Source of the DNA: Prevotella sp. E9-3
Lineage (GTDB): Bacteria > Bacteroidota > Bacteroidia > Bacteroidales > Bacteroidaceae
Assembly (NCBI RefSeq): GCF_022024015.1
Contig: NZ_CP091786.1
Location: forward strand, 1 to 64,000
Direction: 5' to 3'
DNA: 64,000 bases
Part shown: positions 1 to 64,000 of the stretch, one piece after another
How the letters are laid out: each line of letters begins with the position of its first letter
How positions within the stretch are numbered: position 1 is the first letter of the stretch
Program-made: the position numbers and the translations under genes
Notes under the pieces: generated by a model
Told to the model about the DNA's origin: nothing
Database searches by the model: none
Seen by the model: only the letters and a program-made list of their open reading frames with translations

Positions 1-60
1 TCAATTGCGCAATAACCACCGTTCTATTGAAACACAACCACCGTTCCATTAAAACACAAC
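1..60. repeat. 22-bp tandem repeat array, cut by window edge
   Basis: Units of 22 bp built on TTCTATTGAAACACAACCACCG repeat about two and a half times and run off the left edge. The reverse complement matches the units of the arrays at 33173-33336 and 53842-53985 (core CAATTGAA-n-GGTGGTTG). It directly adjoins the DnaA-box cluster. Confidence 0.75.
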
Positions 61-99
61 TATTCGGTGAATATTTTGTATTGAATAGTGAACTTTAAA

Positions 100-410
100 C
101 TGTAAACAGTGTGGATAACTATGTGAATAACCGTGTGGATAAATTGTGAATTATAAAACCACCCCCCTGTACAAGTGGATATGCACCGAGTTATACAACG
201 CTTTTTCACCACTTTTCCACTAAATTTTGCAAGAAAAAGATATAAACTTATTAACTTTGCACCTGAATAGAGAAATGGTGCATAAGTATTGCATCGTGCT
301 CATTTTCAAAGAATAAGAACTGACAGGTAGTGTGAATAACCCGGAACTACGGGTGGATATCGTTTCAGGCAAGAAAAAAGCCAAAAAGTTTTACACTTAT
401 CCACGCACCA
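100..410. other. oriC: Candidate replication origin (DnaA-box cluster)
   Basis: Three matches to the DnaA box TTATNCACA, read on the minus strand, start exactly 12 bp apart at 110-118, 122-130 and 134-142. A weaker box follows at 145-153. Further boxes lie at 331-339 (exact) and 397-405 (TTATCCACG, plus strand). Between them is an AT-rich stretch (about 220-260) that could unwind. DnaA binding to phased boxes next to an AT-rich element is the usual plan of a bacterial oriC. Two parS-like sites about 35 kb away and mnmG nearby fit an origin-proximal location. No dnaA gene is visible, and I cannot compute GC skew. Confidence 0.6.
252..259 (+). promoter_or_regulatory. Bacteroidetes -7 promoter element for nadA
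   Basis: TAACTTTG matches TAnnTTTG, with a TTTG upstream at 226-229 as a possible -33 element. Transcription from here would give nadA a leader of about 200 nt that runs through two DnaA boxes and a small hairpin (CCCG...CGGG near 340-353). Confidence 0.5.
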
Positions 411-466
411 TATACACTATCATTTTATTTTTTAAAAAGAAAAAGAAAGAATAAAAACATAATGAG

Positions 467-1468
467 ATGTTGACAACAGTGAAAACAGAGTGGAAGAACC
501 AGGGTTTCATTGACGAGCCCTTCGAAGGAAATAATGAGGCGCTGAAAGCGGCCATCAGAAAATTGTGTGACGAGAAGAAAGCCATCATCTTGGCACATTA
601 TTATACCGTAGGCGAAATACAGGAAGTAGCCGACTTTATAGGCGACTCGCTGGCATTGGCCCGTAAGGCCGCCAATACCGATGCGAAAATCATCGTGATG
701 TGTGGCGTGCATTTCATGGCCGAGACCTGTAAACTGTTGAGTCCTGAGAAAATGGTGCTCTGTCCGGATCTGAATGCCGGTTGCTCACTGGCCGACTCGT
801 GCAAGGCTGAGGACTTGAAGAAGTTTAAGGACGAGCATCCCGGCTATCAGGTGGTATCGTATGTAAACACCACTGCCGCCGTAAAGGCGCTGACCGATGT
901 GGTGGTGACCAGCGGTAATGCGAAGAAGGTGGTTGACCAGTTGCCTGAGGATGCCAACATTATCTTTGGTCCCGACTACAACCTGGGCAATTATATCAAT
1001 GAGGTGACAGGCCGTAAGATGCTGCTGTGGAATGGCGGTTGCCATGTGCACGAGCGCTTCTCGCCTGCTGCCATTATGAAGTTGAAAGCTGAGTATCCCA
1101 AGGCCGTTGTGATGGCTCATTTGGAGTGTAAGGGTCCGGTGCTGGCTATGGCCGATGTAAAGGGCTCTACAGCCGACATGCTGAAGTATGCCCAGAGTCA
1201 TGGCGGACAACAGTTTATCGTGGCCACAGAGGCCGGTATTCTGCACGAGCTGCAGCGCACCTGTCCCGACTGCGAATTTATTCCTGTACCGCCAGAAATC
1301 ACCGAGAGCGGCCTGGAGTGTTCGTGCAACGAGTGTCAGTACATGAAGATGAACACGCTGCTGAAAATCTACAACACCCTGAAATACGAGTGGCCCACGG
1401 TCGATGTTGATCCAGCCATTGCCCAGGATGCCGTGAAGCCCATTCAGAGAATGCTGGAGCTGAGCTGA
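467..1468 (+). CDS. nadA: Quinolinate synthase NadA
   Basis: Condenses iminoaspartate with dihydroxyacetone phosphate to quinolinate in de novo NAD synthesis; a cytosolic 4Fe-4S enzyme. The 333-residue length is normal for the family. Candidate cluster cysteines lie in NAGCSLAD (C106), NGGCHVH (about C192) and the C-terminal CxCxxC region (287-290), matching the three-ligand pattern of the family. The AHYYT motif near residue 44 is also typical. nadB and nadC are not adjacent. The start codon of the next gene lies 5 bp after the stop, so the two are probably co-transcribed. It is the first gene right of the candidate origin. Confidence 0.95.
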   Translation: MLTTVKTEWKNQGFIDEPFEGNNEALKAAIRKLCDEKKAIILAHYYTVGEIQEVADFIGDSLALARKAANTDAKIIVMCGVHFMAETCKLLSPEKMVLCPDLNAGCSLADSCKAEDLKKFKDEHPGYQVVSYVNTTAAVKALTDVVVTSGNAKKVVDQLPEDANIIFGPDYNLGNYINEVTGRKMLLWNGGCHVHERFSPAAIMKLKAEYPKAVVMAHLECKGPVLAMADVKGSTADMLKYAQSHGGQQFIVATEAGILHELQRTCPDCEFIPVPPEITESGLECSCNECQYMKMNTLLKIYNTLKYEWPTVDVDPAIAQDAVKPIQRMLELS

Positions 1469-1473
1469 ATGAA

Positions 1474-3066
1474 ATGCTATTGAAAACAATCATACGCTAT
1501 ACTAAAGTTTGGAGACTGTTGCTTTTGGTGACAGTCCTTACTTTATTGTATGGTGTACTGTTTCTGCCGAGTGAGTTTACCTCGATGCCCTCTGCAGGGT
1601 TGCAAGATTTTCTGATGATAGCCTATTTCTGGGTGATAACCGAATTAGGCATTTTCGGCCTACTCCTGCTGTTGAGCCTGAGCAGAAAGTTGTTTGCCGT
1701 AGCTTTCCCCCTGCTTACCATCCTCTGCGGCGTGATGACCTACTATCGGTATGTGGCGCATGTTTCGCTCACTCCCATGATGATTGAACTGCTGCTGGTC
1801 AACGATATGCGCACTGATATCGATGCCATCAGTCCTGTACTCATCGTGGTATTACTGGCAATCATCCTGTCAACCGTAAGCGTTGTGTGGTACAGATACC
1901 GGCGGTTAGGAGCCTTGCGCGGCATCAGAAAATGGGTTGTGTTCACTGTGTCAGGCATACTGATGGTATGGCTGTCGAACTATGTGCTGCCCTATAATGT
2001 TGAAGTGAAATTGCGCATGCCCTTCTCTTTCTATTACAATTTAAGTGAATACTTAGAGAGTGAGCGGCAGATCATGACTGAGCGCCCCCAGTTGGCCGAG
2101 GATGCCGAGTGTATGGCCGACTCGCTCCTGGTGGTATATATACAGGGAGAATCACTGCGCAGCGACCACCTTCAACTGAACGGATATCAGCGCAACACCA
2201 CTCCCCTACTCTGCAACGAGCCTAACGTGGTTTCGCTGCCCAATGTGCATTCACACTATTCCTATACCCATCTGAGTGTTCCCTACCAGTTGACCCGTGC
2301 CGATAGCATTCATCCTGAACGGGCCCGTACAGAACAGTCGCTGATATCGGTGCTCAAGCGTGTGGGTTATCGTACCAGCTGGTTGTCGAATCAGGATAAG
2401 GGCACCACCTTTTCCTATATGATAGGTGAGTGCGACACCGTGGTATATGCCAACAGAGGAGGAGCAATAGCACTCTTCGATGCCTGGCTGGACGGCGATT
2501 TGCTGCCACTACTCGATGAAGAGCTTCAGCAAGGGAATGCCGCAGGTCAGCGACAGTTTATACTGTTGCACACCATTGGTTCGCACTGGTTCTACAACAG
2601 TCATTTCAATGCCGCATCACAACATTTTCAGCCTTTGGCCGAACATCGAGTGGTTTTTAATAATAGCAATGAGTCGCTTGTCAATTCCTATGACAATACG
2701 ATAGTATATAGCGACTGGTTCTGGCACGAGGTTATCGACCGTATTCGCCATCGGAAGGCATTATTGATTTATCTTTCCGACCATGGAGAAAGTCTTGGTG
2801 AGGACGGTCATTACTGGCATGGAGCCGATCTGCCACAAGAAATGTGTCCCGCTTGTTTTGTGTGGTATAGCAACCGCTATGCCGAAGCTTATCCAGAGAA
2901 GATAGCCGCCCTGAAAGCCAACAGCACGAACAATTATGGCGACGAGTTGCTGTTCCACTCGCTGCTGGGCGGTGCCGGCATCCGTTCAAGCGTTCTTCTT
3001 GATTCGCTGAATATTTTCAGTAATCACTCGTTGACAGCAGCCCAACAGGCGGTCAATGAGCAGTGA
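1474..3066 (+). CDS. Membrane phosphoethanolamine transferase-like protein (sulfatase fold)
   Basis: 530 residues. About five N-terminal membrane segments (roughly 10-30, 45-68, 75-95, 120-140, 153-172) are followed by a periplasmic alkaline phosphatase/sulfatase domain. The nucleophile motif is GESLRSDHLQLNGY near 225-238, with Ser at the position of the Thr of EptA-type enzymes. The metal motif SDHGESLGEDGHYWHG comes late in the protein. This architecture matches the EptA/CptA family, which transfers phosphoethanolamine to lipid A, core sugars or other envelope glycans; the exact acceptor cannot be read from sequence. It starts 5 bp after nadA. Its last 27 codons overlap the 3' end of the convergent acyltransferase gene. 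Confidence 0.8.
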   Translation: MLLKTIIRYTKVWRLLLLVTVLTLLYGVLFLPSEFTSMPSAGLQDFLMIAYFWVITELGIFGLLLLLSLSRKLFAVAFPLLTILCGVMTYYRYVAHVSLTPMMIELLLVNDMRTDIDAISPVLIVVLLAIILSTVSVVWYRYRRLGALRGIRKWVVFTVSGILMVWLSNYVLPYNVEVKLRMPFSFYYNLSEYLESERQIMTERPQLAEDAECMADSLLVVYIQGESLRSDHLQLNGYQRNTTPLLCNEPNVVSLPNVHSHYSYTHLSVPYQLTRADSIHPERARTEQSLISVLKRVGYRTSWLSNQDKGTTFSYMIGECDTVVYANRGGAIALFDAWLDGDLLPLLDEELQQGNAAGQRQFILLHTIGSHWFYNSHFNAASQHFQPLAEHRVVFNNSNESLVNSYDNTIVYSDWFWHEVIDRIRHRKALLIYLSDHGESLGEDGHYWHGADLPQEMCPACFVWYSNRYAEAYPEKIAALKANSTNNYGDELLFHSLLGGAGIRSSVLLDSLNIFSNHSLTAAQQAVNEQ

Positions 3067-4032
3067 TAACGCCAGGCCTATTACCACATAGGCTGTTAAT
3101 GCCAGAAGACTGTGATGGTTCTGGTGAAGCGTTACGTCATCGAGTGTAGTAAACTGAATATTGTTGAATCGCAGCCACAAGAACGACATGATGTCATAGA
3201 TGATATAGTGGAATATGAATATAGGCATGGTATGCCGGCCTATATACAACAGCGGTTTCAACAGTTTTGTAGAGGATAGTCGTCTGGATAATTCCATGAC
3301 CATGAAAATGCCTATCGGAGCAATAATACTGTAAGGTACAATTTGTTCAAGCGTTATATCTACCATACCATGGTCTATATAGCATGCTGCAACGATAAGG
3401 ATGATTGCTCCTATGCCTATTTTAAAGTCGCTCAGCTGTTTTCCGACCACTGACCTGCAGCAGTAGCCGAGCATATAGAAATAGAGCGCCAGAAAGACTA
3501 AAAAGTATGATTGTTGAGCCGCCAGCATCATAGCTCCCAGTAATGGCAGTATCAGCGTGAGCGAGCGTTCGATGGTTTCTCTATGACTTTTGAACAACTT
3601 GGTAGTTGTAAAATGAATGAACAGAAACAGCAGCGATGCAAGCAGTAAGTATCTGATGAACCATAGCTGACCCAGGTTCTGTTCAGTTTTACCTAATAAA
3701 AGATATTGACCGGTGCGGCTGATGATGTCCGGCCAATTGTAGGTGTTGTCATAGAACTGATGGTAGGCCAGGAAATTGTGAAAGCACATAAAGATGAGGT
3801 TGTACTTCACAAAAGGCCACCACAATCCTTTCATTCTGTGCCATACGAATGTTTTCTTTTCGTCCAGGTATTTCTCTTTGAAGCAATAGCCGCTGACAAA
3901 GAAGAAAAACGGCATGTGGAACAGATATATGAAATTAAAGACATATTCATTCGGACCGGCATGTCCAATGAGCATCAGTATAATGCAGACAGCCTTTCCT
4001 ATAGAGATAGTATTACTCTGTTCAGCAGTCAT
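2986..4032 (-). CDS. Acyltransferase family 3 membrane protein
   Basis: 348 residues with about ten hydrophobic segments and the N-terminal pattern of acyltransferase-3 proteins (GKAVCIILMLIGHAGP with the conserved His near residue 24, then FHMPFFFFVSGYCF). Members O-acylate sugars of the cell envelope or exopolysaccharide. Its ATG overlaps the stop of the CotH-fusion gene by 4 bp (ATGA), indicating translational coupling in one operon. The 3' end overlaps the phosphotransferase gene on the other strand by 81 bp. The substrate is unknown. Confidence 0.85.
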   Translation of the reverse strand: MTAEQSNTISIGKAVCIILMLIGHAGPNEYVFNFIYLFHMPFFFFVSGYCFKEKYLDEKKTFVWHRMKGLWWPFVKYNLIFMCFHNFLAYHQFYDNTYNWPDIISRTGQYLLLGKTEQNLGQLWFIRYLLLASLLFLFIHFTTTKLFKSHRETIERSLTLILPLLGAMMLAAQQSYFLVFLALYFYMLGYCCRSVVGKQLSDFKIGIGAIILIVAACYIDHGMVDITLEQIVPYSIIAPIGIFMVMELSRRLSSTKLLKPLLYIGRHTMPIFIFHYIIYDIMSFLWLRFNNIQFTTLDDVTLHQNHHSLLALTAYVVIGLALSLLIDRLLGCCQRVITENIQRIKKNA

Positions 4033-6749
4033 GGGTTATAAATGATTTTCTTGCCATTCTTGATGATGATGCCACGATAGGAATGTTCGTCAACGGGCTG
4101 TCCGAGCAGATTGACGGGTTGCTGACGGGTAGTTGTCTGTTTGGTGGATATGTCTATCGTAGAGGAGGTAGGAATGCTTAGAATGGCCTCGTTCATCCAT
4201 TTTTCCCTTTGCGAAAGCCATTGTTGCATCTCCTCGATGTTCTGTTGAACTGAGGTATTGTCGTAATCACCCCAACGAGCGTATTCTAAAGGCCGTGAGC
4301 GCTGAATAGCCTGGGCGGTGGATGATTGTTCAAAATCATCGAGAAAAGCGCTCAGACGCTCGAAAATATACGCGGAGAGTTCTTTGTAGCGTTCTACATA
4401 GACGTCGGAAAAACTATTGTTATTGTTGTTGAACAATCTGTTATAATAGAAATAATTATCGGTATGTATGCGTGACCATTTGTCTTTATGGCTCATAATC
4501 GAGCCAAAATCCCATAGAGTGGACATCTGAAGCAGTGTTTCATCGGAGTTATCGTACTTGGTGAGGTAGAGATTGGAACCACCGCTGTCACGAGTTCCTA
4601 AGATATCATGAGCCAGAAGCCACGAAGCCCATGAGTTAAGGTCGATATATTCTTCGAAATTACCATTATCTATGGCTGTTTCAAAATTGTTCAGATAGTT
4701 GGTGATATACTCCAACTGCTCGGGAGTGATATCTTCCGGTTCCGGATATTTGAAAGTGAACTCCTTGTTTTCCTTATCGGTTTTAAAGAATAGGTCTTCA
4801 TTCCACCAGTAGGCATCGCGTTCAATAAGATAACCTGTTTTCTTATCTACATTGATACGGCAGTCGGCATTGCGCTTCACTTGTTCTATGAGCAGATAGA
4901 TGCCGCGGTAGTCATTGTTTACAATAAGGTTCAGATATTGCATGGCGGGTGTCCAGGGCATCCCGACCAGTTCGTTTACTTTATAGCCAAACAGGGTATA
5001 GAATACGTCGCCTTCGGTAAGCAGTACCCAGTTCTTGTCGTAATAGCTGGAATCGCCTCTGTTCAGTAGGTCGTTTTTCTTTTCCAGTTTCAGTTTGAAG
5101 GGTTTTTTCTCAGAATAGTAGGCACTGGTGTTGCCACGTATTTTCAAGGTCATGCCGCTCTGGTCTTTCAGGTATTCGCCACTGTCGAAGATGGTGTCGC
5201 CCATCAGGGTGAGCACACAACGGCCCGGCACTTTGGTGGTGTTGGTGGTGGTGATGCCCCATTCACCTTCTGGAGCGAAGGCATAGTCGCAGGTGGGTTC
5301 CTCGCCGTTGACGGTGGTGATGGAGAGAACGGGAAGACCTAAAGCACTGATTTTACTGTGTATATCTTCGGCCTGAACACTGGAAGAAAGAAGCAGAAGC
5401 AGGACGGAGAGGTTTGTTTTCTTTCCAAATAGTTGAGTGAATGCCTTGTTCTTCCAGTTTTTCATGGCTAAGAATGTTGCGGCCATGATGAATATCCAAG
5501 GCATGAAAGGCGATTTGAAGCGGGTCTCGCCATGCATCACAAGGGTGAGAATCAGGGTGCCGCCAACGATGATGAACAGAGGTAGTGCCAGTTTCTGAAA
5601 TTCGCCTTGAAGAGTCAGGCTGATGATGCCCATTGCAGCCATCAGCAACAGTAATCCATAAAAAATCATAGTGAACAACGCCATCCATTGGGCAAAGCTG
5701 AGTGTAGAGGCTTCGCTGAGCAAATGGCGGAACGGCAGTGTGATATAGTTGTCTTCGGCATGTTCTTTGTGACTGAGGAAAACAGGCAGGTTGTCGTAGT
5801 CGCTCTGGTACATATAGTAGATGCGACCGGGAATCTTCTTCAAGTATTCCACCTTGTGGTTCTTTAGCCAGTCCATGCTGCGCTCTTGCCAGATGCGTTC
5901 GCACTCAAAGCAGTCCAGTAGCTGGTGGTTTTCGATATAGCGCGGATAGCCTTCCGGCCAGATAGGCTGTCCCCAATGGGGAGCCACCTCGGCACCGTCA
6001 TAGCACTCATCGACCATGGAAAACCATAATGAGCGGGCCTGATAGACGAAATGGCCGGTGCGCATATAGGTGCTGCTGCCCACCACGATGATGAAACTGA
6101 TATAACCGCCAAGCATCAATAGGAAGGGGCGCCATGATTCTTTCTTCAGTGTGACAATGGCATAGACGGCCAACGCCAGTACCATGATGGTTGCTGTGGG
6201 GCGAAACCAATTGCCAAAAGCCAGGACAAGACCTGAGAGGATGAGGAGTTTCTTGTTTTCTTTCCAAGAAGAAATGTTGGAGGAAACTGCTTTGATGAAC
6301 AGGAAAACAGCCAGCAGTGAGAAGAAGTCGGATGGTATCTCACTACTGATCATCGTGCTTTGTCCCCAGTTGTTGGGATAGAGAATGTATAGCAGGATGG
6401 CGATAACGGCTGTCTTGTGATTGAACAGTTTTCTGCTCACTTGTCCAACAAGCCAGGCTGTTCCCGCTTTCATCAAGCACATCAGTAGCAGCAATGGAAT
6501 GATTGAATTGCTGAGCAGGAGTGAAAGGGCGGTAAGGTTGATGATGCCGATGTTCCAGATGAACGGCAGATCATCATAGTGCATCAATGAGATAGTTGGG
6601 TAAGGCTGTCCTTCAGCCAAACATACCCTTGCCAGTTCCAGATACCCTTCCCCATCATTGGTCGGGGTATAGCCGAACACCAGCCATACCACAAGCAGCC
6701 AAACGAAGTAGGCTACAGAAAAATTCAATAATGTTCTCTCACCCCTCAA
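4029..6749 (-). CDS. Polytopic GT-C-like glycosyltransferase fused to CotH kinase domain
   Basis: 906 residues. Residues 1-435 look like a GT-C membrane glycosyltransferase (PMT/ArnT type): many membrane segments and an acidic first-loop motif, NDGEGY, near residue 31. A signal-peptide-like stretch (KTNLSVLLLLLSSSVQA, about 443-460) follows, then a CotH domain with LRGNTSAYY (about 536), YRGIYLLIEQVKR (about 620) and LWDFGSIM (about 746). The tail (880-906) resembles the GQxV...GIxIxNGKK ends of other secreted proteins here. CotH proteins are protein kinases in spore coats; the bacterial surface role is unclear. No ATG fits: the frame opens after a TAA with TTG at 6749, or TTG at 6728. It overlaps the acyltransferase start by 4 bp. 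Confidence 0.75.
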   Translation of the reverse strand: MRGERTLLNFSVAYFVWLLVVWLVFGYTPTNDGEGYLELARVCLAEGQPYPTISLMHYDDLPFIWNIGIINLTALSLLLSNSIIPLLLLMCLMKAGTAWLVGQVSRKLFNHKTAVIAILLYILYPNNWGQSTMISSEIPSDFFSLLAVFLFIKAVSSNISSWKENKKLLILSGLVLAFGNWFRPTATIMVLALAVYAIVTLKKESWRPFLLMLGGYISFIIVVGSSTYMRTGHFVYQARSLWFSMVDECYDGAEVAPHWGQPIWPEGYPRYIENHQLLDCFECERIWQERSMDWLKNHKVEYLKKIPGRIYYMYQSDYDNLPVFLSHKEHAEDNYITLPFRHLLSEASTLSFAQWMALFTMIFYGLLLLMAAMGIISLTLQGEFQKLALPLFIIVGGTLILTLVMHGETRFKSPFMPWIFIMAATFLAMKNWKNKAFTQLFGKKTNLSVLLLLLSSSVQAEDIHSKISALGLPVLSITTVNGEEPTCDYAFAPEGEWGITTTNTTKVPGRCVLTLMGDTIFDSGEYLKDQSGMTLKIRGNTSAYYSEKKPFKLKLEKKNDLLNRGDSSYYDKNWVLLTEGDVFYTLFGYKVNELVGMPWTPAMQYLNLIVNNDYRGIYLLIEQVKRNADCRINVDKKTGYLIERDAYWWNEDLFFKTDKENKEFTFKYPEPEDITPEQLEYITNYLNNFETAIDNGNFEEYIDLNSWASWLLAHDILGTRDSGGSNLYLTKYDNSDETLLQMSTLWDFGSIMSHKDKWSRIHTDNYFYYNRLFNNNNNSFSDVYVERYKELSAYIFERLSAFLDDFEQSSTAQAIQRSRPLEYARWGDYDNTSVQQNIEEMQQWLSQREKWMNEAILSIPTSSTIDISTKQTTTRQQPVNLLGQPVDEHSYRGIIIKNGKKIIYNP

Positions 6750-6790
6750 TTATGAACTATGAATTATGAACTATGAATTATAAATTATGA
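6750..6790. repeat. AT-rich short tandem repeat
   Basis: Repeats of AATTATGAACTATG fill the gap between porZ and the fusion gene. Related arrays lie at 48480-48580, 60961-61000 and, in a variant, 63366-63405. Here the array replaces the usual leader of the fusion gene, which may be why that gene lacks an ATG. Confidence 0.7.
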
Positions 6791-6791
6791 A

Positions 6792-8864
6792 CTACCTCAC
6801 CACCGCCACTTTAGCCACTACGCCGGCCTTGCCATCGCTGGTGGCAGTAGCAATCATATAAACACCTGAGGCCACACGGCGACCCTGAGTGTCGCGACCG
6901 TTCCAGGTAAACGTGCCACCATTTGAACGGCCCTGAGCCACCAGACGACCGCTGACGGTGAGAATCTTCACATCGGCATCGAACGACAGGCCACGAATGG
7001 TAATCAGTCCGTTATAGCCCGAAGGAACAGGATTTGGGAAGGCATAGACATTGTCTTTTGTCATAGTCTCTACAGCCGATGTGGCATCGCCCATATAACT
7101 GCAGAGGCCAGAAGAAGTTCCTATATACACCTCGCCGGTCTCATCGTTCACGGCCAGACTCTCGATAGTGTTGGAGAGAATGGGTGAGTTGTCGGTAGTG
7201 AAATGGTTCACCTCGGTCATGTTATCGGCTGAGATAAGGTAAACGCCCGATCCTTGGGTGCCTATCCACTTACGGCCAGCACCATCAATAGCAATGGAGG
7301 TAATCACTGCACCTGTGAGCAGGTAGTCGGCAAAGTCGCTGCCATCATTGCGGGGCACCTTGACCTGAGTCACTGTATTATCGTAGGTATCGGCTATCTG
7401 TTCTTGATTGAACATAAACAGACCTTTGTTTGTGCCCAACCAGATATTGTTGTCCATATCTTCTTTCAAATAAAGAGGAGTGGCATCGTAGGATGTACCA
7501 TCCTGATTGATGAAAGGACTGATGATATTTTTGTGGAAAGTCTCTGACTTTGGGTCAAAACAATAGACGGAAGGTATAATCCAGTGGTAGTTGAGGAACC
7601 ACACATAGCCACGACTGTCGCAAACCACTTTCTGAAGGCCTTTCAATCCTTTTTCGCCATCAATAAGTTCTTCGGGGTTGTAAGTGGTCCACTGGCCGTC
7701 TTTGCCGAGTTTTAAAATGGTGGCCTTACGTCCGCCCGCATTGACCATCCAGAGGTTACCGTCTTTATCGAAATTGATGCCTTCTACAAGGTTGTAGTTT
7801 TTGGCATTGAAATGACTATTGCCAAGGGTTGAGGAAAGGGGACTGTTGTCGATGGTGTATTCTTGAACGAATTGATTGTCTTTGAACTCATATAGACCTG
7901 TTTTTCCAGATACAAAAAAACGGCTGGGATCGGTAGGGTCTATATCGATGTCGAGTGCATCCAAATACTCATGGTTAGTTTTCTCTGCTACATCCTCACC
8001 CAATAATTTCCATTCATTGCCTTCCAGTATCTGAATAGTGGCAGGCCTGTATAATTCCGAGGCACAGTTGTAACCGCCGCCAACGGTATAGAGTTTACCG
8101 TTGATATAGCGCATCATACCGAAGTTGTTGTAGCGGGGACCGTCGGGGTTCAGTGTCTTCACCAGTTCGATATACTGGTTGTAGTCGGTATTGGTTACAT
8201 CGAAAATACCTTCGGGAACGGTGGCAGCTGTGGTCCAGTTGTGCGGATCGATCAGGTTTTCAGACAACTGGGCAGTGAGTGTGCCGGCATTGGTCTTGGC
8301 ATAGATAGCTTCATCCTTGATGCCCACAGCGGTGATTTCCTGATCCAGGATATAGCTTTCGGAAATCTCGTTTCGTTTCATGTTCAGTTTCACAATTCCG
8401 AAGGCTGTGCTGAGGTAGGCATATTCATGATAGATATAGATGCTGTTCACCTTCTTGCTCTGAGTCATCGTCTTCAGATAGTATGAACCGATGTTGAACA
8501 CCTCGTCGTTGGACATGAGGAGGTCGATATTGTAATTGTCGTAGAGGATGAGCAGTTTCTGGACTGTCGGGTTCCAGGCAATCATTTCGATATAGGTATC
8601 GCTGAGTTGGCGAATCTTGTCGTAGGTCTGAAGGGTTGCATCGTTCAGATTATAGGAATACAGACCGTTGGAGGCTCGCACGTAGAGGCGTTCGCCACCC
8701 TTTACTATCTGTTGCACCTCGTTGTAGGCCATATAGGCTCGCCAACTGCCTGTCTGGGCATAGGAAGTTGAAAACTGAAAACTGAAAACTGAAAATTGCA
8801 GACAGCAGACGGTCAGCAATAGTGTTTTCTGAATCAACTTTCTAAGATTGTTTAGTGTAATCAT
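6792..8864 (-). CDS. porZ: T9SS accessory protein PorZ (beta-propeller, sorting domain)
   Basis: 690 residues. PorZ sits on the cell surface in the T9SS attachment complex and helps deliver anionic lipopolysaccharide to cargo proteins. The sequence has a signal peptide (1-36, ending SYAQ) and then the PorZ-type start GSWRAYMAYNEVQQI. Repeated propeller blades follow (GNLWMVNAGG, NNIWLGTNKGLF, RKWIGTQGSGVYL). The C-terminal T9SS sorting domain (about 610-690) contains AFPNPVPSGYNG and ends GVVAKVAVVR. Part of the signal peptide is encoded by a GAAAACT tandem repeat. This gene implies that the cell has a type IX secretion system. Confidence 0.85.
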   Translation of the reverse strand: MITLNNLRKLIQKTLLLTVCCLQFSVFSFQFSTSYAQTGSWRAYMAYNEVQQIVKGGERLYVRASNGLYSYNLNDATLQTYDKIRQLSDTYIEMIAWNPTVQKLLILYDNYNIDLLMSNDEVFNIGSYYLKTMTQSKKVNSIYIYHEYAYLSTAFGIVKLNMKRNEISESYILDQEITAVGIKDEAIYAKTNAGTLTAQLSENLIDPHNWTTAATVPEGIFDVTNTDYNQYIELVKTLNPDGPRYNNFGMMRYINGKLYTVGGGYNCASELYRPATIQILEGNEWKLLGEDVAEKTNHEYLDALDIDIDPTDPSRFFVSGKTGLYEFKDNQFVQEYTIDNSPLSSTLGNSHFNAKNYNLVEGINFDKDGNLWMVNAGGRKATILKLGKDGQWTTYNPEELIDGEKGLKGLQKVVCDSRGYVWFLNYHWIIPSVYCFDPKSETFHKNIISPFINQDGTSYDATPLYLKEDMDNNIWLGTNKGLFMFNQEQIADTYDNTVTQVKVPRNDGSDFADYLLTGAVITSIAIDGAGRKWIGTQGSGVYLISADNMTEVNHFTTDNSPILSNTIESLAVNDETGEVYIGTSSGLCSYMGDATSAVETMTKDNVYAFPNPVPSGYNGLITIRGLSFDADVKILTVSGRLVAQGRSNGGTFTWNGRDTQGRRVASGVYMIATATSDGKAGVVAKVAVVR
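8764..8803. repeat. GAAAACT tandem repeat inside the PorZ signal peptide
   Basis: Four near-identical units of GAAAACT(GAA) encode the run QFSVFSFQFS in the signal peptide. They look like intergenic simple repeats that have entered coding sequence. Confidence 0.7.
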
Positions 8865-8879
8865 ACTTTTTAATAGTTT

Positions 8880-8972
8880 TTGATAGTTCCTATAGTTTCT
8901 ATAGTTCCTATAGTTTGCCCATTAAGCCCATATCGCCCATTAACCCCATCAAATCCCTCATCAAATCCCCCA
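8880..8972. repeat. Mixed short repeats upstream of porZ
   Basis: TAGTTCCTATAGTT units come first, then 9-bp CCCATTAAC/CCCATCAAA units. The first type recurs upstream of polA (29155-29190). The second type, reversed, recurs at 16243-16350 and 49885-49925. Confidence 0.65.
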
Positions 8973-9755
8973 TCACCCCTCTCCTCTCAGGAATTCACAG
9001 AGTTTCTGTGTAGCTCTGGCACGATGACTGATCTTGTTTTTGATGTCAACACCCAGTTCGGCAAAAGTCTTGTCGTAGCCATTGGGACGGAATATTGGGT
9101 CGTAGCCAAAGCCCTCTGCCCCACTCCGTTCACGGGTTATCTCGCCATCGACGATTCCTTCAAACAGATGCTCCTGTTTGATGGACGTGCAGCCACATGG
9201 ACACACATCTTTCTTTTGTATTAACGCAATAACAGTGCGAAATCGTGCCTTACGGTTGTTATTTTCTCCTAAATCGTTGAGCAACTGGGTCATATTGGCC
9301 TCGCTGTCGTGGCTTGCAGGAGGGGTGGCTTGTTGGGTTTGTTGGGTTTGTCGGGTTTGTTGCGACTCAGTCGCAACATACTGGACGGCGGCCTTCTGAG
9401 CGGCGGCATAGCGAACGGCGGCATAGCGGGCACTAAACACTCCTGGTGCACCATTGAGGGCCTCTACCTCCAGACCGGTGTCGTCGGCAAAACAGGGAAG
9501 GTGGTAGTGCTCCCATACATAGCGGGCCTTCTGGAGGGCATTCTCTTCAAGGGTGTTGCCGGTTTCAGGAATATCGACATCGCAGCCGATGTCCTTCAAT
9601 GACAGTACTTCTATCTTATCGCCCAGAATGGCCTGTATCTCCGACAGTTTGTGGGCGTTGTTGGTACAGAATACGAGCCTACCCACAGCCCCTCCCGAAA
9701 GAAGGGGGGATTTTTGAGTCAGTTCGCCTATTTCTTGATTTATATTTTTGTCCAT
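8973..9755 (-). CDS. rdgB: XTP/dITP diphosphatase (RdgB/HAM1) with in-frame insertions
   Basis: Hydrolyses non-canonical purine nucleotides (XTP, dITP) to keep them out of DNA. The core is intact: [11 protein letters not shown] (27-37), [23 protein letters not shown] (90-112), EGFGYDPIF (214-222) and KISHRARA (241-248). At 260 residues it is about 60 longer than usual. The excess lies in an N-terminal extension (1-25, partly encoded by a GC-rich palindrome), an insert at about 112-150 with [10 protein letters not shown] repeats, and a small CPCGC-containing loop near 185-190. Translation could start later, but no Met stands next to [10 protein letters not shown]. The inserts fall in loops, so activity may be kept. 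Confidence 0.9.
9329..9376. repeat. 9-bp repeats plus GCGAC palindrome inside rdgB
   Basis: Three to four TTGTTGGGT units are followed by the perfect palindrome TTGCGACTCAGTCGCAA (9360-9376). In the rdgB frame they encode the [15 protein letters not shown] segment. The palindrome shares its GCGAC/GTCGC core with copies at 25817-25829, 26266-26284 and 37687-37707. Confidence 0.85.
9688..9710. repeat. GC-rich palindrome at the rdgB 5' end
   Basis: GCCCCTCCCGAAAGAAGGGGGG forms a hairpin and encodes [11 protein letters not shown] of the RdgB N-terminus. It is related to the two copies at 9802-9867. Confidence 0.7.
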
Positions 9756-9801
9756 TTTTCTATTCTATCTTTAAATTTATTCCTCCTATTCTATCTTTTT
9801 A

Positions 9802-9867
9802 CTCCCTCCTTTCGGGAGGGGTTGGGGGTAGGCCTTTCTCCCCTCCTTTTGGGAGGGGTTGGGGGTG
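9802..9867. repeat. Two direct copies of a GC-rich palindromic element
   Basis: Each copy is a CTCCC/GGGAG hairpin followed by a GGTTGGGGGT tail (9802-9829 and 9839-9867). The same hairpin-plus-tail occurs between frdA and frdB, inside dapF and near 32512. Confidence 0.8.
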
Positions 9868-9905
9868 GGCCCTTCTCCTCATGGTCGGGGCTAGGTGTGG
9901 GCCCT

Positions 9906-10817
9906 TTACTTTATCCTATCAAACCCTTCACCGAACACACCGATAACGGCGCTCTGCGATACAAAGGCCTGGGGGTCGATGGACTTGATGATGCGGAAGA
10001 TGATGGCACTCTCGTTCTTCTTGGCAAGGATACAGAGCACCTTGCGTTCATGACCGGTGTACCAGCCATGACCGTCGAGAATGGTGACACCGTGGTCCAG
10101 CTCCATACCAATGGCATTGGCTATCTCCTGCCATTTCTTTGAGAATATCATGAACTGGACAGACTGGCGCTGACGGTTCATGAGGAAATCGAGCATGAAG
10201 TTCTCGATGACCATCGTACAGAGGCCGAACACCACCATATAGGCACGCTGCAGCATGTCGCCAAACTGCGGGATGAGCAGACACGAGCCAATGATAATCA
10301 GGTCGATGAAGGCAAGTACGGTGCCTAAGCTGACATTGCGGAACTTGTTGACCGAGGCGGCAATGATATCGGTACCGCCGGTAGAGCCGTTGTTCAAGAA
10401 CACGATGCCCAAGGCAGAACCTGTCATGGTACATCCCAGGATGAGCGACATGAAGTTCTGTCCCTCACCCAGAATCTTGATGAAATGGCCTTCTTCATCG
10501 CGTGGAAGAAGAGTCTGGAACAATCCTAACAGGAATGATAGCATCAGGATGGCATAGATGGTCTTGGACAGGAATTTCCATCCTAGTATGCGCAGGGCTA
10601 CTGCCAGGAGTGCCACGTTGATAATCAGGTAGGTGTATTCCAACTGAAAACCAGTGGCGTAATAGACGATAGCTGAAATACCGGATACTCCGCCCGTTAC
10701 AATCTCGTAGGGCATGAGGAACACGGTAAAACCAAAAGAATACAAAAGGAGGCCCAGGGTTATGAATACATAATCCTGTACCTCCTTGAGAATGAGTTTA
10801 TGATCTAATGAATTCAT
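9906..10817 (-). CDS. YitT family membrane protein
   Basis: 303 residues with five to six N-terminal membrane segments (DUF161 region, with GGVSGISAIVYY and GSTGGTDIIA) and a C-terminal cytosolic DUF2179 domain (about 220-303, including FSKKWQEIANAI and the hallmark DGHGWYTGHERKV). The family is widespread; its transport or signalling role is unproven. It lies 3 bp downstream of leuS on the same strand and is almost certainly co-transcribed with it. Confidence 0.85.
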   Translation of the reverse strand: MNSLDHKLILKEVQDYVFITLGLLLYSFGFTVFLMPYEIVTGGVSGISAIVYYATGFQLEYTYLIINVALLAVALRILGWKFLSKTIYAILMLSFLLGLFQTLLPRDEEGHFIKILGEGQNFMSLILGCTMTGSALGIVFLNNGSTGGTDIIAASVNKFRNVSLGTVLAFIDLIIIGSCLLIPQFGDMLQRAYMVVFGLCTMVIENFMLDFLMNRQRQSVQFMIFSKKWQEIANAIGMELDHGVTILDGHGWYTGHERKVLCILAKKNESAIIFRIIKSIDPQAFVSQSAVIGVFGEGFDRIK

Positions 10818-10820
10818 TAA

Positions 10821-13673
10821 CTACTTAACCACTACGTTCACCATACGTTTGGGAACGATGATTACCTTCACGATCTGCTTGCCTTCCACATACTTGGCAG
10901 TGCGCTCGTCGCTGCGTACAGCGGCCTCGATAGTGGCGTTGTCGGCATCGGCAGGGAACTGAATCTCAAAGCGGGTCTTACCATTGAAGGCTACACCCAT
11001 CTTCACCTCACTCTCTACAAGGTAAGCCTCGTTCCATTCAGGCCACTGGGCATCGCAAACAGAGCCTTCTCCGCCAGCCATCTCCCACAGCTCTTCGGCC
11101 ATGTGGGGGGCGAAAGGAGCAATGAGGATGATGAGGGTCTTCATCACTTCGATGTTCTTGCACTTCAGTTGACTGAGCTCGTTGGTACAGATCATAAAGG
11201 CCGAGATGGCGGTGTTGTAAGAGAAAGCCTCGATATCGCCAGAAACCTTCTTGATGAGCTTGTGGAGAGATTTGAGTTCCTCAGCTGTTGGTGCGGTCTC
11301 GTTTGTGGTTGTGTCACAGTTACATACAGAGCTGACCATATTCCAGAACTTCTTCAGGAAGCGGTGAGAGCCTTCGATATTGTTGGTATCCCATGGCTTT
11401 GACTGCTCTACCGGACCGAGGAACATCTCGAACAGGCGCAGGGTGTCGGCACCGTAGCGCTCAACAATCATATCGGGGTTCACCACGTTGTACATAGACT
11501 TCGACATCTTCTCGATAGCCCAGCCGCAGATGTACTTATCGTCCTCGAGGATGAACTGAGCATTGTTATACTCAGGGCGCCATGCCTTGAAAGCCTCTAT
11601 GTCGAGCACATCGTTGGCAACAATGTTCACATCAACGTGGATGGGGGTAACGTTGTATTTATCTTTCAGGTTGAGACTGACGAACTTACCTTTGTCGGCA
11701 CCTTCGTCCTCGATACGGTAAACGAAGTTGGAACGTCCCTGAATCATACCCTGGTTGATGAGTTTCTTGAAAGGCTCGTCCTCGCAGGTGTAACCGCTGT
11801 CGTAGAGGAACTTATCCCAGAAACGAGAGTAGATCAGGTGACCGGTGGCATGCTCAGAACCGCCTACATAGAGATCGACAGAGCGCCAGTACTCGTTCTT
11901 TTCCTTATCGGTGAGCGCCTGATCGTTGTGTGGATCCATATAGCGCAGATAGTAGGCTGAAGAACCGGCAAAGCCAGGCATGGTGTTCAGTTCGAGTGGG
12001 AAGACGGTTTCGTTGTCGATTGCTGAACAATCGACTATTGTGTTGGTCTTGGTGTCCCAAGCCCATTTCTCGGCGTGGCCGAGAGGTGGCTGTCCGGTGG
12101 CAGTAGGCTTGTATTCCTTCACTTCAGGAAGTTCCAAGGGCAGACATTCCTTTGGAATCATATAAGGCATATCGTCCTTGTAGTAAACAGGGAACGGTTC
12201 GCCCCAGTAGCGCTGACGTGAGAAGATGGCATCGCGCAGACGGTAGTTCACCTTCACACGACCGAGGTTGTGCTCAGTAACAAACTTCTTCGTGGCAGCA
12301 ATAGCCTCCTTGACGGTGAGACCGTTGAGGGAGAAGCCGTCAATGGCGCTCTTGCCCTCAGCAGGACTGTTGCTTACGATACCTTCCTTGGCGTCGTAGC
12401 TCTCCTCGCTGACATCGGCACCCTCGATAAGGGGGATGATGGGCAGGTTGAAGTGCTTGGCGAAGGCATAGTCACGACTATCGTGAGCAGGTACGGCCAT
12501 GATGGCACCAGTACCATAACCGGCGAGCACATATTCTGAAATCCAGATGGGGAGTTTATCGCCTGTGAAGGGGTTGATGGCGTAAGAACCTGAGAACACA
12601 CCCGTTACGCTGTGGTCCATCTGGCGCTCACGCTCGGTGCGTTTCTTCACATAAGCCAGGTATTCGTCAACAGCAGCCTTCTGCTCGGCAGTGGTCAGTT
12701 GCTGAACGAGTTCGCTCTCAGGAGCCAGTACCATAAAGGTGACACCGAAGATGGTATCGGCGCGGGTGGTGAAGATAGTGAAATGCTTGTCGGAATCAGC
12801 TACCTTAAACTCCATCTCTGTTCCTTCCGAACGGCCAATCCAGTTGCGTTGAGCCTCCTTGATAGAGTCGCTCCAGTCGATAGTGTCAAGACCATCGAGC
12901 AAGCGCTGTGAGTAGGCTGACACACGGAGGCACCACTGGCGCATCTTCTTCTGCTCTACAGGATAGCCACCGCGTTCAGAGACACCGTTGACAACCTCGT
13001 CGTTGGCCAATACAGTGCCCAGTGCAGGACACCAGTTGACCATTGTTTCGGCCAGGTAGGCTATGCGGTAGTTCATGAGCACTTCCTGCTTCTTCTTCTC
13101 AGAGAAACCAGCCCATTCGGCAGCGGTGAAATGCAACTCCTCGGTACCCTGAGCGCCACAGTTTTCAGTACCCATGAGTTCGAAATGCTCAATGAGTTTG
13201 ATGATGGGCTGTGCCTTCTGTGACGATGTGCTGAAATAGCTGCGGAACATGCGCTGGAAGGCCCACTGTGTCCATTTGTAATATCCGGGATCGCAGGTGC
13301 GCACCTCACGGCTCCAGTCGAACGAGAAACCAATCTTGTCCAACTGCTCGCGATAACGATTGATGTTCTGTTCGGTGGTGATGGCAGGATGCTGACCGGT
13401 TTGGATGGCATACTGCTCGGCGGGCAGACCATATGCGTCGTAGCCCATAGGATTCAGCACATTGAAACCTTTCTGGCGCTTGTAGCGGGCGTAGATATCA
13501 GATGCAATATATCCCAGCGGGTGACCCACATGAAGGCCTGCACCACTGGGATAAGGGAACATATTAAGTACGTAGAATTTTTTCTTCTTGCTGTCTTCAA
13601 CTACACGATAGGTGCCATTTTCCACCCAACGCTTCTGCCATTTCTTCTCAATGTCTCTGAAATTGTATTCCAT
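10821..13673 (-). CDS. leuS: Leucyl-tRNA synthetase
   Basis: Class I synthetase charging tRNA-Leu. 950 residues, the usual size in this phylum. The HIGH-type motif HVGHPLGY is near residue 48 and KMSKS near 722-726. An editing domain lies between them ([18 protein letters not shown]). The stretch [18 protein letters not shown] near 140-160 matches a lineage-typical insertion rather than a recent one. A -7 element (CAAAGATA on the plus strand, 13730-13737) sits 57 bp upstream of the start. YitT follows 3 bp downstream. Confidence 0.97.
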
Positions 13674-13729
13674 ATTGTGATGTTGATTTTTGTTTTTTCA
13701 AAAATTGAAAGTGATATAAAAATGGACTG

Positions 13730-13737
13730 CAAAGATA
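13730..13737 (-). promoter_or_regulatory. -7 promoter element for leuS
   Basis: Reads TATCTTTG on the minus strand, matching TAnnTTTG, about 57 bp from the leuS ATG. Confidence 0.6.
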
Positions 13738-13831
13738 CAATTTAATATTGAAATTCTCAAAAAAAATGACTAAATCCTTATCTTTTACCAATTTAAATGA
13801 CTTTTAATTTTGACGTTTCAGATAAATTGTA

Positions 13832-13839
13832 TAATTTTG
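13832..13839 (+). promoter_or_regulatory. -7 promoter element for the three-repeat secreted protein
   Basis: TAATTTTG, 45 bp upstream of the ATG at 13884. The region between this element and the leuS promoter is AT-rich and divergent. Confidence 0.6.
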
Positions 13840-13883
13840 CGAAAAATATCTTGCATTATTATTAACGTTTAAATCAAAAGTCT

Positions 13884-15623
13884 ATGATTAAAAATTTACG
13901 CTTTTTTGTATTAAGTATTTGTGCTTTGTTGGCTGGCACAGCCATGGCCGGAAGTATCACTTTTGGCGAATTGGGTCTTGAGAACACTGTACAGTACACG
14001 GATCCTTTCGACGGTGGCGATTTTACTGTAACCTTCGGTGGTGGTGGTAATAACGGAAAGTATTATACTACCGGTGAGGGTATTCGTGTTTATGGTGGCG
14101 GTACGATGACCATCGCAGCCAAGGAAGGTAAGTTGAAGAATATCCTGATTACTTATGACGGCAGCAACAAACCCACTGAGGCTACAGTAGTGGATGGAGG
14201 AACTTACGATCCTGCTACGGGTCTGTGGACTGGTGATGCTTCTCAGATTGTGTTTACTCGTCCCAGCGGAAGTGGTCACTGGCGTGTTAAGAAAATTGAA
14301 ATGGGCGATAACGTGGCTCCAGTAGTGGTTACAGAGGGTCAGACACCTGAGACTGCTATTACTGTTGACCGCGCCCTGGAACTGATCAATGCTTTGAACG
14401 ACGGCGGCAAAACTTCTGAAAACTATTATGTGAAGGGTACTGTGACAGCAGTAACTGAAGTCTCTTCAAAGTATGGTAATGCTTCCTTCGTGATAGATGG
14501 CAAACTGACTGCTTACCGCCTCAAGGGTTTGGAAAATAAGAAAGTGACCAATGAAGATTTTATTGATGTTGACGACGAGGTTGTGGTTTATGGTCAGCTA
14601 CAGAAGTATGTGAAGGATAATGTGACAACTCCTCAGGTGGCTCAGGATGGTTATGTTTATTCTGTAAACGGTAAGACCAAAGATGAAAGTGTTGTTGAGC
14701 CTACTATCGAAGGTGGTACCACTCCTGAGACTGCTATCACCGTTGAAGCCGCTGTGGCTGCTATCAACTCAATGATGAACAACCAGACTACTACGAATAG
14801 CTACTACATCAAGGGTGTTGTGACCGCCGTTGCTACAATTGATACAAGCTATGGAAATGCTACCTTCACTATCCGTTCATCTGCCGAGGCTCAAGACTCA
14901 TTGCTTGTTTATCGTGCACTGGGCTTGGAGAATAAGTCAATCACCGACAGCGAACTGCTGGAAGACGGCGATGAGGTAGTGGTGTATGGTAAGTTGCAGA
15001 AGTACTTAAAAGACGAGAAGATTACTCCTGAATTGGCTCAGGGTGGCTATATCTATAGTATCAACGGAAAAACTAAGGGCGATGATAAACCTATCGTACT
15101 GGAAGGTGACGGAACGATTGAAAGCCCTTATACTATAGCCGACTTGAAGGCAATGCCTGTTCCTACTGAATCAAGTGCTGTAGAAGGTCAGGAGATGTTC
15201 TGGGTGAAAGGTTTTATAGCTGGTTCTCTGAACTCAAGCGGCAGTGAGATTTTGGAAGGTGAAAAAATTGTGGCAAGCAATATCGGTCTGGCATCTACTC
15301 AGGAAGTTGCAAGTGGCACTGAATGCATTCCTGTTCAACTGCCAACAGGTAATCTGCGTGCTGCTCTGAACGTGCTTGACAATCCTACTTATGTGGGTAA
15401 GGAAGTGCTCGTTTATGGCTATATTCTGAAGTATATGGGCAAGACTGGTATTAAGAATACGGCCGACTTCATCTTAGATGGTGAGCAGTTTAGCGCTGGT
15501 ATCAGCGAGACAAAGACTGACAACCGCTTCCAGGGTGCTATCTATAACCTCCGTGGCCAGCGTGTAATGACTCCTGCAAAGGGTCTCTACATCATGAACG
15601 GAAAGAAGTTCTTCGTGAAGTAA
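13884..15623 (+). CDS. Secreted protein with three OB-like repeats and sorting-type tail
   Basis: 579 residues. Signal peptide 1-22 (ending AMA). An N-terminal beta-rich domain (23-145) is followed by three related repeats at about 153-262, 280-395 and 408-535. Repeats 1 and 2 share TPETAITV at the start, then YY(V/I)KG(T/V)VTAV, YGNA(S/T)F, DEVVVYG and QKY(V/L)KD. Repeat 3 is diverged (MFWVKGFIAG, KEVLVYGYILKY). This pattern resembles OB-fold-like DUF6359-type domains of Bacteroidales surface proteins. The tail (553-579: YNLRGQRV...KGLYIMNGKK) matches the ends of two other secreted proteins here. Function and ligand are unknown. Confidence 0.75.
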   Translation: MIKNLRFFVLSICALLAGTAMAGSITFGELGLENTVQYTDPFDGGDFTVTFGGGGNNGKYYTTGEGIRVYGGGTMTIAAKEGKLKNILITYDGSNKPTEATVVDGGTYDPATGLWTGDASQIVFTRPSGSGHWRVKKIEMGDNVAPVVVTEGQTPETAITVDRALELINALNDGGKTSENYYVKGTVTAVTEVSSKYGNASFVIDGKLTAYRLKGLENKKVTNEDFIDVDDEVVVYGQLQKYVKDNVTTPQVAQDGYVYSVNGKTKDESVVEPTIEGGTTPETAITVEAAVAAINSMMNNQTTTNSYYIKGVVTAVATIDTSYGNATFTIRSSAEAQDSLLVYRALGLENKSITDSELLEDGDEVVVYGKLQKYLKDEKITPELAQGGYIYSINGKTKGDDKPIVLEGDGTIESPYTIADLKAMPVPTESSAVEGQEMFWVKGFIAGSLNSSGSEILEGEKIVASNIGLASTQEVASGTECIPVQLPTGNLRAALNVLDNPTYVGKEVLVYGYILKYMGKTGIKNTADFILDGEQFSAGISETKTDNRFQGAIYNLRGQRVMTPAKGLYIMNGKKFFVK

Positions 15624-15642
15624 TCATTAAAAAAATAAAAAG

Positions 15643-15677
15643 CACCGCAGCAGATACCTTCTGTTGCGGTGTTTTTT
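15643..15677 (+). terminator. Rho-independent terminator
   Basis: Arms CACCGCAGCAG (15643-15653) and CTGTTGCGGTG (15661-15671) with one wobble pair, then six T. It ends the 13884 gene and sits directly before the next promoter. Confidence 0.85.
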
Positions 15678-15680
15678 ATT

Positions 15681-15688
15681 TACCTTTG
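15681..15688 (+). promoter_or_regulatory. -7 promoter element for the RNA methyltransferase
   Basis: TACCTTTG. It lies downstream of the possible ATG at 15669, so it rules that start out and supports ATG 15708. Confidence 0.65.
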
Positions 15689-15707
15689 CACTCAAAACAA
15701 TAGAACA

Positions 15708-16238
15708 ATGCGCAAACTCCGTACTATAGAGATGAAGCGCCTTACGGTGGAAGAGTTCCGTGAGGCCGATAAACTGCCGCTTGTAGTGGTGTTAGACGAT
15801 GTCAGGTCGATGTACAACGTGGGAAGTGTGTTCCGCACTTGCGATGCTTTCCGTGTAGAGAAAATCTGTCTCTGTGGCATCACCTCCACCCCACCCCATG
15901 CCGAGATTCACAAGACGGCACTGGGCGCTGAGGATAGTGTAAGTTGGCAATACTGCAATACTGCTCTCGAGGCTGTGAGGGAACTGAAAAAACAGGGCTA
16001 TACGGTCTTTTCGGTTGAACAGGCGGAAGGTAGCACTTCCCTACCCTCGTTTGTGCCTGAGAAGGGCCGTAAATACGCAGTGGTGATGGGAAACGAGGTG
16101 AAAGGTGTTCATCAGGAAGTGATTGATGAGAGCAACGGCTGTCTGGAGATTCCTCAACTGGGCGTGAAACACTCCATGAACGTGAGTGTGACCACGGGAA
16201 TTATCATCTATCATTTCGCGAGGGAATTGGTGCTGTGA
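15708..16238 (+). CDS. TrmH/SpoU family RNA 2'-O-methyltransferase
   Basis: 176 residues from ATG 15708. This start lies after the -7 element at 15681-15688 and gives the family-like N-terminus MRKLRTIEMKRLTVEEFR. SPOUT motifs are present: LDDVRSMYNVGSVFRT near 30-45, VMGNEVKGV near 127-135 and IPQLGVKHSMNVSVTTGI near 148-165, which forms the AdoMet knot. The enzyme methylates a ribose in tRNA or rRNA; the target is not known. No partner gene is in the transcript. Confidence 0.88.
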   Translation: MRKLRTIEMKRLTVEEFREADKLPLVVVLDDVRSMYNVGSVFRTCDAFRVEKICLCGITSTPPHAEIHKTALGAEDSVSWQYCNTALEAVRELKKQGYTVFSVEQAEGSTSLPSFVPEKGRKYAVVMGNEVKGVHQEVIDESNGCLEIPQLGVKHSMNVSVTTGIIIYHFARELVL

Positions 16239-16242
16239 TTTT

Positions 16243-16350
16243 GATGGGTTTGATGGGTTTGATGGGCTGAATGGGCTGAATGGGCTGAATGGGCTGAATG
16301 GGTTTGATGGGTTTAATGGGCCCATTAGACCCATTCAGCCTATTAGCCCC
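16243..16350. repeat. 9-bp TGATGGGTT/TGAATGGGC tandem array with inverted end
   Basis: About nine 9-bp units on the plus strand are followed by inverted units (CCCATTAGA, CCCATTCAG), so the whole can fold back on itself. It separates two convergent genes and could act as a terminator-like hairpin. Related arrays: 8930-8972, 49885-49925 and, in coding sequence, 9329-9359. Confidence 0.75.
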
Positions 16351-16358
16351 ATTAAAAA

Positions 16359-17408
16359 TCAAACAAACTCCACTATTTTTTCCACTACCCTCTCCGGGGC
16401 GATGCCGCAAAGGCAGGCATAATCGCCACGCAAGCAGGGCTTATTGCCGTAAATGCTGCACGGACGACAGTCTAAACTGCTGACTTGTAGTGAGTTGTTA
16501 ACACTCTGCCCCCACCCCATGAAACCAGCATAGGGATGAGTAGCTCCCCAAATACTGACCACTGGAATGCCTACAAGCGATGCTAAATGCATGTTGGAAG
16601 AATCCATGGAAACCATCACCTTGAGCTTGCTCATCAGCAGAAGCTCCTGATTCATGTCTTTGGCTATACTTGAAGCTGTAATGCAGTTGGACCATTTGGC
16701 TGTGCATTGCGCAAAGAACTCATCTTCCTGCTGACCCCTTCCAAACAGAATGATTCGGGCCTCCGGATGCGACTGTATCAACAGGTCAATAACCTTTTCC
16801 ATCAGTTTTGGAGGATAGGTCTTACCACGATGTGCGGCAAAAGGAGCAATGCCTACACACGGGGATTGGAGTATCGTATGCTGGAGAATAGCCGTATGTT
16901 CAGGTGTTTCCGGGAAAGAAAGGCTCTTGAAACACAGATTTGACGGGTCGATGGGATAGCCTAAACGGGCAAACACATCCAGGTAGTTTTCGAATGGTGT
17001 GGAAAGTGGTTGCAGCACTTTACGCGGTTGACGAGCCACAAGCATCCGTCGCTGATAGCGGTGCTTGTTCAGGTGTTCTACGCGGTAGTGTCCTAAATGG
17101 AAACGCAGGCGCAGATAACCGCTGCGCAACACGTTGTGAAGGTCGGCAACAGCAGTGAACTGCTTGGCTGTGAGACGACGATAGAGGGCATTGAGTCCTT
17201 TCACTCCATGATACTCACTCTTTAAGTCGGCCGACATGAAATTGACATTGGGAGCCAGATTCTCAAAAAAAGAACGGGCAAACGGACGACTCAGAACGGT
17301 GATGCGCACTTCTGGATATTGGCGTGCTAATGCCCATATTACAGGTACTGTCATGGCTACATCGCCAAGAGCCGAAAAACGTATCACTAATAAATGGTCG
17401 TGCTGCAT
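16359..17408 (-). CDS. Glycosyltransferase family 9 (heptosyltransferase-like)
   Basis: 349 residues with the GT9 layout. The N-terminal Rossmann start VIRFSALGDVAMTVPVIWAL is followed by C-terminal donor-site motifs: VGIAPFAAHRGKTYP, MVSMDSSNMHLASLVGIPVVSIWGATHP and the Cys-rich end CRPCSIYGNKPC. GT9 enzymes add heptose or related sugars to the lipopolysaccharide core, at the cytosolic face. It lies downstream of a DUF4254 gene on the same strand, a pairing I associate with Bacteroidetes LPS loci. The exact sugar and acceptor are unknown. Confidence 0.88.
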   Translation of the reverse strand: MQHDHLLVIRFSALGDVAMTVPVIWALARQYPEVRITVLSRPFARSFFENLAPNVNFMSADLKSEYHGVKGLNALYRRLTAKQFTAVADLHNVLRSGYLRLRFHLGHYRVEHLNKHRYQRRMLVARQPRKVLQPLSTPFENYLDVFARLGYPIDPSNLCFKSLSFPETPEHTAILQHTILQSPCVGIAPFAAHRGKTYPPKLMEKVIDLLIQSHPEARIILFGRGQQEDEFFAQCTAKWSNCITASSIAKDMNQELLLMSKLKVMVSMDSSNMHLASLVGIPVVSIWGATHPYAGFMGWGQSVNNSLQVSSLDCRPCSIYGNKPCLRGDYACLCGIAPERVVEKIVEFV

Positions 17409-17414
17409 ATTTTT

Positions 17415-17575
17415 TAATTGACAATTGAGAATTGAGAATTGACAATTGACAATTGAGAATTGAGAGGTGAGAACTGAGAGGTATGATAAGTTTTGCTATG
17501 AGGGCATTATGGAATACTGTGTAATCATACCTCTTATCTCTCAGTTCTCATCTCTCAGTTCTCAATTCTCACCTT
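17415..17575. repeat. AATTGAGA repeats with GAGGTATGATTA hairpin element
   Basis: Simple AATTGAGAATTGACAATTGAG arms flank an inverted repeat: GAGGTATGATAAG (17478-17490) and GTAATCATACCTC (17521-17533). Copies of the same terminal sequence are at 38331-38376 and 48447-48480. It lies between DUF4254 and the GT9 gene. Confidence 0.75.
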
Positions 17576-18185
17576 TTTTATAAAGCACTGGGTTTGTGCT
17601 TGGATCGTTGTACATCTTCATCTGGCGATAAACCTTCATCACCTTACGGCCGGCCTGATAGTCATCCAGCAGTTGATCGATAGCCAGGGAAAGGTCTTTC
17701 TGCTGTTCCAACAGAACATTCAGCTTCATCAAACAACGCTCATGGTGCTCTGCATTGGCATCCTTGCGGTCCACCTGTTCCTGCATGTGGTAAATCTTCA
17801 GTGCCAGGATACTCAGGCGGTCAACAGCCCAAGCAGGACTCTCGGTGTTCAGACGAGCATCGGGTAGGGGAGTTACCTCACTGTAAACCTTGCGGAAATA
17901 GGTGTCAATCTCCTCAACAAGGTCGGTACGATCCTGATTGGAACGGTCTATACGGCGCTTCAGTGACAGAGCCTCTTGCGGATCGATATGCGGATCGCGG
18001 ATAATATCTTCATAATGCCACTGAACAGTATCAATCCAGCACTTCAGATAAAGGCTGAACTCAATGCTGTCGCGTTCGTAAGGATTATGAATGGGGGTGT
18101 CAACATTGTCGGTCAAATGATAATCGGCAATGACCTGACGGAAAATTTGATTTGCTTGTTCTGTAAAACTCATATTTTGTTGCAA
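17562..18185 (-). CDS. DUF4254 domain protein
   Basis: 207 residues, soluble, mostly helical and charged. The DUF4254 signature is visible: FRQVIADYHLTDNVDTPIHNPY near the N-terminus and LKCWIDTVQWHYEDIIRDP in the middle. The family has no established activity, but it repeatedly occurs beside GT9 glycosyltransferase genes, as here, suggesting a role in LPS core assembly (inference). A -7 element lies at 18227-18234. The last codons run into the flanking GAGA repeat. Confidence 0.85.
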   Translation of the reverse strand: MQQNMSFTEQANQIFRQVIADYHLTDNVDTPIHNPYERDSIEFSLYLKCWIDTVQWHYEDIIRDPHIDPQEALSLKRRIDRSNQDRTDLVEEIDTYFRKVYSEVTPLPDARLNTESPAWAVDRLSILALKIYHMQEQVDRKDANAEHHERCLMKLNVLLEQQKDLSLAIDQLLDDYQAGRKVMKVYRQMKMYNDPSTNPVLYKKGEN

Positions 18186-18226
18186 AAAAGTCTTGATAAC
18201 AGGTAAGTGATAGTATTATCTAAGTG

Positions 18227-18234
18227 CAAAACTA
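18227..18234 (-). promoter_or_regulatory. -7 promoter element for the DUF4254 gene
   Basis: Reads TAGTTTTG on the minus strand, 42 bp from the start codon. Confidence 0.55.
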
Positions 18235-18288
18235 CGCAATCTTTTTTACATCTGCAACAATTCAATATTATTTTTTAGAAAAAATGTG

Positions 18289-18296
18289 TATCTTTG
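18289..18296 (+). promoter_or_regulatory. -7 promoter element for mutS
   Basis: TATCTTTG, 21 bp upstream of the mutS ATG. It is divergent from the DUF4254 promoter. Confidence 0.65.
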
Positions 18297-18316
18297 CAGT
18301 CTAAATTTCTATTGAT

Positions 18317-21106
18317 ATGGCAAAGAAAGACGGGCAGCTGACCCCTATGATGCAGCAGTTTTTCGATTTGAAAAAGAAACACCCTGATGCGGTGCTGCTG
18401 TTTCGCTGTGGCGATTTCTATGAGACTTATTGCGACGATGCTATTGTGGCCTCACGTATATTGGGCATTACGCTGACAAAACGCAATAATGGCTATAATA
18501 AAGGCGACGAGATGGCCGGCTTTCCCCATCATGCCCTTGACACTTATCTGCCTAAACTGATCCGTGCCGGAAAGCGCGTGGCTATCTGCGATCAGTTGGA
18601 AGACCCTAAACTGACAAAGAAACTGGTGAAACGCGGTATCACTGAACTGGTGACACCTGGCGTGGCTCTGACCGATAACGTGCTGAATTATAAGGAGAAC
18701 AACTTTTTGGCATCAGTAGATTTCGGTCGTTCTGCCTGTGGCGTGAGCTTTCTCGATATTTCTACCGGTGAGTTTCTGGTGGGAGAGGGTACACCCGATT
18801 ATGTAGAGAAACTGTTGGGCAATTTCCAACCGAAAGAGGTGCTCTACGAGCGTAACCGCCGTCAGGATTTCGAGCGGTTCTTCGGTACTCGCTATATCAC
18901 TTTTCAGCTTGACGACTGGGTATATACTGAGGAAACAGCTCAACAGAAACTACTTCGCCATTTCGGGGTGAAGTCGTTGAAGGGTTTCGGTGTTGCCCAT
19001 ATGCATAGCGGCATCACCGCTGCCGGTGCTATTCTTCAGTATTTGGAGATGACTCAGCACACACAGATAGGCCATATCACGAATCTTGCGAGAATAGAAG
19101 AAGAGAAATACGTCCGACTGGATAAGTTTACCATTCGTTCACTCGAACTGGTACAGCCCATGCAGGAGGACGGGCGCAGTTTGCTCGATGTGGTAGATCG
19201 TACCGTGTCGCCAATGGGATCGCGACTGTTGCGCCGCTGGCTGGTTTTTCCACTGAAAGACCGTCAACCTATTGAACAACGACTGGATGTGGTGGAGAGT
19301 TTCTTCCGCGAACCGGAATTCCGACAGATTATTGACGAACAACTGCAACGGGTAGGCGACTTGGAGCGCATCATCTCTAGGGTGGCAACCGGACGTGTGT
19401 CGCCCCGCGAAGTGGTTCAACTGAAAATTGCCCTTCAGGCCATAGAACCCATTAAAAAGGCTTGCCTGATGTTAGGAAAGAAGTCTGAGAATTCTGATAG
19501 TTCTGAGAATTCTGAAGTTTCTGAGAATTCTGAATATTCTGAGAATTCTGAATATTCTGAGTATTCTGAAAATTTTGAGCTTTCTGATCTTTCTGATAGC
19601 GGCAACCATTTCTCTGGCTATTCGGCCATCCGCCACATTGGTGAGCGCCTGGAACTGTGTGAGGAGATTCGTGAACGGATAGCCCGCGAAGTAAAGCCAG
19701 ATCCTCCTCAACTGGTACAGAAGGGTGGGGTGATCAGCGATGGTGTAAGTGAGGAACTCGACCAGTTGCGACATATTGCCTACTCAGGAAAAGACTACTT
19801 GTTGCAGATTCAGGAGCGTGAAGCTCAACTTACAGGTATTCAGTCGCTGAAGATTGGCTATAACAACGTGTTCGGCTACTACCTCGAGGTGCGAAATACT
19901 TATAAGGATAAGGTGCCGCAGGAATGGGTGCGTAAGCAGACGCTGGCACAGGCCGAGCGTTATATCACTCAGGAACTGAAGGAATACGAAGAAAAGATTC
20001 TCGGTGCCGAAGACCGTATCCTATCGCTCGAAGCCCAGCTGTTTGCTGCCTTGGTGGGCGATATCCAGAAGTTTATCGCAGAGATTCAGGTCGATGCCGT
20101 ACTGCTGGCCCGTCTGGATGTACTCTTAGGCTTTGCCAAAACCGCCGAAGAACACCGTTATGTGCGGCCGGTAGTGGATGATTCTGAAGTGATTGATATC
20201 CGACAAGGCCGCCATCCTGTTATTGAAACCGAACTGCCCGTAGGCGAACAGTATGTGCCGAACGATGTGATGCTCGACAACGAGCGACAGCAGATTATGA
20301 TGATTACCGGACCAAATATGGCTGGTAAATCGGCGCTGTTGCGTCAAACGGCTTTGATAGTACTGTTGGCCCAAGTGGGCTGTTTTGTGCCCGCAGAGGC
20401 CGCGAAAATCGGTTTGGTGGACAAAATCTTTACACGTGTGGGTGCTTCCGATAATATTTCATTAGGTGAATCAACCTTTATGGTAGAGATGACTGAGGCC
20501 TCTAACATCCTGAATAATGTTTCACCGAAGAGTCTTGTGCTATTTGATGAGCTGGGACGCGGCACTTCTACCTATGATGGTATCTCTATTGCCTGGGCAA
20601 TTGTGGAGTACCTGCACGAACAACCGAAAGCGCGGGCTCGCACGCTCTTTGCTACGCACTATCATGAACTGAACGAGATGGAAAAGAATTTCTCTCGTAT
20701 CAAAAACTATAATGTGAGTGTGAAAGAGGTGGAGGGAAAAGTGATTTTTCTGCGCCGACTGGAACGTGGAGGCAGTGAACACTCGTTTGGTATTCACGTG
20801 GCCGAGATAGCTGGTATGCCTCGTAGTATTGTGAAGCGTGCGAATGTCATTCTGAAACAGCTTGAAGCCGACAATGAAGGGGTAGGGAAGGCTGGTAAGC
20901 CAGAACACGGCCCCGAGGCTCGTACGGCCGCCACAATAGGCATTGCTGATAGTCGTGAGGGTATGCAGTTGTCTTTCTTCCAGTTGGACGACCCTGTACT
21001 GTGTCAGATCCGTGACGAAATTTTAGGACTCGACATCAACAACCTCACTCCTGTTGAGGCTTTAAACAAACTGAACGATATCAAAAAAATAGTTTCCGGA
21101 AAGTAA
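18317..21106 (+). CDS. mutS: DNA mismatch repair protein MutS with Ser/Glu/Asn-rich insertion
   Basis: Recognises mismatches and starts repair with MutL. 929 residues. The mismatch-binding Phe-x-Glu lies in CGDFYETY near residue 34. The C-terminal ATPase has Walker [12 protein letters not shown] near 665 and Walker [17 protein letters not shown] near 738. Residues about 389-427 are a repeat-coded insertion (SENSE/SEYSE units) between the lever and clamp regions, where family members carry a short linker. It likely extends a loop without destroying function. The last codons form the first arm of the terminator. Confidence 0.96.
19481..19600. repeat. TTCTGARTA 9-bp repeat array inside mutS
   Basis: About ten units of the type TTCTGAGAA/TTCTGAATA are translated as Ser-Glu-Asn and Ser-Glu-Tyr triplets. 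The same unit in reverse orientation fills mnmG (37215-37385), and a short version is in glnN (51355-51400). Confidence 0.9.
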
Positions 21107-21127
21107 TTTTCGGAAACTATTTTTTTA
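21087..21127. terminator. Bidirectional terminator between mutS and the sensor kinase
   Basis: Arms AATAGTTTCCG and CGGAAACTATT, with an A-run before and a T-run after. It overlaps the mutS stop codon and can serve both convergent genes. Confidence 0.85.
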
Positions 21128-21150
21128 GGCGTATAGCTCATTTTTTTATT

Positions 21151-22938
21151 CTACTTCAGTGGGAGTGTAAGGATAAAGCGTGCACCGTGTGTGTAGGTTT
21201 TATCAAGAACAAGGTCACCGCCTAATTTGCGTGCAATTTTCTTGCTGATCACCAGTCCGAGTCCGATGCCAGGTTTGAAGACATCGGCTTTGTTGAAGCC
21301 CTCAAATATCTTGTCCTGCATATCCTTTCTCACACCTATGCCGGTGTCGGTGATGCTCAGGGCCAGATATTTCTCATCGGCCGTCACCTCACAGTGCATG
21401 GTGATAGCGCCTTCCTTAGTGAACTTGATGGCATTCTTGATAAGCTGATCCAGAATGCGGCTCACCCCCTCTTTATTAGTGTTTATTTCAAAGCGGTTCA
21501 GCACCTTCGTGGTGTAGTTCAGTTGAATGGCACCGCTCACATGGTCGCGATGGGCATAGAGTAGGGTGGGGAAGTACTGGTTGCAATACACCGTCTCGGA
21601 TTCTGAATACTCGTTCGACTCGCGGTCGGCTACACGCAGCATCTCGTCCACAATATTGGTGATGGCCTGCACATTGGTCTTGATACGGTTCAGCAGGTCG
21701 GCACGCTCTGTCTCCGAAAGGCTAACGCCAGGGGTGTTCAGCAGTTGGTTGAAACCATTGATGGCATTCAGCGGTGTGCGTATCTCATGACTCACTGAAC
21801 GAACGAATTCTGATTTCATTTTCTCACCCTCTTCAGCCATAGCCAGGGCTGAGTGCAACTGGTTGTTCTTCTCGCTCAGTTGTTCGCGGCTCTTTCGATA
21901 GTGCATGATGGCAAAGATGAGCAGCGCGATGATGATGATTGCCATTGTAAAGGTGACGACAAACATGCGTTCGCGCTCTTTGGCTGCTGCCGACTGTGCA
22001 CGGGCCACGTCGGCCTGGGTATTCAGCTCGTTCAGGTTGTCGAACAGCATGTCTGAATTCAGTGAGTCGATGCACTCTGAGCGCTTGAGAGAGGCCTGAA
22101 GTGCCAGGTCGTCGCGGTTCATCATCTTGGAAATGATGATTCGCATGTCCAGATAGCCTATTTCGTTCAGGTCGGTAGAAGAAAGAGAGTCCAGTTCCTC
22201 TATGGCTTTATCGAATTGGCCTGTAATGGCCAGATTGGCCACTTTCAGTGTCTCCATACCGTAGTTGTCCAGATAGTCTTTATATTCTTCGTGGTGTTTC
22301 AGATAGGCCTTGTAACAACGGTCAAACTCGAGCTTATTGTCAAGTTTGAAGTTGATCATGGTTTCTATGAAATAGTACACCTGACGGTATTCTGGATAGT
22401 TTGCGCTCTCTTGGTAGTATTTCTTATTCCACTCTTTGGCTTCAATAGGGTCGCGAAGCATCATCAGAAATGCCAGGCGCGAATAGATGCCTATTTGGGT
22501 GGAAATATCGTCGGGGAGTGCACTGTTGATGCTGTGTTCATAGTAGTAGCGTGCCATGCGATAATTGCCGCGGCTCTCAAAAATGGTTCCTAAAGCCAGA
22601 TACACCTGACAATAGCCGTCAAAATTCTCAGCTCTCATCTTCTCCAGCATGTTGGCAGCGCGCTTCATGGCTTTTGCCGGAAAATTGTGTTCTGTTTCGT
22701 ATAGACAGATGTTCAGTTGAGTTTTGTAATAGCCAAGTGGCTGGTCTTTTTCCAGATAGTACTCACTTAACTGCTCTCCTGCCTCAAAAAATTCGTCCTT
22801 TACTTCTACCTCATTATATAGGTCGAAGAATCTGTTAGAGAGTCTTTGGAGAACAGAATCCGCTTCCTGAGCCGACATACCAAGAGGTAGAATCAGGCTC
22901 AAAAAAAGTAGCAAAACAATCTTTTTGGTTTTCTGCAT
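21151..22938 (-). CDS. TPR-containing membrane sensor histidine kinase
   Basis: 595 residues. Signal peptide (1-23), then a periplasmic helical repeat region (about 30-320, TPR-like: LALGTIFESRGNYRMARYYYEH). One membrane segment (about 328-346) leads to a cytosolic kinase. The H-box SVSHEIRTPLNAINGF puts the phospho-His near 384. The ATPase has the N-box QLIKNAIKFTKEG near 500 and the G-boxes DTGIGVRKDMQDKIFEGF and GIGLGLVISKKI. No receiver or output domain is fused and no response regulator lies beside it, so the partner is unknown. A -7 element is at 22962-22969. Confidence 0.9.
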   Translation of the reverse strand: MQKTKKIVLLLFLSLILPLGMSAQEADSVLQRLSNRFFDLYNEVEVKDEFFEAGEQLSEYYLEKDQPLGYYKTQLNICLYETEHNFPAKAMKRAANMLEKMRAENFDGYCQVYLALGTIFESRGNYRMARYYYEHSINSALPDDISTQIGIYSRLAFLMMLRDPIEAKEWNKKYYQESANYPEYRQVYYFIETMINFKLDNKLEFDRCYKAYLKHHEEYKDYLDNYGMETLKVANLAITGQFDKAIEELDSLSSTDLNEIGYLDMRIIISKMMNRDDLALQASLKRSECIDSLNSDMLFDNLNELNTQADVARAQSAAAKERERMFVVTFTMAIIIIALLIFAIMHYRKSREQLSEKNNQLHSALAMAEEGEKMKSEFVRSVSHEIRTPLNAINGFNQLLNTPGVSLSETERADLLNRIKTNVQAITNIVDEMLRVADRESNEYSESETVYCNQYFPTLLYAHRDHVSGAIQLNYTTKVLNRFEINTNKEGVSRILDQLIKNAIKFTKEGAITMHCEVTADEKYLALSITDTGIGVRKDMQDKIFEGFNKADVFKPGIGLGLVISKKIARKLGGDLVLDKTYTHGARFILTLPLK

Positions 22939-22961
22939 GATTGGTTGAATCTATTGGAGCG

Positions 22962-22969
22962 CAAATTTA
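22962..22969 (-). promoter_or_regulatory. -7 promoter element for the sensor kinase
   Basis: Reads TAAATTTG on the minus strand, 24 bp from the start codon. Confidence 0.6.
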
Positions 22970-22974
22970 TAAAA

Positions 22975-23009
22975 AAAACGACTGAAATCGATTTTTTTTC
23001 AGTCGTTTT
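22975..23009 (-). terminator. Terminator of lgt
   Basis: A perfect 13-bp inverted repeat, AAAACGACTGAAA/TTTCAGTCGTTTT, followed by a U-run on the minus strand. It lies between the lgt stop and the kinase promoter. Confidence 0.85.
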
Positions 23010-23064
23010 TTATTATGTTTTATAATTTTAGGAAATATCAGTTTTTCGATATTATACCTTATTA

Positions 23065-23910
23065 TTACTGCATCAGTTTCTGCCCTTTTTTCCATCCTTT
23101 TACCATATACCATCCTCCAATGAGTATAAATGGTATTGAAAGCAGTTGACCCATATCGAACATCAGTCCTTCTTCGAATGCTTCCTGCACCTCTTTTGTG
23201 TACTCGATGAAGAAGCGGAACGTGAAGATATAGAACAGGCACAGACCGAAGTAGAAGCCCGTTCCCACAAACTGCTGATGCTTTCTGTAGATAAACCACA
23301 TCAGGGCAAACAGCAGGGCATAGGCAATGGCCTCGTAGAGTTGTCCGGGATGACGTGGAACCATGTCAACGCGTTCAAACACGAAAGCCCAGGGCACATC
23401 GGTAGCACGTCCGATGATTTCGCTATTCATCAGGTTTCCCAAGCGTATAAAGCAGGCTGTTGTTCCTGTGGCTATAGCGATATTGTCCAATACGCGCCAG
23501 AGTCCCACTCCGGTATGTCTCACATAAAGCAACAGGGCAAGGATGAGTCCCAGTGTTCCACCATGTGAGGCAAGTCCCTGATAGCCAGTCATGTGCCATG
23601 AACCGAAGGGGTCTATATGGATAGGCAGGAACATTTCTATCACTCCTTTCCATGAAGTGAGGAAATAGTCGGGCTGATAGAAGATGCAGTGCCCCAGTCG
23701 GGCGCCAATCAGGATGCCAAGGAAACAGTACATAAACAAGGGGTCGAAGAGTTCGTCCTTGATTTTCTGCTCTTTAAACAAGCGCCTCACCACCAGATAG
23801 GCCAGCAACAAGCCTATCAGCCAGCACAGCGAGTACCAGCGGAAGGCCAACGGCCCAATATGGAATGCCTCTAAATCCGGGTTCCAGAGAATGTAACTGA
23901 TGAGATTCAT
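23065..23910 (-). CDS. lgt: Prolipoprotein diacylglyceryl transferase
   Basis: Transfers diacylglycerol from phosphatidylglycerol to the lipobox Cys of prelipoproteins in the inner membrane. 281 residues, about seven membrane segments. The family signature is present: GARLGHCIFYQPDYF, GLASHGGTLG (catalytic His region), GNLMNSEIIGRATDVPWAF and PRHPGQLYEA. The gene is 77 bp downstream of ychF on the same strand and has no clear promoter of its own, so the two are probably co-transcribed. The strong hairpin at 22975-23009 ends the transcript. Confidence 0.95.
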   Translation of the reverse strand: MNLISYILWNPDLEAFHIGPLAFRWYSLCWLIGLLLAYLVVRRLFKEQKIKDELFDPLFMYCFLGILIGARLGHCIFYQPDYFLTSWKGVIEMFLPIHIDPFGSWHMTGYQGLASHGGTLGLILALLLYVRHTGVGLWRVLDNIAIATGTTACFIRLGNLMNSEIIGRATDVPWAFVFERVDMVPRHPGQLYEAIAYALLFALMWFIYRKHQQFVGTGFYFGLCLFYIFTFRFFIEYTKEVQEAFEEGLMFDMGQLLSIPFILIGGWYMVKGWKKGQKLMQ

Positions 23911-23914
23911 TTTT

Positions 23915-23985
23915 CTTCTTTTTTCTAGTTTTTTACTAGTTTCACTAGTTGAACTTGTTCCAACTAGCTTTTCCTGGTTTCCCTA
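23915..23985. repeat. ACTAGT-rich short repeats
   Basis: Imperfect units of CTAGTTTTT and ACTAGTTTC, and the inverted pair AACTTGTTCCAACTAG, fill the ychF-lgt gap. Confidence 0.55.
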
Positions 23986-23987
23986 GC

Positions 23988-25088
23988 CTAAACATTAAAT
24001 CTGAAGTGCATGATGTCGCCGTCTTGTACTACGTAGTCTTTACCTTCCACAGCCAGTTTGCCGGCTTCGCGAACGGCAGATTCTGAGCCGTACTGCAGAT
24101 AGTCGTCGTATTTGATGACCTCGGCACGGATGAAACCTTTCTCAAAGTCGGTGTGGATGACACCGGCACACTGTGGAGCCTTCCATCCTTTCTTGTAGGT
24201 CCAGGCCTTCACTTCCATCTCGCCGGCAGTAATAAAGGTCTCTAAGTTCAGCAGGGCATAGGCCTTCTTGATCAGGCGGTTCACGCCACTCTCTTCCAAG
24301 CCCAGTTCCTCGAGGAACATCTGCTTGTCTTCGTACGATTCCAGTTCGGCGATGTCTTCCTCTGTCTTGGCGGCAATCACCATGGTCTCAGCACCTTCCT
24401 CACGGGCAATCTCTTCGATTTTCTTGGTGAAGGCGTTACCGTTCTTGGCGTCATTCTCACCTACGTTGCATACATAGAGAACGGGCTTGGCAGTGAGCAG
24501 AAACAGGTTGCGGGCGCAGTCCTGCTCTTCCTTGCTCTCAAACTCCACCACACGGGCATTCTTGCCTTGGTCGAGTACCTCTTTATAAGCTTTCAGAACG
24601 GTCACTTCTACCTTGGCGTCCTTGTTGCCGGCAGCGGCAGCCTTCTCAGTCTTTGCCAGTCGGCCTTCGATGGTCTCCAGGTCTTTCAGCTGCAGTTCGG
24701 TATCGATGATTTCCTTATCGCGAACGGGGTCGATAGTGCCGTCAACATGGGTGATATTGTCATCCTCAAAACAGCGCAACACGTGGATGATGGCGTCGGT
24801 CTCACGGATATTTCCCAGGAACTTATTGCCCAGACCTTCACCCTTTGAGGCACCTTTCACCAGTCCTGCAATGTCCACAATTTCGCAAGTGGCAGGAACA
24901 ATACGTCCGGGATGAACAAGCTCGGCCAGTTTGGTCAGTCGCTCATCGGGCACGGTGATAACGCCTACATTTGGTTCAATTGTACAAAAAGGGAAGTTGG
25001 CTGCCTGCGCCTTAGCGCTCGACAGACAGTTAAAGAGCGTGCTCTTGCCCACGTTAGGCAAGCCCACGATACCACATTTTAATGCCAT
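23988..25088 (-). CDS. ychF: Ribosome-associated ATPase YchF
   Basis: Obg-like P-loop protein that prefers ATP and binds the ribosome; linked to stress and redox responses. 366 residues. Walker A GLPNVGKSTLFNCLS (8-22), DIAGLVKGASKGEGLGNKFL near 70-90, a coiled-coil arm with ALxK-type helices, and the C-terminal TGS domain (about 280-366, WTYKKGWKAPQCAGVIHTDFEKGFIRAEV). A -7 element at 25119-25126 lies about 30 bp upstream. lgt follows. Confidence 0.96.
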   Translation of the reverse strand: MALKCGIVGLPNVGKSTLFNCLSSAKAQAANFPFCTIEPNVGVITVPDERLTKLAELVHPGRIVPATCEIVDIAGLVKGASKGEGLGNKFLGNIRETDAIIHVLRCFEDDNITHVDGTIDPVRDKEIIDTELQLKDLETIEGRLAKTEKAAAAGNKDAKVEVTVLKAYKEVLDQGKNARVVEFESKEEQDCARNLFLLTAKPVLYVCNVGENDAKNGNAFTKKIEEIAREEGAETMVIAAKTEEDIAELESYEDKQMFLEELGLEESGVNRLIKKAYALLNLETFITAGEMEVKAWTYKKGWKAPQCAGVIHTDFEKGFIRAEVIKYDDYLQYGSESAVREAGKLAVEGKDYVVQDGDIMHFRFNV

Positions 25089-25118
25089 TTTCTTCTATAA
25101 ACGTTTATAAACTGGGTG

Positions 25119-25126
25119 CAAAGGTA
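25119..25126 (-). promoter_or_regulatory. -7 promoter element for ychF
   Basis: Reads TACCTTTG on the minus strand. Confidence 0.6.
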
Positions 25127-25148
25127 CAAAAAAAATTTGATTGGTTAT

Positions 25149-26243
25149 TTATACTTCGCAGATTTTAGCAGCAATATCGTTGAGTTGCAGGCAGCGTTGG
25201 CGCATGTTCTCTATCTTTTCATTCTGCCAAGGGTAGGGGCTGAGCATGAGCAGGCGACCTTCAGCACAGGCTGAAAGGTAGTGGGGCTGTGGCTTAAAGA
25301 AGGGAGGAAAGCCTTTGAGAAGCAGGACGATAAGGGGGAGCTGGGCCTCCAAGATGGCGGTGGCTATCTGTTTCTCGCCAGGGCTGATGCAGGGAGAGAC
25401 TATGACGGCACCTTGTTGGGCTGCATTTAGGAAGTACTGTTTGCGTTGTTCTATCTCGTTTTGGTAGAGATGGCGCGAGCATTGCACCTGCAATTTTACA
25501 GGCTTTTCAAGAAGGGCTGTATTGCCCATTGCTTCCATCTCGATGCCTGATACAGATAGTTTGCCTAAAGGCTTAAAGTATTGAGGGTGTGCCTGTTTTA
25601 AAAGCAGACGACGGGGATTGTCGTCAAGGTAGTCTAACATTCGTTGTAGTTGGCCTTCCTGCAATAAGATACGGTCGTTGTAGCCCTGTTCCCAAAGGGT
25701 ACCGTGGGATTGAGGCGTATGGGACTGAGGCTTGTGGGACTGAGGCGTGGGAGACTGAGGCGTGGGTGACTGAGGCGGTGCCTCAGTGTACCTGACCGGG
25801 GATGGTTGGGTGGATGGCGACATTGTCGCTGTGATAATTCCCAGTTCTCGTGCTGCCATTCTCGTACCACTCTTGAAGCCATTGATGATAGTGCCAAGGT
25901 GGCGTGGCATGTTTTCTTTGACAAAGAGCACGCCATGAATATGGTCAGGCATAATGCAAAGCTTGATGACAGACACTTCTGGGTAGTGACCATGAATGTC
26001 AAACCAGCAGGCTTGTACCCGTTCTCCTAATGGCGAAAGGATAACGTGTGGTTTGTTATTTCCATTGGTGGCCAAAGGGTCGCCTTTTAATGTGCCGAAT
26101 AATGGCAATCGTCCCTCGGTGGCCATTGTAATCATGTAGATGCCTCGCTGGGTATAGTCGTGTTCATCGCAGCGGCGCTTCATTGAGGGTTTCTTTTCCT
26201 GCTTTTTTGCCCACTCTATACGCCTTTTCTTATTTTCAGTCAT
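25149..26243 (-). CDS. RAYT-type HUH transposase with DprA/SLOG-like C-terminal domain
   Basis: 364 residues from ATG 26243 (MTENKKRR). The longer reading frame to 26342 would overlap polA and run through a palindrome. The N-terminal half is a REP-associated tyrosine transposase: RRCDEHDYTQRGIYMITM, the HUH motif MPDHIHGVL, FKSGTRMAAREL, and LWEQGYNDRILL...LDDNPRR carrying the catalytic-Tyr region. Between these last two lies a repeat-coded insert (TATMSPS, then PQS units). The last about 140 residues (from SVSGIEMEAMGN) look like a DprA/SLOG Rossmann segment (VQCSRHL, VIVSPCISPGEK, ACAEGRLLMLSP). RAYTs cut and join single-stranded REP hairpins; such palindromes lie upstream and inside the gene. 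Confidence 0.85.
   Translation of the reverse strand: MTENKKRRIEWAKKQEKKPSMKRRCDEHDYTQRGIYMITMATEGRLPLFGTLKGDPLATNGNNKPHVILSPLGERVQACWFDIHGHYPEVSVIKLCIMPDHIHGVLFVKENMPRHLGTIINGFKSGTRMAARELGIITATMSPSTQPSPVRYTEAPPQSPTPQSPTPQSHKPQSHTPQSHGTLWEQGYNDRILLQEGQLQRMLDYLDDNPRRLLLKQAHPQYFKPLGKLSVSGIEMEAMGNTALLEKPVKLQVQCSRHLYQNEIEQRKQYFLNAAQQGAVIVSPCISPGEKQIATAILEAQLPLIVLLLKGFPPFFKPQPHYLSACAEGRLLMLSPYPWQNEKIENMRQRCLQLNDIAAKICEV
25697..25829. repeat. 15-bp repeats and GCGAC palindrome inside the RAYT gene
   Basis: Five units of about 15 bp (GACTGAGGCGTGGGA type) encode PQSPT/PQSHT. They are followed by the palindrome GCGACATTGTCGC (25817-25829), which encodes ATMS in frame. Confidence 0.8.
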
Positions 26244-26265
26244 GTGGTTGAATTTTTGAGGGGGG

Positions 26266-26284
26266 ACAGCGACTGTGTCGCTGT
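26266..26284. repeat. GCGAC palindrome upstream of the RAYT gene
   Basis: ACAGCGACTGTGTCGCTGT: a perfect 8-bp stem with a TGT loop, lying between the polA stop and the RAYT start. Its position next to the RAYT gene is that expected of a cognate REP. Confidence 0.8.
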
Positions 26285-26295
26285 TTACCGGACCG

Positions 26296-29127
26296 TTAGT
26301 GGGCCTCGAGCCAGTTGATGCCAAAGCCTGAATCGGCCACAAGAGGGACGTCGAGGTTCATGGCGCCCTGCATCTCTTCGAGAACTATTCGCTCTACCTT
26401 TTCTTTTTCCTCCGGATAAACGCTGAAGTTCAATTCATCGTGTACCTGCAGAATCATTTTACTCCTGATATTTTCTTTTTTGAAGCGCTGGAAGATGCGT
26501 ATCATTGCCACTTTGATGATGTCGGCTGCCGTGCCTTGAATGGGGGCGTTGATGGCGTTGCGCTCGGCAAAGCCGCGCACGGTGGCGTTCTGCGAGTTGA
26601 TATCGGGAAGATAACGGCGGCGGCCGAAGAGGGTGGGGACATAACCCTGCTGGCGGGCTTCCTGTTTGGCCTTTTCCATGTAGTCGTGCACCTTGGGGAA
26701 GGTGTCGAAGAAGCCGTCGATGAGCAGTTTTGCCTCGTCGCGCGAAATGTCGAGGCGTTCGGCCAGACCGAAGACGGTGATGCCGTAGATGATACCGAAA
26801 TTGGCACGTTTCGATTTTGTTCGCTCATCGCGAGTCACCTCTTCAATGGGCTTCTTATATATATTAGAAGCGGTGGCGGCATGCAGGTCCTTGCCTCCGC
26901 GGAACACGTTGATCATGTTTTCATCGCCACTCAGATGGGCCATCACGCGCAGTTCAATCTGACTGTAGTCGGCTGAGAAGAACAGGCATCCTGGTTCGGG
27001 CACGAAGGCCTTGCGAATCTCTTTTCCGTCCTCGCCGCGGATGGGGATGTTCTGCAGATTGGGGTCGCTACTCGACAGGCGACCGGTGGCGGTGATGGTT
27101 TGATTGAACGAGGTATGGATATGTCCGGTGCGTGGATTGATCAGTTTTGGAAGGGCATCGATATAGGTGCCGATGAGTTTTTTTAACCCTCTGTGTTCCA
27201 GGATGTCAGCCACTATCTCATGCTTGTTTTTCAGTTGCTGAAGCACCTCCTCGCTGGTCACGTACTGACCGGTCTTGGTCTTTTTGGCCTTCTCCACAAT
27301 TTTCAGTTTGTCGAACAGAATCTCTCCCACCTGTTTGGGCGAGGCGATGTTGAACGACTGACCTGCCAGCTCGTAGATGCGCTGCTCTATGGTGTTCATT
27401 CTCTCGGTGAGAATCTTCGATGTCTCGGCCAGTGATGCCGTGTCCAGACACACACCGTTCATCTCCATCTCGGCCAATACCGGCATCAGTGGCATCTCTA
27501 TCTCGTAGAATAGTTTCTCACAGTCCAGCCTCTTCAACTCGGGTTCCAGTTTCTCTTTCAGCTGAAGGGTGATGTCGGCATCTTCGCAGGCATACTCATA
27601 TACCTCGGTAGGGGATAGGTCGCGCATTGAGCGCTGGTTCTTTCCTTTCGGTCCTATCAGTTCGTCGATGTGAACGGTCTGATAGTTCAGATACACCTCG
27701 GCCATGTAGTCCATGTTGTGTCTCAACTCGGGTTGAATCAAATAGTGGGCTATCATAGTGTCCCACATCGGGCCAGCAAGCTGAATGTTATAATTTCTTA
27801 AAACTTCTAAATCGTACTTAAGGTTCTGTCCGATTTTCAAAATTTCGGGACTTTCATAGATTGGTTTAAAGATATTAACAATTCTTTGAGCTTCTTCACG
27901 ATTTGACGGAATGGGCACATAAAATGCCTCGTGAGGCTTCACTGAGAAGCTCAAACCCACCAATTCGGCATCAATTGCGCTTGTTGAAGTGGTTTCTGTA
28001 TCTAGACTGAGAATTTTATTTGTCTTGAAAATCGAAAAAATTTTGAGCATTTCCTCCTCAGTATCAACGAGTTGGTACTTATGAGAGATCGTTTTAAGGC
28101 TCTCAAAACTCGAATTTTTTGAATCACCTTGGCTCTCGTCCGCAAATATTTCAAAGAGAGAGAGCTCTCCATTAGCAGGTTTTGGCTTATTTTCAGACTT
28201 TTTAAATATTTTCGCTTTCAGACTCTTGAATTCGAGTTCGTCGAAAATTTTGGTGAGCTTTTCCTCGTCGGGTGACTTGATAGCTAATTCGTCGAGGGTT
28301 ACTTCAATAGGTACATCAGTTTTGATGGTGGCCAGGAAGTAACTCATCTTGATATCGTCCACATGTTCCACCACTTTTTTCTGAAGTGCACCTTTCAGCT
28401 CGTCCGTGCGCTTCAACATTTCTTCGATGGAACCGAACTCATTGATCAATTTCACGGCAGTTTTCTCGCCAACGCCCGGACAACCGGGGAAATTGTCGGC
28501 CGAGTCGCCCATCAGTGCCAAAAGGTCGATGACTTGGGCCGTTTTTTCAATTCCGTATTTCTGGCACACCTCCGTTGGTCCCATGGTCTCATAGCCGCCT
28601 CCATGTCGTGGACGGAATATCTTCACCTGATCACTCACCAGTTGGCCGTAGTCCTTGTCGGGGGTGAGCATATAAACTATGGTCCCCCCTTCTGCCCCCG
28701 AGGGGGCTACTTTAGTTTGGCTATCTATAGAGGCCCCTTCGGGGGCGGTAGGGTGGGCCGTTAATTTTGTTGCCAGTGTACCTATCACGTCGTCGGCCTC
28801 GAAGCCGTCGGCCTGCAGCACGGGGATGTTCCACGCTGCCAGCAGGTCTTTGATGATGGGTACTGCCTTGCGGATATCCTCGGGGGTGGCTTCGCGTTGC
28901 GCCTTATATGCCGGGAAGGCATCACTGCGGAAGGTGGGGCCATGAGGGTCGAAAGCCACGCCCAAGTGGGTAGGCTTCTCCTTTTCGAGTACCTCTTGGA
29001 GTGTGTTCACAAATCCGATGATGGCCGATGTGTTCAGTCCCTTTGAGTTGATGCGCGGGTTCTTGATAAACGCATAGTAAGAGCGGTAAATCAGTGCGTA
29101 GGCATCCAACAAGAAAATTTTGTTCAT
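26296..29127 (-). CDS. polA: DNA polymerase I with palindrome-coded insertion
   Basis: Gap filling and Okazaki fragment processing. 943 residues: 5'-3' exonuclease (1-about 320), 3'-5' exonuclease (LSLDTETTS near 375, so proofreading looks intact) and polymerase (about 540-943). Motif A FSADYSQIELRVMAHLSGD is near 722, motif B RTKSKRANFGIIYGIT, and motif C LQVHDELNF near 895. Residues about 123-149 (AHPTAPEGAS...APSGAEGG) have no place in the family and are encoded by a GC-rich palindrome pair. They sit in the exonuclease domain just before YMLTPDKDYGQLV. The RAYT gene follows 52 bp after the stop. Confidence 0.96.
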   Translation of the reverse strand: MNKIFLLDAYALIYRSYYAFIKNPRINSKGLNTSAIIGFVNTLQEVLEKEKPTHLGVAFDPHGPTFRSDAFPAYKAQREATPEDIRKAVPIIKDLLAAWNIPVLQADGFEADDVIGTLATKLTAHPTAPEGASIDSQTKVAPSGAEGGTIVYMLTPDKDYGQLVSDQVKIFRPRHGGGYETMGPTEVCQKYGIEKTAQVIDLLALMGDSADNFPGCPGVGEKTAVKLINEFGSIEEMLKRTDELKGALQKKVVEHVDDIKMSYFLATIKTDVPIEVTLDELAIKSPDEEKLTKIFDELEFKSLKAKIFKKSENKPKPANGELSLFEIFADESQGDSKNSSFESLKTISHKYQLVDTEEEMLKIFSIFKTNKILSLDTETTSTSAIDAELVGLSFSVKPHEAFYVPIPSNREEAQRIVNIFKPIYESPEILKIGQNLKYDLEVLRNYNIQLAGPMWDTMIAHYLIQPELRHNMDYMAEVYLNYQTVHIDELIGPKGKNQRSMRDLSPTEVYEYACEDADITLQLKEKLEPELKRLDCEKLFYEIEMPLMPVLAEMEMNGVCLDTASLAETSKILTERMNTIEQRIYELAGQSFNIASPKQVGEILFDKLKIVEKAKKTKTGQYVTSEEVLQQLKNKHEIVADILEHRGLKKLIGTYIDALPKLINPRTGHIHTSFNQTITATGRLSSSDPNLQNIPIRGEDGKEIRKAFVPEPGCLFFSADYSQIELRVMAHLSGDENMINVFRGGKDLHAATASNIYKKPIEEVTRDERTKSKRANFGIIYGITVFGLAERLDISRDEAKLLIDGFFDTFPKVHDYMEKAKQEARQQGYVPTLFGRRRYLPDINSQNATVRGFAERNAINAPIQGTAADIIKVAMIRIFQRFKKENIRSKMILQVHDELNFSVYPEEKEKVERIVLEEMQGAMNLDVPLVADSGFGINWLEAH
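28682..28760. repeat. GC-rich palindrome pair inside polA
   Basis: TGCCCCCGAGGGGGC and GCCCCTTCGGGGGC are separated by about 30 bp. Together they encode the extra APEGAS...APSGAEGG segment. The two hairpins have the look of a REP doublet. Confidence 0.85.
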
Positions 29128-29144
29128 TATTATAGGGGTTTTTG

Positions 29145-29200
29145 TTTTTTCTTTTTTTATAGTTCCTATAGTTCCTATAGTTTTATAGTACTATTTTTCG
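29145..29200. repeat. TATAGTTCC repeats upstream of polA
   Basis: Units of ATAGTTCCT follow a T-rich run. The same units occur upstream of porZ (8880-8925). No TAnnTTTG element for polA was found. Confidence 0.6.
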
Positions 29201-29243
29201 TGTAAAATTACTAAATTATTTCTCATATACCGAACTTTTTCAC

Positions 29244-29251
29244 TAATTTTG
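29244..29251 (+). promoter_or_regulatory. -7 promoter element for the polyprenyl synthase
   Basis: TAATTTTG, 20 bp upstream of the ATG at 29271. Confidence 0.6.
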
Positions 29252-29270
29252 TCACAAATTTTAATTCTCC

Positions 29271-30248
29271 ATGGACTATCTAAAACTGATTAAAGAACCC
29301 ATTGAGCAGGATTTGCTCGATTTCATCGATCTTTTTAACCACGCATTAACTCACGAAGACGGTCTTCTTTCTCAAGCGCTTAGCCATATTCGGCAGCGCG
29401 GTGGAAAGCGCATGCGTCCTATTCTTATTCTGTTGATGGCTAAGAACTACGGAACTATTAGTTCGGTCACCCAACATGCTGCGGTAGGTCTTGAACTGTT
29501 GCATACGGCTTCGCTGGTCCATGACGATGTGGTTGATGAAAGTTCTGAGCGCCGTGGTCAGGCTTCGGTGAATGCTACTTATGATAATAAAGTGGCCGTG
29601 CTGGTGGGCGATTATATTCTTTCTACTGCTTTGTTGCACGTGTCGAAGACGGGTCATCAGCGCATTGTGGAGTATCTGGCTGAATTGGGTCGTACATTGG
29701 CTGCCGGCGAGATTCTTCAGTTGACCAATATTCAGAATCAGGAGATAGCTGAGGAGGTATATTATCAGATTATCAAAAACAAGACGGCAGCCCTTTTTGA
29801 GGCATGTGCCAGCATTGGTGCCCTTTCGGCTGGAGCCAGCAATGAGGATGTGAAACTTGCCGCTCAGTTTGGTCAGGATCTTGGTATTATGTTCCAGATT
29901 CGCGACGATATTTTCGACTATTACGACTCGAAAGAGATAGGCAAGCCCACTGGCAATGATATGGCTGAGGGCAAGCTCACGTTGCCTGTGATCTATGCTC
30001 TTAACAGTCATCCCATCGACTCTATGATGACGCTCGCCCGCAAGGTGAAAGCAGGTACCGTGAATCCCGATGAAATCGCCTGTCTTGTGGAGTTCACCAA
30101 GGAGCAGGGCGGTATTGAGTATGCTGAGAAGAAGATGCAGGAATTTCAGTCGAAATGTCAGCGATATATCGATGAGAACGTGAAAAATGATGATATCAAA
30201 TCCGCTCTCACCGCCTATGTTGACTATGTGATAAAGCGTAAGAAATAA
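29271..30248 (+). CDS. Polyprenyl diphosphate synthase
   Basis: Long-chain trans-isoprenyl diphosphate synthase, probably supplying the menaquinone side chain (octaprenyl-type). 325 residues. The two Asp-rich motifs that bind Mg-diphosphate are LVHDDVVDESSERRG near 82 and QIRDDIFDYYDSKEIGKPTGND near 210. GGKRMRPILILL near residue 45 binds the homoallylic substrate. Product length cannot be fixed from sequence. The menaquinone role fits the fumarate reductase operon of this window. A lipoprotein gene follows after 24 bp. Confidence 0.93.
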   Translation: MDYLKLIKEPIEQDLLDFIDLFNHALTHEDGLLSQALSHIRQRGGKRMRPILILLMAKNYGTISSVTQHAAVGLELLHTASLVHDDVVDESSERRGQASVNATYDNKVAVLVGDYILSTALLHVSKTGHQRIVEYLAELGRTLAAGEILQLTNIQNQEIAEEVYYQIIKNKTAALFEACASIGALSAGASNEDVKLAAQFGQDLGIMFQIRDDIFDYYDSKEIGKPTGNDMAEGKLTLPVIYALNSHPIDSMMTLARKVKAGTVNPDEIACLVEFTKEQGGIEYAEKKMQEFQSKCQRYIDENVKNDDIKSALTAYVDYVIKRKK

Positions 30249-30272
30249 TCAATAACTTAAAAACTGAATATT

Positions 30273-30914
30273 ATGAAGAAATTACTTAGTTTGTGGTCTA
30301 TGACCGTCTTGTTGCTCTTCGGAGCAATTGCCGTAACCTCTTGTGGAGGTGATGACGACGATGATTTTTCTGATAAGAAAGATGATAAGGAAAAAACTGT
30401 TGATGATGATCCCACTAAGGCCATACCTGCAGGCTACTATGCCTTTGAGTATGAGGCTGATGGGAAGAAATTGTATGGTAATCTTGATTTAGAGCTTTAC
30501 ATAAATACTCGCGATGCTGCAGCTGCCGGTGATACCGGTTATTTCACTGAAGAGTTGTTTAAGAAATATGAAGGTTATCCAGATGCTTTAGGTGCCTATG
30601 TCTATGTGAAGAATGGCAAACGTTATATTTCGATTCTTTGGGAAGATATTACTAAAAATGAGACGGAGCGCACCTATACAAGTCGTACATATTCTTATCC
30701 AGGCGGCTCGGTAACTGTCTATTACAATATCTTCGATGTTGATAACTTAGAGCCCATCAATTCGAATTCTGGCTATTCATATAGTAATGGTTATCTTGAC
30801 TGTACACATAATAATTCTACAACTCGCTATAAGCTTCTTAGTTACAACAAGAAATTTGATTGGATTGAGGAATACTGCTCTAAAGAGGTCGATAAGTTGA
30901 ATGGTGACTACTAA
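30273..30914 (+). CDS. Asp-rich surface lipoprotein, unknown function
   Basis: 213 residues. The signal peptide ends in a lipobox (AVTSCGG, lipidated Cys24), followed at once by DDDDDFSDKKDDKE. An acidic run directly after the Cys matches the lipoprotein export signal that sends Bacteroidetes lipoproteins to the cell surface. The remainder is Tyr-rich and beta-like (YYAFEYEADGKKLYGNLDLELY, RYISILWEDI). I do not recognise a family. It lies 24 bp after the polyprenyl synthase and ends before a strong terminator. Confidence 0.75.
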   Translation: MKKLLSLWSMTVLLLFGAIAVTSCGGDDDDDFSDKKDDKEKTVDDDPTKAIPAGYYAFEYEADGKKLYGNLDLELYINTRDAAAAGDTGYFTEELFKKYEGYPDALGAYVYVKNGKRYISILWEDITKNETERTYTSRTYSYPGGSVTVYYNIFDVDNLEPINSNSGYSYSNGYLDCTHNNSTTRYKLLSYNKKFDWIEEYCSKEVDKLNGDY

Positions 30915-30970
30915 TAGTCAAATCGATGCGATAAGATTACTGTTTTTTGAACAGTTGCAATAATAAATTC

Positions 30971-31014
30971 AGTCCTTCCTACTCATGTTTGAGAAAGGAA
31001 GGACTGATGTTTTT
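30971..31014 (+). terminator. Rho-independent terminator
   Basis: Arms AGTCCTTCCT (30971-30980) and AGGAAGGACT (30996-31005), then GATG and five T. It ends the lipoprotein transcript. Confidence 0.8.
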
Positions 31015-31070
31015 GTGCTATTTGAGAACTAATCCGTGCTTTTTTAAATCTGAGATGTCGGGGAAGTCTT

Positions 31071-32012
31071 TTAGAAGAACTTCACCTCTTCGCCTACCAC
31101 TTCAGAAAGCAACATGTTGGCCAGTCGGCTGGTACCCAGACGCAGGTATTTGTTGGTGAGCCATTTCTCGCCCAGAACCTCTTTCACGATGGTGTAGTAG
31201 ATTAGTGCGTCCATCACGCTGTTAAGGCCTCCAGCGGGCTTAAAACCGATCATAATGCCCGTTTGATCGTAATACTCCTTAATGGCCTGGCACATTACAT
31301 AGGCTGCCTCGGGAGTTGCGGCAGGCTCCAGTTTGCCGGTAGAAGTCTTGATATAGTCGGCACCGGCATACATAGACAGGATAGAGGCTATCTTGATGTT
31401 CTTGGCCGTCTTCAGACAACCGGTCTCCAGAATCACCTTCATATCGTGCTCGCCGCAGGCCTCTTTCTGCTGCTGAATCTCATCGACAACGGTCTCGTAG
31501 TCGCCTTCCAGGAACGAGCCTACAGGCATCACGATGTCTATCTCGGTGGCGCCGTCTTTGATGGCCAGCTGGGTCTCGATGGTCTTCACTTCGATGAGCG
31601 ACTGTGATGAGGGGAACGAACCGCTCACGCAGGCTATCTCTACGCCCTCAACCTCCAATGTTTCGGCCACGGTCTTTGCAAACTTTGGATACACGCAGAT
31701 GGTGGCCACATGGGGCAGGGTGGGGTAAGCCTCTTCGAACTGGTTCACCTTCTCGGTGAAGGCCATTACCGATGTCTCGCTGTCGGTGGTCTTGAGGGTG
31801 GTGAGTTCCACGCTTCCCATCAGGAATTTCTTTACTTCCGGCGTATCGTTTTCGTGTACTTTCTCAGCGATGATTTTCTTTACAGCCTCGCGCACCTGCT
31901 CGTCGGTGATCTCGAGGTTGTACTTCTTCAGAGCCTCTTCTATACGGCTCTCGGGCTGAGCATGATGATGATGTTCGTGCTCATGCTCGTGGTCATGATG
32001 ATGTTCTGCCAT
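31071..32012 (-). CDS. deoC: Deoxyribose-phosphate aldolase with His-rich N-terminus
   Basis: Splits deoxyribose 5-phosphate to glyceraldehyde 3-phosphate and acetaldehyde in nucleoside salvage. 313 residues, the longer Bacteroidetes form. The Schiff-base Lys lies in DYIKTSTGKLEPAATPEA near 220; a second conserved Lys is in GFKPAGGLNS. The first 20 residues hold about ten His alternating with Asp and Glu. That looks like a metal-binding tag and is not part of the TIM barrel. No other nucleoside catabolism genes adjoin. Confidence 0.93.
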   Translation of the reverse strand: MAEHHHDHEHEHEHHHHAQPESRIEEALKKYNLEITDEQVREAVKKIIAEKVHENDTPEVKKFLMGSVELTTLKTTDSETSVMAFTEKVNQFEEAYPTLPHVATICVYPKFAKTVAETLEVEGVEIACVSGSFPSSQSLIEVKTIETQLAIKDGATEIDIVMPVGSFLEGDYETVVDEIQQQKEACGEHDMKVILETGCLKTAKNIKIASILSMYAGADYIKTSTGKLEPAATPEAAYVMCQAIKEYYDQTGIMIGFKPAGGLNSVMDALIYYTIVKEVLGEKWLTNKYLRLGTSRLANMLLSEVVGEEVKFF

Positions 32013-32106
32013 AGTTTTTAATTTACGATTTTATTGTTTTGTTGAATATTTATTCTTCTTCTTTATTGAGTGTGAAACAATACTTTTCTTTTGTATTTCC
32101 AGGCTT

Positions 32107-32457
32107 TTATTCCTGTTTCAGTTTCTCGTTGTTGACGTGTCTGTCCTTGTCGCGCAGGGTCTTTTTCTCGATGTTCTTCCTTAGTTCTTCCGTCAGGTCA
32201 ACGCCTGTTTGATTGGCCAGACAGAGCAGTACCCACAGCACGTCGGCCATCTCGTCGCCAAGTGCTTTTTTGCCGTTGTCGGCAGCGCGTGGATCGTCTT
32301 TTTTCCACGACTGTTCGCCGTATCTGCGGGCGATAATCTTTGCCATTTCGCCCACTTCTTCTGTGAGCACAGCCATATTGGTGAGTTCAGAGAAATATCT
32401 TACTCCGTACTCCTTAATCCATTTATCGACAGCCTTCTGCGCCTCTTCAATTGTCAT
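32107..32457 (-). CDS. MazG-type nucleotide pyrophosphohydrolase
   Basis: 116 residues; small all-alpha NTP pyrophosphohydrolase. The signature is visible: LTNMAVLTEEVGEMAKIIARRYGEQS, followed by LGDEMADVLWVLLCLANQTGVDL, supplying the acidic Mg ligands. It likely clears damaged or surplus dNTPs, in the same spirit as RdgB. A -7 element is at 32492-32499. dtd lies upstream on the same strand, separated by a GC-rich palindrome. Confidence 0.88.
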   Translation of the reverse strand: MTIEEAQKAVDKWIKEYGVRYFSELTNMAVLTEEVGEMAKIIARRYGEQSWKKDDPRAADNGKKALGDEMADVLWVLLCLANQTGVDLTEELRKNIEKKTLRDKDRHVNNEKLKQE

Positions 32458-32491
32458 AATATAATATCTAATTATATTGCGAATGATATTG

Positions 32492-32499
32492 CAAACTTA
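32492..32499 (-). promoter_or_regulatory. -7 promoter element for mazG
   Basis: Reads TAAGTTTG on the minus strand, 35 bp from the ATG. Confidence 0.55.
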
Positions 32500-32507
32500 G
32501 TCTATTT

Positions 32508-32580
32508 ACTCCCCTCCATTCAGGGAGGGGCTGGGGGAGGGTCCGGGAGTCCCTTGTGTCCGTTGGGTCTGTTGGGTCCC
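32508..32580. repeat. GC-rich palindromic element plus TTGGGTCTG repeats
   Basis: ACTCCCCTCC...GGGAGGGG with a GCTGGGGGAGGG tail, then GTTGGGTCT 9-mers. Same family as 9802-9867 and the dapF inserts. Confidence 0.7.
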
Positions 32581-32581
32581 C

Positions 32582-33034
32582 TTACTCCTTCCTCTTCGTA
32601 TCCATACAAATAGTCACAGGCCCGTCGTTCACCAGGCTCACCTTCATATCTGCGCCAAACTCGCCTGTCTGAACCTCTTTTCCCAGTGCCTTACTCAGTT
32701 CCTTACAGAAGTATTCGTACAGGGGGATGGAAATCTCGTGTTTGGCAGCTCGCAACCACGATGGGCGGTTCCCTTTTTTATAGCTTGCAAATAGAGTAAA
32801 CTGGCTCACTACCAGACAGTTACCGCCAACTTCCATGATACTTCGGTTCATCACCCCGTTTTCATCGTCGAACACGCGCAGCGCAGCCACTTTCCTTACA
32901 AGCCAGTCGGCATCCTCGGTGGTGTCTTCCTCGCATACTCCAATGAGTATCAGATAACCCAGATCGATGGCCCCATGAACGGCACCCTCAATGGTTACGC
33001 TGGCTTCACGAACTCTTTGTATAACTATTCTCAT
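32582..33034 (-). CDS. dtd: D-aminoacyl-tRNA deacylase
   Basis: Removes D-amino acids (and Gly mischarged on tRNA-Ala) from tRNA. 150 residues from ATG 33034 (MRIVIQRVREASVTIEG), the family's standard start. The upstream ATG at 33085 would lie upstream of the -7 element at 33056-33063 and is rejected. Catalytic motifs: SQFTLFASYKKGNRPSW near 80-95 and the Gly-cisPro motif NDGPVTI near 137. Confidence 0.94.
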   Translation of the reverse strand: MRIVIQRVREASVTIEGAVHGAIDLGYLILIGVCEEDTTEDADWLVRKVAALRVFDDENGVMNRSIMEVGGNCLVVSQFTLFASYKKGNRPSWLRAAKHEISIPLYEYFCKELSKALGKEVQTGEFGADMKVSLVNDGPVTICMDTKRKE

Positions 33035-33055
33035 TATATTAATTTTCTCAAGTTG

Positions 33056-33063
33056 CAAATATA
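33056..33063 (-). promoter_or_regulatory. -7 promoter element for dtd
   Basis: Reads TATATTTG on the minus strand, 21 bp upstream of the ATG at 33034. It fixes that start. Confidence 0.55.
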
Positions 33064-33172
33064 CAACTTTTTTGTTGATTCTCACCTCCTTTCAAACATT
33101 TATTTTATTATGTTGTTGAAAGTTTTGTTTCCTTCACTTGTTTTAGTCAACCTGTTTTTAATAGAATTTCCG

Positions 33173-33336
33173 TTGTGTTTCAATTGAATGTTGGCTGTGT
33201 TTCAATTGAACGGTGATTGTGTTTCAATTGAACGGTGATTGTTTTGCAATTGAATGGTGGTTGTTTTGCAATTGAATGGTGGTTGTTTTCCAATTGAACT
33301 GCAGTTGTAGCACAACTGCAGTTCAATTGCGTTATG
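33173..33336. repeat. 22-bp tandem repeat array (six units) with terminal hairpin
   Basis: Six units of the type TGTTTTGCAATTGAATGGTGGT are followed by the perfect 13-bp inverted repeat GAACTGCAGTTGT/ACAACTGCAGTTC. Same unit as 1-60 and 53842-53985. It fills most of the dtd-uvrC interval. Confidence 0.9.
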
Positions 33337-33370
33337 GTAAAATTTCTATTTCAGACTCCTAAAATAAAAG

Positions 33371-35200
33371 CTATTCTTCTGGATGGAAATACTGATAGAC
33401 AATTGCAGCTTTTGAAGCACCGATTGTATCGTTAAGCGTTTGAATATCAGTCTCTTTGATGCGTTTTACACTCTTCAGTTTCGACAATAGTTCATCTCGT
33501 GTCTTCGGACCGATGCCTTTGATGCCGTCAAGCTCTGACTCCAGGGCGTGTTTCGACCTTTTGTCGCGGTGGAAAGTGATGGCAAATCGGTGCACCTCGT
33601 CCTGTAGTTGGGTGAGCACATGGAAAAGTTCTGAGTCGGTTTTCAACTGTACTGATCGGGGTGGAAAACCATAGAGTAATTCGTTGGTGCGGTGGCGGTC
33701 GTTCTTGGCCAATCCGGCAATGGGAATGTCAAGATTCAGCTCGTCTTGAATCACTTCGCGAATCACCTCCATCTGTCCTTTTCCACCGTCGGCCACAATC
33801 AAATCGGGTAGGGGTTGTTCTTCTTCCAACAGTCTGCTGTAGCGCCGATAAACAACCTCTTTCATTGATGCGTAATCGTCGGGGCCCACCACGGTTTTGA
33901 TGTTGTATTTCTTGTAGTCTTTCTTGCTGGGTTTCATACTTTTGAACACCACGCAAGCGGCTACGGCATCCGTTCCGGAGATGTTTGAATTGTCGAAACA
34001 CTCTATCTGATACGGCATTTTGGGCAGTCCTAACTTATCTTGAAGCTCCTTCATCAGGCGCACCTGCTTCTGTTCTGGATTCAGTTTCTCAGCCTGTTTC
34101 AGACGGTCAAACTTATACTGTTTTCCGTTCATTTCCGAGAGTTCCAGCAGGGTCTTTTTATCCCCTCGCTGAGGTACTGTAAACACCACATTTTCTAGTT
34201 CCATTTCGGGCTCGAACGGTACGATAATTTCCTTTGAATGACTATTGAAACGTTCTCGCATTTCTACTATACCCAACTGCAGCAGTTCCTCGTTGGTCTC
34301 GTTCAGGCGCTTCTTGAATTCAAAGGTGAACGACTGGTTGATACTGCCGTTAGATACGTGTAAGTAGTTGATATATGCCACTTTCTCGTCGTTGGTGATG
34401 CTGAACACATCTACATCGTTGATGGTGTGGGATACCACTTCGCTCTTGCTTACGAATCCGTCTAAGGCAATGTATTTTTTCTTTACTTCCTCAGCCTCTT
34501 CAAAGCGCAAATCTTCGGCTAAAGTCTGCATTTCCGAGTGCAAATCTTGGAGTATTTTTCGGGTGTTTCCCTTCAATATCTCTCGTGCCTGAGCAATGTT
34601 TTTTTGATACTCGTCCCAGCTTTGTTTGTTGACGCAAGGACCTGCGCAGCGCTTAATATGATAGTCCAGACAAACCTTGTATTTTCCGCTCTCAATTCCC
34701 TCTTTTGTGATGGGCTGTCGGCAGGTGCGAGGCTTGTACAACACCTTGATTAAATCCAGCACCGCATTCATCGATCCTATATGCGAATAAGGGCCGTAGT
34801 AAGTGCCCCACTTCTTATTGATGGTATGGGTTTTGAATATTCTGGGCAGGTACTCGTTGGTGATACAAATGCTGGGGTAGGTTTTACCGTCTTTCAGCAA
34901 TACGTTGTAACGAGGATTGTACTTCTTGATGAGCGAGTTTTCCAGCAGCAGAGCGTCCTCTTCAGTGTTTACAACGGTATAACTGATGTCCCATATCTTA
35001 GACACCAGTACCTTTGTTTTGAAACGATCTACCTCGGTATGGAAATAGGATGAAACACGGTTCTTCAGATTCTTTGCCTTGCCCACGTAGATGATGGTGT
35101 GGTTCTCGTCATAATATTGGTAACTGCCAGGCTTCTCTGGCAGACGTGAAACTATACCCTTCAGATAGGCAAGTCTTTTCTCGTTTTCTTCCTTTGTCAT
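33371..35200 (-). CDS. uvrC: Excinuclease ABC subunit C
   Basis: Makes both incisions in nucleotide excision repair. 609 residues. N-terminal GIY-YIG nuclease (PEKPGSYQYYDENHTIIYVGKAKNLKNRV, 17-45). A Cys-containing region (CLDYHIKRCAGPC) near 175, a UVR motif (LHSEMQTLAEDLRFEEAEEVKKKY) near 220, a C-terminal RNase H-like nuclease (CFDNSNISGTDAVAACVVF, LIVADGGKGQ) and a helix-hairpin-helix end (LDGIKGIGPKTRDELL). All parts are present. A parS-like site lies 40 bp upstream of its start. Confidence 0.97.
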   Translation of the reverse strand: MTKEENEKRLAYLKGIVSRLPEKPGSYQYYDENHTIIYVGKAKNLKNRVSSYFHTEVDRFKTKVLVSKIWDISYTVVNTEEDALLLENSLIKKYNPRYNVLLKDGKTYPSICITNEYLPRIFKTHTINKKWGTYYGPYSHIGSMNAVLDLIKVLYKPRTCRQPITKEGIESGKYKVCLDYHIKRCAGPCVNKQSWDEYQKNIAQAREILKGNTRKILQDLHSEMQTLAEDLRFEEAEEVKKKYIALDGFVSKSEVVSHTINDVDVFSITNDEKVAYINYLHVSNGSINQSFTFEFKKRLNETNEELLQLGIVEMRERFNSHSKEIIVPFEPEMELENVVFTVPQRGDKKTLLELSEMNGKQYKFDRLKQAEKLNPEQKQVRLMKELQDKLGLPKMPYQIECFDNSNISGTDAVAACVVFKSMKPSKKDYKKYNIKTVVGPDDYASMKEVVYRRYSRLLEEEQPLPDLIVADGGKGQMEVIREVIQDELNLDIPIAGLAKNDRHRTNELLYGFPPRSVQLKTDSELFHVLTQLQDEVHRFAITFHRDKRSKHALESELDGIKGIGPKTRDELLSKLKSVKRIKETDIQTLNDTIGASKAAIVYQYFHPEE

Positions 35201-35240
35201 CTCTCAAAAACGTTTGTGAATAACGGTTTTATATAATTCT

Positions 35241-35256
35241 CGTTTCACGTGAAACA
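35241..35256. promoter_or_regulatory. parS-like site
   Basis: CGTTTCACGTGAAACA matches the ParB-binding consensus TGTTTCACGTGAAACA at 15 of 16 positions, with a perfect 14-bp palindromic core. It lies between uvrC and apt. Such sites normally cluster near oriC. Confidence 0.8.
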
Positions 35257-35321
35257 TAGTTGTTCCTCACTCAATTTTTGTCTCTACTGCTTCAAAAATG
35301 GTGGCGTGAAACTTATTTGGA

Positions 35322-35348
35322 AATCCCTCCTTTTTTAGGGGAGGGATT
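35322..35348. repeat. Short hairpin AATCCCTCC/GGAGGGATT
   Basis: A hairpin in the uvrC-apt gap with a T-rich loop. It may terminate apt transcription or be a degenerate GC-rich palindrome copy. Confidence 0.45.
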
Positions 35349-35384
35349 CTATGCATATTTGTATAGGGTAGGGGTGTGACTTGT

Positions 35385-35921
35385 TTAGATCGTCATCAGT
35401 GTAGTCAAATCAATGTCTTTGAACAAATCACGACCGTGCAGACCTTCATCGGTGATTTCGATGATGAAGTTCATATATACCTTCTTAGGGTTGAAATGTT
35501 GAACAAGGTTGTAGGCTGCTTTAGCCGTTCCACCGGTGGCCAGCAAATCGTCGTGAATGAGTACCACGTCATTTTGGTCGAGAGAATCGAGATGCATCTC
35601 AATGGTATCTACGCCGTACTCTTTTGAGAATTGCTCCTTGATGACAGTTGCTGGCAACTTGCCTGGTTTGCGTGCCATTACCAAACCGCACCCCAGTTTT
35701 CCAGCCAAAGCAGAACCCATAATAAATCCACGACTCTCGATTCCAACGATTTTTGTAATGCCTTTGTCTTTGTAAATTTCATACAATTCGTTGAGTATAA
35801 TCTGGAAACATTCCGCATTTTTGTAGAGTGTGGTTACGTCACGAAAGTTGATTCCTTTTTTCGGAAAATCAGGAATGCATCGAAGATTTTCCATCAAAAT
35901 CTCTTTGTTCTTCTTAATCAT
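35385..35921 (-). CDS. apt: Adenine phosphoribosyltransferase
   Basis: Salvages adenine to AMP with PRPP. 178 residues from ATG 35921; the ATG at 35894 (MENLRCIPDFP) is equally plausible and closer to the family start. Motifs: GINFRDVTTLY, ESRGFIMGSALA, the PRPP loop VLIHDDLLATGGTAKAA near 122-138. The gene is bracketed by two parS-like sites (35241-35256 and 35952-35967). Confidence 0.95.
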   Translation of the reverse strand: MIKKNKEILMENLRCIPDFPKKGINFRDVTTLYKNAECFQIILNELYEIYKDKGITKIVGIESRGFIMGSALAGKLGCGLVMARKPGKLPATVIKEQFSKEYGVDTIEMHLDSLDQNDVVLIHDDLLATGGTAKAAYNLVQHFNPKKVYMNFIIEITDEGLHGRDLFKDIDLTTLMTI

Positions 35922-35951
35922 GATGTTTGTATTTTAATTGAAATGATTATA

Positions 35952-35967
35952 CGTTTCACGTGAAACA
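35952..35967. promoter_or_regulatory. parS-like site
   Basis: Second copy of CGTTTCACGTGAAACA, identical over all 16 positions to that at 35241. It lies just upstream of apt and downstream of mnmG. Confidence 0.8.
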
Positions 35968-36044
35968 GTTAGACTCTTTTCGTTTTTCCTTTCTATAGCG
36001 GGAGCAAATTTTTACTTTTCACTCTTTCTTTTTCCCCTTCTCGC

Positions 36045-38159
36045 TCATCTTCCCATGAGCACTAAAAGGGCGTTTATATCGCTCGGACTCACGCCAGGAA
36101 TTCTGCTTGCTTGGGCAAGCGTTGTCGGTTGAATGGCCGAAAGTTTCTGACGGGCTTCGGTGGAAAGGCTTTGAATATCGTTGAAATTGAACGACGATGG
36201 AATCCGGATGTTTTCCAGTCGGTGCATCTTGTCTGCCACCAATCGTTCGCGTTCAATATAGCCTTTGTATTTCATCTTGATTTCAGCGGCTTCAACGATT
36301 TCCTCTCTTCGTTCGTCAATGCGATGGATTCGTTCATTTAGCTCGGGGATAATTTCCTGAAGGTTGGCGAAGTTCAGTTGCGGACGCGCAATGAGTTCGT
36401 CGAGCTTCACACCAAACTGGAGTGGGGTGGTGCCTAACTGTTCCAAGGCGGGATTGATTTCCTTTGCCTTGATGGGGAACTCCTGACAGAAGGCTATCAG
36501 ATCTTCTATCTCCTGTTTCTTCTTTAGCCAGTAGTCGTAACGTTCGCGCGTGGCCAGTCCGATGTTGTAGGCACGCTCAGTGAGTCGGGCGTCGGCATCG
36601 TCTTGTCTGAGGAGGATGCGATACTCGGCGCGTGAGGTGAACATGCGGTAGGGTTCGTCAACGCCCTTTGTTACGAGGTCGTCGATGAGCACGCCAATGT
36701 AGGCCTCGTCGCGGTTCAGGGTGAAGGTAGAGTTGCTGGCGCCAGCTTTCAGTGCGGCGTTGATACCGGCAATCGTGCCCTGTCCAGCTGCTTCCTCATA
36801 ACCAGTGGTTCCATTTACCTGTCCGGCCATGAACAGACCGTCGATAATTTTCGATTCCAGCGTGTGAGTGAGTTGGGTGGGGTCGAAATAGTCGTATTCG
36901 ATGGCATAGCCCGGACGATAGACACGTGCGTTCTCCATTCCCGGAATTTTGCGCAGGGCATTGATCTGCACATCCATCGGCAGCGATGATGAGAAACCGT
37001 TCAGGTACATTTCGTTGGTATCGCTCCCCTCCGGTTCGAGGAACAACAGGTGCTGTTCGCGTTCGGGGAAGGTGACCAGTTTGGTTTCGATGGAAGGACA
37101 GTAGCGCGGACCGATGGAATGAATCTGTCCGTTGTAGAGTGGCGAGTCGGCCAGTCCGGAACGGAGTGTTTCGTGTACCTCGGGATTGGTGTAGCATTCC
37201 CAGCAGGGGAGTTGTGGGAGAGTGTTCTGAGTGTTCTGAGTATTCTGAGTGTTCTGAGTGTTCTGAGAATTCTGAGTGTTCTGAATATTCTGAGTGTTCT
37301 GAATATTCTGAATATTCTGAGAATTCTGAATGTTCTGAATGTTCTGAGTATTCTGAATATTCTGATTACTCCGATTACTCTGATTCTTGAAATAAGAAAA
37401 TCCGTAGGGGCGCTGTTCGCCGTCCTGTCTTCTCATCTTCGAGAAGTCGACACTTCGTCTATCGATACGGACGGGCGTACCCGTTTTCATTCTGTCGCTG
37501 CGGATGCCGTGACGTGTAATACTCTCGGTGAGGCGTTCAGCAGCAGGTTCTGCAATGCGTCCGCCTTTTACCATCTTCCGGCCAATATGCATCAGACCGT
37601 TGAGGAACGTGCCGGCAGTGATCACTACACAGCGGGCGCGCAACTCGCAACCCCAGATGGTGCGCACACCAGTGACACGCACCGCTTGTCGCGATTCAGT
37701 TGCGACAGTCCGTACAGATGAAGAGGAAGTGGATGAAGAAGCCCCGTGAGTGGATGCGTTGTTGGCGGGTTCTACCAGCAGTTCATCTACCTGGTCCTGC
37801 CAGATGTCGAGGTTGGGTGTTTCGTCGAGGTGGCGGCGCCATTCCCAAATGAACTTACCGCGGTCGCACTGGGCACGAGGACTCCACACGGCGGGGCCCT
37901 TGCCTACGTTGAGCATACGAAACTGAATAGTGGTGGCATCGGTGACCAGACCCATCTGTCCGCCAAGGGCGTCAATCTCTCTGACTATCTGACCTTTGGC
38001 AATGCCGCCCACTGCAGGGTTGCACGACATCTGTCCGATCTTGTTCATGTCCATTGTTATCAGGCAAGTTTTCGCTCCCATACGAGCAGCAGCACTTGCA
38101 GCCTCGCAGCCGGCATGTCCGGCTCCGATAACAAGGACGTCATAATTTTGTATCATCAT
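36045..38159 (-). CDS. mnmG: tRNA uridine modification enzyme MnmG with two repeat-coded insertions
   Basis: FAD enzyme that, with MnmE, makes 5-carboxymethylaminomethyluridine at tRNA wobble positions. 704 residues against about 620-630 usual. FAD motif VIGAGHAGCEAA (10-21), SCNPAVGGIAKG (45-54), GTFLNGLMHIG and TGYEEAAGQGTIAGINAA are present. Insert 1 (about 131-160) is Ser-rich and carries VATESRQA, coded by a GCGAC palindrome. Insert 2 (about 259-315) is an Asn-Gln-Ile/Thr run coded by 9-bp repeats, in a region between FAD-domain segments. The start may be either of two adjacent ATGs. A -7 element is at 38179-38186. mnmG is often origin-proximal, fitting the parS sites. Confidence 0.95.
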   Translation of the reverse strand: MMIQNYDVLVIGAGHAGCEAASAAARMGAKTCLITMDMNKIGQMSCNPAVGGIAKGQIVREIDALGGQMGLVTDATTIQFRMLNVGKGPAVWSPRAQCDRGKFIWEWRRHLDETPNLDIWQDQVDELLVEPANNASTHGASSSTSSSSVRTVATESRQAVRVTGVRTIWGCELRARCVVITAGTFLNGLMHIGRKMVKGGRIAEPAAERLTESITRHGIRSDRMKTGTPVRIDRRSVDFSKMRRQDGEQRPYGFSYFKNQSNRSNQNIQNTQNIQNIQNSQNIQNIQNTQNIQNTQNSQNTQNTQNTQNTQNTLPQLPCWECYTNPEVHETLRSGLADSPLYNGQIHSIGPRYCPSIETKLVTFPEREQHLLFLEPEGSDTNEMYLNGFSSSLPMDVQINALRKIPGMENARVYRPGYAIEYDYFDPTQLTHTLESKIIDGLFMAGQVNGTTGYEEAAGQGTIAGINAALKAGASNSTFTLNRDEAYIGVLIDDLVTKGVDEPYRMFTSRAEYRILLRQDDADARLTERAYNIGLATRERYDYWLKKKQEIEDLIAFCQEFPIKAKEINPALEQLGTTPLQFGVKLDELIARPQLNFANLQEIIPELNERIHRIDERREEIVEAAEIKMKYKGYIERERLVADKMHRLENIRIPSSFNFNDIQSLSTEARQKLSAIQPTTLAQASRIPGVSPSDINALLVLMGR
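37215..37385. repeat. TTCTGARTR 9-bp repeat array inside mnmG
   Basis: About 18 units of TTCTGAGTG/TTCTGAATA on the plus strand, antisense to mnmG, are translated as Gln-Asn-Thr/Ile/Ser. The unit is the same as in mutS but inserted in the opposite orientation to the gene. Confidence 0.9.
37687..37707. repeat. GCGAC palindrome inside mnmG
   Basis: TGTCGCGATTCAGTTGCGAC(A): stem with one wobble pair, encoding TVATESRQ in frame. rdgB has VATESQQ coded by the equivalent palindrome at 9360-9376. Confidence 0.8.
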
Positions 38160-38178
38160 AAGAAAACGTTTTCTGCCG

Positions 38179-38186
38179 CAAAATTA
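38179..38186 (-). promoter_or_regulatory. -7 promoter element for mnmG
   Basis: Reads TAATTTTG on the minus strand, about 20 bp from the start. Confidence 0.6.
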
Positions 38187-38244
38187 CAAACTTTTTTTCA
38201 GTCGCAATAAGTAATACCGTCTATTTTATTCTTTCTTAAAAGTG

Positions 38245-38415
38245 AAGAATGAAAAACTGAGAGGTGAGAGATGAGAGGTGAGAGATGAGAGGTGAGAGAT
38301 GAGAGGTGAGAGGTGAGAGATGAGAACTGAGAGGTATGGTTAGCTTTTAAATTCGTGAAGTCACTAATCATACCTCTCAGTTCTCATCTCTCAATTCTCA
38401 CCTCTCAGTTCATAG
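38245..38415. repeat. GAGAGGTGAGAGAT repeats with GAGGTATGATTA hairpin element
   Basis: GAGA-rich arms flank GAGGTATGGTTAG (38331-38343) and CTAATCATACCTC (38364-38376). The segment 38343-38376 is, reversed, 33 of 34 identical to 48447-48480. It lies between the divergent mnmG and frdC promoters. Confidence 0.8.
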
Positions 38416-38470
38416 TTGTCTGGAAACTGTAAAAATAATGCAAGTAAAAACACTTTTCCTATAGAAAAGG

Positions 38471-38501
38471 TTTGGCGTTTCATGATTTTTTGTTACTTTT
38501 G
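38471..38501 (+). promoter_or_regulatory. Promoter of the frdCAB operon
   Basis: TTTG at 38471-38474, a 19-bp spacer, and TACTTTTG at 38494-38501. This is the best match to the full Bacteroidetes consensus in the window. Confidence 0.75.
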
Positions 38502-38620
38502 TAGCCTAAATGCGCACATGCGTACTTACTTTTAAGTATTTATACTGAACCCGTGAGGGGCTTTGCTAACAGGCATAAATCTAAAAATACAATATTTAAT
38601 TAATTAAATTTCAACAACTT
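38502..38620 (+). promoter_or_regulatory. Structured leader of frdCAB
   Basis: A transcript leader of about 110 nt with possible hairpins (GCGCACATGCG, ACTTACTTTTAAGT, and CCCGTGAGGGG followed by CTTTGC). No known riboswitch is recognised. It may tune stability or translation. Confidence 0.35.
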
Positions 38621-39361
38621 ATGTGGTTAATCAATTCATCAATTGGTAGAAAAGTTGTAATGTCATTAACCGGCATTGCGCTCATTCTGTTCTTGACATT
38701 CCACTGTGCAATGAACATTGTAGCGCTCTTCTCGGGTGAGGCTTACAACATGATTTGCGAAATGCTGGGTGCTAACTGGTATGCCATCGTGGCTACTTTG
38801 GGCTTGGCTTTTCTTGCAGTAGTTCACATCGTGTTCGCTTTCATCCTCACGGCACAGAACCGTAAGGCTCGTGGCAACAGCCGCTATGAGGTATCTACGA
38901 CTGTGAACGGTTCGAACGTTGTAGAGAAATGGGCATCGGGCAACATGCTCGTGCTGGGTCTGATCATCCTGTTGGGTCTGATCATGCACCTGAAGGACTT
39001 CTGGTACAACATGATGTTCGCTGAGATTGTAGGCATGGCTACTAAGCTGAGTCCTACAGACGGTTTCGGTTGGATTGAGGAGACATTCTCTAACCCTGTA
39101 TTCGTAGTGCTCTACCTGGTATGGTTCTGCGCTATCTGGTTCCACCTGGCTCACGGTTTCTGGTCAGCTATGCAGACCCTCGGTGTGAGCGGTAAGATCT
39201 GGGCAAAGCGTTGGAACTGCATCGGCCTGATCTATGTTACCCTGCTCATGTTGGGCTTCACTGCCGTAGTACTGGGCTTCTACTTTGGTTGCGCTCCTTC
39301 ACTCGACTGCTGTGGTGCTGCCGAGTGTTGTAAAGAGGCTGCTGCTGCCTGCTGTCAGTAA
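38621..39361 (+). CDS. frdC: Fumarate reductase/succinate dehydrogenase cytochrome b subunit
   Basis: 246 residues, five membrane helices, haem-binding His candidates in the helices (FHCAMNIVALFSG, VVHIVFAFIL, IMHLKDFW, FHLAHGFWSAMQTLG). The protein anchors FrdAB and exchanges electrons with menaquinol. It is the single-subunit type B anchor. The last about 25 residues are unusually Cys-rich (DCCGAAECCKEAAAACCQ, six Cys in that run and one more just before). The first gene of the operon; frdA follows after 36 bp. Confidence 0.93.
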   Translation: MWLINSSIGRKVVMSLTGIALILFLTFHCAMNIVALFSGEAYNMICEMLGANWYAIVATLGLAFLAVVHIVFAFILTAQNRKARGNSRYEVSTTVNGSNVVEKWASGNMLVLGLIILLGLIMHLKDFWYNMMFAEIVGMATKLSPTDGFGWIEETFSNPVFVVLYLVWFCAIWFHLAHGFWSAMQTLGVSGKIWAKRWNCIGLIYVTLLMLGFTAVVLGFYFGCAPSLDCCGAAECCKEAAAACCQ

Positions 39362-39397
39362 AAATTGAAAAGTTGAATAATTGAATATCGAAAAACT

Positions 39398-41377
39398 ATG
39401 GCTAAAGTATTAGATTCAAAGATTCCTGCAGGTCCAGTACCTGAGAAATGGAAGGAATATAAAGCTCATCAGCGTCTTGTTAACCCCAAGAACAAGCTGA
39501 AGCTCGATGTGATTGTGGTTGGTACCGGTCTGGCTGGTGCTTCTGCAGCTGCTTCACTCGGTGAGATGGGCTTCAACGTGATTAACCTGTGCATTCAGGA
39601 CTCTCCCCGTCGTGCTCACTCTATCGCTGCTCAGGGTGGTATCAACGCCGCCAAGTGCTATCAGAACGATGGTGACTCTGTCTATCGCCTGTTCTATGAT
39701 ACCGTAAAGGGTGGTGACTATCGTGCTCGCGAAGCCAACGTTTACCGTCTGGCTGAGGTATCAAACAATATTATCGACCAGTGCGTGGCTCAGGGCGTTC
39801 CCTTCGCTCGTGAGTACGGTGGCATGCTGGCAAACCGTTCGTTCGGTGGTGCTCAGGTAAGCCGTACATTCTACGCTAAGGGTCAGACCGGTCAGCAGCT
39901 GCTGCTCGGTGCCTACTCTTCACTGTCTGCTCAGGTGCAGGCTAAGAAGGTGAAGCTCTACACCCGTTATGAGATGGAGGATGTGGTGATTGTTGACGGC
40001 CGTGCCCGTGGTATCATCGCCAAGAACCTCGTTACCGGTAAGCTGGAGCGTTTCTCTGCCAATGCCGTAGTAATTGCTACCGGCGGTTACGGAAACACCT
40101 ACTTCCTCTCTACCAACGCTATGGGCTGTAACTGCACCGCTGCCGTTCAGTGCTATCGTAAGGGTGCTGTGTTTGCAAACCCCTCTTACGTGCAGATTCA
40201 CCCCACCTGTATCCCTGTTCACGGCGACAAGCAGTCTAAGCTGACACTGATGTCAGAGTCACTGCGTAACGACGGCCGTATCTGGGTTCCAAAGAACATC
40301 GAGGATGCTAAGAAACTGCAGAAGGGTGAGATTCAGGCTTGGGATATCCCCGAGGAGAACCGCGACTACTATCTGGAGCGCCGCTATCCCGCCTTCGGTA
40401 ACCTCGTTCCCCGTGACGTGGCTTCACGTGCCGCTAAGGAGCGTTGCGACAAGGGCTTCGGCGTGAACAACACCGGTCTGGCTGTGTTCCTCGACTTCTC
40501 TGAGTCTATCAACCGTCTGGGTCTCGACGCCATGAAACAGCGTTATGGCAACCTGTTCGATATGTACGAGGAGATCACCGACGTTTATCCTGGCGATTTC
40601 GGTAAGGAAATCAATGGCGTGAAGTACTACAAGCCTATGATGATCTTCCCTGCCGTTCACTATACCATGGGTGGTATCTGGGTTGACTACGAGCTGCAGA
40701 CCACTATCCCCGGTCTGTTCGCTATCGGTGAGTGTAACTTCTCTGACCACGGTGCAAACCGTCTGGGTGCTTCAGCACTGATGCAGGGTCTGGCCGATGG
40801 TTACTTTGTACTGCCTTACACCATCCAGAACTACCTGGCCGACCAGACTATCTGGGGCAAGGTTTCTACCGATCTGCCTGAGTTTGCTGAGGCTGAGAAG
40901 AAGGTGGATGCCGAGATGGATCGCCTGCTGAATATCAAAGGTAAGCGCTCTGTTGACTCTATCCACAAGGAACTCGGTCACATCATGTGGGAGTATGTAG
41001 GTATGGGTCGCACCGCTGAGGGCCTGAAGACCGGTCTGAAGAAGATGCACGAACTGGAGCAGGAGTTCGACAAGAACCTCTTCGTTCCTGGCACTAAGGA
41101 AGGGCTGAACATCGAGCTCGACAAGGCTATCCACCTGCGTGACTTCTTCACCATGGGTCAGCTCGTAGCATTCGACGCCCTCTCTCGTAACGAGTCTTGC
41201 GGTGGTCACTTCCGTGAGGAGTACCAGACCGAGGAAGGCGAGGCTAAGCGCGACGACGAGAACTACTTCTACGTAGGTTGCTGGGAGTACAAAGGCAAGG
41301 GCAACGAGCCTGAACTCATCAAGGAACCTCTGGAGTACGAGGCTATTAAGGTACAGACACGTAACTATAAGAACTAA
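39398..41377 (+). CDS. frdA: Fumarate reductase/succinate dehydrogenase flavoprotein subunit
   Basis: Catalytic subunit interconverting fumarate and succinate. 659 residues. FAD-binding [19 protein letters not shown] (41-59). The His that carries covalent FAD is in [16 protein letters not shown] near 74. Substrate-site segments [24 protein letters not shown] and [14 protein letters not shown] are all intact. Codon choice is strongly biased (CTG, GGT, CGT, AAC), suggesting high expression. In a gut anaerobe the usual direction is fumarate reduction producing succinate. Confidence 0.96.
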
Positions 41378-41553
41378 GCCTCACCCCCAACCCCTCTCCA
41401 AGGGGAGAGGGGAGTAGATAGTTCTGCTAAATAAATAATAATAGAGTAATAACCAAATATAAAAAAGTCCTCATGACCAGTCCCTCTGCGACAGCGGAAT
41501 AGCAAGAGTAACCACTCCCCTCTCCCCATCGGAGAGGGGCTGGGGGTGAGGCT
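41377..41553. repeat. Inverted pair of GC-rich palindromes between frdA and frdB
   Basis: The left unit (41377-41415) begins GCCTCACCCCCAACCCCTC and the right unit (41514-41553) ends GGCTGGGGGTGAGGC. Each holds its own CTCTCC/GGAGAG hairpin, so the 177-bp block has terminal inverted repeats and an inner segment without genes. It resembles a REP doublet or a small MITE inside an operon. Confidence 0.85.
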
Positions 41554-41563
41554 TTTAATTGTT

Positions 41564-42322
41564 ATGGCAAAGAATATTTCATTTACAATAAAGTTCTGGC
41601 GCCAGAACGGCCCTAAGGACAAAGGTCATTTCGATACTCACGAAATGCACGACATTCCCGATGATACCTCTTTCCTCGAGATGCTCGACATTCTGAACGA
41701 GGAACTCATCAACGAAGGCAAAGAGCCTTTCGTATTCGACCACGACTGCCGCGAGGGTATCTGCGGTATGTGCTCACTCTACATCAACGGTACACCTCAC
41801 GGACGTACTGAGCGCGGTGCTACCACCTGTCAGCTCTACATGCGCCGCTTCAACGACGGCGACGTAATCACCGTTGAGCCTTGGCGTTCAGCTGCATTCC
41901 CCGTAATCAAAGACTGTATGGTTGACCGCTATGCCTTCGATAAGATTATTCAGGCTGGTGGCTACACCACCATCCGTACCGGTCAGGCTCAGGATGCCAA
42001 CGCAATCCTCATTCCAAAGGAGGATGCCGACGAGGCAATGGACTGCGCTACATGTATCGGTTGCGGCGCTTGCGTAGCAGCATGTAAGAACGGCTCTGCC
42101 ATGCTCTTCGTATCAAGCAAGGTGTCTCAGCTCGCTCTTCTTCCACAGGGCCGCGTAGAGGCTGCCCGTCGTGTGAAGAACATGATTGCCAAGATGGACG
42201 AGCTCGGCTTCGGTAACTGCACCAACACTCGTGCCTGTGAGGCTGTATGCCCCAAGAACGAGTCTATTGCCAACATCGCTCGCCTGAACCGCGAGATGAT
42301 TAAGGCAAAGATGGCAGACTAA
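41564..42322 (+). CDS. frdB: Fumarate reductase/succinate dehydrogenase iron-sulfur subunit
   Basis: 252 residues from ATG 41564 ([11 protein letters not shown]). The ATG at 41546 falls inside the palindrome and is rejected. Cys groups for the 2Fe-2S cluster ([15 protein letters not shown], near 55-70) and for the 4Fe-4S and 3Fe-4S clusters ([14 protein letters not shown] near 160 and [15 protein letters not shown] near 215) are complete. It passes electrons between FrdC and FrdA. A terminator follows at 42344-42384. Confidence 0.96.
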
Positions 42323-42343
42323 AGTTCAGCATATTCAAAAAAG

Positions 42344-42384
42344 CGAGGGAGATAGATTCAAAGTCTATCCCCCTCGTTTTTTTG
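42344..42384 (+). terminator. Terminator of frdCAB
   Basis: Arms CGAGGGAGATAGA (42344-42356) and TCTATCCCCCTCG (42364-42376), with one mismatch, then seven T. Confidence 0.88.
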
Positions 42385-42442
42385 ATATATATTGTGTGTT
42401 GTATGTTCTCGCAGGATGGCCGACGAAGCTGTTTGCGTGTTG

Positions 42443-42724
42443 CTATGCCACAGCAACGAACTCCATGGGCATCATCTCGCGGAACGCTTGATTGCAGGCC
42501 TGCTTTACGCCCAGTAGCACCTTGCCTAAAGGCTTCTCTATCTTTTCTTTCACTTCCTCACTTTGCCCCACCACTTTGCCAAACAGCGGCTTCCGTTCTT
42601 CCGTCACCATCGTAATCATATACATCCTTCTCGCTGTGTAGTCATTGTCCACACAGCGCCGTTGCATTGACGGTTTCTTTTCACCGGCAAATGGTTTCTG
42701 GCTTTCGAATGTCTCTCTATCCAT
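42443..42724 (-). pseudogene. Truncated RAYT transposase remnant
   Basis: 93 codons that match only the N-terminus of the complete RAYT at 25149-26243: EKKPSMQRRCVDNDYTARRMYMITM, then TEERKPLFG. The frame ends before the HUH motif and the Tyr helix, so it cannot be catalytic. It starts 5 bp after the stop of the DMT transporter gene. A stable short protein is possible but less likely than a decayed copy. Confidence 0.75.
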
Positions 42725-42729
42725 TGCTA

Positions 42730-43620
42730 CTACTTTGTGCGCTTATCGGCCAGGTACATGCCGATGAGGATGAGGAGGGTGCCTATGATGAAGAAGATGG
42801 TGATTTGTTCGGAGAGAATGAGCCACGCAAAGAGAATGGTGGTCACAGGATTGAAATAGACATAGTTTGTGGCCACTACAGCGCCCAGTTTCTTCATTGC
42901 CCAGTTCCAGGCAAGGAAACATAGCATTGAGGCTACACAGCCCAGAAAAAGCAGGTTGCCGATGAGCTGAGGCTGTTCTATGAGCAGGTGGGTGTTGAGT
43001 CCGGGCTTCCATAGGAAATAAGGAATCATGAATATGAGTCCGTAGAAAAACACCTTTCGCGTAATAAACAATGTGCCATAATGGGCTGAGGCTGGTATCA
43101 TCAGCAGACTATACACCGCCCAGCAAAGACATGCCGTGAAGGCCAGTGCATCGCCCTTTGGCGAGAGATGGAGTACGAAGTGTCCGTTCATCACCACTAC
43201 AGCTACACCAGTGGCCGCCATCAGTGTGCCTAACACCTGTATGCGGTTCAGTCGTTCAGACTTATAGAACAGGCTGATGAGTGCCGAGGCAAATAGTGGA
43301 CTCAGGCAAATAATCAAGGAAGTATTCGTAGTGGTGGTATAGTTCATGGCCGAGTTTTCTGCAAGGAAATAGAGCGAACCGCCCGAAAGGCCGAGTCCGG
43401 CCATGATGAGTTCGTCTTTCCACGTGTCGGACACCCAGCGAATGCCTTTCGTCATACTGAATGCCAGCAGCATCAGATAGGCTATGACAAAGCGGAAGGT
43501 GAATATCTGTGCGGCAGAGAGGCCACCCAACAGCAGCAGTTTGGTAAACACAAAGGTAGAACCCCAGATAGCCACTACCAGAAAGGCCACAGCGTGATAG
43601 AGAAATCTTAGTCTTTGCAT
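42730..43620 (-). CDS. EamA/DMT superfamily transporter
   Basis: 296 residues, ten predicted membrane helices in two EamA repeats (WGSTFVFTKLLL near 19-30; second repeat from about 155). These inner-membrane exporters or metabolite carriers have varied substrates; none can be assigned here. Located 15 bp downstream of pgeF on the same strand, so co-transcribed. Confidence 0.88.
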   Translation of the reverse strand: MQRLRFLYHAVAFLVVAIWGSTFVFTKLLLLGGLSAAQIFTFRFVIAYLMLLAFSMTKGIRWVSDTWKDELIMAGLGLSGGSLYFLAENSAMNYTTTTNTSLIICLSPLFASALISLFYKSERLNRIQVLGTLMAATGVAVVVMNGHFVLHLSPKGDALAFTACLCWAVYSLLMIPASAHYGTLFITRKVFFYGLIFMIPYFLWKPGLNTHLLIEQPQLIGNLLFLGCVASMLCFLAWNWAMKKLGAVVATNYVYFNPVTTILFAWLILSEQITIFFIIGTLLILIGMYLADKRTK

Positions 43621-43635
43621 TTTAAAGATATGGTG

Positions 43636-44454
43636 TTATTCCTGAATCATGATTCCTGTGAAGATACGGCCTGAGTGAATGCCTAAACGGCGAGCCGAGA
43701 AGTAGTCTGTTGATTGCTGAAAAGTGCATACGGGCGAAACGCTGATCTGACTTTCGGGAACGCCCGAATCCCTTAGTTGCAGGCGGTTGCACTCAGGCAG
43801 GTCGATATGCCATTTTTTGATGGAAGATGGAAGATGTAAGAGGGAAGAGTCCTTTGCAGGGAACTTTTTGCTGATGGCTTTCATATCGAATCCTTCTTTT
43901 AAAAAGGTCTCATACACCTCGTCGCCCACTTCGAAACTCTCCAGATGGATGCCAGGACCTATCTGTGCTTTTACCTGTTCAGGACGTGTGCTGTAGGCTT
44001 TTCCCATCTCTGCCAGTGCCTTTTCAACGATTCGGCCTGCGGTGCCACGCCATCCGGCATGAATGGCACAAACGGCATGATGACTCTCATCGCACAGCAG
44101 AACAGGAATGCAGTCGGCCGTGGAAACACCGATACAAACGCCCGAGAGATTGGTCATCAGTGCGTCGTAGCCCTCCAGTGCCTCCGTTTTTTCTTCTTCT
44201 GAAAGAGTGAGCAGCGCCTCGTCTATTCGGACGGTCTTTGTCAGATGCACCTGATGAGGCATCAGCAGACGGCAGTCGTCAATGCCAAGCAGTGAGCAGA
44301 GTGTCTCACGGTTCTTGCGAATATCCTCTACGTCATCGCCGCAGAAGCGATTGATGTTGAATCCGGCATAATTGCCTTTGCTGCATCCGCCGTGTCGGGT
44401 AGTGCTGAAGGCTATGATGTTTGTCCCTAATTGATAGCGATTCAATAAGTCCAT
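43636..44454 (-). CDS. pgeF: PgeF/YfiH family copper-type oxidase or purine nucleoside phosphorylase
   Basis: 272 residues from ATG 44454 (MDLLNRYQLG). The upstream ATG at 44484 overlaps the -7 element (44482-44489) and is rejected. Family motifs: TTRHGGCSKGNYAGFNI, the metal-site His and Cys in STADCIPVLL and AIHAGWRGTAGRIVEKAL, and GPGIHLESFEVGDEV. Members were named polyphenol oxidase or LACC1; E. coli YfiH removes misplaced L-Ser from peptidoglycan precursors, human LACC1 acts on nucleosides. A short GGAAGAT repeat near 43818-43845 adds a few residues before KWHIDLP. Confidence 0.9.
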   Translation of the reverse strand: MDLLNRYQLGTNIIAFSTTRHGGCSKGNYAGFNINRFCGDDVEDIRKNRETLCSLLGIDDCRLLMPHQVHLTKTVRIDEALLTLSEEEKTEALEGYDALMTNLSGVCIGVSTADCIPVLLCDESHHAVCAIHAGWRGTAGRIVEKALAEMGKAYSTRPEQVKAQIGPGIHLESFEVGDEVYETFLKEGFDMKAISKKFPAKDSSLLHLPSSIKKWHIDLPECNRLQLRDSGVPESQISVSPVCTFQQSTDYFSARRLGIHSGRIFTGIMIQE

Positions 44455-44481
44455 TCTATCGTGCTTTTTGAGTAATCGGCG

Positions 44482-44489
44482 CAAAGGTA
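44482..44489 (-). promoter_or_regulatory. -7 promoter element for pgeF
   Basis: Reads TACCTTTG on the minus strand. It decides the start of pgeF. Confidence 0.6.
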
Positions 44490-44587
44490 CTCACTTTTCA
44501 TCATACCCCCAATTATTTGGCGTGAGAACCAAAGATAATCTTTGTTAAAGTATAGTTTCTTTATCGTATTCTATAGGATAATTTACT

Positions 44588-44595
44588 TACTTTTG
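44588..44595 (+). promoter_or_regulatory. -7 promoter element for the M16 peptidase
   Basis: TACTTTTG, 33 bp upstream of the ATG at 44628. Confidence 0.6.
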
Positions 44596-44627
44596 CAACT
44601 CCTAAAATTATCAACTTTTTCATCACA

Positions 44628-47471
44628 ATGAAATTATTCTCAACTATTATCCTAACCTTCGTTAGTACCATTGTCTATTCACAGTCTCTGTCTCAAAATG
44701 TGAATGTTGTTTTTCCTCATTTAAATAAAATCGACCAACAGGAAATTCCTGCCGATACTGCCGTTCGCCGTGGTGTGCTCAGTAACGGACTAACCTATTA
44801 CGTGTTGCGCAATACAAACCCCGAGAAACGAGTCTTTTTCAGTCTGTTGATGAAAGGCGGTTCTGTGCTGGAGAAAGACAACGAGCGTGGCTTGGCCCAT
44901 TTTGTTGAGCACATGATGTTCAAAGGCACCAAGCATTTTCCCGGCAATGACGTGAAGACGTTCATGCTTCACAATGGTATTCGCTTCGGATACGACAGCA
45001 ACGCCTTTACCCAATTCAATTCCGTACGCTATTTCCTAAACAATATTCCCTCCGACAGCGAGCAGACCCTCGATTCCTGTCTGCTTCTGTTGCGCGACTG
45101 GTGCACAGATGCCACTTTTGCCGACCGTGATATAGAAAACGAGCGCAATGTGATTATGGAGGAATGGAGGGTCAGAAACGGTTCTACCATTACTACTGAA
45201 GTATTAAACGACCTCTTGAATCATTCTGTCTATGCCCACCGCTCTCCCATAGGCGATACAACCATCATTCGCAACTGTTCCCCCAAGCTGGTTCGCAGTT
45301 TCTATCAGCGCTGGTATCAGCCTCAGAACCTTGCCGTGGTTGTGGTGGGCGATATAGATGCCGACCAGATGGTAGCGAAGGTTGAGAAGATGTTTGGCAA
45401 TATGAAGCGCGGAAAGAACATTGCCCAGCTTCCCCCTGCGGTTCCCGACTACGGATCCCTTCAGTATCGCACCTATCACGATTCCCTGGCATCCTTCGGA
45501 AGCGTTTGCCTCTCCTTTAAACTGCCAGCGCTGAGTGCACAGGCGAAGAAGACCATTGGCGGACAGCGTTCACTGGTTCTGCGCGATGAGATCAAACGAC
45601 TGTCCGAGGATATTCTGAAGGAGCGTATCAAGGGCGACAAGCAGATCTATTCCTGCTTTCCCATAATGCTGGAGTTTGTTGACTATAAAGCTCCATTCAT
45701 GATGCTGCAACTGAACTGTGCCCCCGACCACTGGAAACAAGCGCTGGAGCTGCTGGTCAGCCAAATGGAACAGTTCCGCCGAAAGGGTTTCGGTGAGTAT
45801 GAAGTAAAGGAAAACTACTTCTCTGCCTACAATGCCGACTCTTCAGCCATATATTTCAACAATCTTCCAGATTTCTCCCAAGGAAGCAGTGAGCTGGTTC
45901 AGCGTATCACCAAGAATTTCTATACCGGTGAAACCATCTTTTCACCGAAGGTTAAACTGGGTGTTGATGACCATGTTAAGCGTACCATTACTCCTGAGCA
46001 GCTGCGCGATGAGTTCAGAAAGATCTATGACGATCGCAACATCATCGTAAGTCTTTCGTTGCCCCAGGCTCTCACCCCTTCCTACACCGATGAGATGCAG
46101 AAGGTGGTCAACCGCGTGAGAAATCTGTCGGATGACGAACTATCGGGCATGGCAGCACGGAAAGCCGAAAAGTTGAAGTCCCTGAAAGCCGACAGTATCT
46201 TCTTCGCCACCGTTCCCGGCACTGTCAGACAGACCACCGTTGTCAACGACAGTACCACCGAGCTACTGCTCTCCAATGGCGTGAGAGTGGCACTGATACA
46301 AGATACTGTGAAGAGTGATTTCAAACATGTGGATTTCTCGTTCCGTCGTCCTTCAGGATTCTCTGTGCTCGGCGACGATGATATTTACTATCAGAGTGCC
46401 CTCTCTTCCTGTGTCAGGAAATACGAACTTAATAATTCATCGTTCCAGCAGTACACCCTCCCCTTCAGTGATGAATGTAAAGCGTGGGCTCATGTGCTCT
46501 ATTCACGCAATCTGGAAGACTATCTGAAAGTCATCTACGCCTCGCTCACCACCACCGAGGTTGATTCTGTTGCTTTCGCTGAGTGGAAGAAAAACCTGAC
46601 GGCCCAAGCCGCTGCTATGAATCCATTTATTCTGTCCAATTTCAAGGTGGCCAATCTTCCTTTGATCTCCACCAAGCGTATGATGCCGGCCACTGCCGAG
46701 CAGGCAGCCGCACTCAACATCGATCGTTTCCGTGAGATTCTCAGCGACTACCACTCCAACTACAACGGTTCGATGCTGGTGATGAAGGGCAGTTTCGATA
46801 CCGACAGTCTCATGCCCTATGTGCTTCAGTACATTGGTGCCCTGCCTTCAAAAGCAGAGCCTGTGAAGCGTATCGCCTGGCCTTCCGACCACTTCAAGAC
46901 CGCCGATAGTCATCTGGTGGAGAAGATAGAGGCGCCCGCTCCCATTTCCCATACCTATGTGCACTATGCCTGGGAGGAAGGTTTCCAGTACACTCCATCC
47001 TCCAATGCCCACAATCAGGTGTTGCAGTTTGTGTTTGGCGAACTCCTTTTCCGTGTTCTTCGTCAGCAGCACGGCGATGTCTATACCCCTCAGTGTTTTG
47101 TGACTACAAATCAGTATCCCTTCCCCCGTATGCTTTGTAGTATGATTTTTTCGTGTGCTCCAGACCATCGCGAGCGAATCCTTCAGGATGTCACCACCAT
47201 CATGCACGATATGGCCTATGGCGATCTTATTAGCCAGGAACTGATCGATGGCTCTATCAAGGCAATCGAAAAAACCGACCCCTTCCTGTCTCTCATTGCA
47301 AAGGGCGCTCCGCAGAACGAGTATCTCGACCTGGCCCTTGATGGTGTGGTGGTGAAAGCAAATGATGTAGAGATGATGAAGAAGGTGACGCCTGCCTCGC
47401 TCAAAGCCCATCTGCAGCAGTTATTGGAAAAAGGCAATGTGCATATCGGCTGTCTGACCACTGAAGAATAG
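44628..47471 (+). CDS. M16 family zinc metallopeptidase
   Basis: 947 residues with a signal peptide (1-18, ending VYSQS). The first catalytic domain carries the inverted zinc motif HFVEH near 91 (RGLAHFVEHMMFKGTKHFPGND), and ENERNVIMEEWR supplies the distal Glu. A second, inactive M16-type half follows. This is the long, pitrilysin-like form found in the periplasm or outer membrane of Bacteroidetes. Substrates are probably short peptides; not known. It is a single-gene unit with its own promoter. Confidence 0.92.
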   Translation: MKLFSTIILTFVSTIVYSQSLSQNVNVVFPHLNKIDQQEIPADTAVRRGVLSNGLTYYVLRNTNPEKRVFFSLLMKGGSVLEKDNERGLAHFVEHMMFKGTKHFPGNDVKTFMLHNGIRFGYDSNAFTQFNSVRYFLNNIPSDSEQTLDSCLLLLRDWCTDATFADRDIENERNVIMEEWRVRNGSTITTEVLNDLLNHSVYAHRSPIGDTTIIRNCSPKLVRSFYQRWYQPQNLAVVVVGDIDADQMVAKVEKMFGNMKRGKNIAQLPPAVPDYGSLQYRTYHDSLASFGSVCLSFKLPALSAQAKKTIGGQRSLVLRDEIKRLSEDILKERIKGDKQIYSCFPIMLEFVDYKAPFMMLQLNCAPDHWKQALELLVSQMEQFRRKGFGEYEVKENYFSAYNADSSAIYFNNLPDFSQGSSELVQRITKNFYTGETIFSPKVKLGVDDHVKRTITPEQLRDEFRKIYDDRNIIVSLSLPQALTPSYTDEMQKVVNRVRNLSDDELSGMAARKAEKLKSLKADSIFFATVPGTVRQTTVVNDSTTELLLSNGVRVALIQDTVKSDFKHVDFSFRRPSGFSVLGDDDIYYQSALSSCVRKYELNNSSFQQYTLPFSDECKAWAHVLYSRNLEDYLKVIYASLTTTEVDSVAFAEWKKNLTAQAAAMNPFILSNFKVANLPLISTKRMMPATAEQAAALNIDRFREILSDYHSNYNGSMLVMKGSFDTDSLMPYVLQYIGALPSKAEPVKRIAWPSDHFKTADSHLVEKIEAPAPISHTYVHYAWEEGFQYTPSSNAHNQVLQFVFGELLFRVLRQQHGDVYTPQCFVTTNQYPFPRMLCSMIFSCAPDHRERILQDVTTIMHDMAYGDLISQELIDGSIKAIEKTDPFLSLIAKGAPQNEYLDLALDGVVVKANDVEMMKKVTPASLKAHLQQLLEKGNVHIGCLTTEE

Positions 47472-47537
47472 GAAAAGCCAACCCACTTCTTGCCCTCAAT
47501 TCTTTAAGAAAATGGAGTGCGTATTCAGATTATTTTG

Positions 47538-47545
47538 TAATTTTG
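47538..47545 (+). promoter_or_regulatory. -7 promoter element for murQ
   Basis: TAATTTTG, about 41 bp upstream of the GTG start. Confidence 0.6.
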
Positions 47546-47585
47546 CACACGATTATCGAGTATTGGCTATATTACTTAGATTATT

Positions 47586-48407
47586 GTGACACAAGAAAAA
47601 ATAACCGAACAACCATCGCACTACGACCATTTGGAACAGATGTCGGTAGGCGAACTGTTAGAACACATCAACGAAGAAGATTTCCGTGTGGCTGAGGCCG
47701 TACGGAAAGCGATGCCCCAGATAGAGGCTTTGGTTGAGGCTGTTGAGCAGCGGATGAAACGTGGCGGCCGACTCTTCTATGTCGGTGCCGGCACCAGTGG
47801 CCGTTTAGGTGTGTTGGATGCCAGCGAACTGCCCCCTACCTTTGGCGTTCCCCCCACTTGGGTTGTCGGTCTTATTGCCGGTGGCGACAAAGCGCTGCGC
47901 CAGGCTGTAGAAAATGCTGAAGATGATGCTGAACAGGGTTGGAACGACTTGTTGAAACACGAACCAACACCCAACGACGCAGTAATCGGTATAGCCGCCT
48001 CGGGCACCACCCCTTATGTTATTGGTGCCATCCGAAAGGCTCGTAAGAACGGTTTGCTTACGGGCTGCATCACCAGCAATCTCAATTCTATTCTTGCACA
48101 CGAATCTGCTTTCCCCATTGAAACCATCGTAGGACCAGAGTTTGTAACAGGGTCCAGTCGCATGAAGAGCGGTACGGCCCAGAAAATGGTGCTGAACATG
48201 ATTTCTACGGCTTTGATGGTGCGTATGGGAAAGGTGCAGGGCAACCGTATGGTGAACATGCAGCTGACCAATGCCAAGCTCGTTGACCGCGGCACCCGAA
48301 TGGTCCAGGAACTGCTGGGCGTCAGCTATGAAGAGGCCCGCAACCGACTGCTCGAAGCCGGCAGCGTCTATGCAGCCAATAAGATGAAGAACGAAGAAGA
48401 ATGTTAA
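47586..48407 (+). CDS. murQ: N-acetylmuramic acid 6-phosphate etherase
   Basis: Cleaves the lactyl ether of MurNAc-6-P to GlcNAc-6-P in cell-wall recycling. 273 residues with a GTG start. SIS-fold motifs: GGRLFYVGAGTSGRLGVLDASELPPTF near 62-88, IGIAASGTTPYVIGAI near 137-152, and GSRMKSGTAQKMVLNMIST near 195-213. No MurNAc transporter or kinase is adjacent. Confidence 0.95.
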   Translation: MTQEKITEQPSHYDHLEQMSVGELLEHINEEDFRVAEAVRKAMPQIEALVEAVEQRMKRGGRLFYVGAGTSGRLGVLDASELPPTFGVPPTWVVGLIAGGDKALRQAVENAEDDAEQGWNDLLKHEPTPNDAVIGIAASGTTPYVIGAIRKARKNGLLTGCITSNLNSILAHESAFPIETIVGPEFVTGSSRMKSGTAQKMVLNMISTALMVRMGKVQGNRMVNMQLTNAKLVDRGTRMVQELLGVSYEEARNRLLEAGSVYAANKMKNEEEC

Positions 48408-48409
48408 CT

Positions 48410-48580
48410 ATGAACTGAGAGGTGAGAGTTGAGAGTTGAGAGATGAGAGGTATGATTAGTGACTTCACGAATGTAAAAGCGAATCACAACTATGAACTAT
48501 AAATTGTGAACTAAGAACTATGCACTATAAATTATGAATTATGCATTATGAATTATGCATTATAAACTATGAATTATGAA
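48410..48580. repeat. GAGA repeats, half hairpin element and AATTATGAACT array
   Basis: GAGAGTTGAGAG arms lead into a single-ended copy of the GAGGTATGATTA element (48447-48480), then AATTATGCATTATG repeats to 48580. The xylanase start codon lies inside the last units. Confidence 0.75.
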
Positions 48581-49883
48581 CTGTAAACTGCTTATCAAAT
48601 TCTCTTTATTATCCCTATTTTGTCTCTCTTCGGTTGGAGTAGAGGCACAGTCTGTCAACAAAGTTCCCGAAAAAGGCATTTCCAGCCCGCTGAGCGTCAA
48701 TCCCAACAAGTTCCTGGGTAATATTACTACCAGCGGACGCGTGAACCCTCACGGCCTTGAATATGCGTCAATGTGGAATCAGCTCACGGCCGAGAACGAG
48801 TCTAAATGGGGCTCGGTGGAAGGTGCCGCACGCGGAAAGTTCAATTGGCAGGGTAGTGACAATGCCTATCGCTACTGCAAGGACCACGGTATTCCCTTTA
48901 AGTTTCACTGTCTGATATGGGGCGCACAGTATCCCCGTTGGATGGACTCCCTCTCTGTCGATGAGCAGCGTGCCGCCATCGAAGAGTGGATGGATGCCAT
49001 CAAGGAGCGCTATCCCGACCTGCCCATCATCGATGTGGTCAACGAGGCCGTGAAAGGCCATCAGCCCGCTCCTTTCCGTGAAGCTCTGGGCGGTGAAGGC
49101 AAGACGGGCTTCGACTGGATTATCCGTGCCTTTGAGATGGCTCACGAGCGTTGGCCGGATGCCATCCTTATCTATAACGACTACAACACGTTCCGCTGGC
49201 AGAAAAACGAGTTCATCCAGTTGGTGAGCACCCTGCGCGATGCCGGTGCTCCTATCGATGCCTACGGATGCCAGTCGCACGAGCTGACTGATATGCCTTT
49301 CGACGAGTTCCGTCAGGCCATGACCGATATCCAGTCGGCTCTCCGCATGCCGATGTACAGCACCGAGTATGATATAGGTACCGAGAGCGACTCCCTTCAG
49401 CTGGCTCAGTATCAGCAGCAGATTCCTTTCATGTGGCAACAGGATTATTGCGCCGGTATCACGCTCTGGGGCTATGTCTATGGCCGTACCTGGACGCGCG
49501 ATGGCAATTCGGGCATTATCCGTGACGGTAAGGAGCGTCCTGCCCTCACCTGGCTGCGCCAGTATATGCGTTCTGCCGAGGCTCAGCAAGCGCGAAGCCC
49601 CTTCCCTGCTATGAGGAAAGAGGCTTCGCTCTATATCAAGCCTTCGGCCCTTTCAGTGGCTTGTGGCCAGTCGGTGACTGTCGATATCAATGCTCGTCTG
49701 CGTACTAAGACCATCGATCATATCGACCTCTATATGGACGGTGTGCGTCTGTTCACGCTGACCCGTGCTCCCTTTACCGTTCAGGTGAAGCCAGCCACTG
49801 CCGGTCGCCACGAACTGCGTGCGGTGCTCACTGCCACCGACGGAAGCAGCTACGAGCGATATGGACTTCTTTTGGCTAACTGA
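48576..49883 (+). CDS. Endo-1,4-beta-xylanase, GH10
   Basis: Cleaves xylan backbones; secreted. 435 residues. Signal peptide (1-25, ending VEAQS). The GH10 barrel has WNQLTAENESKWGS near 67-80, the acid/base Glu in DVVNEAV near 156, ECQSHE-like GCQSHELTDM near 230 and the nucleophile Glu in STEYDIG near 264. Residues about 345-435 form an Ig-like beta module (LYIKPSALSVACGQSVTVDI). There is no T9SS-type tail. The start codon and first codons sit in a repeat array, so translation may begin there by chance of the repeat. No PUL genes (susC/susD) are adjacent. Confidence 0.93.
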   Translation: MNCKLLIKFSLLSLFCLSSVGVEAQSVNKVPEKGISSPLSVNPNKFLGNITTSGRVNPHGLEYASMWNQLTAENESKWGSVEGAARGKFNWQGSDNAYRYCKDHGIPFKFHCLIWGAQYPRWMDSLSVDEQRAAIEEWMDAIKERYPDLPIIDVVNEAVKGHQPAPFREALGGEGKTGFDWIIRAFEMAHERWPDAILIYNDYNTFRWQKNEFIQLVSTLRDAGAPIDAYGCQSHELTDMPFDEFRQAMTDIQSALRMPMYSTEYDIGTESDSLQLAQYQQQIPFMWQQDYCAGITLWGYVYGRTWTRDGNSGIIRDGKERPALTWLRQYMRSAEAQQARSPFPAMRKEASLYIKPSALSVACGQSVTVDINARLRTKTIDHIDLYMDGVRLFTLTRAPFTVQVKPATAGRHELRAVLTATDGSSYERYGLLLAN

Positions 49884-49884
49884 T

Positions 49885-49925
49885 TGGGGGTAATGGGTCT
49901 AATGGGGTTAATGGGTCTAATGGGG
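49885..49925. repeat. 9-bp TAATGGGTC array
   Basis: Four units of TAATGGGTC/TAATGGGGT between the convergent xylanase and msrA genes. Same family as 16243-16350. Confidence 0.7.
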
Positions 49926-49930
49926 CTCCC

Positions 49931-50440
49931 TTATTTTTTATCCTTTGCCTTCTTTGCAAACTCAAAGAGGGCGGTCGGCAGATGGCAGTAGCCGTCGGGA
50001 TTCTTGTCCAGGTAGTCCTGGTGGTATTCCTCGGCGGTATAGAAATTCTTCAAGGGCACTTTCTCTACAGCGATAGGCTCGGAGAGCAGTGCCTGCTGTT
50101 CGGCAAAAACTTTCTCGATAACGGGTACCTGGTCGTCAGAGGTGTAGTAAACACCGGTGCGATAGCGGGTGCCCTCGTCGTGTCCTTGTTTGTTGAGGCT
50201 TGTGGGATCGATGGCTTTGAAGAACATGTTCAGCAGGAATTCCAGACCTACCACCTGTTCGTCATAGACCACGTGAACAGTCTCAGCATAGCCAGTCTGG
50301 TCGGTATAAACTTCCTTGTAGGTAGGGTTCTCCGTTTGTCCGTTGGCAAAGCCCACTTCGGTGTTTGTAACGCCTTCTATCTGTTTGAAGTAATGCTCGG
50401 TGCCCCAGAAACAGCCACCGGCTAAGTAAATCTCTTTCAT
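49931..50440 (-). CDS. msrA: Peptide methionine-(S)-sulfoxide reductase
   Basis: Repairs Met-S-sulfoxide in proteins. 169 residues. The active-site GCFWGTEHYF puts Cys at residue 10. Conserved EVGFANGQTENPTYKEV and YRTGVYY are present, and the C-terminal YHQDYLDKNPDGYCH carries a resolving Cys. No MsrB is fused. A -7 element lies at 50484-50491. Confidence 0.95.
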   Translation of the reverse strand: MKEIYLAGGCFWGTEHYFKQIEGVTNTEVGFANGQTENPTYKEVYTDQTGYAETVHVVYDEQVVGLEFLLNMFFKAIDPTSLNKQGHDEGTRYRTGVYYTSDDQVPVIEKVFAEQQALLSEPIAVEKVPLKNFYTAEEYHQDYLDKNPDGYCHLPTALFEFAKKAKDKK

Positions 50441-50483
50441 TTTAATGGGATGTTTTTGTGTGATAATGTTTTGTAAACGGCCC

Positions 50484-50491
50484 CAAAGGTA
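50484..50491 (-). promoter_or_regulatory. -7 promoter element for msrA
   Basis: Reads TACCTTTG on the minus strand, 44 bp from the ATG. Confidence 0.6.
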
Positions 50492-50620
50492 CGACTAATT
50501 TTGGGTTTTAGCCTACTTTTTTAGTTTTTTTATCTAAGGAGACCCCTTCACTCAAAACTATTGTCCTCTATCTTCCCTTCCCTTCCCTTCTCTTCCCATC
50601 CTCTACCTTCTTTCCCCCCA

Positions 50621-50670
50621 AAAAAAACAGACCATGCCAACAGTTGCCTGTCTCATGATCTGCTTTTTTA
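50621..50670 (-). terminator. Terminator of glnN
   Basis: On the minus strand, arms CAGATCATG and CATGGTCTG enclose an inner ACAGGCAACTGT hairpin, then a run of eight U. Confidence 0.85.
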
Positions 50671-50686
50671 AAGAAATGCAATTAAA

Positions 50687-52912
50687 TTATCTGATGAATA
50701 GTAGTTCACGGTATTTCGGCAGAGGCCAGAGGGCGTCGTCGACAATCAGTTCCAGTTTGTCAATCTGGTAGCGAATCTCGTCGAGCTTAGGCTCTACAGT
50801 GTCGTGATAGGCAATGGCCTTCTCGTGCTCACTATCAATCTTGTTGGCCTTCTTGCGGGCTTCCACAAGGTCCTCAACACCCTTCTCGATGGTTGAGGTG
50901 CGCTCGGCAATCTCCTCAATGAGCTTCACGTTGCGAGCCGATAGCTTGTCGGCCTTGTCGATGGGGAAGATGGCAGCCATGTCCTCAACATTGTGCAGCA
51001 GCTGACTCTGATAGCGGGTAGCCACGGGGATGATGTGGTTCATTGACAGGTCGCCCAGCACACGGGCCTCAATCTGAATCTTCTTGGTATAGGTCTCCCA
51101 TTTCACCTCGTTGCGGGCTTCCAGCTCCTTCTTGGTCATCACGCCCAGACTCTCAAACATCTTGATGCTGGCCTCGTCGAGATAGCGCTCAAAAATCTTC
51201 GGACAGCTCTTTTCTACGTCCAGACCGCGTTTCTCAGCCTCTGCCACCCATTCGTCGCTGTAGCCGTTGCCGTCGAAGCGGATAGGCTTGCAGGCCTTGA
51301 TGTCTTCGCGCAGCACATCGATAATGGCGTGGAAGGTGGCGGTGTGGCCAGAGCCTTCTGAGTACTCTGATTTTTTTGAGTATTCAGAGATTTTCTGATC
51401 TACACGCTTTTTGAAGTCAACCAGCGCCTCTGCCACGGCACTGTTCAGTGCTATCATGGCACTGGCGCAGTTGGCCTCACTACCTACGGCACGGAACTCG
51501 AAGCGGTTGCCGGTGAAAGCAAATGGAGAAGTTCTGTTGCGGTCGGTATTGTCAATAAACAGTTCAGGAATTTCAGGAATGTCCATCTTCATGCCCTGCT
51601 TGCCGGCCATAGTCAGGATATCATCTACATCGGCCTTCTCAATGTGGTCGAGCAGTTCGCTCACCTGTTTGCCAAGGAAACTTGAAACGATGGCAGGGGG
51701 AGCCTCGTTGGCGCCCAGACGATGGGCGTTAGTGGCACTCATAATCGAGGCTTTCAATAGTCCGTTGTGACGGTAAACACCCATCAGGGTCTCAACGATG
51801 AAGGTGGCAAAGCGGAGGTTTGCCTCAGGAGTTTTGCCAGGGGCATGGAGCAGTACGCCAGTGTCGGTGCTCAGGCTCCAGTTGTTGTGTTTTCCAGATC
51901 CGTTGATGCCGGCGAAGGGTTTTTCATGCAGCAGCACGCGGAAGCCGTGCTTGCGGGCTATGCGCTTCATCAGCGACATGAGCAGCATATTATGGTCAAC
52001 AGCCAGGTTGGTTTCTTCAAAAATAGGAGCCAGCTCAAACTGGTTCGGAGCCACCTCGTTGTGGCGGGTCTTGGTGGGGATGCCCAGTTCAAGGGCGGCA
52101 AACTCCAGGTCCTTCATGAATGCGGCCACACGCTCGGGGATAGCGCCAAAGTAGTGGTCGTCCATCTGCTGGTTCTTGGCAGAGTCGTGACCCATCAGCG
52201 TGCGACCGGTCAGCAGCAGGTCGGGACGGGCGGCATACAGACCCTCATCCACCAGGAAGTACTCCTGTTCCCAACCCAGGTTCGAGGTCACTTTCTTCAC
52301 CGTGGGGTCGAAATAGTGGCACACCTCAGTAGCAGCCACGTTCACAGCATGCAGGGCGCGTAACAGCGGAGCCTTGTAGTCGAGTGCCTCACCGCTATAA
52401 GAAATAAATACGGTGGGAATCACCAGCGTGTCGTCGATGATAAACACCGGACTTGTGGGGTCCCAGGCAGAGTATCCGCGAGCCTCGAAAGTAGAGCGGA
52501 TACCGCCAGAGGGGAATGAAGAAGCATCAGGTTCCTGCTGAACGAGCAGCTTGCCAGAGAATTCCTCTACCATACCGCCCTTGCCGTCGTGCTCAATAAA
52601 CGAGTCGTGCTTCTCCGCAGTACCTTCTGTAAGAGGCTGGAACCAGTGGGTGTAGTGAGTCACTCCGTTTTCCGTGGCCCACTGCTTCATGCCGGCAGCA
52701 ACAGCATCGGCCACACTGCGATCCAGACGAGCACCATTATCTATAACGTCGAGCATCTTCTCATATACATCCTTAGGAAGATACTTATACATTTTCTCGC
52801 GATTGAACACCTTCTTGCCGAAATATTCACAAGGGCGTTCTGATGGTGCTTTTACGTCGAGTGCCTTCTTCTTGAAAGCTTCACCGACAACCTGAAATCT
52901 TAATGCTTCCAT
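50687..52912 (-). CDS. glnN: Type III glutamine synthetase
   Basis: ATP-dependent ammonia assimilation into glutamine; the GSIII form typical of Bacteroidetes. 741 residues. Signature segments: FIEHDGKGGMVEEFSGKLLVQQEPDASSFPSGG near 105-137, NLGWEQEYFLVDE, TRHNEVAPNQFE, GINGSGKHNNWSLSTDTG, and DRNRTSPFAFTGNRFEFRAVGS. Residues about 504-521 (SEYSKKSEYSEGSG) appear to be a small repeat-coded insertion in a variable region. A -7 element is at 52957-52964. Confidence 0.96.
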   Translation of the reverse strand: MEALRFQVVGEAFKKKALDVKAPSERPCEYFGKKVFNREKMYKYLPKDVYEKMLDVIDNGARLDRSVADAVAAGMKQWATENGVTHYTHWFQPLTEGTAEKHDSFIEHDGKGGMVEEFSGKLLVQQEPDASSFPSGGIRSTFEARGYSAWDPTSPVFIIDDTLVIPTVFISYSGEALDYKAPLLRALHAVNVAATEVCHYFDPTVKKVTSNLGWEQEYFLVDEGLYAARPDLLLTGRTLMGHDSAKNQQMDDHYFGAIPERVAAFMKDLEFAALELGIPTKTRHNEVAPNQFELAPIFEETNLAVDHNMLLMSLMKRIARKHGFRVLLHEKPFAGINGSGKHNNWSLSTDTGVLLHAPGKTPEANLRFATFIVETLMGVYRHNGLLKASIMSATNAHRLGANEAPPAIVSSFLGKQVSELLDHIEKADVDDILTMAGKQGMKMDIPEIPELFIDNTDRNRTSPFAFTGNRFEFRAVGSEANCASAMIALNSAVAEALVDFKKRVDQKISEYSKKSEYSEGSGHTATFHAIIDVLREDIKACKPIRFDGNGYSDEWVAEAEKRGLDVEKSCPKIFERYLDEASIKMFESLGVMTKKELEARNEVKWETYTKKIQIEARVLGDLSMNHIIPVATRYQSQLLHNVEDMAAIFPIDKADKLSARNVKLIEEIAERTSTIEKGVEDLVEARKKANKIDSEHEKAIAYHDTVEPKLDEIRYQIDKLELIVDDALWPLPKYRELLFIR
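51355..51400. repeat. Short TTCTGAGTA-type repeats inside glnN
   Basis: CTTCTGAGTACTCTGA and TTTGAGTATTCAGAG encode SEYSKKSEYSEG. The same unit occurs at greater length in mutS and mnmG. Confidence 0.65.
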
Positions 52913-52956
52913 AATCGTTTTGCGTTAGTGTTGTGTCATATTGTAATTCACGGATG

Positions 52957-52964
52957 CAAAGTTA
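52957..52964 (-). promoter_or_regulatory. -7 promoter element for glnN
   Basis: Reads TAACTTTG on the minus strand, 45 bp from the start. Confidence 0.6.
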
Positions 52965-53841
52965 CGGCAAAGTGTCACATTTATCATCAAATCATTAGCA
53001 GTTTAATTTTAAAATAACACGCAAACTTACAATTTGTGAAATATTAAAATAGAAAACTTATAAATTAAAACTTTCCCCTCCACTTTTTCTGCATGATTGA
53101 AAGAACGGTTCGGAAAACACTCTCTGCAACAAACTCTTATTCTTTCAACCAGGCAGTCTATCTATCGTCAGATTGCTATGCAACTCGATATTATGAAGCA
53201 TCTTAAATGAAAGCAAGCTCTTTTGATCCAATCCCTTACTTTCTTATTTTAAAACGACGGATTTTTTACGACCACAGATTGCACGGATTGCACGGATTTT
53301 TATAAGATTTTCCTTTTCGATTTTCCGTCAGATTTTGAGGAGTGCAACGACGACCCATAGTTTTATGGGCGCTCCGCTTAAAATCTGCCGAAAAATCTGT
53401 TTTTAAAATCTCCACCACTGCGCAGCGGTTTTCCAGGACCGTAGGTCCGATGTTTTTCATTTTGTAAGAAATGGGTATTTTATGGTTTTTGTTTAAATAT
53501 CCGTTCCATCCGTTTCATCCGTGTTCGTAAAAAAAAGAGATTTTCCTTTTAGATTTTTCTCCTCTTTTTCCATCTTTTTCTCTCTCATTCTCTTCCTTCT
53601 TTTTTTTCGAAAATCAAGACAAATAAAAATCTCAATCTAGAACGGGACCCCCTCGCTTTTAGAGCGGACCCCCCTTGTTCTGGCCCCTCCATCTGTACCA
53701 TCCCCCCATATCTTGGAGCTGAAAAATACCTATTTTCCCCCTTTTTTCCTACTTTTTTATAGAAAAATGCATGTTTTGGCGCACTTTTTCTTGAAAGCAT
53801 GGAATTGCCATAACAGCTATGGTGAAATAGCCCTTTTCTTA

Positions 53842-53985
53842 CACCATAACTGAACGTCTGCTATACTGCAACTGAACGGTGGTTGCATCGCAACTGAATG
53901 GCAGTTGCATTTCAACTGAATGGTGGTTGCATTGCAATAGAACGGTGGTTGCGGTATAGTAGAAGTTCCATTGCGGCATCATAGA
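53842..53985. repeat. 22-bp tandem repeat array with terminal hairpin
   Basis: Four to five units of the type TGCATTTCAACTGAATGGTGGT, then the inverted repeat GTAGAAGTTC/GAACTTCTAC. Same architecture as 33173-33336. Confidence 0.85.
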
Positions 53986-54251
53986 ACTTCTACAACAGAA
54001 GTATCTCAGAAGAATATCAACATTCTCTCAAACGCTTGATATTCAGATAGTTCTAAAAATAGCCCAGGCCCTTCAAAACTCGCGTATTTCCGTCCCATTT
54101 CCCGTTTGCTGAATTTGGCGCGAGTTTTGAGCCCAGTAAGCAAGAAAAATAACGATAAAAAGCGCTTCAAATTGGTGTCTTTTTCGGTAAATCGAAAAAG
54201 TCATGAGGACAGTTGGTCGATATCTCTAAGAGACTCTCTCATAAATCATCT

Positions 54252-54386
54252 TCATATCTTTTGCCGCTGCTGCAGCCCCAGCACTTTGTTGATAATCGGA
54301 TCCATATAACGGGAAAAAAGCTCTCTTACGTGAAATATTCCTCCAAAAGGAGTGACTTTCTCAGATTTTAGTTGTATCTTTGCCAT
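54252..54386 (-). pseudogene. IS1380-like transposase N-terminal remnant
   Basis: About 44 codons starting MAKIQLKSEKVTPFGGIF and ending before a stop. The phrase KSEKxTPFGGIF is the start I know from IS1380-family transposases of Bacteroidales. Everything beyond about LGLQQ is missing. The AAG-ATA-CAA codons create, on the other strand, a TATCTTTG box (54375-54382) that could serve the alpha-galactosidase gene. Confidence 0.6.
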
Positions 54387-54492
54387 GTCATTGATGATTT
54401 TGCTTGTCTTGAATTGCAGCACTAAGGTAAGTGAAATATCTGACTTATAAAAGCTATTAACTAAAGTGCTGTGGAATCTAGCCATAACTACA

Positions 54493-56991
54493 ATGAAAAA
54501 ACTTACACTAATCCTTCTGACCATGCTCCTGTCTTGCAACTTTGCAAAGGCACAATCAGACGAGTCGATGGCCACTTTCCGCACATGGGCTGCGACACCG
54601 CCTATGGGATGGAATTCATGGGACTGCTACTATAGCAGCGTGACGGAGAAAGAGGTGCTGCAAAATGCACAATATCTTGTAGACAACGACCTGGTGCGCC
54701 ATGGCTGGGAGTATGTGGTCGTGGACATTCGCTGGTATTGCAACCACCCATCGCTGGGCGGCGGCAACTACAATCAGCGTGGCGACCAAGACTACGTGCT
54801 CGATGAGTATGGACGCTATCTGCCTTCGCCCACCCGTTTCCCGTCCTGCATGGTAGGAGGAAAGAACATGGGATTCAGGGCTCTGGCCGACAAGATTCAC
54901 CAAATGGGGCTGAAGTTTGGCATACACATCATGCGAGGCGTGCCCAAGAACGTGGTGGGCTCTAACTACAAGTTGAAGGGCAGTGAGCAGACGCCATGGA
55001 GCCAGGTGTACGAAGGCACCACATCGCCTTGCACATGGCTGAAGGACAATCTGCTGGTGCGCAACAACGCGGCCGGCCAGCAGTACTACAACTCGATTAT
55101 GGACCTTTATGCCGAATGGGGCGTTGACTTCCTGAAGATCGATGACCTGAGCCGCCCCTTCTACACCGATGAGATTCACATGATTCGCAAGGCCATTGAC
55201 CAGACGAGCCGTCCCATTGTGCTCTCACTTTCGCCTGGCAAAACAAAGTATGAGTATGCCGAGGAATGCCTGCAAAACGCCAACATGTGGCGCATGATGG
55301 ACGACCTCTGGGACAACTGGTCGCACGTGGACGCTGTGTTCAACGAAGCCCATGCTTGGGAGAACATCACCCGACCCGGCAACTACGCCGACTGCGACAT
55401 GCTGCCCCTGGGGCAGATTGCCATGACCGTGGCCGATGCTGGCTACACCGCAGCCGACAAGGGCCGATGGACCAACCTTTCGCAGAACGAACAACTCACG
55501 ATGATGACGCTTTGGGGCATTTGCCACTCGCCACTGTTCTTTGGCGGCGAGATGACCAAGAACGACGCCTTCACCCTGTCGCTGCTGAACAACGAGGAAT
55601 ATCATCAAATGCACAAATACGGACAGGATGCCCATCAGCTGTGGGCCGACGAAGATCTGGGCCGCGTGGTATGGACATCACACATTGGCGACACTCGCTT
55701 TCTGGCCATGTTTCAGCGCAACGACAACCGATGGATTGTGGGACAGAAAGCGCTCTACAAAAGCGAGACTGTGGCCTACACCACTGACGGGCACGCTGTA
55801 GACGTGGACGTTGAATGGCCTAAAGGCTCGAAGACGTTGGTACTGGTGGTTGACGACGGTGGCGACAACTTCAACTATGACCATGGTGACTGGATCAACC
55901 CCACACTTGTGCTGAGCAATGGCACTGAGGTGGAACTTACGGGCAAATTCAAAACGCGACAGTACACCAAGTCATACTTCAACCGTGTGTATGAAAACAA
56001 GAACGTTGACAATGGCGGAAAGATGAAGGTGCTGGGCACTGCCTACGACCGTGGCTTCTCTACCGATGCCAATGCGGCTATCTTCTTCCAAATACCCGAC
56101 ACAATGGATGTGGTGCGATTCCGTGCCATGGCCGCTGCCGACGATTCGGGCATTGGACAGACGGGAGCAACCACCTCGCTGCGTTTCCTGGTGTTCGATC
56201 AGAACCCCTTGACCGACGAGCAGGACAATGCAGCTGCACGCTCAGGTCTCATCAGTCGCACTGGCACCAAGAGCAAGATGCTGGAGGCCGACATTACGGG
56301 GGCTGAACAGCTGAAGATTGTTGTGAGCAACTGGGGTGACGGCTTTGCTTATGACCGTGCCAACCTGATTGATCCTGTGCTGATTGATGCCAACGGCAAC
56401 GAAACATCGCTCACCACGCTGAAGCAGACTTCTTACTCGGCTGAATGGGGCACCCTGCATGTGAACAAGAATGTGGAGGGTGCAACGCTGCGCGTTGACG
56501 GCAAATCCTACAACACAGGACTGGGAATGAATGCCCAGTGCACGCTGATCTACGATCTGCCCACGGGCCACAATTACAAGACGCTGCGCGCGCTGTGTGG
56601 CTACGACTCGTCGTGCGACACCGACAACACATCGTCGACAGGCACCACGATGGAGTTCATCTTCTACGTAAGCAAGAAAGCCCCCTATGTCGTAGACCTC
56701 ACCCAACTGGGCTACGGTGCAGGCGAAGCAGTGCCCGTGCACGACGTATGGACTGGCGAAGACCTGGGCACCGCAACTGGCAGCATCAGTACCTCTGTGC
56801 CCACACATGGCGTGAAGCTGCTGCGCCTGGGCAACAAGGTTGAAACGGGCATCGACGATGCACCGCAGAGCTCAGCCAACAGCCACTTCACAAAGACCAA
56901 CACAGCCTACACGCTTACGGGTCAACCTGTGGTTACGCCTTCGAAAGGCATCTACATCATCAACAACAAGAAGATGGTGGTAGCAAAATAA
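54493..56991 (+). CDS. GH27 alpha-galactosidase with NPCBM-like modules and sorting-type tail
   Basis: 832 residues from ATG 54493 (MKKLTLILLTMLLSCNFAKAQS, a normal signal peptide); the ATG at 54466 adds nine non-signal residues. GH27 barrel: TPPMGWNSWDCYY near 35, VVVDIRWYC, the nucleophile Asp in DFLKIDDLSRP near 210, and a C-terminal beta domain. Two NPCBM-like modules follow (each with a KxLxxxAxxDxS-type region, around 480-600 and 640-760). The tail (805-832, YTLTGQPV...KGIYIINNKK) matches the CotH fusion and the 13884 protein. It releases terminal alpha-galactose from galactomannan or raffinose-type sugars. Confidence 0.92.
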   Translation: MKKLTLILLTMLLSCNFAKAQSDESMATFRTWAATPPMGWNSWDCYYSSVTEKEVLQNAQYLVDNDLVRHGWEYVVVDIRWYCNHPSLGGGNYNQRGDQDYVLDEYGRYLPSPTRFPSCMVGGKNMGFRALADKIHQMGLKFGIHIMRGVPKNVVGSNYKLKGSEQTPWSQVYEGTTSPCTWLKDNLLVRNNAAGQQYYNSIMDLYAEWGVDFLKIDDLSRPFYTDEIHMIRKAIDQTSRPIVLSLSPGKTKYEYAEECLQNANMWRMMDDLWDNWSHVDAVFNEAHAWENITRPGNYADCDMLPLGQIAMTVADAGYTAADKGRWTNLSQNEQLTMMTLWGICHSPLFFGGEMTKNDAFTLSLLNNEEYHQMHKYGQDAHQLWADEDLGRVVWTSHIGDTRFLAMFQRNDNRWIVGQKALYKSETVAYTTDGHAVDVDVEWPKGSKTLVLVVDDGGDNFNYDHGDWINPTLVLSNGTEVELTGKFKTRQYTKSYFNRVYENKNVDNGGKMKVLGTAYDRGFSTDANAAIFFQIPDTMDVVRFRAMAAADDSGIGQTGATTSLRFLVFDQNPLTDEQDNAAARSGLISRTGTKSKMLEADITGAEQLKIVVSNWGDGFAYDRANLIDPVLIDANGNETSLTTLKQTSYSAEWGTLHVNKNVEGATLRVDGKSYNTGLGMNAQCTLIYDLPTGHNYKTLRALCGYDSSCDTDNTSSTGTTMEFIFYVSKKAPYVVDLTQLGYGAGEAVPVHDVWTGEDLGTATGSISTSVPTHGVKLLRLGNKVETGIDDAPQSSANSHFTKTNTAYTLTGQPVVTPSKGIYIINNKKMVVAK

Positions 56992-57047
56992 TTTCACCCC
57001 ACCTATTTTTATTATATGTAAGCGTCGATTATAATAACAAATAAAAA

Positions 57048-57089
57048 CAAGGAAAACAAATAGTGCCACTTTGTTTTCCTTGTTTTTTT
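57048..57089 (+). terminator. Terminator of the alpha-galactosidase gene
   Basis: Perfect 13-bp arms CAAGGAAAACAAA and TTTGTTTTCCTTG, then seven T. Confidence 0.9.
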
Positions 57090-57141
57090 ATTCGACTTCC
57101 CTGTTGCCTGAAGCAAAGCTTGCCTCAACAACAAAAAAAAG

Positions 57142-57261
57142 GACTTCTGGTATACAACCCAATGGGACAATGATACCAATTTGTATGAAGATCAATTAGG
57201 ATGGAGAGAGGCAAATCGAGTGGATTTTACTAAAAAAGGTTGTAATGTTACAACCATTTGA
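57142..57261 (+). pseudogene. Possible 3' gene remnant
   Basis: 39 uninterrupted codons ending in TGA, starting DFWYTTQWDNDTN. The composition looks protein-like (many W, Y, D, N), but no start, RBS or family is visible. It may be the tail of a lost gene. Confidence 0.3.
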
Positions 57262-57271
57262 AAATGTTTTG

Positions 57272-57279
57272 TATCTTTG
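57272..57279 (+). promoter_or_regulatory. -7 promoter element for the Fic gene
   Basis: TATCTTTG, 107 bp upstream of the ATG. The leader holds the 14-bp palindrome GAGAACATGTTCTC (57318-57331) inside a larger GCGAG/CTCGC inverted repeat, a possible operator or hairpin. Confidence 0.55.
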
Positions 57280-57385
57280 CAGCATGATAACTGCGAGAAT
57301 GCTCCCGCTCGGCAAATGAGAACATGTTCTCTTTGCACTCGCTTAATCGCATCTTTGTGACGTTAATATAATATATTGTGACCGT

Positions 57386-58453
57386 ATGAAGTATCTGAAT
57401 ATTAAGAAAGCATTGGCAGCATGGCAAAATTTACAACCATTGTCTGAAAAAGACAGGGATAGACTTAGCCGTCGTTTCACTGTGGACTTCAATTACAATA
57501 GCAATCATATTGAAGGTAATACCCTGACTTATGGTCAGACGGAAATCCTGTTGCTATTTGGTAAGGTAATTGGCGAGGCTGATGTGCGTGATGTACAGGA
57601 GATGACAGCGAGTAACGTTGGACTTCGTATGATGTCTGAAGAGGCATCAGTGAAGGAGGTTCCGCTAACACAGAACTTTATCCGGACGTTACATAAAACC
57701 TTGCTACGTGAGGACTATACTGTCTATCGAGAGCTTCCTGAGGGTGTACAAACAAGCTATGTCATCCATGCGGGACAATATAAGACTCGCCCCAACAGTG
57801 TCATCACTCGCTATGGCGACCGATTCGAATACGCCTCACCAGAGGAAACTCCTAGTTTGATGACAGATTTGGTGGACTGGTATAACATGGCTGAGCAGGA
57901 AGGAAAACTTTCTCCAGTTGAGTTAGCTGCACTATTCCACTACAGATACATCCGTATTCACCCATTTGAGGATGGAAATGGACGTATAGCCCGACTGATG
58001 GTAAACTTTATTCTTACTCGTCACGATTATCCGATGATTGTAGTGCGCAGTCGTAAAAAGAGTGAGTATTTAGAGGCTTTACATCAGACTGATATGGAAG
58101 TCGGCCCAGTACCTGCTGATGGTGCACATGCTGATATTAAGGACATCAAACCGTTCTTGAAATACTTCAATGAACTGGTAGCTACAGAGGTATATAATGA
58201 TGTACTCTTTGTGAGTGAAAAGGATGAAAATGTGTGGTGGTATGATGGAGAACGGATAGCTTTCCGTACACCTAACTATACTAAAATACTGAATGCTATG
58301 CGAACACAACCTACGCTTACATTGGCTGATATGAAAGAAATAACTGGCATCAGTATCGCCGCTATTCAAAAACTCCTTGACCAACTGATTCAGAAGAAGT
58401 ATGCTGAACGTGGAGAAAAGGATGGTAGTTGGAGAGTGTTTATGACACAATAA
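57386..58453 (+). CDS. Fic domain protein (AMPylase-like) with N-terminal inhibitory motif
   Basis: 355 residues. The Fic core HPFEDGNGRIAR begins at about residue 192, intact for nucleotide transfer to a target hydroxyl. The inhibitory motif S/TxxxE(G/N) is present as S39-N-H-I-E43-G44 in the N-terminal helix, so this is a class II enzyme held inactive in cis. A C-terminal winged-helix-like region (about 295-355, LTLADMKEITGISIAAIQKLLDQL) may bind DNA, perhaps its own promoter. No separate antitoxin gene is adjacent. Targets are unknown. Confidence 0.9.
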   Translation: MKYLNIKKALAAWQNLQPLSEKDRDRLSRRFTVDFNYNSNHIEGNTLTYGQTEILLLFGKVIGEADVRDVQEMTASNVGLRMMSEEASVKEVPLTQNFIRTLHKTLLREDYTVYRELPEGVQTSYVIHAGQYKTRPNSVITRYGDRFEYASPEETPSLMTDLVDWYNMAEQEGKLSPVELAALFHYRYIRIHPFEDGNGRIARLMVNFILTRHDYPMIVVRSRKKSEYLEALHQTDMEVGPVPADGAHADIKDIKPFLKYFNELVATEVYNDVLFVSEKDENVWWYDGERIAFRTPNYTKILNAMRTQPTLTLADMKEITGISIAAIQKLLDQLIQKKYAERGEKDGSWRVFMTQ

Positions 58454-58546
58454 GTAATGTAAGATGCTGAGTATACTAACGATATACAATTCCTCTTGAA
58501 TCCCGCCATTTAATTGATCAAACGTTATTTAAAAGTGTATAATAAT

Positions 58547-58660
58547 ATGCAAAAGAAAACTTTTGTTACTATTCTGTTCTCTCTGCTTACAATTTTTGCA
58601 TCTGGACAAATTAAATCGGAAGTATCTGAGACAGTAGAACTGATTAATGTTCTTCACAGA
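58547..58660 (+). pseudogene. 5' fragment of a DUF4932-like secreted protein gene
   Basis: MQKKTFVTILFSLLTIFASGQ is a clean signal peptide, followed by IKSEVSETVELINVLHR. This resembles the start of DUF4932 proteins (EVSETVELxxxLSR). The match stops at about 58655, exactly where the convergent BASS gene ends (58661). The downstream open frame is the antisense of that gene. Most of the gene is lost by a deletion or rearrangement. Confidence 0.6.
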
Positions 58661-59587
58661 TCATGCTTTCCTGGCAAACCAGCGGGCGATGACGGCTCCG
58701 CTCAGGTTGTGCCATACGCTGAAGATGGCACCGGGAATAGTGGCCATGGGGTAGGTGGCGAAATGGAGTGTTGCAAGACTGCTGGCCAGACCGGAGTTCT
58801 GCATGCCTACCTCGATGGCAACAGCACGGCGCTTGGCAGTGGTCATGCCCAACAGGCGGCTGATGAGATAGCCAAACGATAGTCCGCAGAGGTTGTGAAG
58901 AATGACCACGGCAATGATAACGGTTCCACCCGATAGCAGTTTTGAGGCATTGGCGGCAATGATGATGGCTACGATGGTGCAGATGACTACCGATGAAAGA
59001 GCAGGGAGATAATCGACGGCACGCTCGGTTTGACGGGGCCACAACTGTTTTACCGCCAAACCGGCTACGATGGGCAGAATGACCACCCAAAGAATACTGA
59101 GGAACATACTCACCACATCGACATCGACCGATTTTCCTGCCAACAGCCATACCAACAGGGGTGTCAGCAGCGGGGCCAAGAGGGTGGAGACGCCCGTCAT
59201 GCCTACACTCAGGGCCAGATCGCCTTTGGCCAGATAGGTGATCACGTTGGAGGCGGTACCTCCCGGACAGCAGCCTACGAGTATCACGCCTACGGCCAGT
59301 GCCTCGTCGAGCGAGAAAATCTTGCCGAGCGCCCAGGCTAAAAGGGGCATCACCGTGAACTGTGCCAGACAACCTATGATGACATCCTTCGGGCGACTGA
59401 ACACAATGCGGAAATCTTCCAGGTGGAGGGTGAGTCCCATACCAAACATCACTAGTCCCAACAGGGGATTGATGACCGTGGGCTTTATCTGTCCCAGTAC
59501 TTCGGGCCACATCAGTGCGGCTATCGATACCACCAGCACCAGAATGCCCATATAGTCGGCTATGAATTTGCAGATATTCTTCATCAT
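58661..59587 (-). CDS. Bile acid:sodium symporter (BASS) family transporter
   Basis: 308 residues, nine to ten membrane helices. Family motifs: NPLLGLVMFGMGLTL near 41-55, GCCPGGTASNVITYLAKGDLALSV near 106-130, and EVGMQNSGLASSLA near 257-270. It probably moves an organic anion with sodium; pantoate, bile acid or keto-acid substrates occur in the family. The 3' end abuts a rearrangement (58547-58660). Confidence 0.9.
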   Translation of the reverse strand: MMKNICKFIADYMGILVLVVSIAALMWPEVLGQIKPTVINPLLGLVMFGMGLTLHLEDFRIVFSRPKDVIIGCLAQFTVMPLLAWALGKIFSLDEALAVGVILVGCCPGGTASNVITYLAKGDLALSVGMTGVSTLLAPLLTPLLVWLLAGKSVDVDVVSMFLSILWVVILPIVAGLAVKQLWPRQTERAVDYLPALSSVVICTIVAIIIAANASKLLSGGTVIIAVVILHNLCGLSFGYLISRLLGMTTAKRRAVAIEVGMQNSGLASSLATLHFATYPMATIPGAIFSVWHNLSGAVIARWFARKA

Positions 59588-59689
59588 GGCGGCAAAGATA
59601 CAACATTTTATACGAACAACGGATTCCGAAGACTGTTTTTTTCGTCTGCGAAATCCGTTGAACTGTTTTTATATAAAAAGGAAATCAGA

Positions 59690-60958
59690 TTATTTTCCTG
59701 CCCATTTAGCTATTCTGTTCAGAGCCTCGTCGGTCTGTTCGTGACTGCCGAAAGCGGTGAAACGCACATAGCCTTCGCCCGACGGTCCGAAGCCCACACC
59801 CGGCGTGCACACCACGTTGGCTCCATAGAGCAGTTCCTCGAAGAACTGCCACGACTTACTGCGGTTGGTGTTGCGAATGTTGCTGAGGCTGTCAACGGTA
59901 GGTGTCTTCATCCAGATATAAGGAGCATTCTCGCCTCCGTAGCACTCAAAACCGAGACCGCGGAAGGTGTCGAGCATCTTGCTTGCATTCTCCATATAGT
60001 AGTTGATGGTCTGTTGCACCTGCTCTTTTCCTTCAGGCGTGTAGATAGCCTCGGCGGCACGCTGTGAGATATAGCTGGTGCCGTTGAACTTGGTTGACTG
60101 TCGGCGGTTCCACAGTGGATTGAGTGGGATGCGCTCGCCCGTCAGCGTGGCGGCCGTCAAATCCTTGGGAACGATGGTATAGCCACAGCGTACACCCGTG
60201 AAGCCGGCCGTCTTAGAGTACGAGTGGAACTCGATGGCGCACTTGCGGGCACCACGAATCTCGTAGATAGAGTGGGGAATCTCCGGATCCTTAATATAAG
60301 CCTGATAGGCTGCATCGTAGAAGATGAGCGTGTCGTTCTTCAGTGCGTAGTTCACCCACTTGCGCAGTTCCTGTTTCGAGATAACGGTACCCGTGGGGTT
60401 GTTGGGGAAACAGAGGTAGATAACATCTACGCGGCGGTCGGGCAACTTTGGCACGAATCCGTTCTCGGCCGTGCAGGGCATGTATATTACATTCGACCAG
60501 CGGCCGTCCTCGCCTTTCACACCGGCACGGCCAATCATCACGTTTGAGTCGATATATACGGGGTAGATAGGATCGGTAACGCCGATGGAGTTGTCCCAGC
60601 GAATCAGTTCCTGAATATTTCCCGTGTCGCTCTTCGCACCGTCGTTGACAAAAATCTCGTCAATGTCCAGATGAATGCCGCGGGGCAGGAAGTCGTTCTT
60701 CAGAATGGCCTCGCGCAGAAAATCATAGCCCTGTTCAGGACCATATCCGCGAAAACCCTGACGGGTAGCCATCTCGTCGGCAGCACGGTGAATGGCGTTA
60801 ATAACGGCGGGGCACAGCGGTTGGGTCACATCGCCAATGCCCAGCGAGATGACGTCGGCCTTGGGGTGCATCACCTTGAAGGCGTTCACCTTCTTGGCAA
60901 TGTCGGCAAACAGGTAGTTGTTGGGGAGTTTAAGAAAGTGGTCGTTTACTAATGCCAT
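59690..60958 (-). CDS. dapL: LL-diaminopimelate aminotransferase
   Basis: Converts tetrahydrodipicolinate to LL-diaminopimelate in one PLP-dependent step, bypassing the succinylase and acetylase routes. 422 residues. Start region NNYLFADIAKKVNAF and GIGDVTQPLCPAVI. The PLP Lys is in HSYSKTAGFTGVRCGYT near 247; PNNPTGT near 190. It lies directly downstream of dapF, so the two consecutive enzymes of meso-DAP synthesis are in one operon. Confidence 0.96.
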   Translation of the reverse strand: MALVNDHFLKLPNNYLFADIAKKVNAFKVMHPKADVISLGIGDVTQPLCPAVINAIHRAADEMATRQGFRGYGPEQGYDFLREAILKNDFLPRGIHLDIDEIFVNDGAKSDTGNIQELIRWDNSIGVTDPIYPVYIDSNVMIGRAGVKGEDGRWSNVIYMPCTAENGFVPKLPDRRVDVIYLCFPNNPTGTVISKQELRKWVNYALKNDTLIFYDAAYQAYIKDPEIPHSIYEIRGARKCAIEFHSYSKTAGFTGVRCGYTIVPKDLTAATLTGERIPLNPLWNRRQSTKFNGTSYISQRAAEAIYTPEGKEQVQQTINYYMENASKMLDTFRGLGFECYGGENAPYIWMKTPTVDSLSNIRNTNRSKSWQFFEELLYGANVVCTPGVGFGPSGEGYVRFTAFGSHEQTDEALNRIAKWAGK

Positions 60959-60960
60959 AT

Positions 60961-61000
60961 TTTTTCAATTCATAATTTATAATGCATAATTCATAATTCT
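60961..61000. repeat. AATTCATAATTTATAATGC short repeat
   Basis: Fills the dapF-dapL gap and runs into the dapF 3' end. Same family as 6750-6790. Confidence 0.6.
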
Positions 61001-61920
61001 ATTTCGCCGTCACAGACGAATTCTGCAGGACCAGTCATATATACGTGATTCTTTTTAAAAAATTGTGAACCAATTGTAGAATCTTTTTCACACCATTCAA
61101 TTTTTAAGGTTCCACCGTCCATCACGATTTGCGATGTTCGTCCGGCCCTACCGGTGACGCAGGCGGCAACAGCCGTGGCGCAAGCACCTGTTCCGCAGGC
61201 CAGGGTGATACCACTGCCACGTTCCCAAACACGGGTGCGGAAGGCCTCCCCCGATCCCTCCGAAGGGAGGGGAGTCGCAAACTCAATATTGCAGCGCTGA
61301 GGAAAGGCAGAATGGCGCTCGAGCTGAGGCCCTGTCTTACCCACCTGGTCTATATCGTCGGTGAAAATGACGTAGTGAGGGTTGCCCATGGAGACGAAGA
61401 GACTCTCCCCCGACCCCTCCCTGTGAGGGAGGGGAGTGGATAGACCTTTTGCAATTTGTGGGTTGAAGAGAGTTTCGTCTTCAAATACAGGCTCACCCAT
61501 ATCCACAGTAACGGATTCAACTATATTATTAACAATATGAAGATAGAGATTTTTAATCCCAGAGAGTGTCAACAAGCGTATTTCAGCTTCTTGGTAACCA
61601 CTCCCCTCCCTCACAGGGAGGGGTTGGGGGAGAGTCTTCTGGGGGAGAGTCTTTTCATACAAATACTTTCCGATGCACCTCGAGGCATTGCCGCACATCA
61701 TGGCCTCAGAGCCGTCGGCATTAAAGATACGCATGGAGAAGTCGGCCTCGGGTACAGGACTCTTGTCTATCAGCACCAGACCGTCGGAACCGATGCCTTT
61801 ATGGCGATCGCTCCATTTAATGGCTGCCTCGGCAGGATTGTCGATAGGGTGCTCCATGACATTGACATAGATATAGTCATTGCCACAGCCGTGCATCTTG
61901 GTGAAGGGAATCTTTTTCAT
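60991..61920 (-). CDS. dapF: Diaminopimelate epimerase with three palindrome-coded insertions
   Basis: Epimerises LL- to meso-diaminopimelate for lysine and peptidoglycan. 309 residues against about 265-275 usual. Both catalytic Cys are present: MCGNASRC (C76) and ACGTGAC (C242). Start motif [15 protein letters not shown] is intact. Three inserts share the phrase PLPxREGSG: about 92-110 ([12 protein letters not shown]), 160-175 ([14 protein letters not shown]) and 214-227 ([13 protein letters not shown]). Each is coded by a copy of the GC-rich palindrome. They fall on surface loops by comparison with the family, between the two Cys-bearing lobes. The gene is in the gltB-gltD-dapF-dapL order. 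Confidence 0.95.
61248..61280. repeat. GC-rich palindrome in dapF (copy 3)
   Basis: CCTCCCCCGATCCCTCC...GGAGGGGAGTCG, encoding [13 protein letters not shown]. Confidence 0.85.
61403..61441. repeat. GC-rich palindrome in dapF (copy 2)
   Basis: CTCTCCCCCGACCCCTCCCT then GTGAGGGAGGGGAGTGG, encoding [14 protein letters not shown]. Inverted relative to copy 1, 160 bp away. Confidence 0.88.
61599..61650. repeat. GC-rich palindrome in dapF (copy 1)
   Basis: CCACTCCCCTCCCTCACAGG with GGAGGGGTTGGGGGAGAGTC and a partial second tail, encoding [17 protein letters not shown]. Confidence 0.88.
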
Positions 61921-61942
61921 GAAACTGAGACTTTAGAAATGT

Positions 61943-62004
61943 CTTCATAGGGTGGAAAGATATGCATCAACTTCTTCATAGGATGGAGAGATATGCATCA
62001 ACTT
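61943..62004. repeat. 31-bp tandem duplication at the gltD 3' end
   Basis: CTTCATAGGxTGGAxAGATATGCATCAACTT occurs at 61943 and again at 61974. The second copy encodes the gltD C-terminus (VDAYLSIL, stop); the first is a diverged extra copy after the stop, itself reading VDAYLSTL, stop. Confidence 0.85.
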
Positions 62005-63367
62005 TCTTCGCAGTCTCCTTACCGCTGGCCATTGCGCGCACTACCAGTGAGGCACCGTTGGCGCTATCGCCACAGACAAACACGTTCTCAGGGTATTCAG
62101 GATGCTCAGGCTTGAGGAATCCCATAGCGAGAAGGACGAGTTCGGCCTTGATAATCTCAGGCTTGCCTTTCTCAACCATGATGGGGCGACCGCCTTCAGG
62201 ATTGGTTTTCCAGTCTATCTCCTGCACCTTTACGCCAGTCAGATGACCGTTCTCACCCAAGAACTCCAGTGTGTTGATGTTCCAGCGACGGGTGCAGCCC
62301 TCCTCATGACTGGAAGTTGTTTTGAGTGTACGCGGCCAGTTGGGCCAAGGGCTCTGCGGGTCTTCTGGACCTTCAACAGGTTTGGGCATAATCTCTATCT
62401 GAGTCACGCTCTTGCATCCTTGGCGGTGGGCAGTGCCAATGCAGTCAGAACCTGTATCGCCACCACCAATCACCAGCACATCCTTACCTTTGGCAGTGAT
62501 ACGTTCGTCCTTACTAAATTCAATGCCTGCCAGCACACGGTTCTGCTGTGACAGCAGTTCGAGGGCGAAGTGAACGCCCTTGAGTTCGCGACCAGGAGCT
62601 TTCAGGTCGCGAGCGGTTGGGGTGCCGGTAGAGATGATGACAGCGTCGAAGCCGGTTGAGAGCTGCGATGAAATCGCATCAGAAGAAATGGGACTGCCGT
62701 ATTTGAACTCGATGCCTTCTTGTTCGAGCAGGGCGATGCGACGATCGATGACGGCCTTATTCAGTTTGAAGTTGGGGATGCCGTAGCGCAACAGTCCGCC
62801 GGCGGCTTCGTTCTTCTCGAACACCGTTACCGTGTAGCCCATCAGGTTCAGGTCGTTGGCAGCAGCCAGTCCGGCAGGGCCGGCACCAATCACAGCCACC
62901 TTCTTGCCATTCTCGCCTTGCGAGCGTCCTTCAGCCGAGCGGCGCTTGATGTTAATGTGAGGCTGGATAAAGCCCTCCTGAAAGGCCATCTCGGTGATGG
63001 CACACTCATCCTCACGGTTGGTGGTGGGCTCGTGGTTAAAGCGGTTCAGCACACAGGCCTTCTCACAGAGTGCCGGACAGATGCGACCAGTGAACTCGGG
63101 GAAGGGGTTGGTGCTGCTCAACAGCTTGTAGGCCAGTTCCCAGTCGCCCTTATACAGGGCATCGTTCCATTCGGGGGCTTTGTTGCCCAGCGGACAAGCC
63201 CAGTGGCAGAAAGGTACGCCGCAGTCCATGCAGCGCGAAGCCTGCAGTTTACGTTCGCGGACGCTGAGCGTCTGCTCTACTTCACCAAAATCGTGTATTC
63301 TATCGTGAATGGGGCGGTAGCCAGCCTCCTGTCGATGTATCTCTAAAAATGCTTTTGGATTTCCCAT
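61976..63367 (-). CDS. gltD: Glutamate synthase small subunit
   Basis: NADPH-oxidising beta subunit of GOGAT; passes electrons to GltB. 463 residues from ATG 63367 (MGNPKAFLEI); four extra codons upstream belong to a repeat. Cys clusters CMDCGVPFC near 40 and CPALCEKAC near 95 bind 4Fe-4S centres. Two dinucleotide folds: VIGAGPAGLAAANDL near 147 (FAD) and VIGGGDTGSDCIGTAHRQG near 285 (NADPH). It follows gltB after 41 bp. With glnN it supplies GS-GOGAT ammonia assimilation. Confidence 0.96.
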   Translation of the reverse strand: MGNPKAFLEIHRQEAGYRPIHDRIHDFGEVEQTLSVRERKLQASRCMDCGVPFCHWACPLGNKAPEWNDALYKGDWELAYKLLSSTNPFPEFTGRICPALCEKACVLNRFNHEPTTNREDECAITEMAFQEGFIQPHINIKRRSAEGRSQGENGKKVAVIGAGPAGLAAANDLNLMGYTVTVFEKNEAAGGLLRYGIPNFKLNKAVIDRRIALLEQEGIEFKYGSPISSDAISSQLSTGFDAVIISTGTPTARDLKAPGRELKGVHFALELLSQQNRVLAGIEFSKDERITAKGKDVLVIGGGDTGSDCIGTAHRQGCKSVTQIEIMPKPVEGPEDPQSPWPNWPRTLKTTSSHEEGCTRRWNINTLEFLGENGHLTGVKVQEIDWKTNPEGGRPIMVEKGKPEIIKAELVLLAMGFLKPEHPEYPENVFVCGDSANGASLVVRAMASGKETAKKVDAYLSIL

Positions 63368-63405
63368 CTCAATTATCAATTATCAATTATCAATTGTCAA
63401 TTATC
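63366..63405. repeat. AATTATCAATTATC repeat between gltB and gltD
   Basis: Four to five units of AATTATC fill nearly the whole gap and overlap the alternative gltD start. Confidence 0.65.
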
Positions 63406-63408
63406 AAT

Positions 63409-64000
63409 TTAATAGTCGCGCTGGACGTTCTCGATTTTTTCTTTCAGCTTCTGCATCTTTTCCTCCTCGAGAACGCGCTTGTACTCGATGGGCACCACCT
63501 GAATGAAGTCCTCAATATAGCGATGCCAGTTGTCGAGCATCCTTCCTGCAAGGGCCGATCCTGTGTGCAGATAGTGCTGACGAATGAGTTCGAGCAGTTC
63601 TTTGCGCGATACAGAGTCCTCGACCAGCGATAGCTCCACCATATCCATATTACAGAAATAGTCGAATGTGTGGTCGGGGTCATAGACATAGGCCACACCG
63701 CCTGACATACCAGCAGCGAAGTTGCGGCCCGTCTTACCAAGAACCACCACACGACCGCCAGTCATATACTCGCAGCAGTGATCGCCGGCGCCCTCGATAA
63801 CGGCGATGGCACCCGAGTTGCGCACACCAAAGCGTTCGCCCACCTTACCGTTGACGTAGAGTTCTCCACTGGTGGCGCCATACAGACCGGTGTTGCCAGC
63901 GATGATGTTTTCCTCAGCATGGAAATCCTCACTACTTCTGACAGGAGGAAGAATAGAGATGCGACCACCTGAGAGTCCTTTTCCAAAATAGTCGTTACAC
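63409..64000 (-). CDS. gltB: Glutamate synthase large subunit, C-terminal part
   Basis: About 197 codons of the 3' end; the gene continues beyond the right edge. The segment is the GXGXG beta-helix domain: NDYFGKGLSGGRISI, NTGLYGATSGELYVNG, ERFGVRNSGAIAVIEGAGDHCCEYMTGG and GRNFAAGMSGG. It ends with the usual helical tail (NWHRYIEDFIQVVPIEYKRVLEE). GltB makes two glutamates from glutamine and 2-oxoglutarate. It is the first visible gene of the gltB-gltD-dapF-dapL cluster. Confidence 0.93.
   Translation of the reverse strand, partial: CNDYFGKGLSGGRISILPPVRSSEDFHAEENIIAGNTGLYGATSGELYVNGKVGERFGVRNSGAIAVIEGAGDHCCEYMTGGRVVVLGKTGRNFAAGMSGGVAYVYDPDHTFDYFCNMDMVELSLVEDSVSRKELLELIRQHYLHTGSALAGRMLDNWHRYIEDFIQVVPIEYKRVLEEEKMQKLKEKIENVQRDY

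Follow-up and report, generated by a model that had tools for sequence, protein, structure and literature searches.

Palindromes in frame in dapF of a Prevotella genome as probable ends of a DUF559 nuclease element

The dapF gene of Prevotella sp. E9-3 contains three in-frame copies of one GC-rich palindrome, and this raises the question of what these palindromes are and how a conserved enzyme comes to keep them. The window analyzed here is the whole stretch of 64,000 nucleotides that opens contig NZ_CP091786.1 (positions 1 to 64,000, forward strand). The features of the dapF locus are the following:

60991-61920, minus strand: dapF, an intact open reading frame of 309 aa, with Pfam DAP_epimerase (PF01678) in two stretches, homologues and solved relatives
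about 61594-61637, plus strand, antisense to dapF: palindrome copy 1 (site 1), giving a peptide of 13 letters
about 61400-61443, minus strand, sense to dapF: palindrome copy 2 (site 2), giving a peptide of 14 letters; head-to-head partner of copy 1
about 61241-61281, minus strand, sense to dapF: palindrome copy 3 (site 3), shortened, giving a peptide of 11 letters

A sequence-only reading of the window had described three in-frame copies, the first two facing each other, in a gene with both catalytic cysteines intact, and all of this was borne out. The frame is open over 309 codons, copies 1 and 2 lie on the plus and minus strands, respectively, and Cys 76 and Cys 242, which we take to be the catalytic pair, are invariant in an alignment of 32 sequences. 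The peptide TPLPSEGSG is part of the in-frame reading of the palindromes. For the comparison with relatives that had been proposed as a check, we used 110 DapF rows, namely the 30 best of 44 matching genomes (own genome included) and the 80 best of 590 named contigs, with some species present twice. The sites are empty in most of these rows, most of which have YERGLTDKTEIR or similar at site 1, and the three segments are not conserved in distant DapF proteins. Site 1 is filled in 13 rows by a strict motif, and 8 of these are also long at site 2, a class defined by length alone that includes several deep rows without a palindrome. The DapF sequences of L065 and L066 look like decayed filled cases. 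Elsewhere the loops hold other palindrome subfamilies (12 letters at site 1 of L063; SPRGGLEG or APSGAVGGAF at site 3), and site 2 is filled in L127 and empty in L137. In relatives, the same loops can thus hold the same palindrome, another palindrome, or nothing. A further variable loop, at about residues 280-290 of DapF, holds something other than a palindrome (DRSAEGRSFQKN in relatives, another 12 letters here); this loop and the SAEGRS of gltD (61976-63379) may correspond to another small element.

The palindrome was traced through the genome (3,733,400 bp, one contig) with the tail pattern GNGAGGGGYYGGGGG, allowing at most one mismatch. Sixty sites were detected, against 2 for the reversed pattern used as control; in 7 of the 60, the second hairpin arm is not evident. 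Alignment of 45 copies from this genome with an intact CTCCCC head gives an element of about 45 bp, and conservation is gone within about 8 bases on each side. About seven weakly conserved bases (CTATCTA or GTAACCA) are followed by the hairpin CTCCCCTCCCTCACAGGGAGGGG or a variant of it, then by the tail TTGGGGG and by a subfamily-specific AGAGTC, TGAGGCT or TGGGTC. Apart from those in dapF, the following copies were mapped in the window:

9676-9696, minus strand: tail without an evident second hairpin arm, within an open frame, facing the 9802 copies
9802-9835, plus strand: intergenic palindrome, first of a tandem two
9838-9872, plus strand: intergenic palindrome, second of the tandem two
32502-32544, plus strand: single intergenic palindrome
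41377-41421, minus strand: intergenic palindrome, left half of a head-to-head pair
41508-41553, plus strand: intergenic palindrome, right half of that pair

The intergenic copies at 9802, 32508 and 41377-41553, which had been equated with the dapF element, do belong to the same family.

With three decayed copies added, the genome holds 63 sites, of which 32 lie inside 21 genes with a Pfam product, the host genes being picked by hand from the list of open frames. The genome-wide search that had also been proposed revealed that many copies are genic and that the palindrome is found in genes other than dapF. The 32 genic sites use 5 of the 6 frames (three sense and two antisense). Reading four copies in all six frames, we found three open in five frames (with one stop in the flank) and one open in four, so that an "always readable" frame needs little adaptation beyond the loss of broken genes. 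The claim of an element adapted to be tolerated as peptide holds in part: the element is multicopy, mobile-looking and apparently retained as peptide in conserved enzymes, but a single adapted frame is not supported. Nor is special targeting of dapF, as nearby gltB carries eight copies. The inserts are presumably translated and retained in the protein.

Several genic copies deserve separate mention. Palindromes were observed by eye in or beside the lipoprotein signal regions of Mfa2-, HlyD-, SusD- and fasciclin-like proteins (contig positions 1002264, 2013530, 3699280, 3701183 and 3703454). A SusD label for the gene at 3703346-3705172 was ruled out, Pfam identifying a fasciclin-domain protein. 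In an ABC transporter cluster at contig 2010449-2013679, a nested palindrome, one element inside the loop of another, occurs five times within 3.3 kb, in both orientations, which suggests local copying of a composite. A Vsr mismatch-endonuclease gene (contig 2335565-2336131) has a palindrome in frame, so that a Vsr-like enzyme is itself a target.

Among neighboring copies 31-600 bp apart, the head-to-head arrangement with tails pointing outward accounts for 14 of 15 cases in this genome, 11 of 12 in G023, 25 of 37 in G059, for which 100 of 127 sites were considered, and 10 of 24 in G016, for which 66 of 76 sites were considered and tandem arrays make up most of the rest. Strand shuffles reached the observed head-to-head counts in 0, 0, 0 and 376 of 10,000 trials for the own genome, G059, G023 and G016, respectively. 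Seven pairs fetched from G016 are 98-101 bp apart, and six of them share a common interior by eye. A MITE would have terminal inverted repeats around a common, gene-free interior, but in the own genome and G023 the interiors differ. Other pairs have non-coding DNA, a short interior or part of a host gene between them. The opposite arrangement was observed in G449, of the same class, with three pairs placed tail to tail at 67-68 bp.

A Pfam scan of interrupted genes identified a DUF559 domain (PF04480) inside a DegT aminotransferase, beside a palindrome. A genome search gave four full copies of this domain and one weak copy. The full copies map as follows:

between 3399354 and 3399841: DUF559 copy, head-to-head pair
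between 3179307 and 3179783: DUF559 copy, head-to-head pair
140280-140597: DUF559 copy inserted in the DegT gene
298288: DUF559 copy fused in frame before sufD

These four are only 42-50% identical, so a recent burst is not seen. Across four genomes, 5 of the 6 pairs spaced 470-560 bp enclose DUF559, the exception being 1002264/1002815 of the own genome; the enclosing pairs outside this genome are in G059 (C19), G023 (C45) and G016 (269246/269788). The domain is present in 37 of 60 genomes of the genus. From 83 hits we took 33 loci, the four of the own genome and the best one from each of 29 genomes, with the weak L168 as a 34th. The flanks of the 34 loci match in inverted orientation (sum 1597), and none of 10,000 permutations reached the own-partner scores. 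At a cut-off of 45, about the 95% point of wrong pairings, matched inverted palindromic arms bound 22 of the 33 loci (L168 left out), with tails inward by eye in three of them (L165, L172 and L175); clear matched arms are missing at the other 11, including the DegT unit of the own genome (score 17). The signal is weaker in other genera of the phylum, where 7 of 30 loci score at least 45 (16 of 10,000 permutations). Some arms match genic palindromes: copy 1 of dapF equals an arm of unit L192 (genome G050) at 40 of 41 bases, and among the 22 matched-arm units the nearest arms to copy 3 are those of L189.

Palindromes and nuclease also vary together. Counts of the tail pattern run from 0 to 127 within the genus and correlate with DUF559 counts (rho 0.63, p 5e-8, 60 genomes; rho 0.61 in the 34 genomes at least 90% complete). 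Against such a link, some genomes have sites but no DUF559 hit (19 in G032, 16 in G022, 7 in G027) and others have DUF559 hits without the pattern (5 in G030, 2 in G012); the pattern covers one group of subfamilies. Within the 22 units, arm similarity follows nuclease identity (rho 0.46, equalled by 1 of 2000 permutations). The residues DF, ExDG, D..R, R and N are conserved in 33 of 33 DUF559 domains and an H in at least 85%. A profile of 16 domains matched 3hrl, an endonuclease-like protein (7e-31), and 3r3p, annotated "Mobile intron protein" (8e-7), with four other hits at E 0.1-0.7. We take 3r3p to be I-Bth0305I, a Vsr-like enzyme.

Whole nuclease units are also found in frame in host genes, 29 of 69 DUF559 hits (E up to 2e-20) lying in open frames of at least 250 codons. 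Within a single frame, DUF559 is both preceded and followed by host domains in DegT, ABC-F (L174), HsdR (L215), LeuRS (L188, L202, L205, L226), MetH (L209, L211, L217), an epimerase (L185, the part beyond the unit being named by eye) and an AAA helicase, the last at like spots in two genomes (L177, L197). Less weight attaches to units fused ahead of guanylate kinase (4 loci), RNase H (2), IspF, an amino acid kinase and SufD, because an inner start codon could separate the parts. The junctions of the units are often translated palindromes, for example PSPSPKEKG, APPLGAGGA and APLLGRGGGR. No intein domain was detected in the interrupted proteins scanned (Pfam, E 1e-5), where DUF559 and the related MTES_1575 were listed, and Rfam, at its gathering score, gave no intron RNA either for 7 sources containing palindromes or free-standing units or for 16 loci with fused or interrupted genes. 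Intragenic hairpins that match the ends of nuclease units suggest a gene-invading element without need of splicing.

From these sequence comparisons, the palindromes probably form the ends of an element that encodes a DUF559 nuclease and is tolerated as peptide; its autonomous form would be palindrome, DUF559 gene, inverted palindrome. This small unit would be mobile, and its nuclease, which is a member of the Vsr-like PD-(D/E)XK group and related in sequence to a mobile-intron (homing) protein of solved structure, may cut at or near the palindromes and thereby move them. Palindrome subfamilies and nuclease lineages would be paired, as REP palindromes are with RAYT enzymes, and single palindromes or pairs with other cargo would be shortened, non-autonomous derivatives. 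Insertions in tolerant loops could survive as peptide because the palindromes contain few stop codons, which would be why conserved genes such as dapF and gltB keep them; whole units would likewise persist in frame in LeuRS, MetH and other hosts, where signs of splicing are absent. DUF559 might instead be a passenger, with the palindromes moved by something else or acting as recombination hot spots that often trap it. Pairs around non-coding DNA, short interiors and host segments are compatible with this, and action of the nuclease on the palindromes is a deduction. The copy-number correlation, the matching of arms within units and the co-variation of arms with nuclease are nevertheless how a partner behaves, and we regard a passenger role as unlikely.

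The gltB gene, two genes from dapF, was used to follow pairs within a host gene:

contig 63412-68136 (the window holds the 3' end, 63409-64000), minus strand: gltB, a frame of 1575 codons

Its eight in-frame palindromes all lie past the window edge; seven were found by the pattern and one, decayed, in the alignment. They alternate antisense and sense four times over, and the DNA between each two is host gene. Some of the 67 rows compared have the sites filled, but most rows covering them are empty there. Site 8 is a replacement, with 31 residues in both the filled and the empty state. For sites 3 and 4, the 48 rows comprise 14 with both filled, 31 with neither, 3 with site 3 alone (the length variants L086, L074 and L111) and 0 with site 4 alone, and the two change together on the tree (sign test, median p 0.008). 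The link is looser for sites 1 and 2 (43 rows: both 8, neither 27, singles 5 and 3; median p 0.125). The two copies match in inverted orientation at sites 3/4 (0 of 20,000 permutations; 14 genomes with both filled) and at sites 1/2 (33 of 20,000; 9 genomes), while pairs 5/6 and 7/8, with two genomes each, are uninformative in this respect. Depending on the lineage, sites 3/4 hold one of five subfamilies, two of which do not resemble the others; the filled rows L066 and L132 have decayed too far to be assigned. Filled genes are spread across the gltB tree, often beside an empty sister. Among the 22 matched-arm units, the closest arms are those of L178 for site 3 of L060 and of L173 for site 5 of the own gltB; no close arm was found among them for site 3 of L126. 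At site 5, unrelated in-frame hairpins were observed in one loop of L126, L063, L062, L100 and L065, and relatives of one of these families occur at 8 places in G060 against 1 for the control, a modest excess. A repeat family (TTCTTCACTCTTCACTC / AAGAATGAAGAATG) was also seen inside coding regions, in gltD of L061 and at gltB site 5 of L093 and L105.

The host segment between paired palindromes is replaced as a block. In segment 3-4, filled and empty genes are 60-69% identical at any degree of relatedness, while pairs of the same class track relatedness (0 of 5000 permutations); no such effect was found in three control segments of gltB. For example, L076 and L100 (Xylanibacter ruminicola) are 96.1% identical in the rest of the gene and 66.7% in the block (32% at third positions), with block edges about 0-40 nt from the palindromes. 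Codon agreement at same residues between filled and empty genes is 0.420 in segment 3-4 against 0.415 expected from codon usage, 0.428 against 0.414 in segment 1-2 after exclusion of eight rows with a single site or an unclear state (0.447 against 0.414 when the filled class was drawn more widely) and 0.448 against 0.439 in segment 5-6 (two filled rows only). The host segments between matched pairs have no detectable shared ancestry of synonymous codons with the empty allele, and this holds even for sisters with 96% identity in the remainder of the gene. Agreement at the codon-usage rate means saturation, not avoidance, and recoding of the blocks to escape the nuclease was ruled out on the 3-4 values. 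In 11 genomes, blocks with the same palindrome subfamily share codons (0.546 against 0.444 expected), whereas those with different subfamilies do so barely above expectation (0.465 against 0.443). In L061, where site 7 lacks its partner at site 8, there is no such replaced block. Block replacement makes the exact empty sites hard to define. In dapF, L062 and L063 are 87.9% identical outside the segment between the sites and 65.7% within it; about 55 nt adjoining site 2 are nearly identical, yet the palindromes differ, so block and arm can part company.

A simple transposon does not explain host segments between paired palindromes. Within the nuclease-element explanation, repair of nuclease cuts from the allele of another species may replace the host segment from palindrome to palindrome. 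More tentatively, we can imagine a natural cleave-and-replace system, which is possible though we would not favor it: DUF559 would recognize its own palindromes or the uninterrupted allele and cut both of a pair, the gap being refilled from the gene of another species. Conserved enzymes would then be mosaics of swappable palindrome-bounded blocks, and whole units would home into coding sequence without splicing, the insert being tolerated. The blocks could also be read without any present-day mobility, as old insertions that are inherited and exchanged by ordinary homologous recombination, the filled and empty segments of gltB and dapF being ancient alternative alleles. Saturation of filled against empty gltB blocks at all levels of relatedness fits this reading, as do the scatter of the filled state over the tree and the sharp block edges, which are expected if heterology bars recombination inside. 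It does not sit well with different subfamilies, matched within each pair, at the same two gltB sites across lineages, each with its own block, or with tail-pattern counts of 0-127 in one genus, and we consider it rather improbable.

The anatomy of the palindromes recalls REP/REPIN elements mobilized by RAYT, a Y1 tyrosine transposase: both are short tailed palindromes occurring as singles and inverted dimers (head to head here, including the ~99-bp G016 units with a common interior), an enzyme gene is flanked, and some copies are genic. Y1_Tnp (PF01797) is moreover found in 34 of 60 genomes of the genus. It is, however, absent from the own genome, which is 99.9% complete, and from G003, G026 and G047 despite 52, 44 and 31 copies; its counts are not correlated with those of the tail pattern (rho 0.16, p 0.23, 60 genomes), and it is DUF559 that sits between the arms. 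RAYT was rejected as the mobilizer on the own genome and the counts, and this explanation retains little probability. The systems differ in that a Vsr-like DUF559 protein here takes the place of the Y1 transposase, and in that whole enzyme units stand in frame in host genes. The foot of the hairpin is variable and often reads CTATCTA-CTCCCC on the head side, so that GTAG, which with CGTC forms the REP tag, is on the other strand and side only. Intragenic REPs with GTAG/CGTC have already been reported in several species, for example Opitutus terrae (PMC3733652).

Artefacts of assembly, sequencing or gene calling, to which GC-rich hairpin repeats are prone in the form of misassembly, can practically be dismissed, as the own genome assembled into a single contig, independent assemblies from several projects have the same sites filled and the frames are open across 309 and 1575 codons. 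Snap-back template switching, considered as a source of inverted pairs, leaves the blocks and DUF559 unexplained, though it may account for single cases. An invertible-DNA switch was considered too; inversion would break DapF.

Three further known systems are close to the DUF559 nuclease element as proposed. Rickettsia palindromic elements (RPEs), which are inserted in protein-coding genes according to the accessible text of PMC10969869, are likewise palindromic repeats in frame in many unrelated genes and retained as peptide (here at 32 of 63 sites, in 21 genes). The likeness to them drawn in the sequence-only reading holds for retention as peptide and for presence or absence at the same loops; the nearest relatives found are, by contrast, the arms of DUF559 units. 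Compared by description and not by sequence, RPEs are given as about 150 bp in the consulted part of PMC10969869 against about 45 bp here, and the present elements differ in phylum, paired arms and a cognate nuclease gene; the portions seen of PMC10969869 and PMC3733652 mention no nuclease partner for RPEs. In the excerpt of PMC12306157 available to us, RepRanger lists Flavobacterium species but gives no insertion into coding sequence for that phylum. EDxHD homing endonucleases such as I-Bth0305I share a related nuclease domain (3r3p, E 8e-7), the occupation of conserved genes and a gene-conversion-like spread, which we propose here too (PMC3943268, as far as its accessible sections go). There, homing-type nucleases in conserved genes are explained by self-splicing introns and inteins, neither of which was found here, where the arms are palindromic and the host frame keeps the extra segment. 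Finally, Caulobacter VsrA is a DUF559 protein of the Vsr-like PD-(D/E)XK type linked to DNA damage in vivo; the part of PMC12907096 that was consulted treats it as a predicted mismatch-repair enzyme and mentions neither palindromic arms nor mobility. A literature search, covering few subscription papers and thus no proof of absence, found no report connecting DUF559 to palindromes and no description of these inserts.

DUF559 (PF04480) is present in 222 of 395 genomes of the phylum, so the phenomenon may be common. If true, the proposed element would join gene-tolerated palindromic repeats with homing-type nucleases, which are usually kept apart, would give the DUF559 family a mobile role and would explain odd insertions in LeuRS, MetH, GltB and DapF. 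It would also open two questions to testing, namely what moves palindromes that lie inside genes and whether the block-wise exchange of housekeeping genes between species is driven by nucleases.
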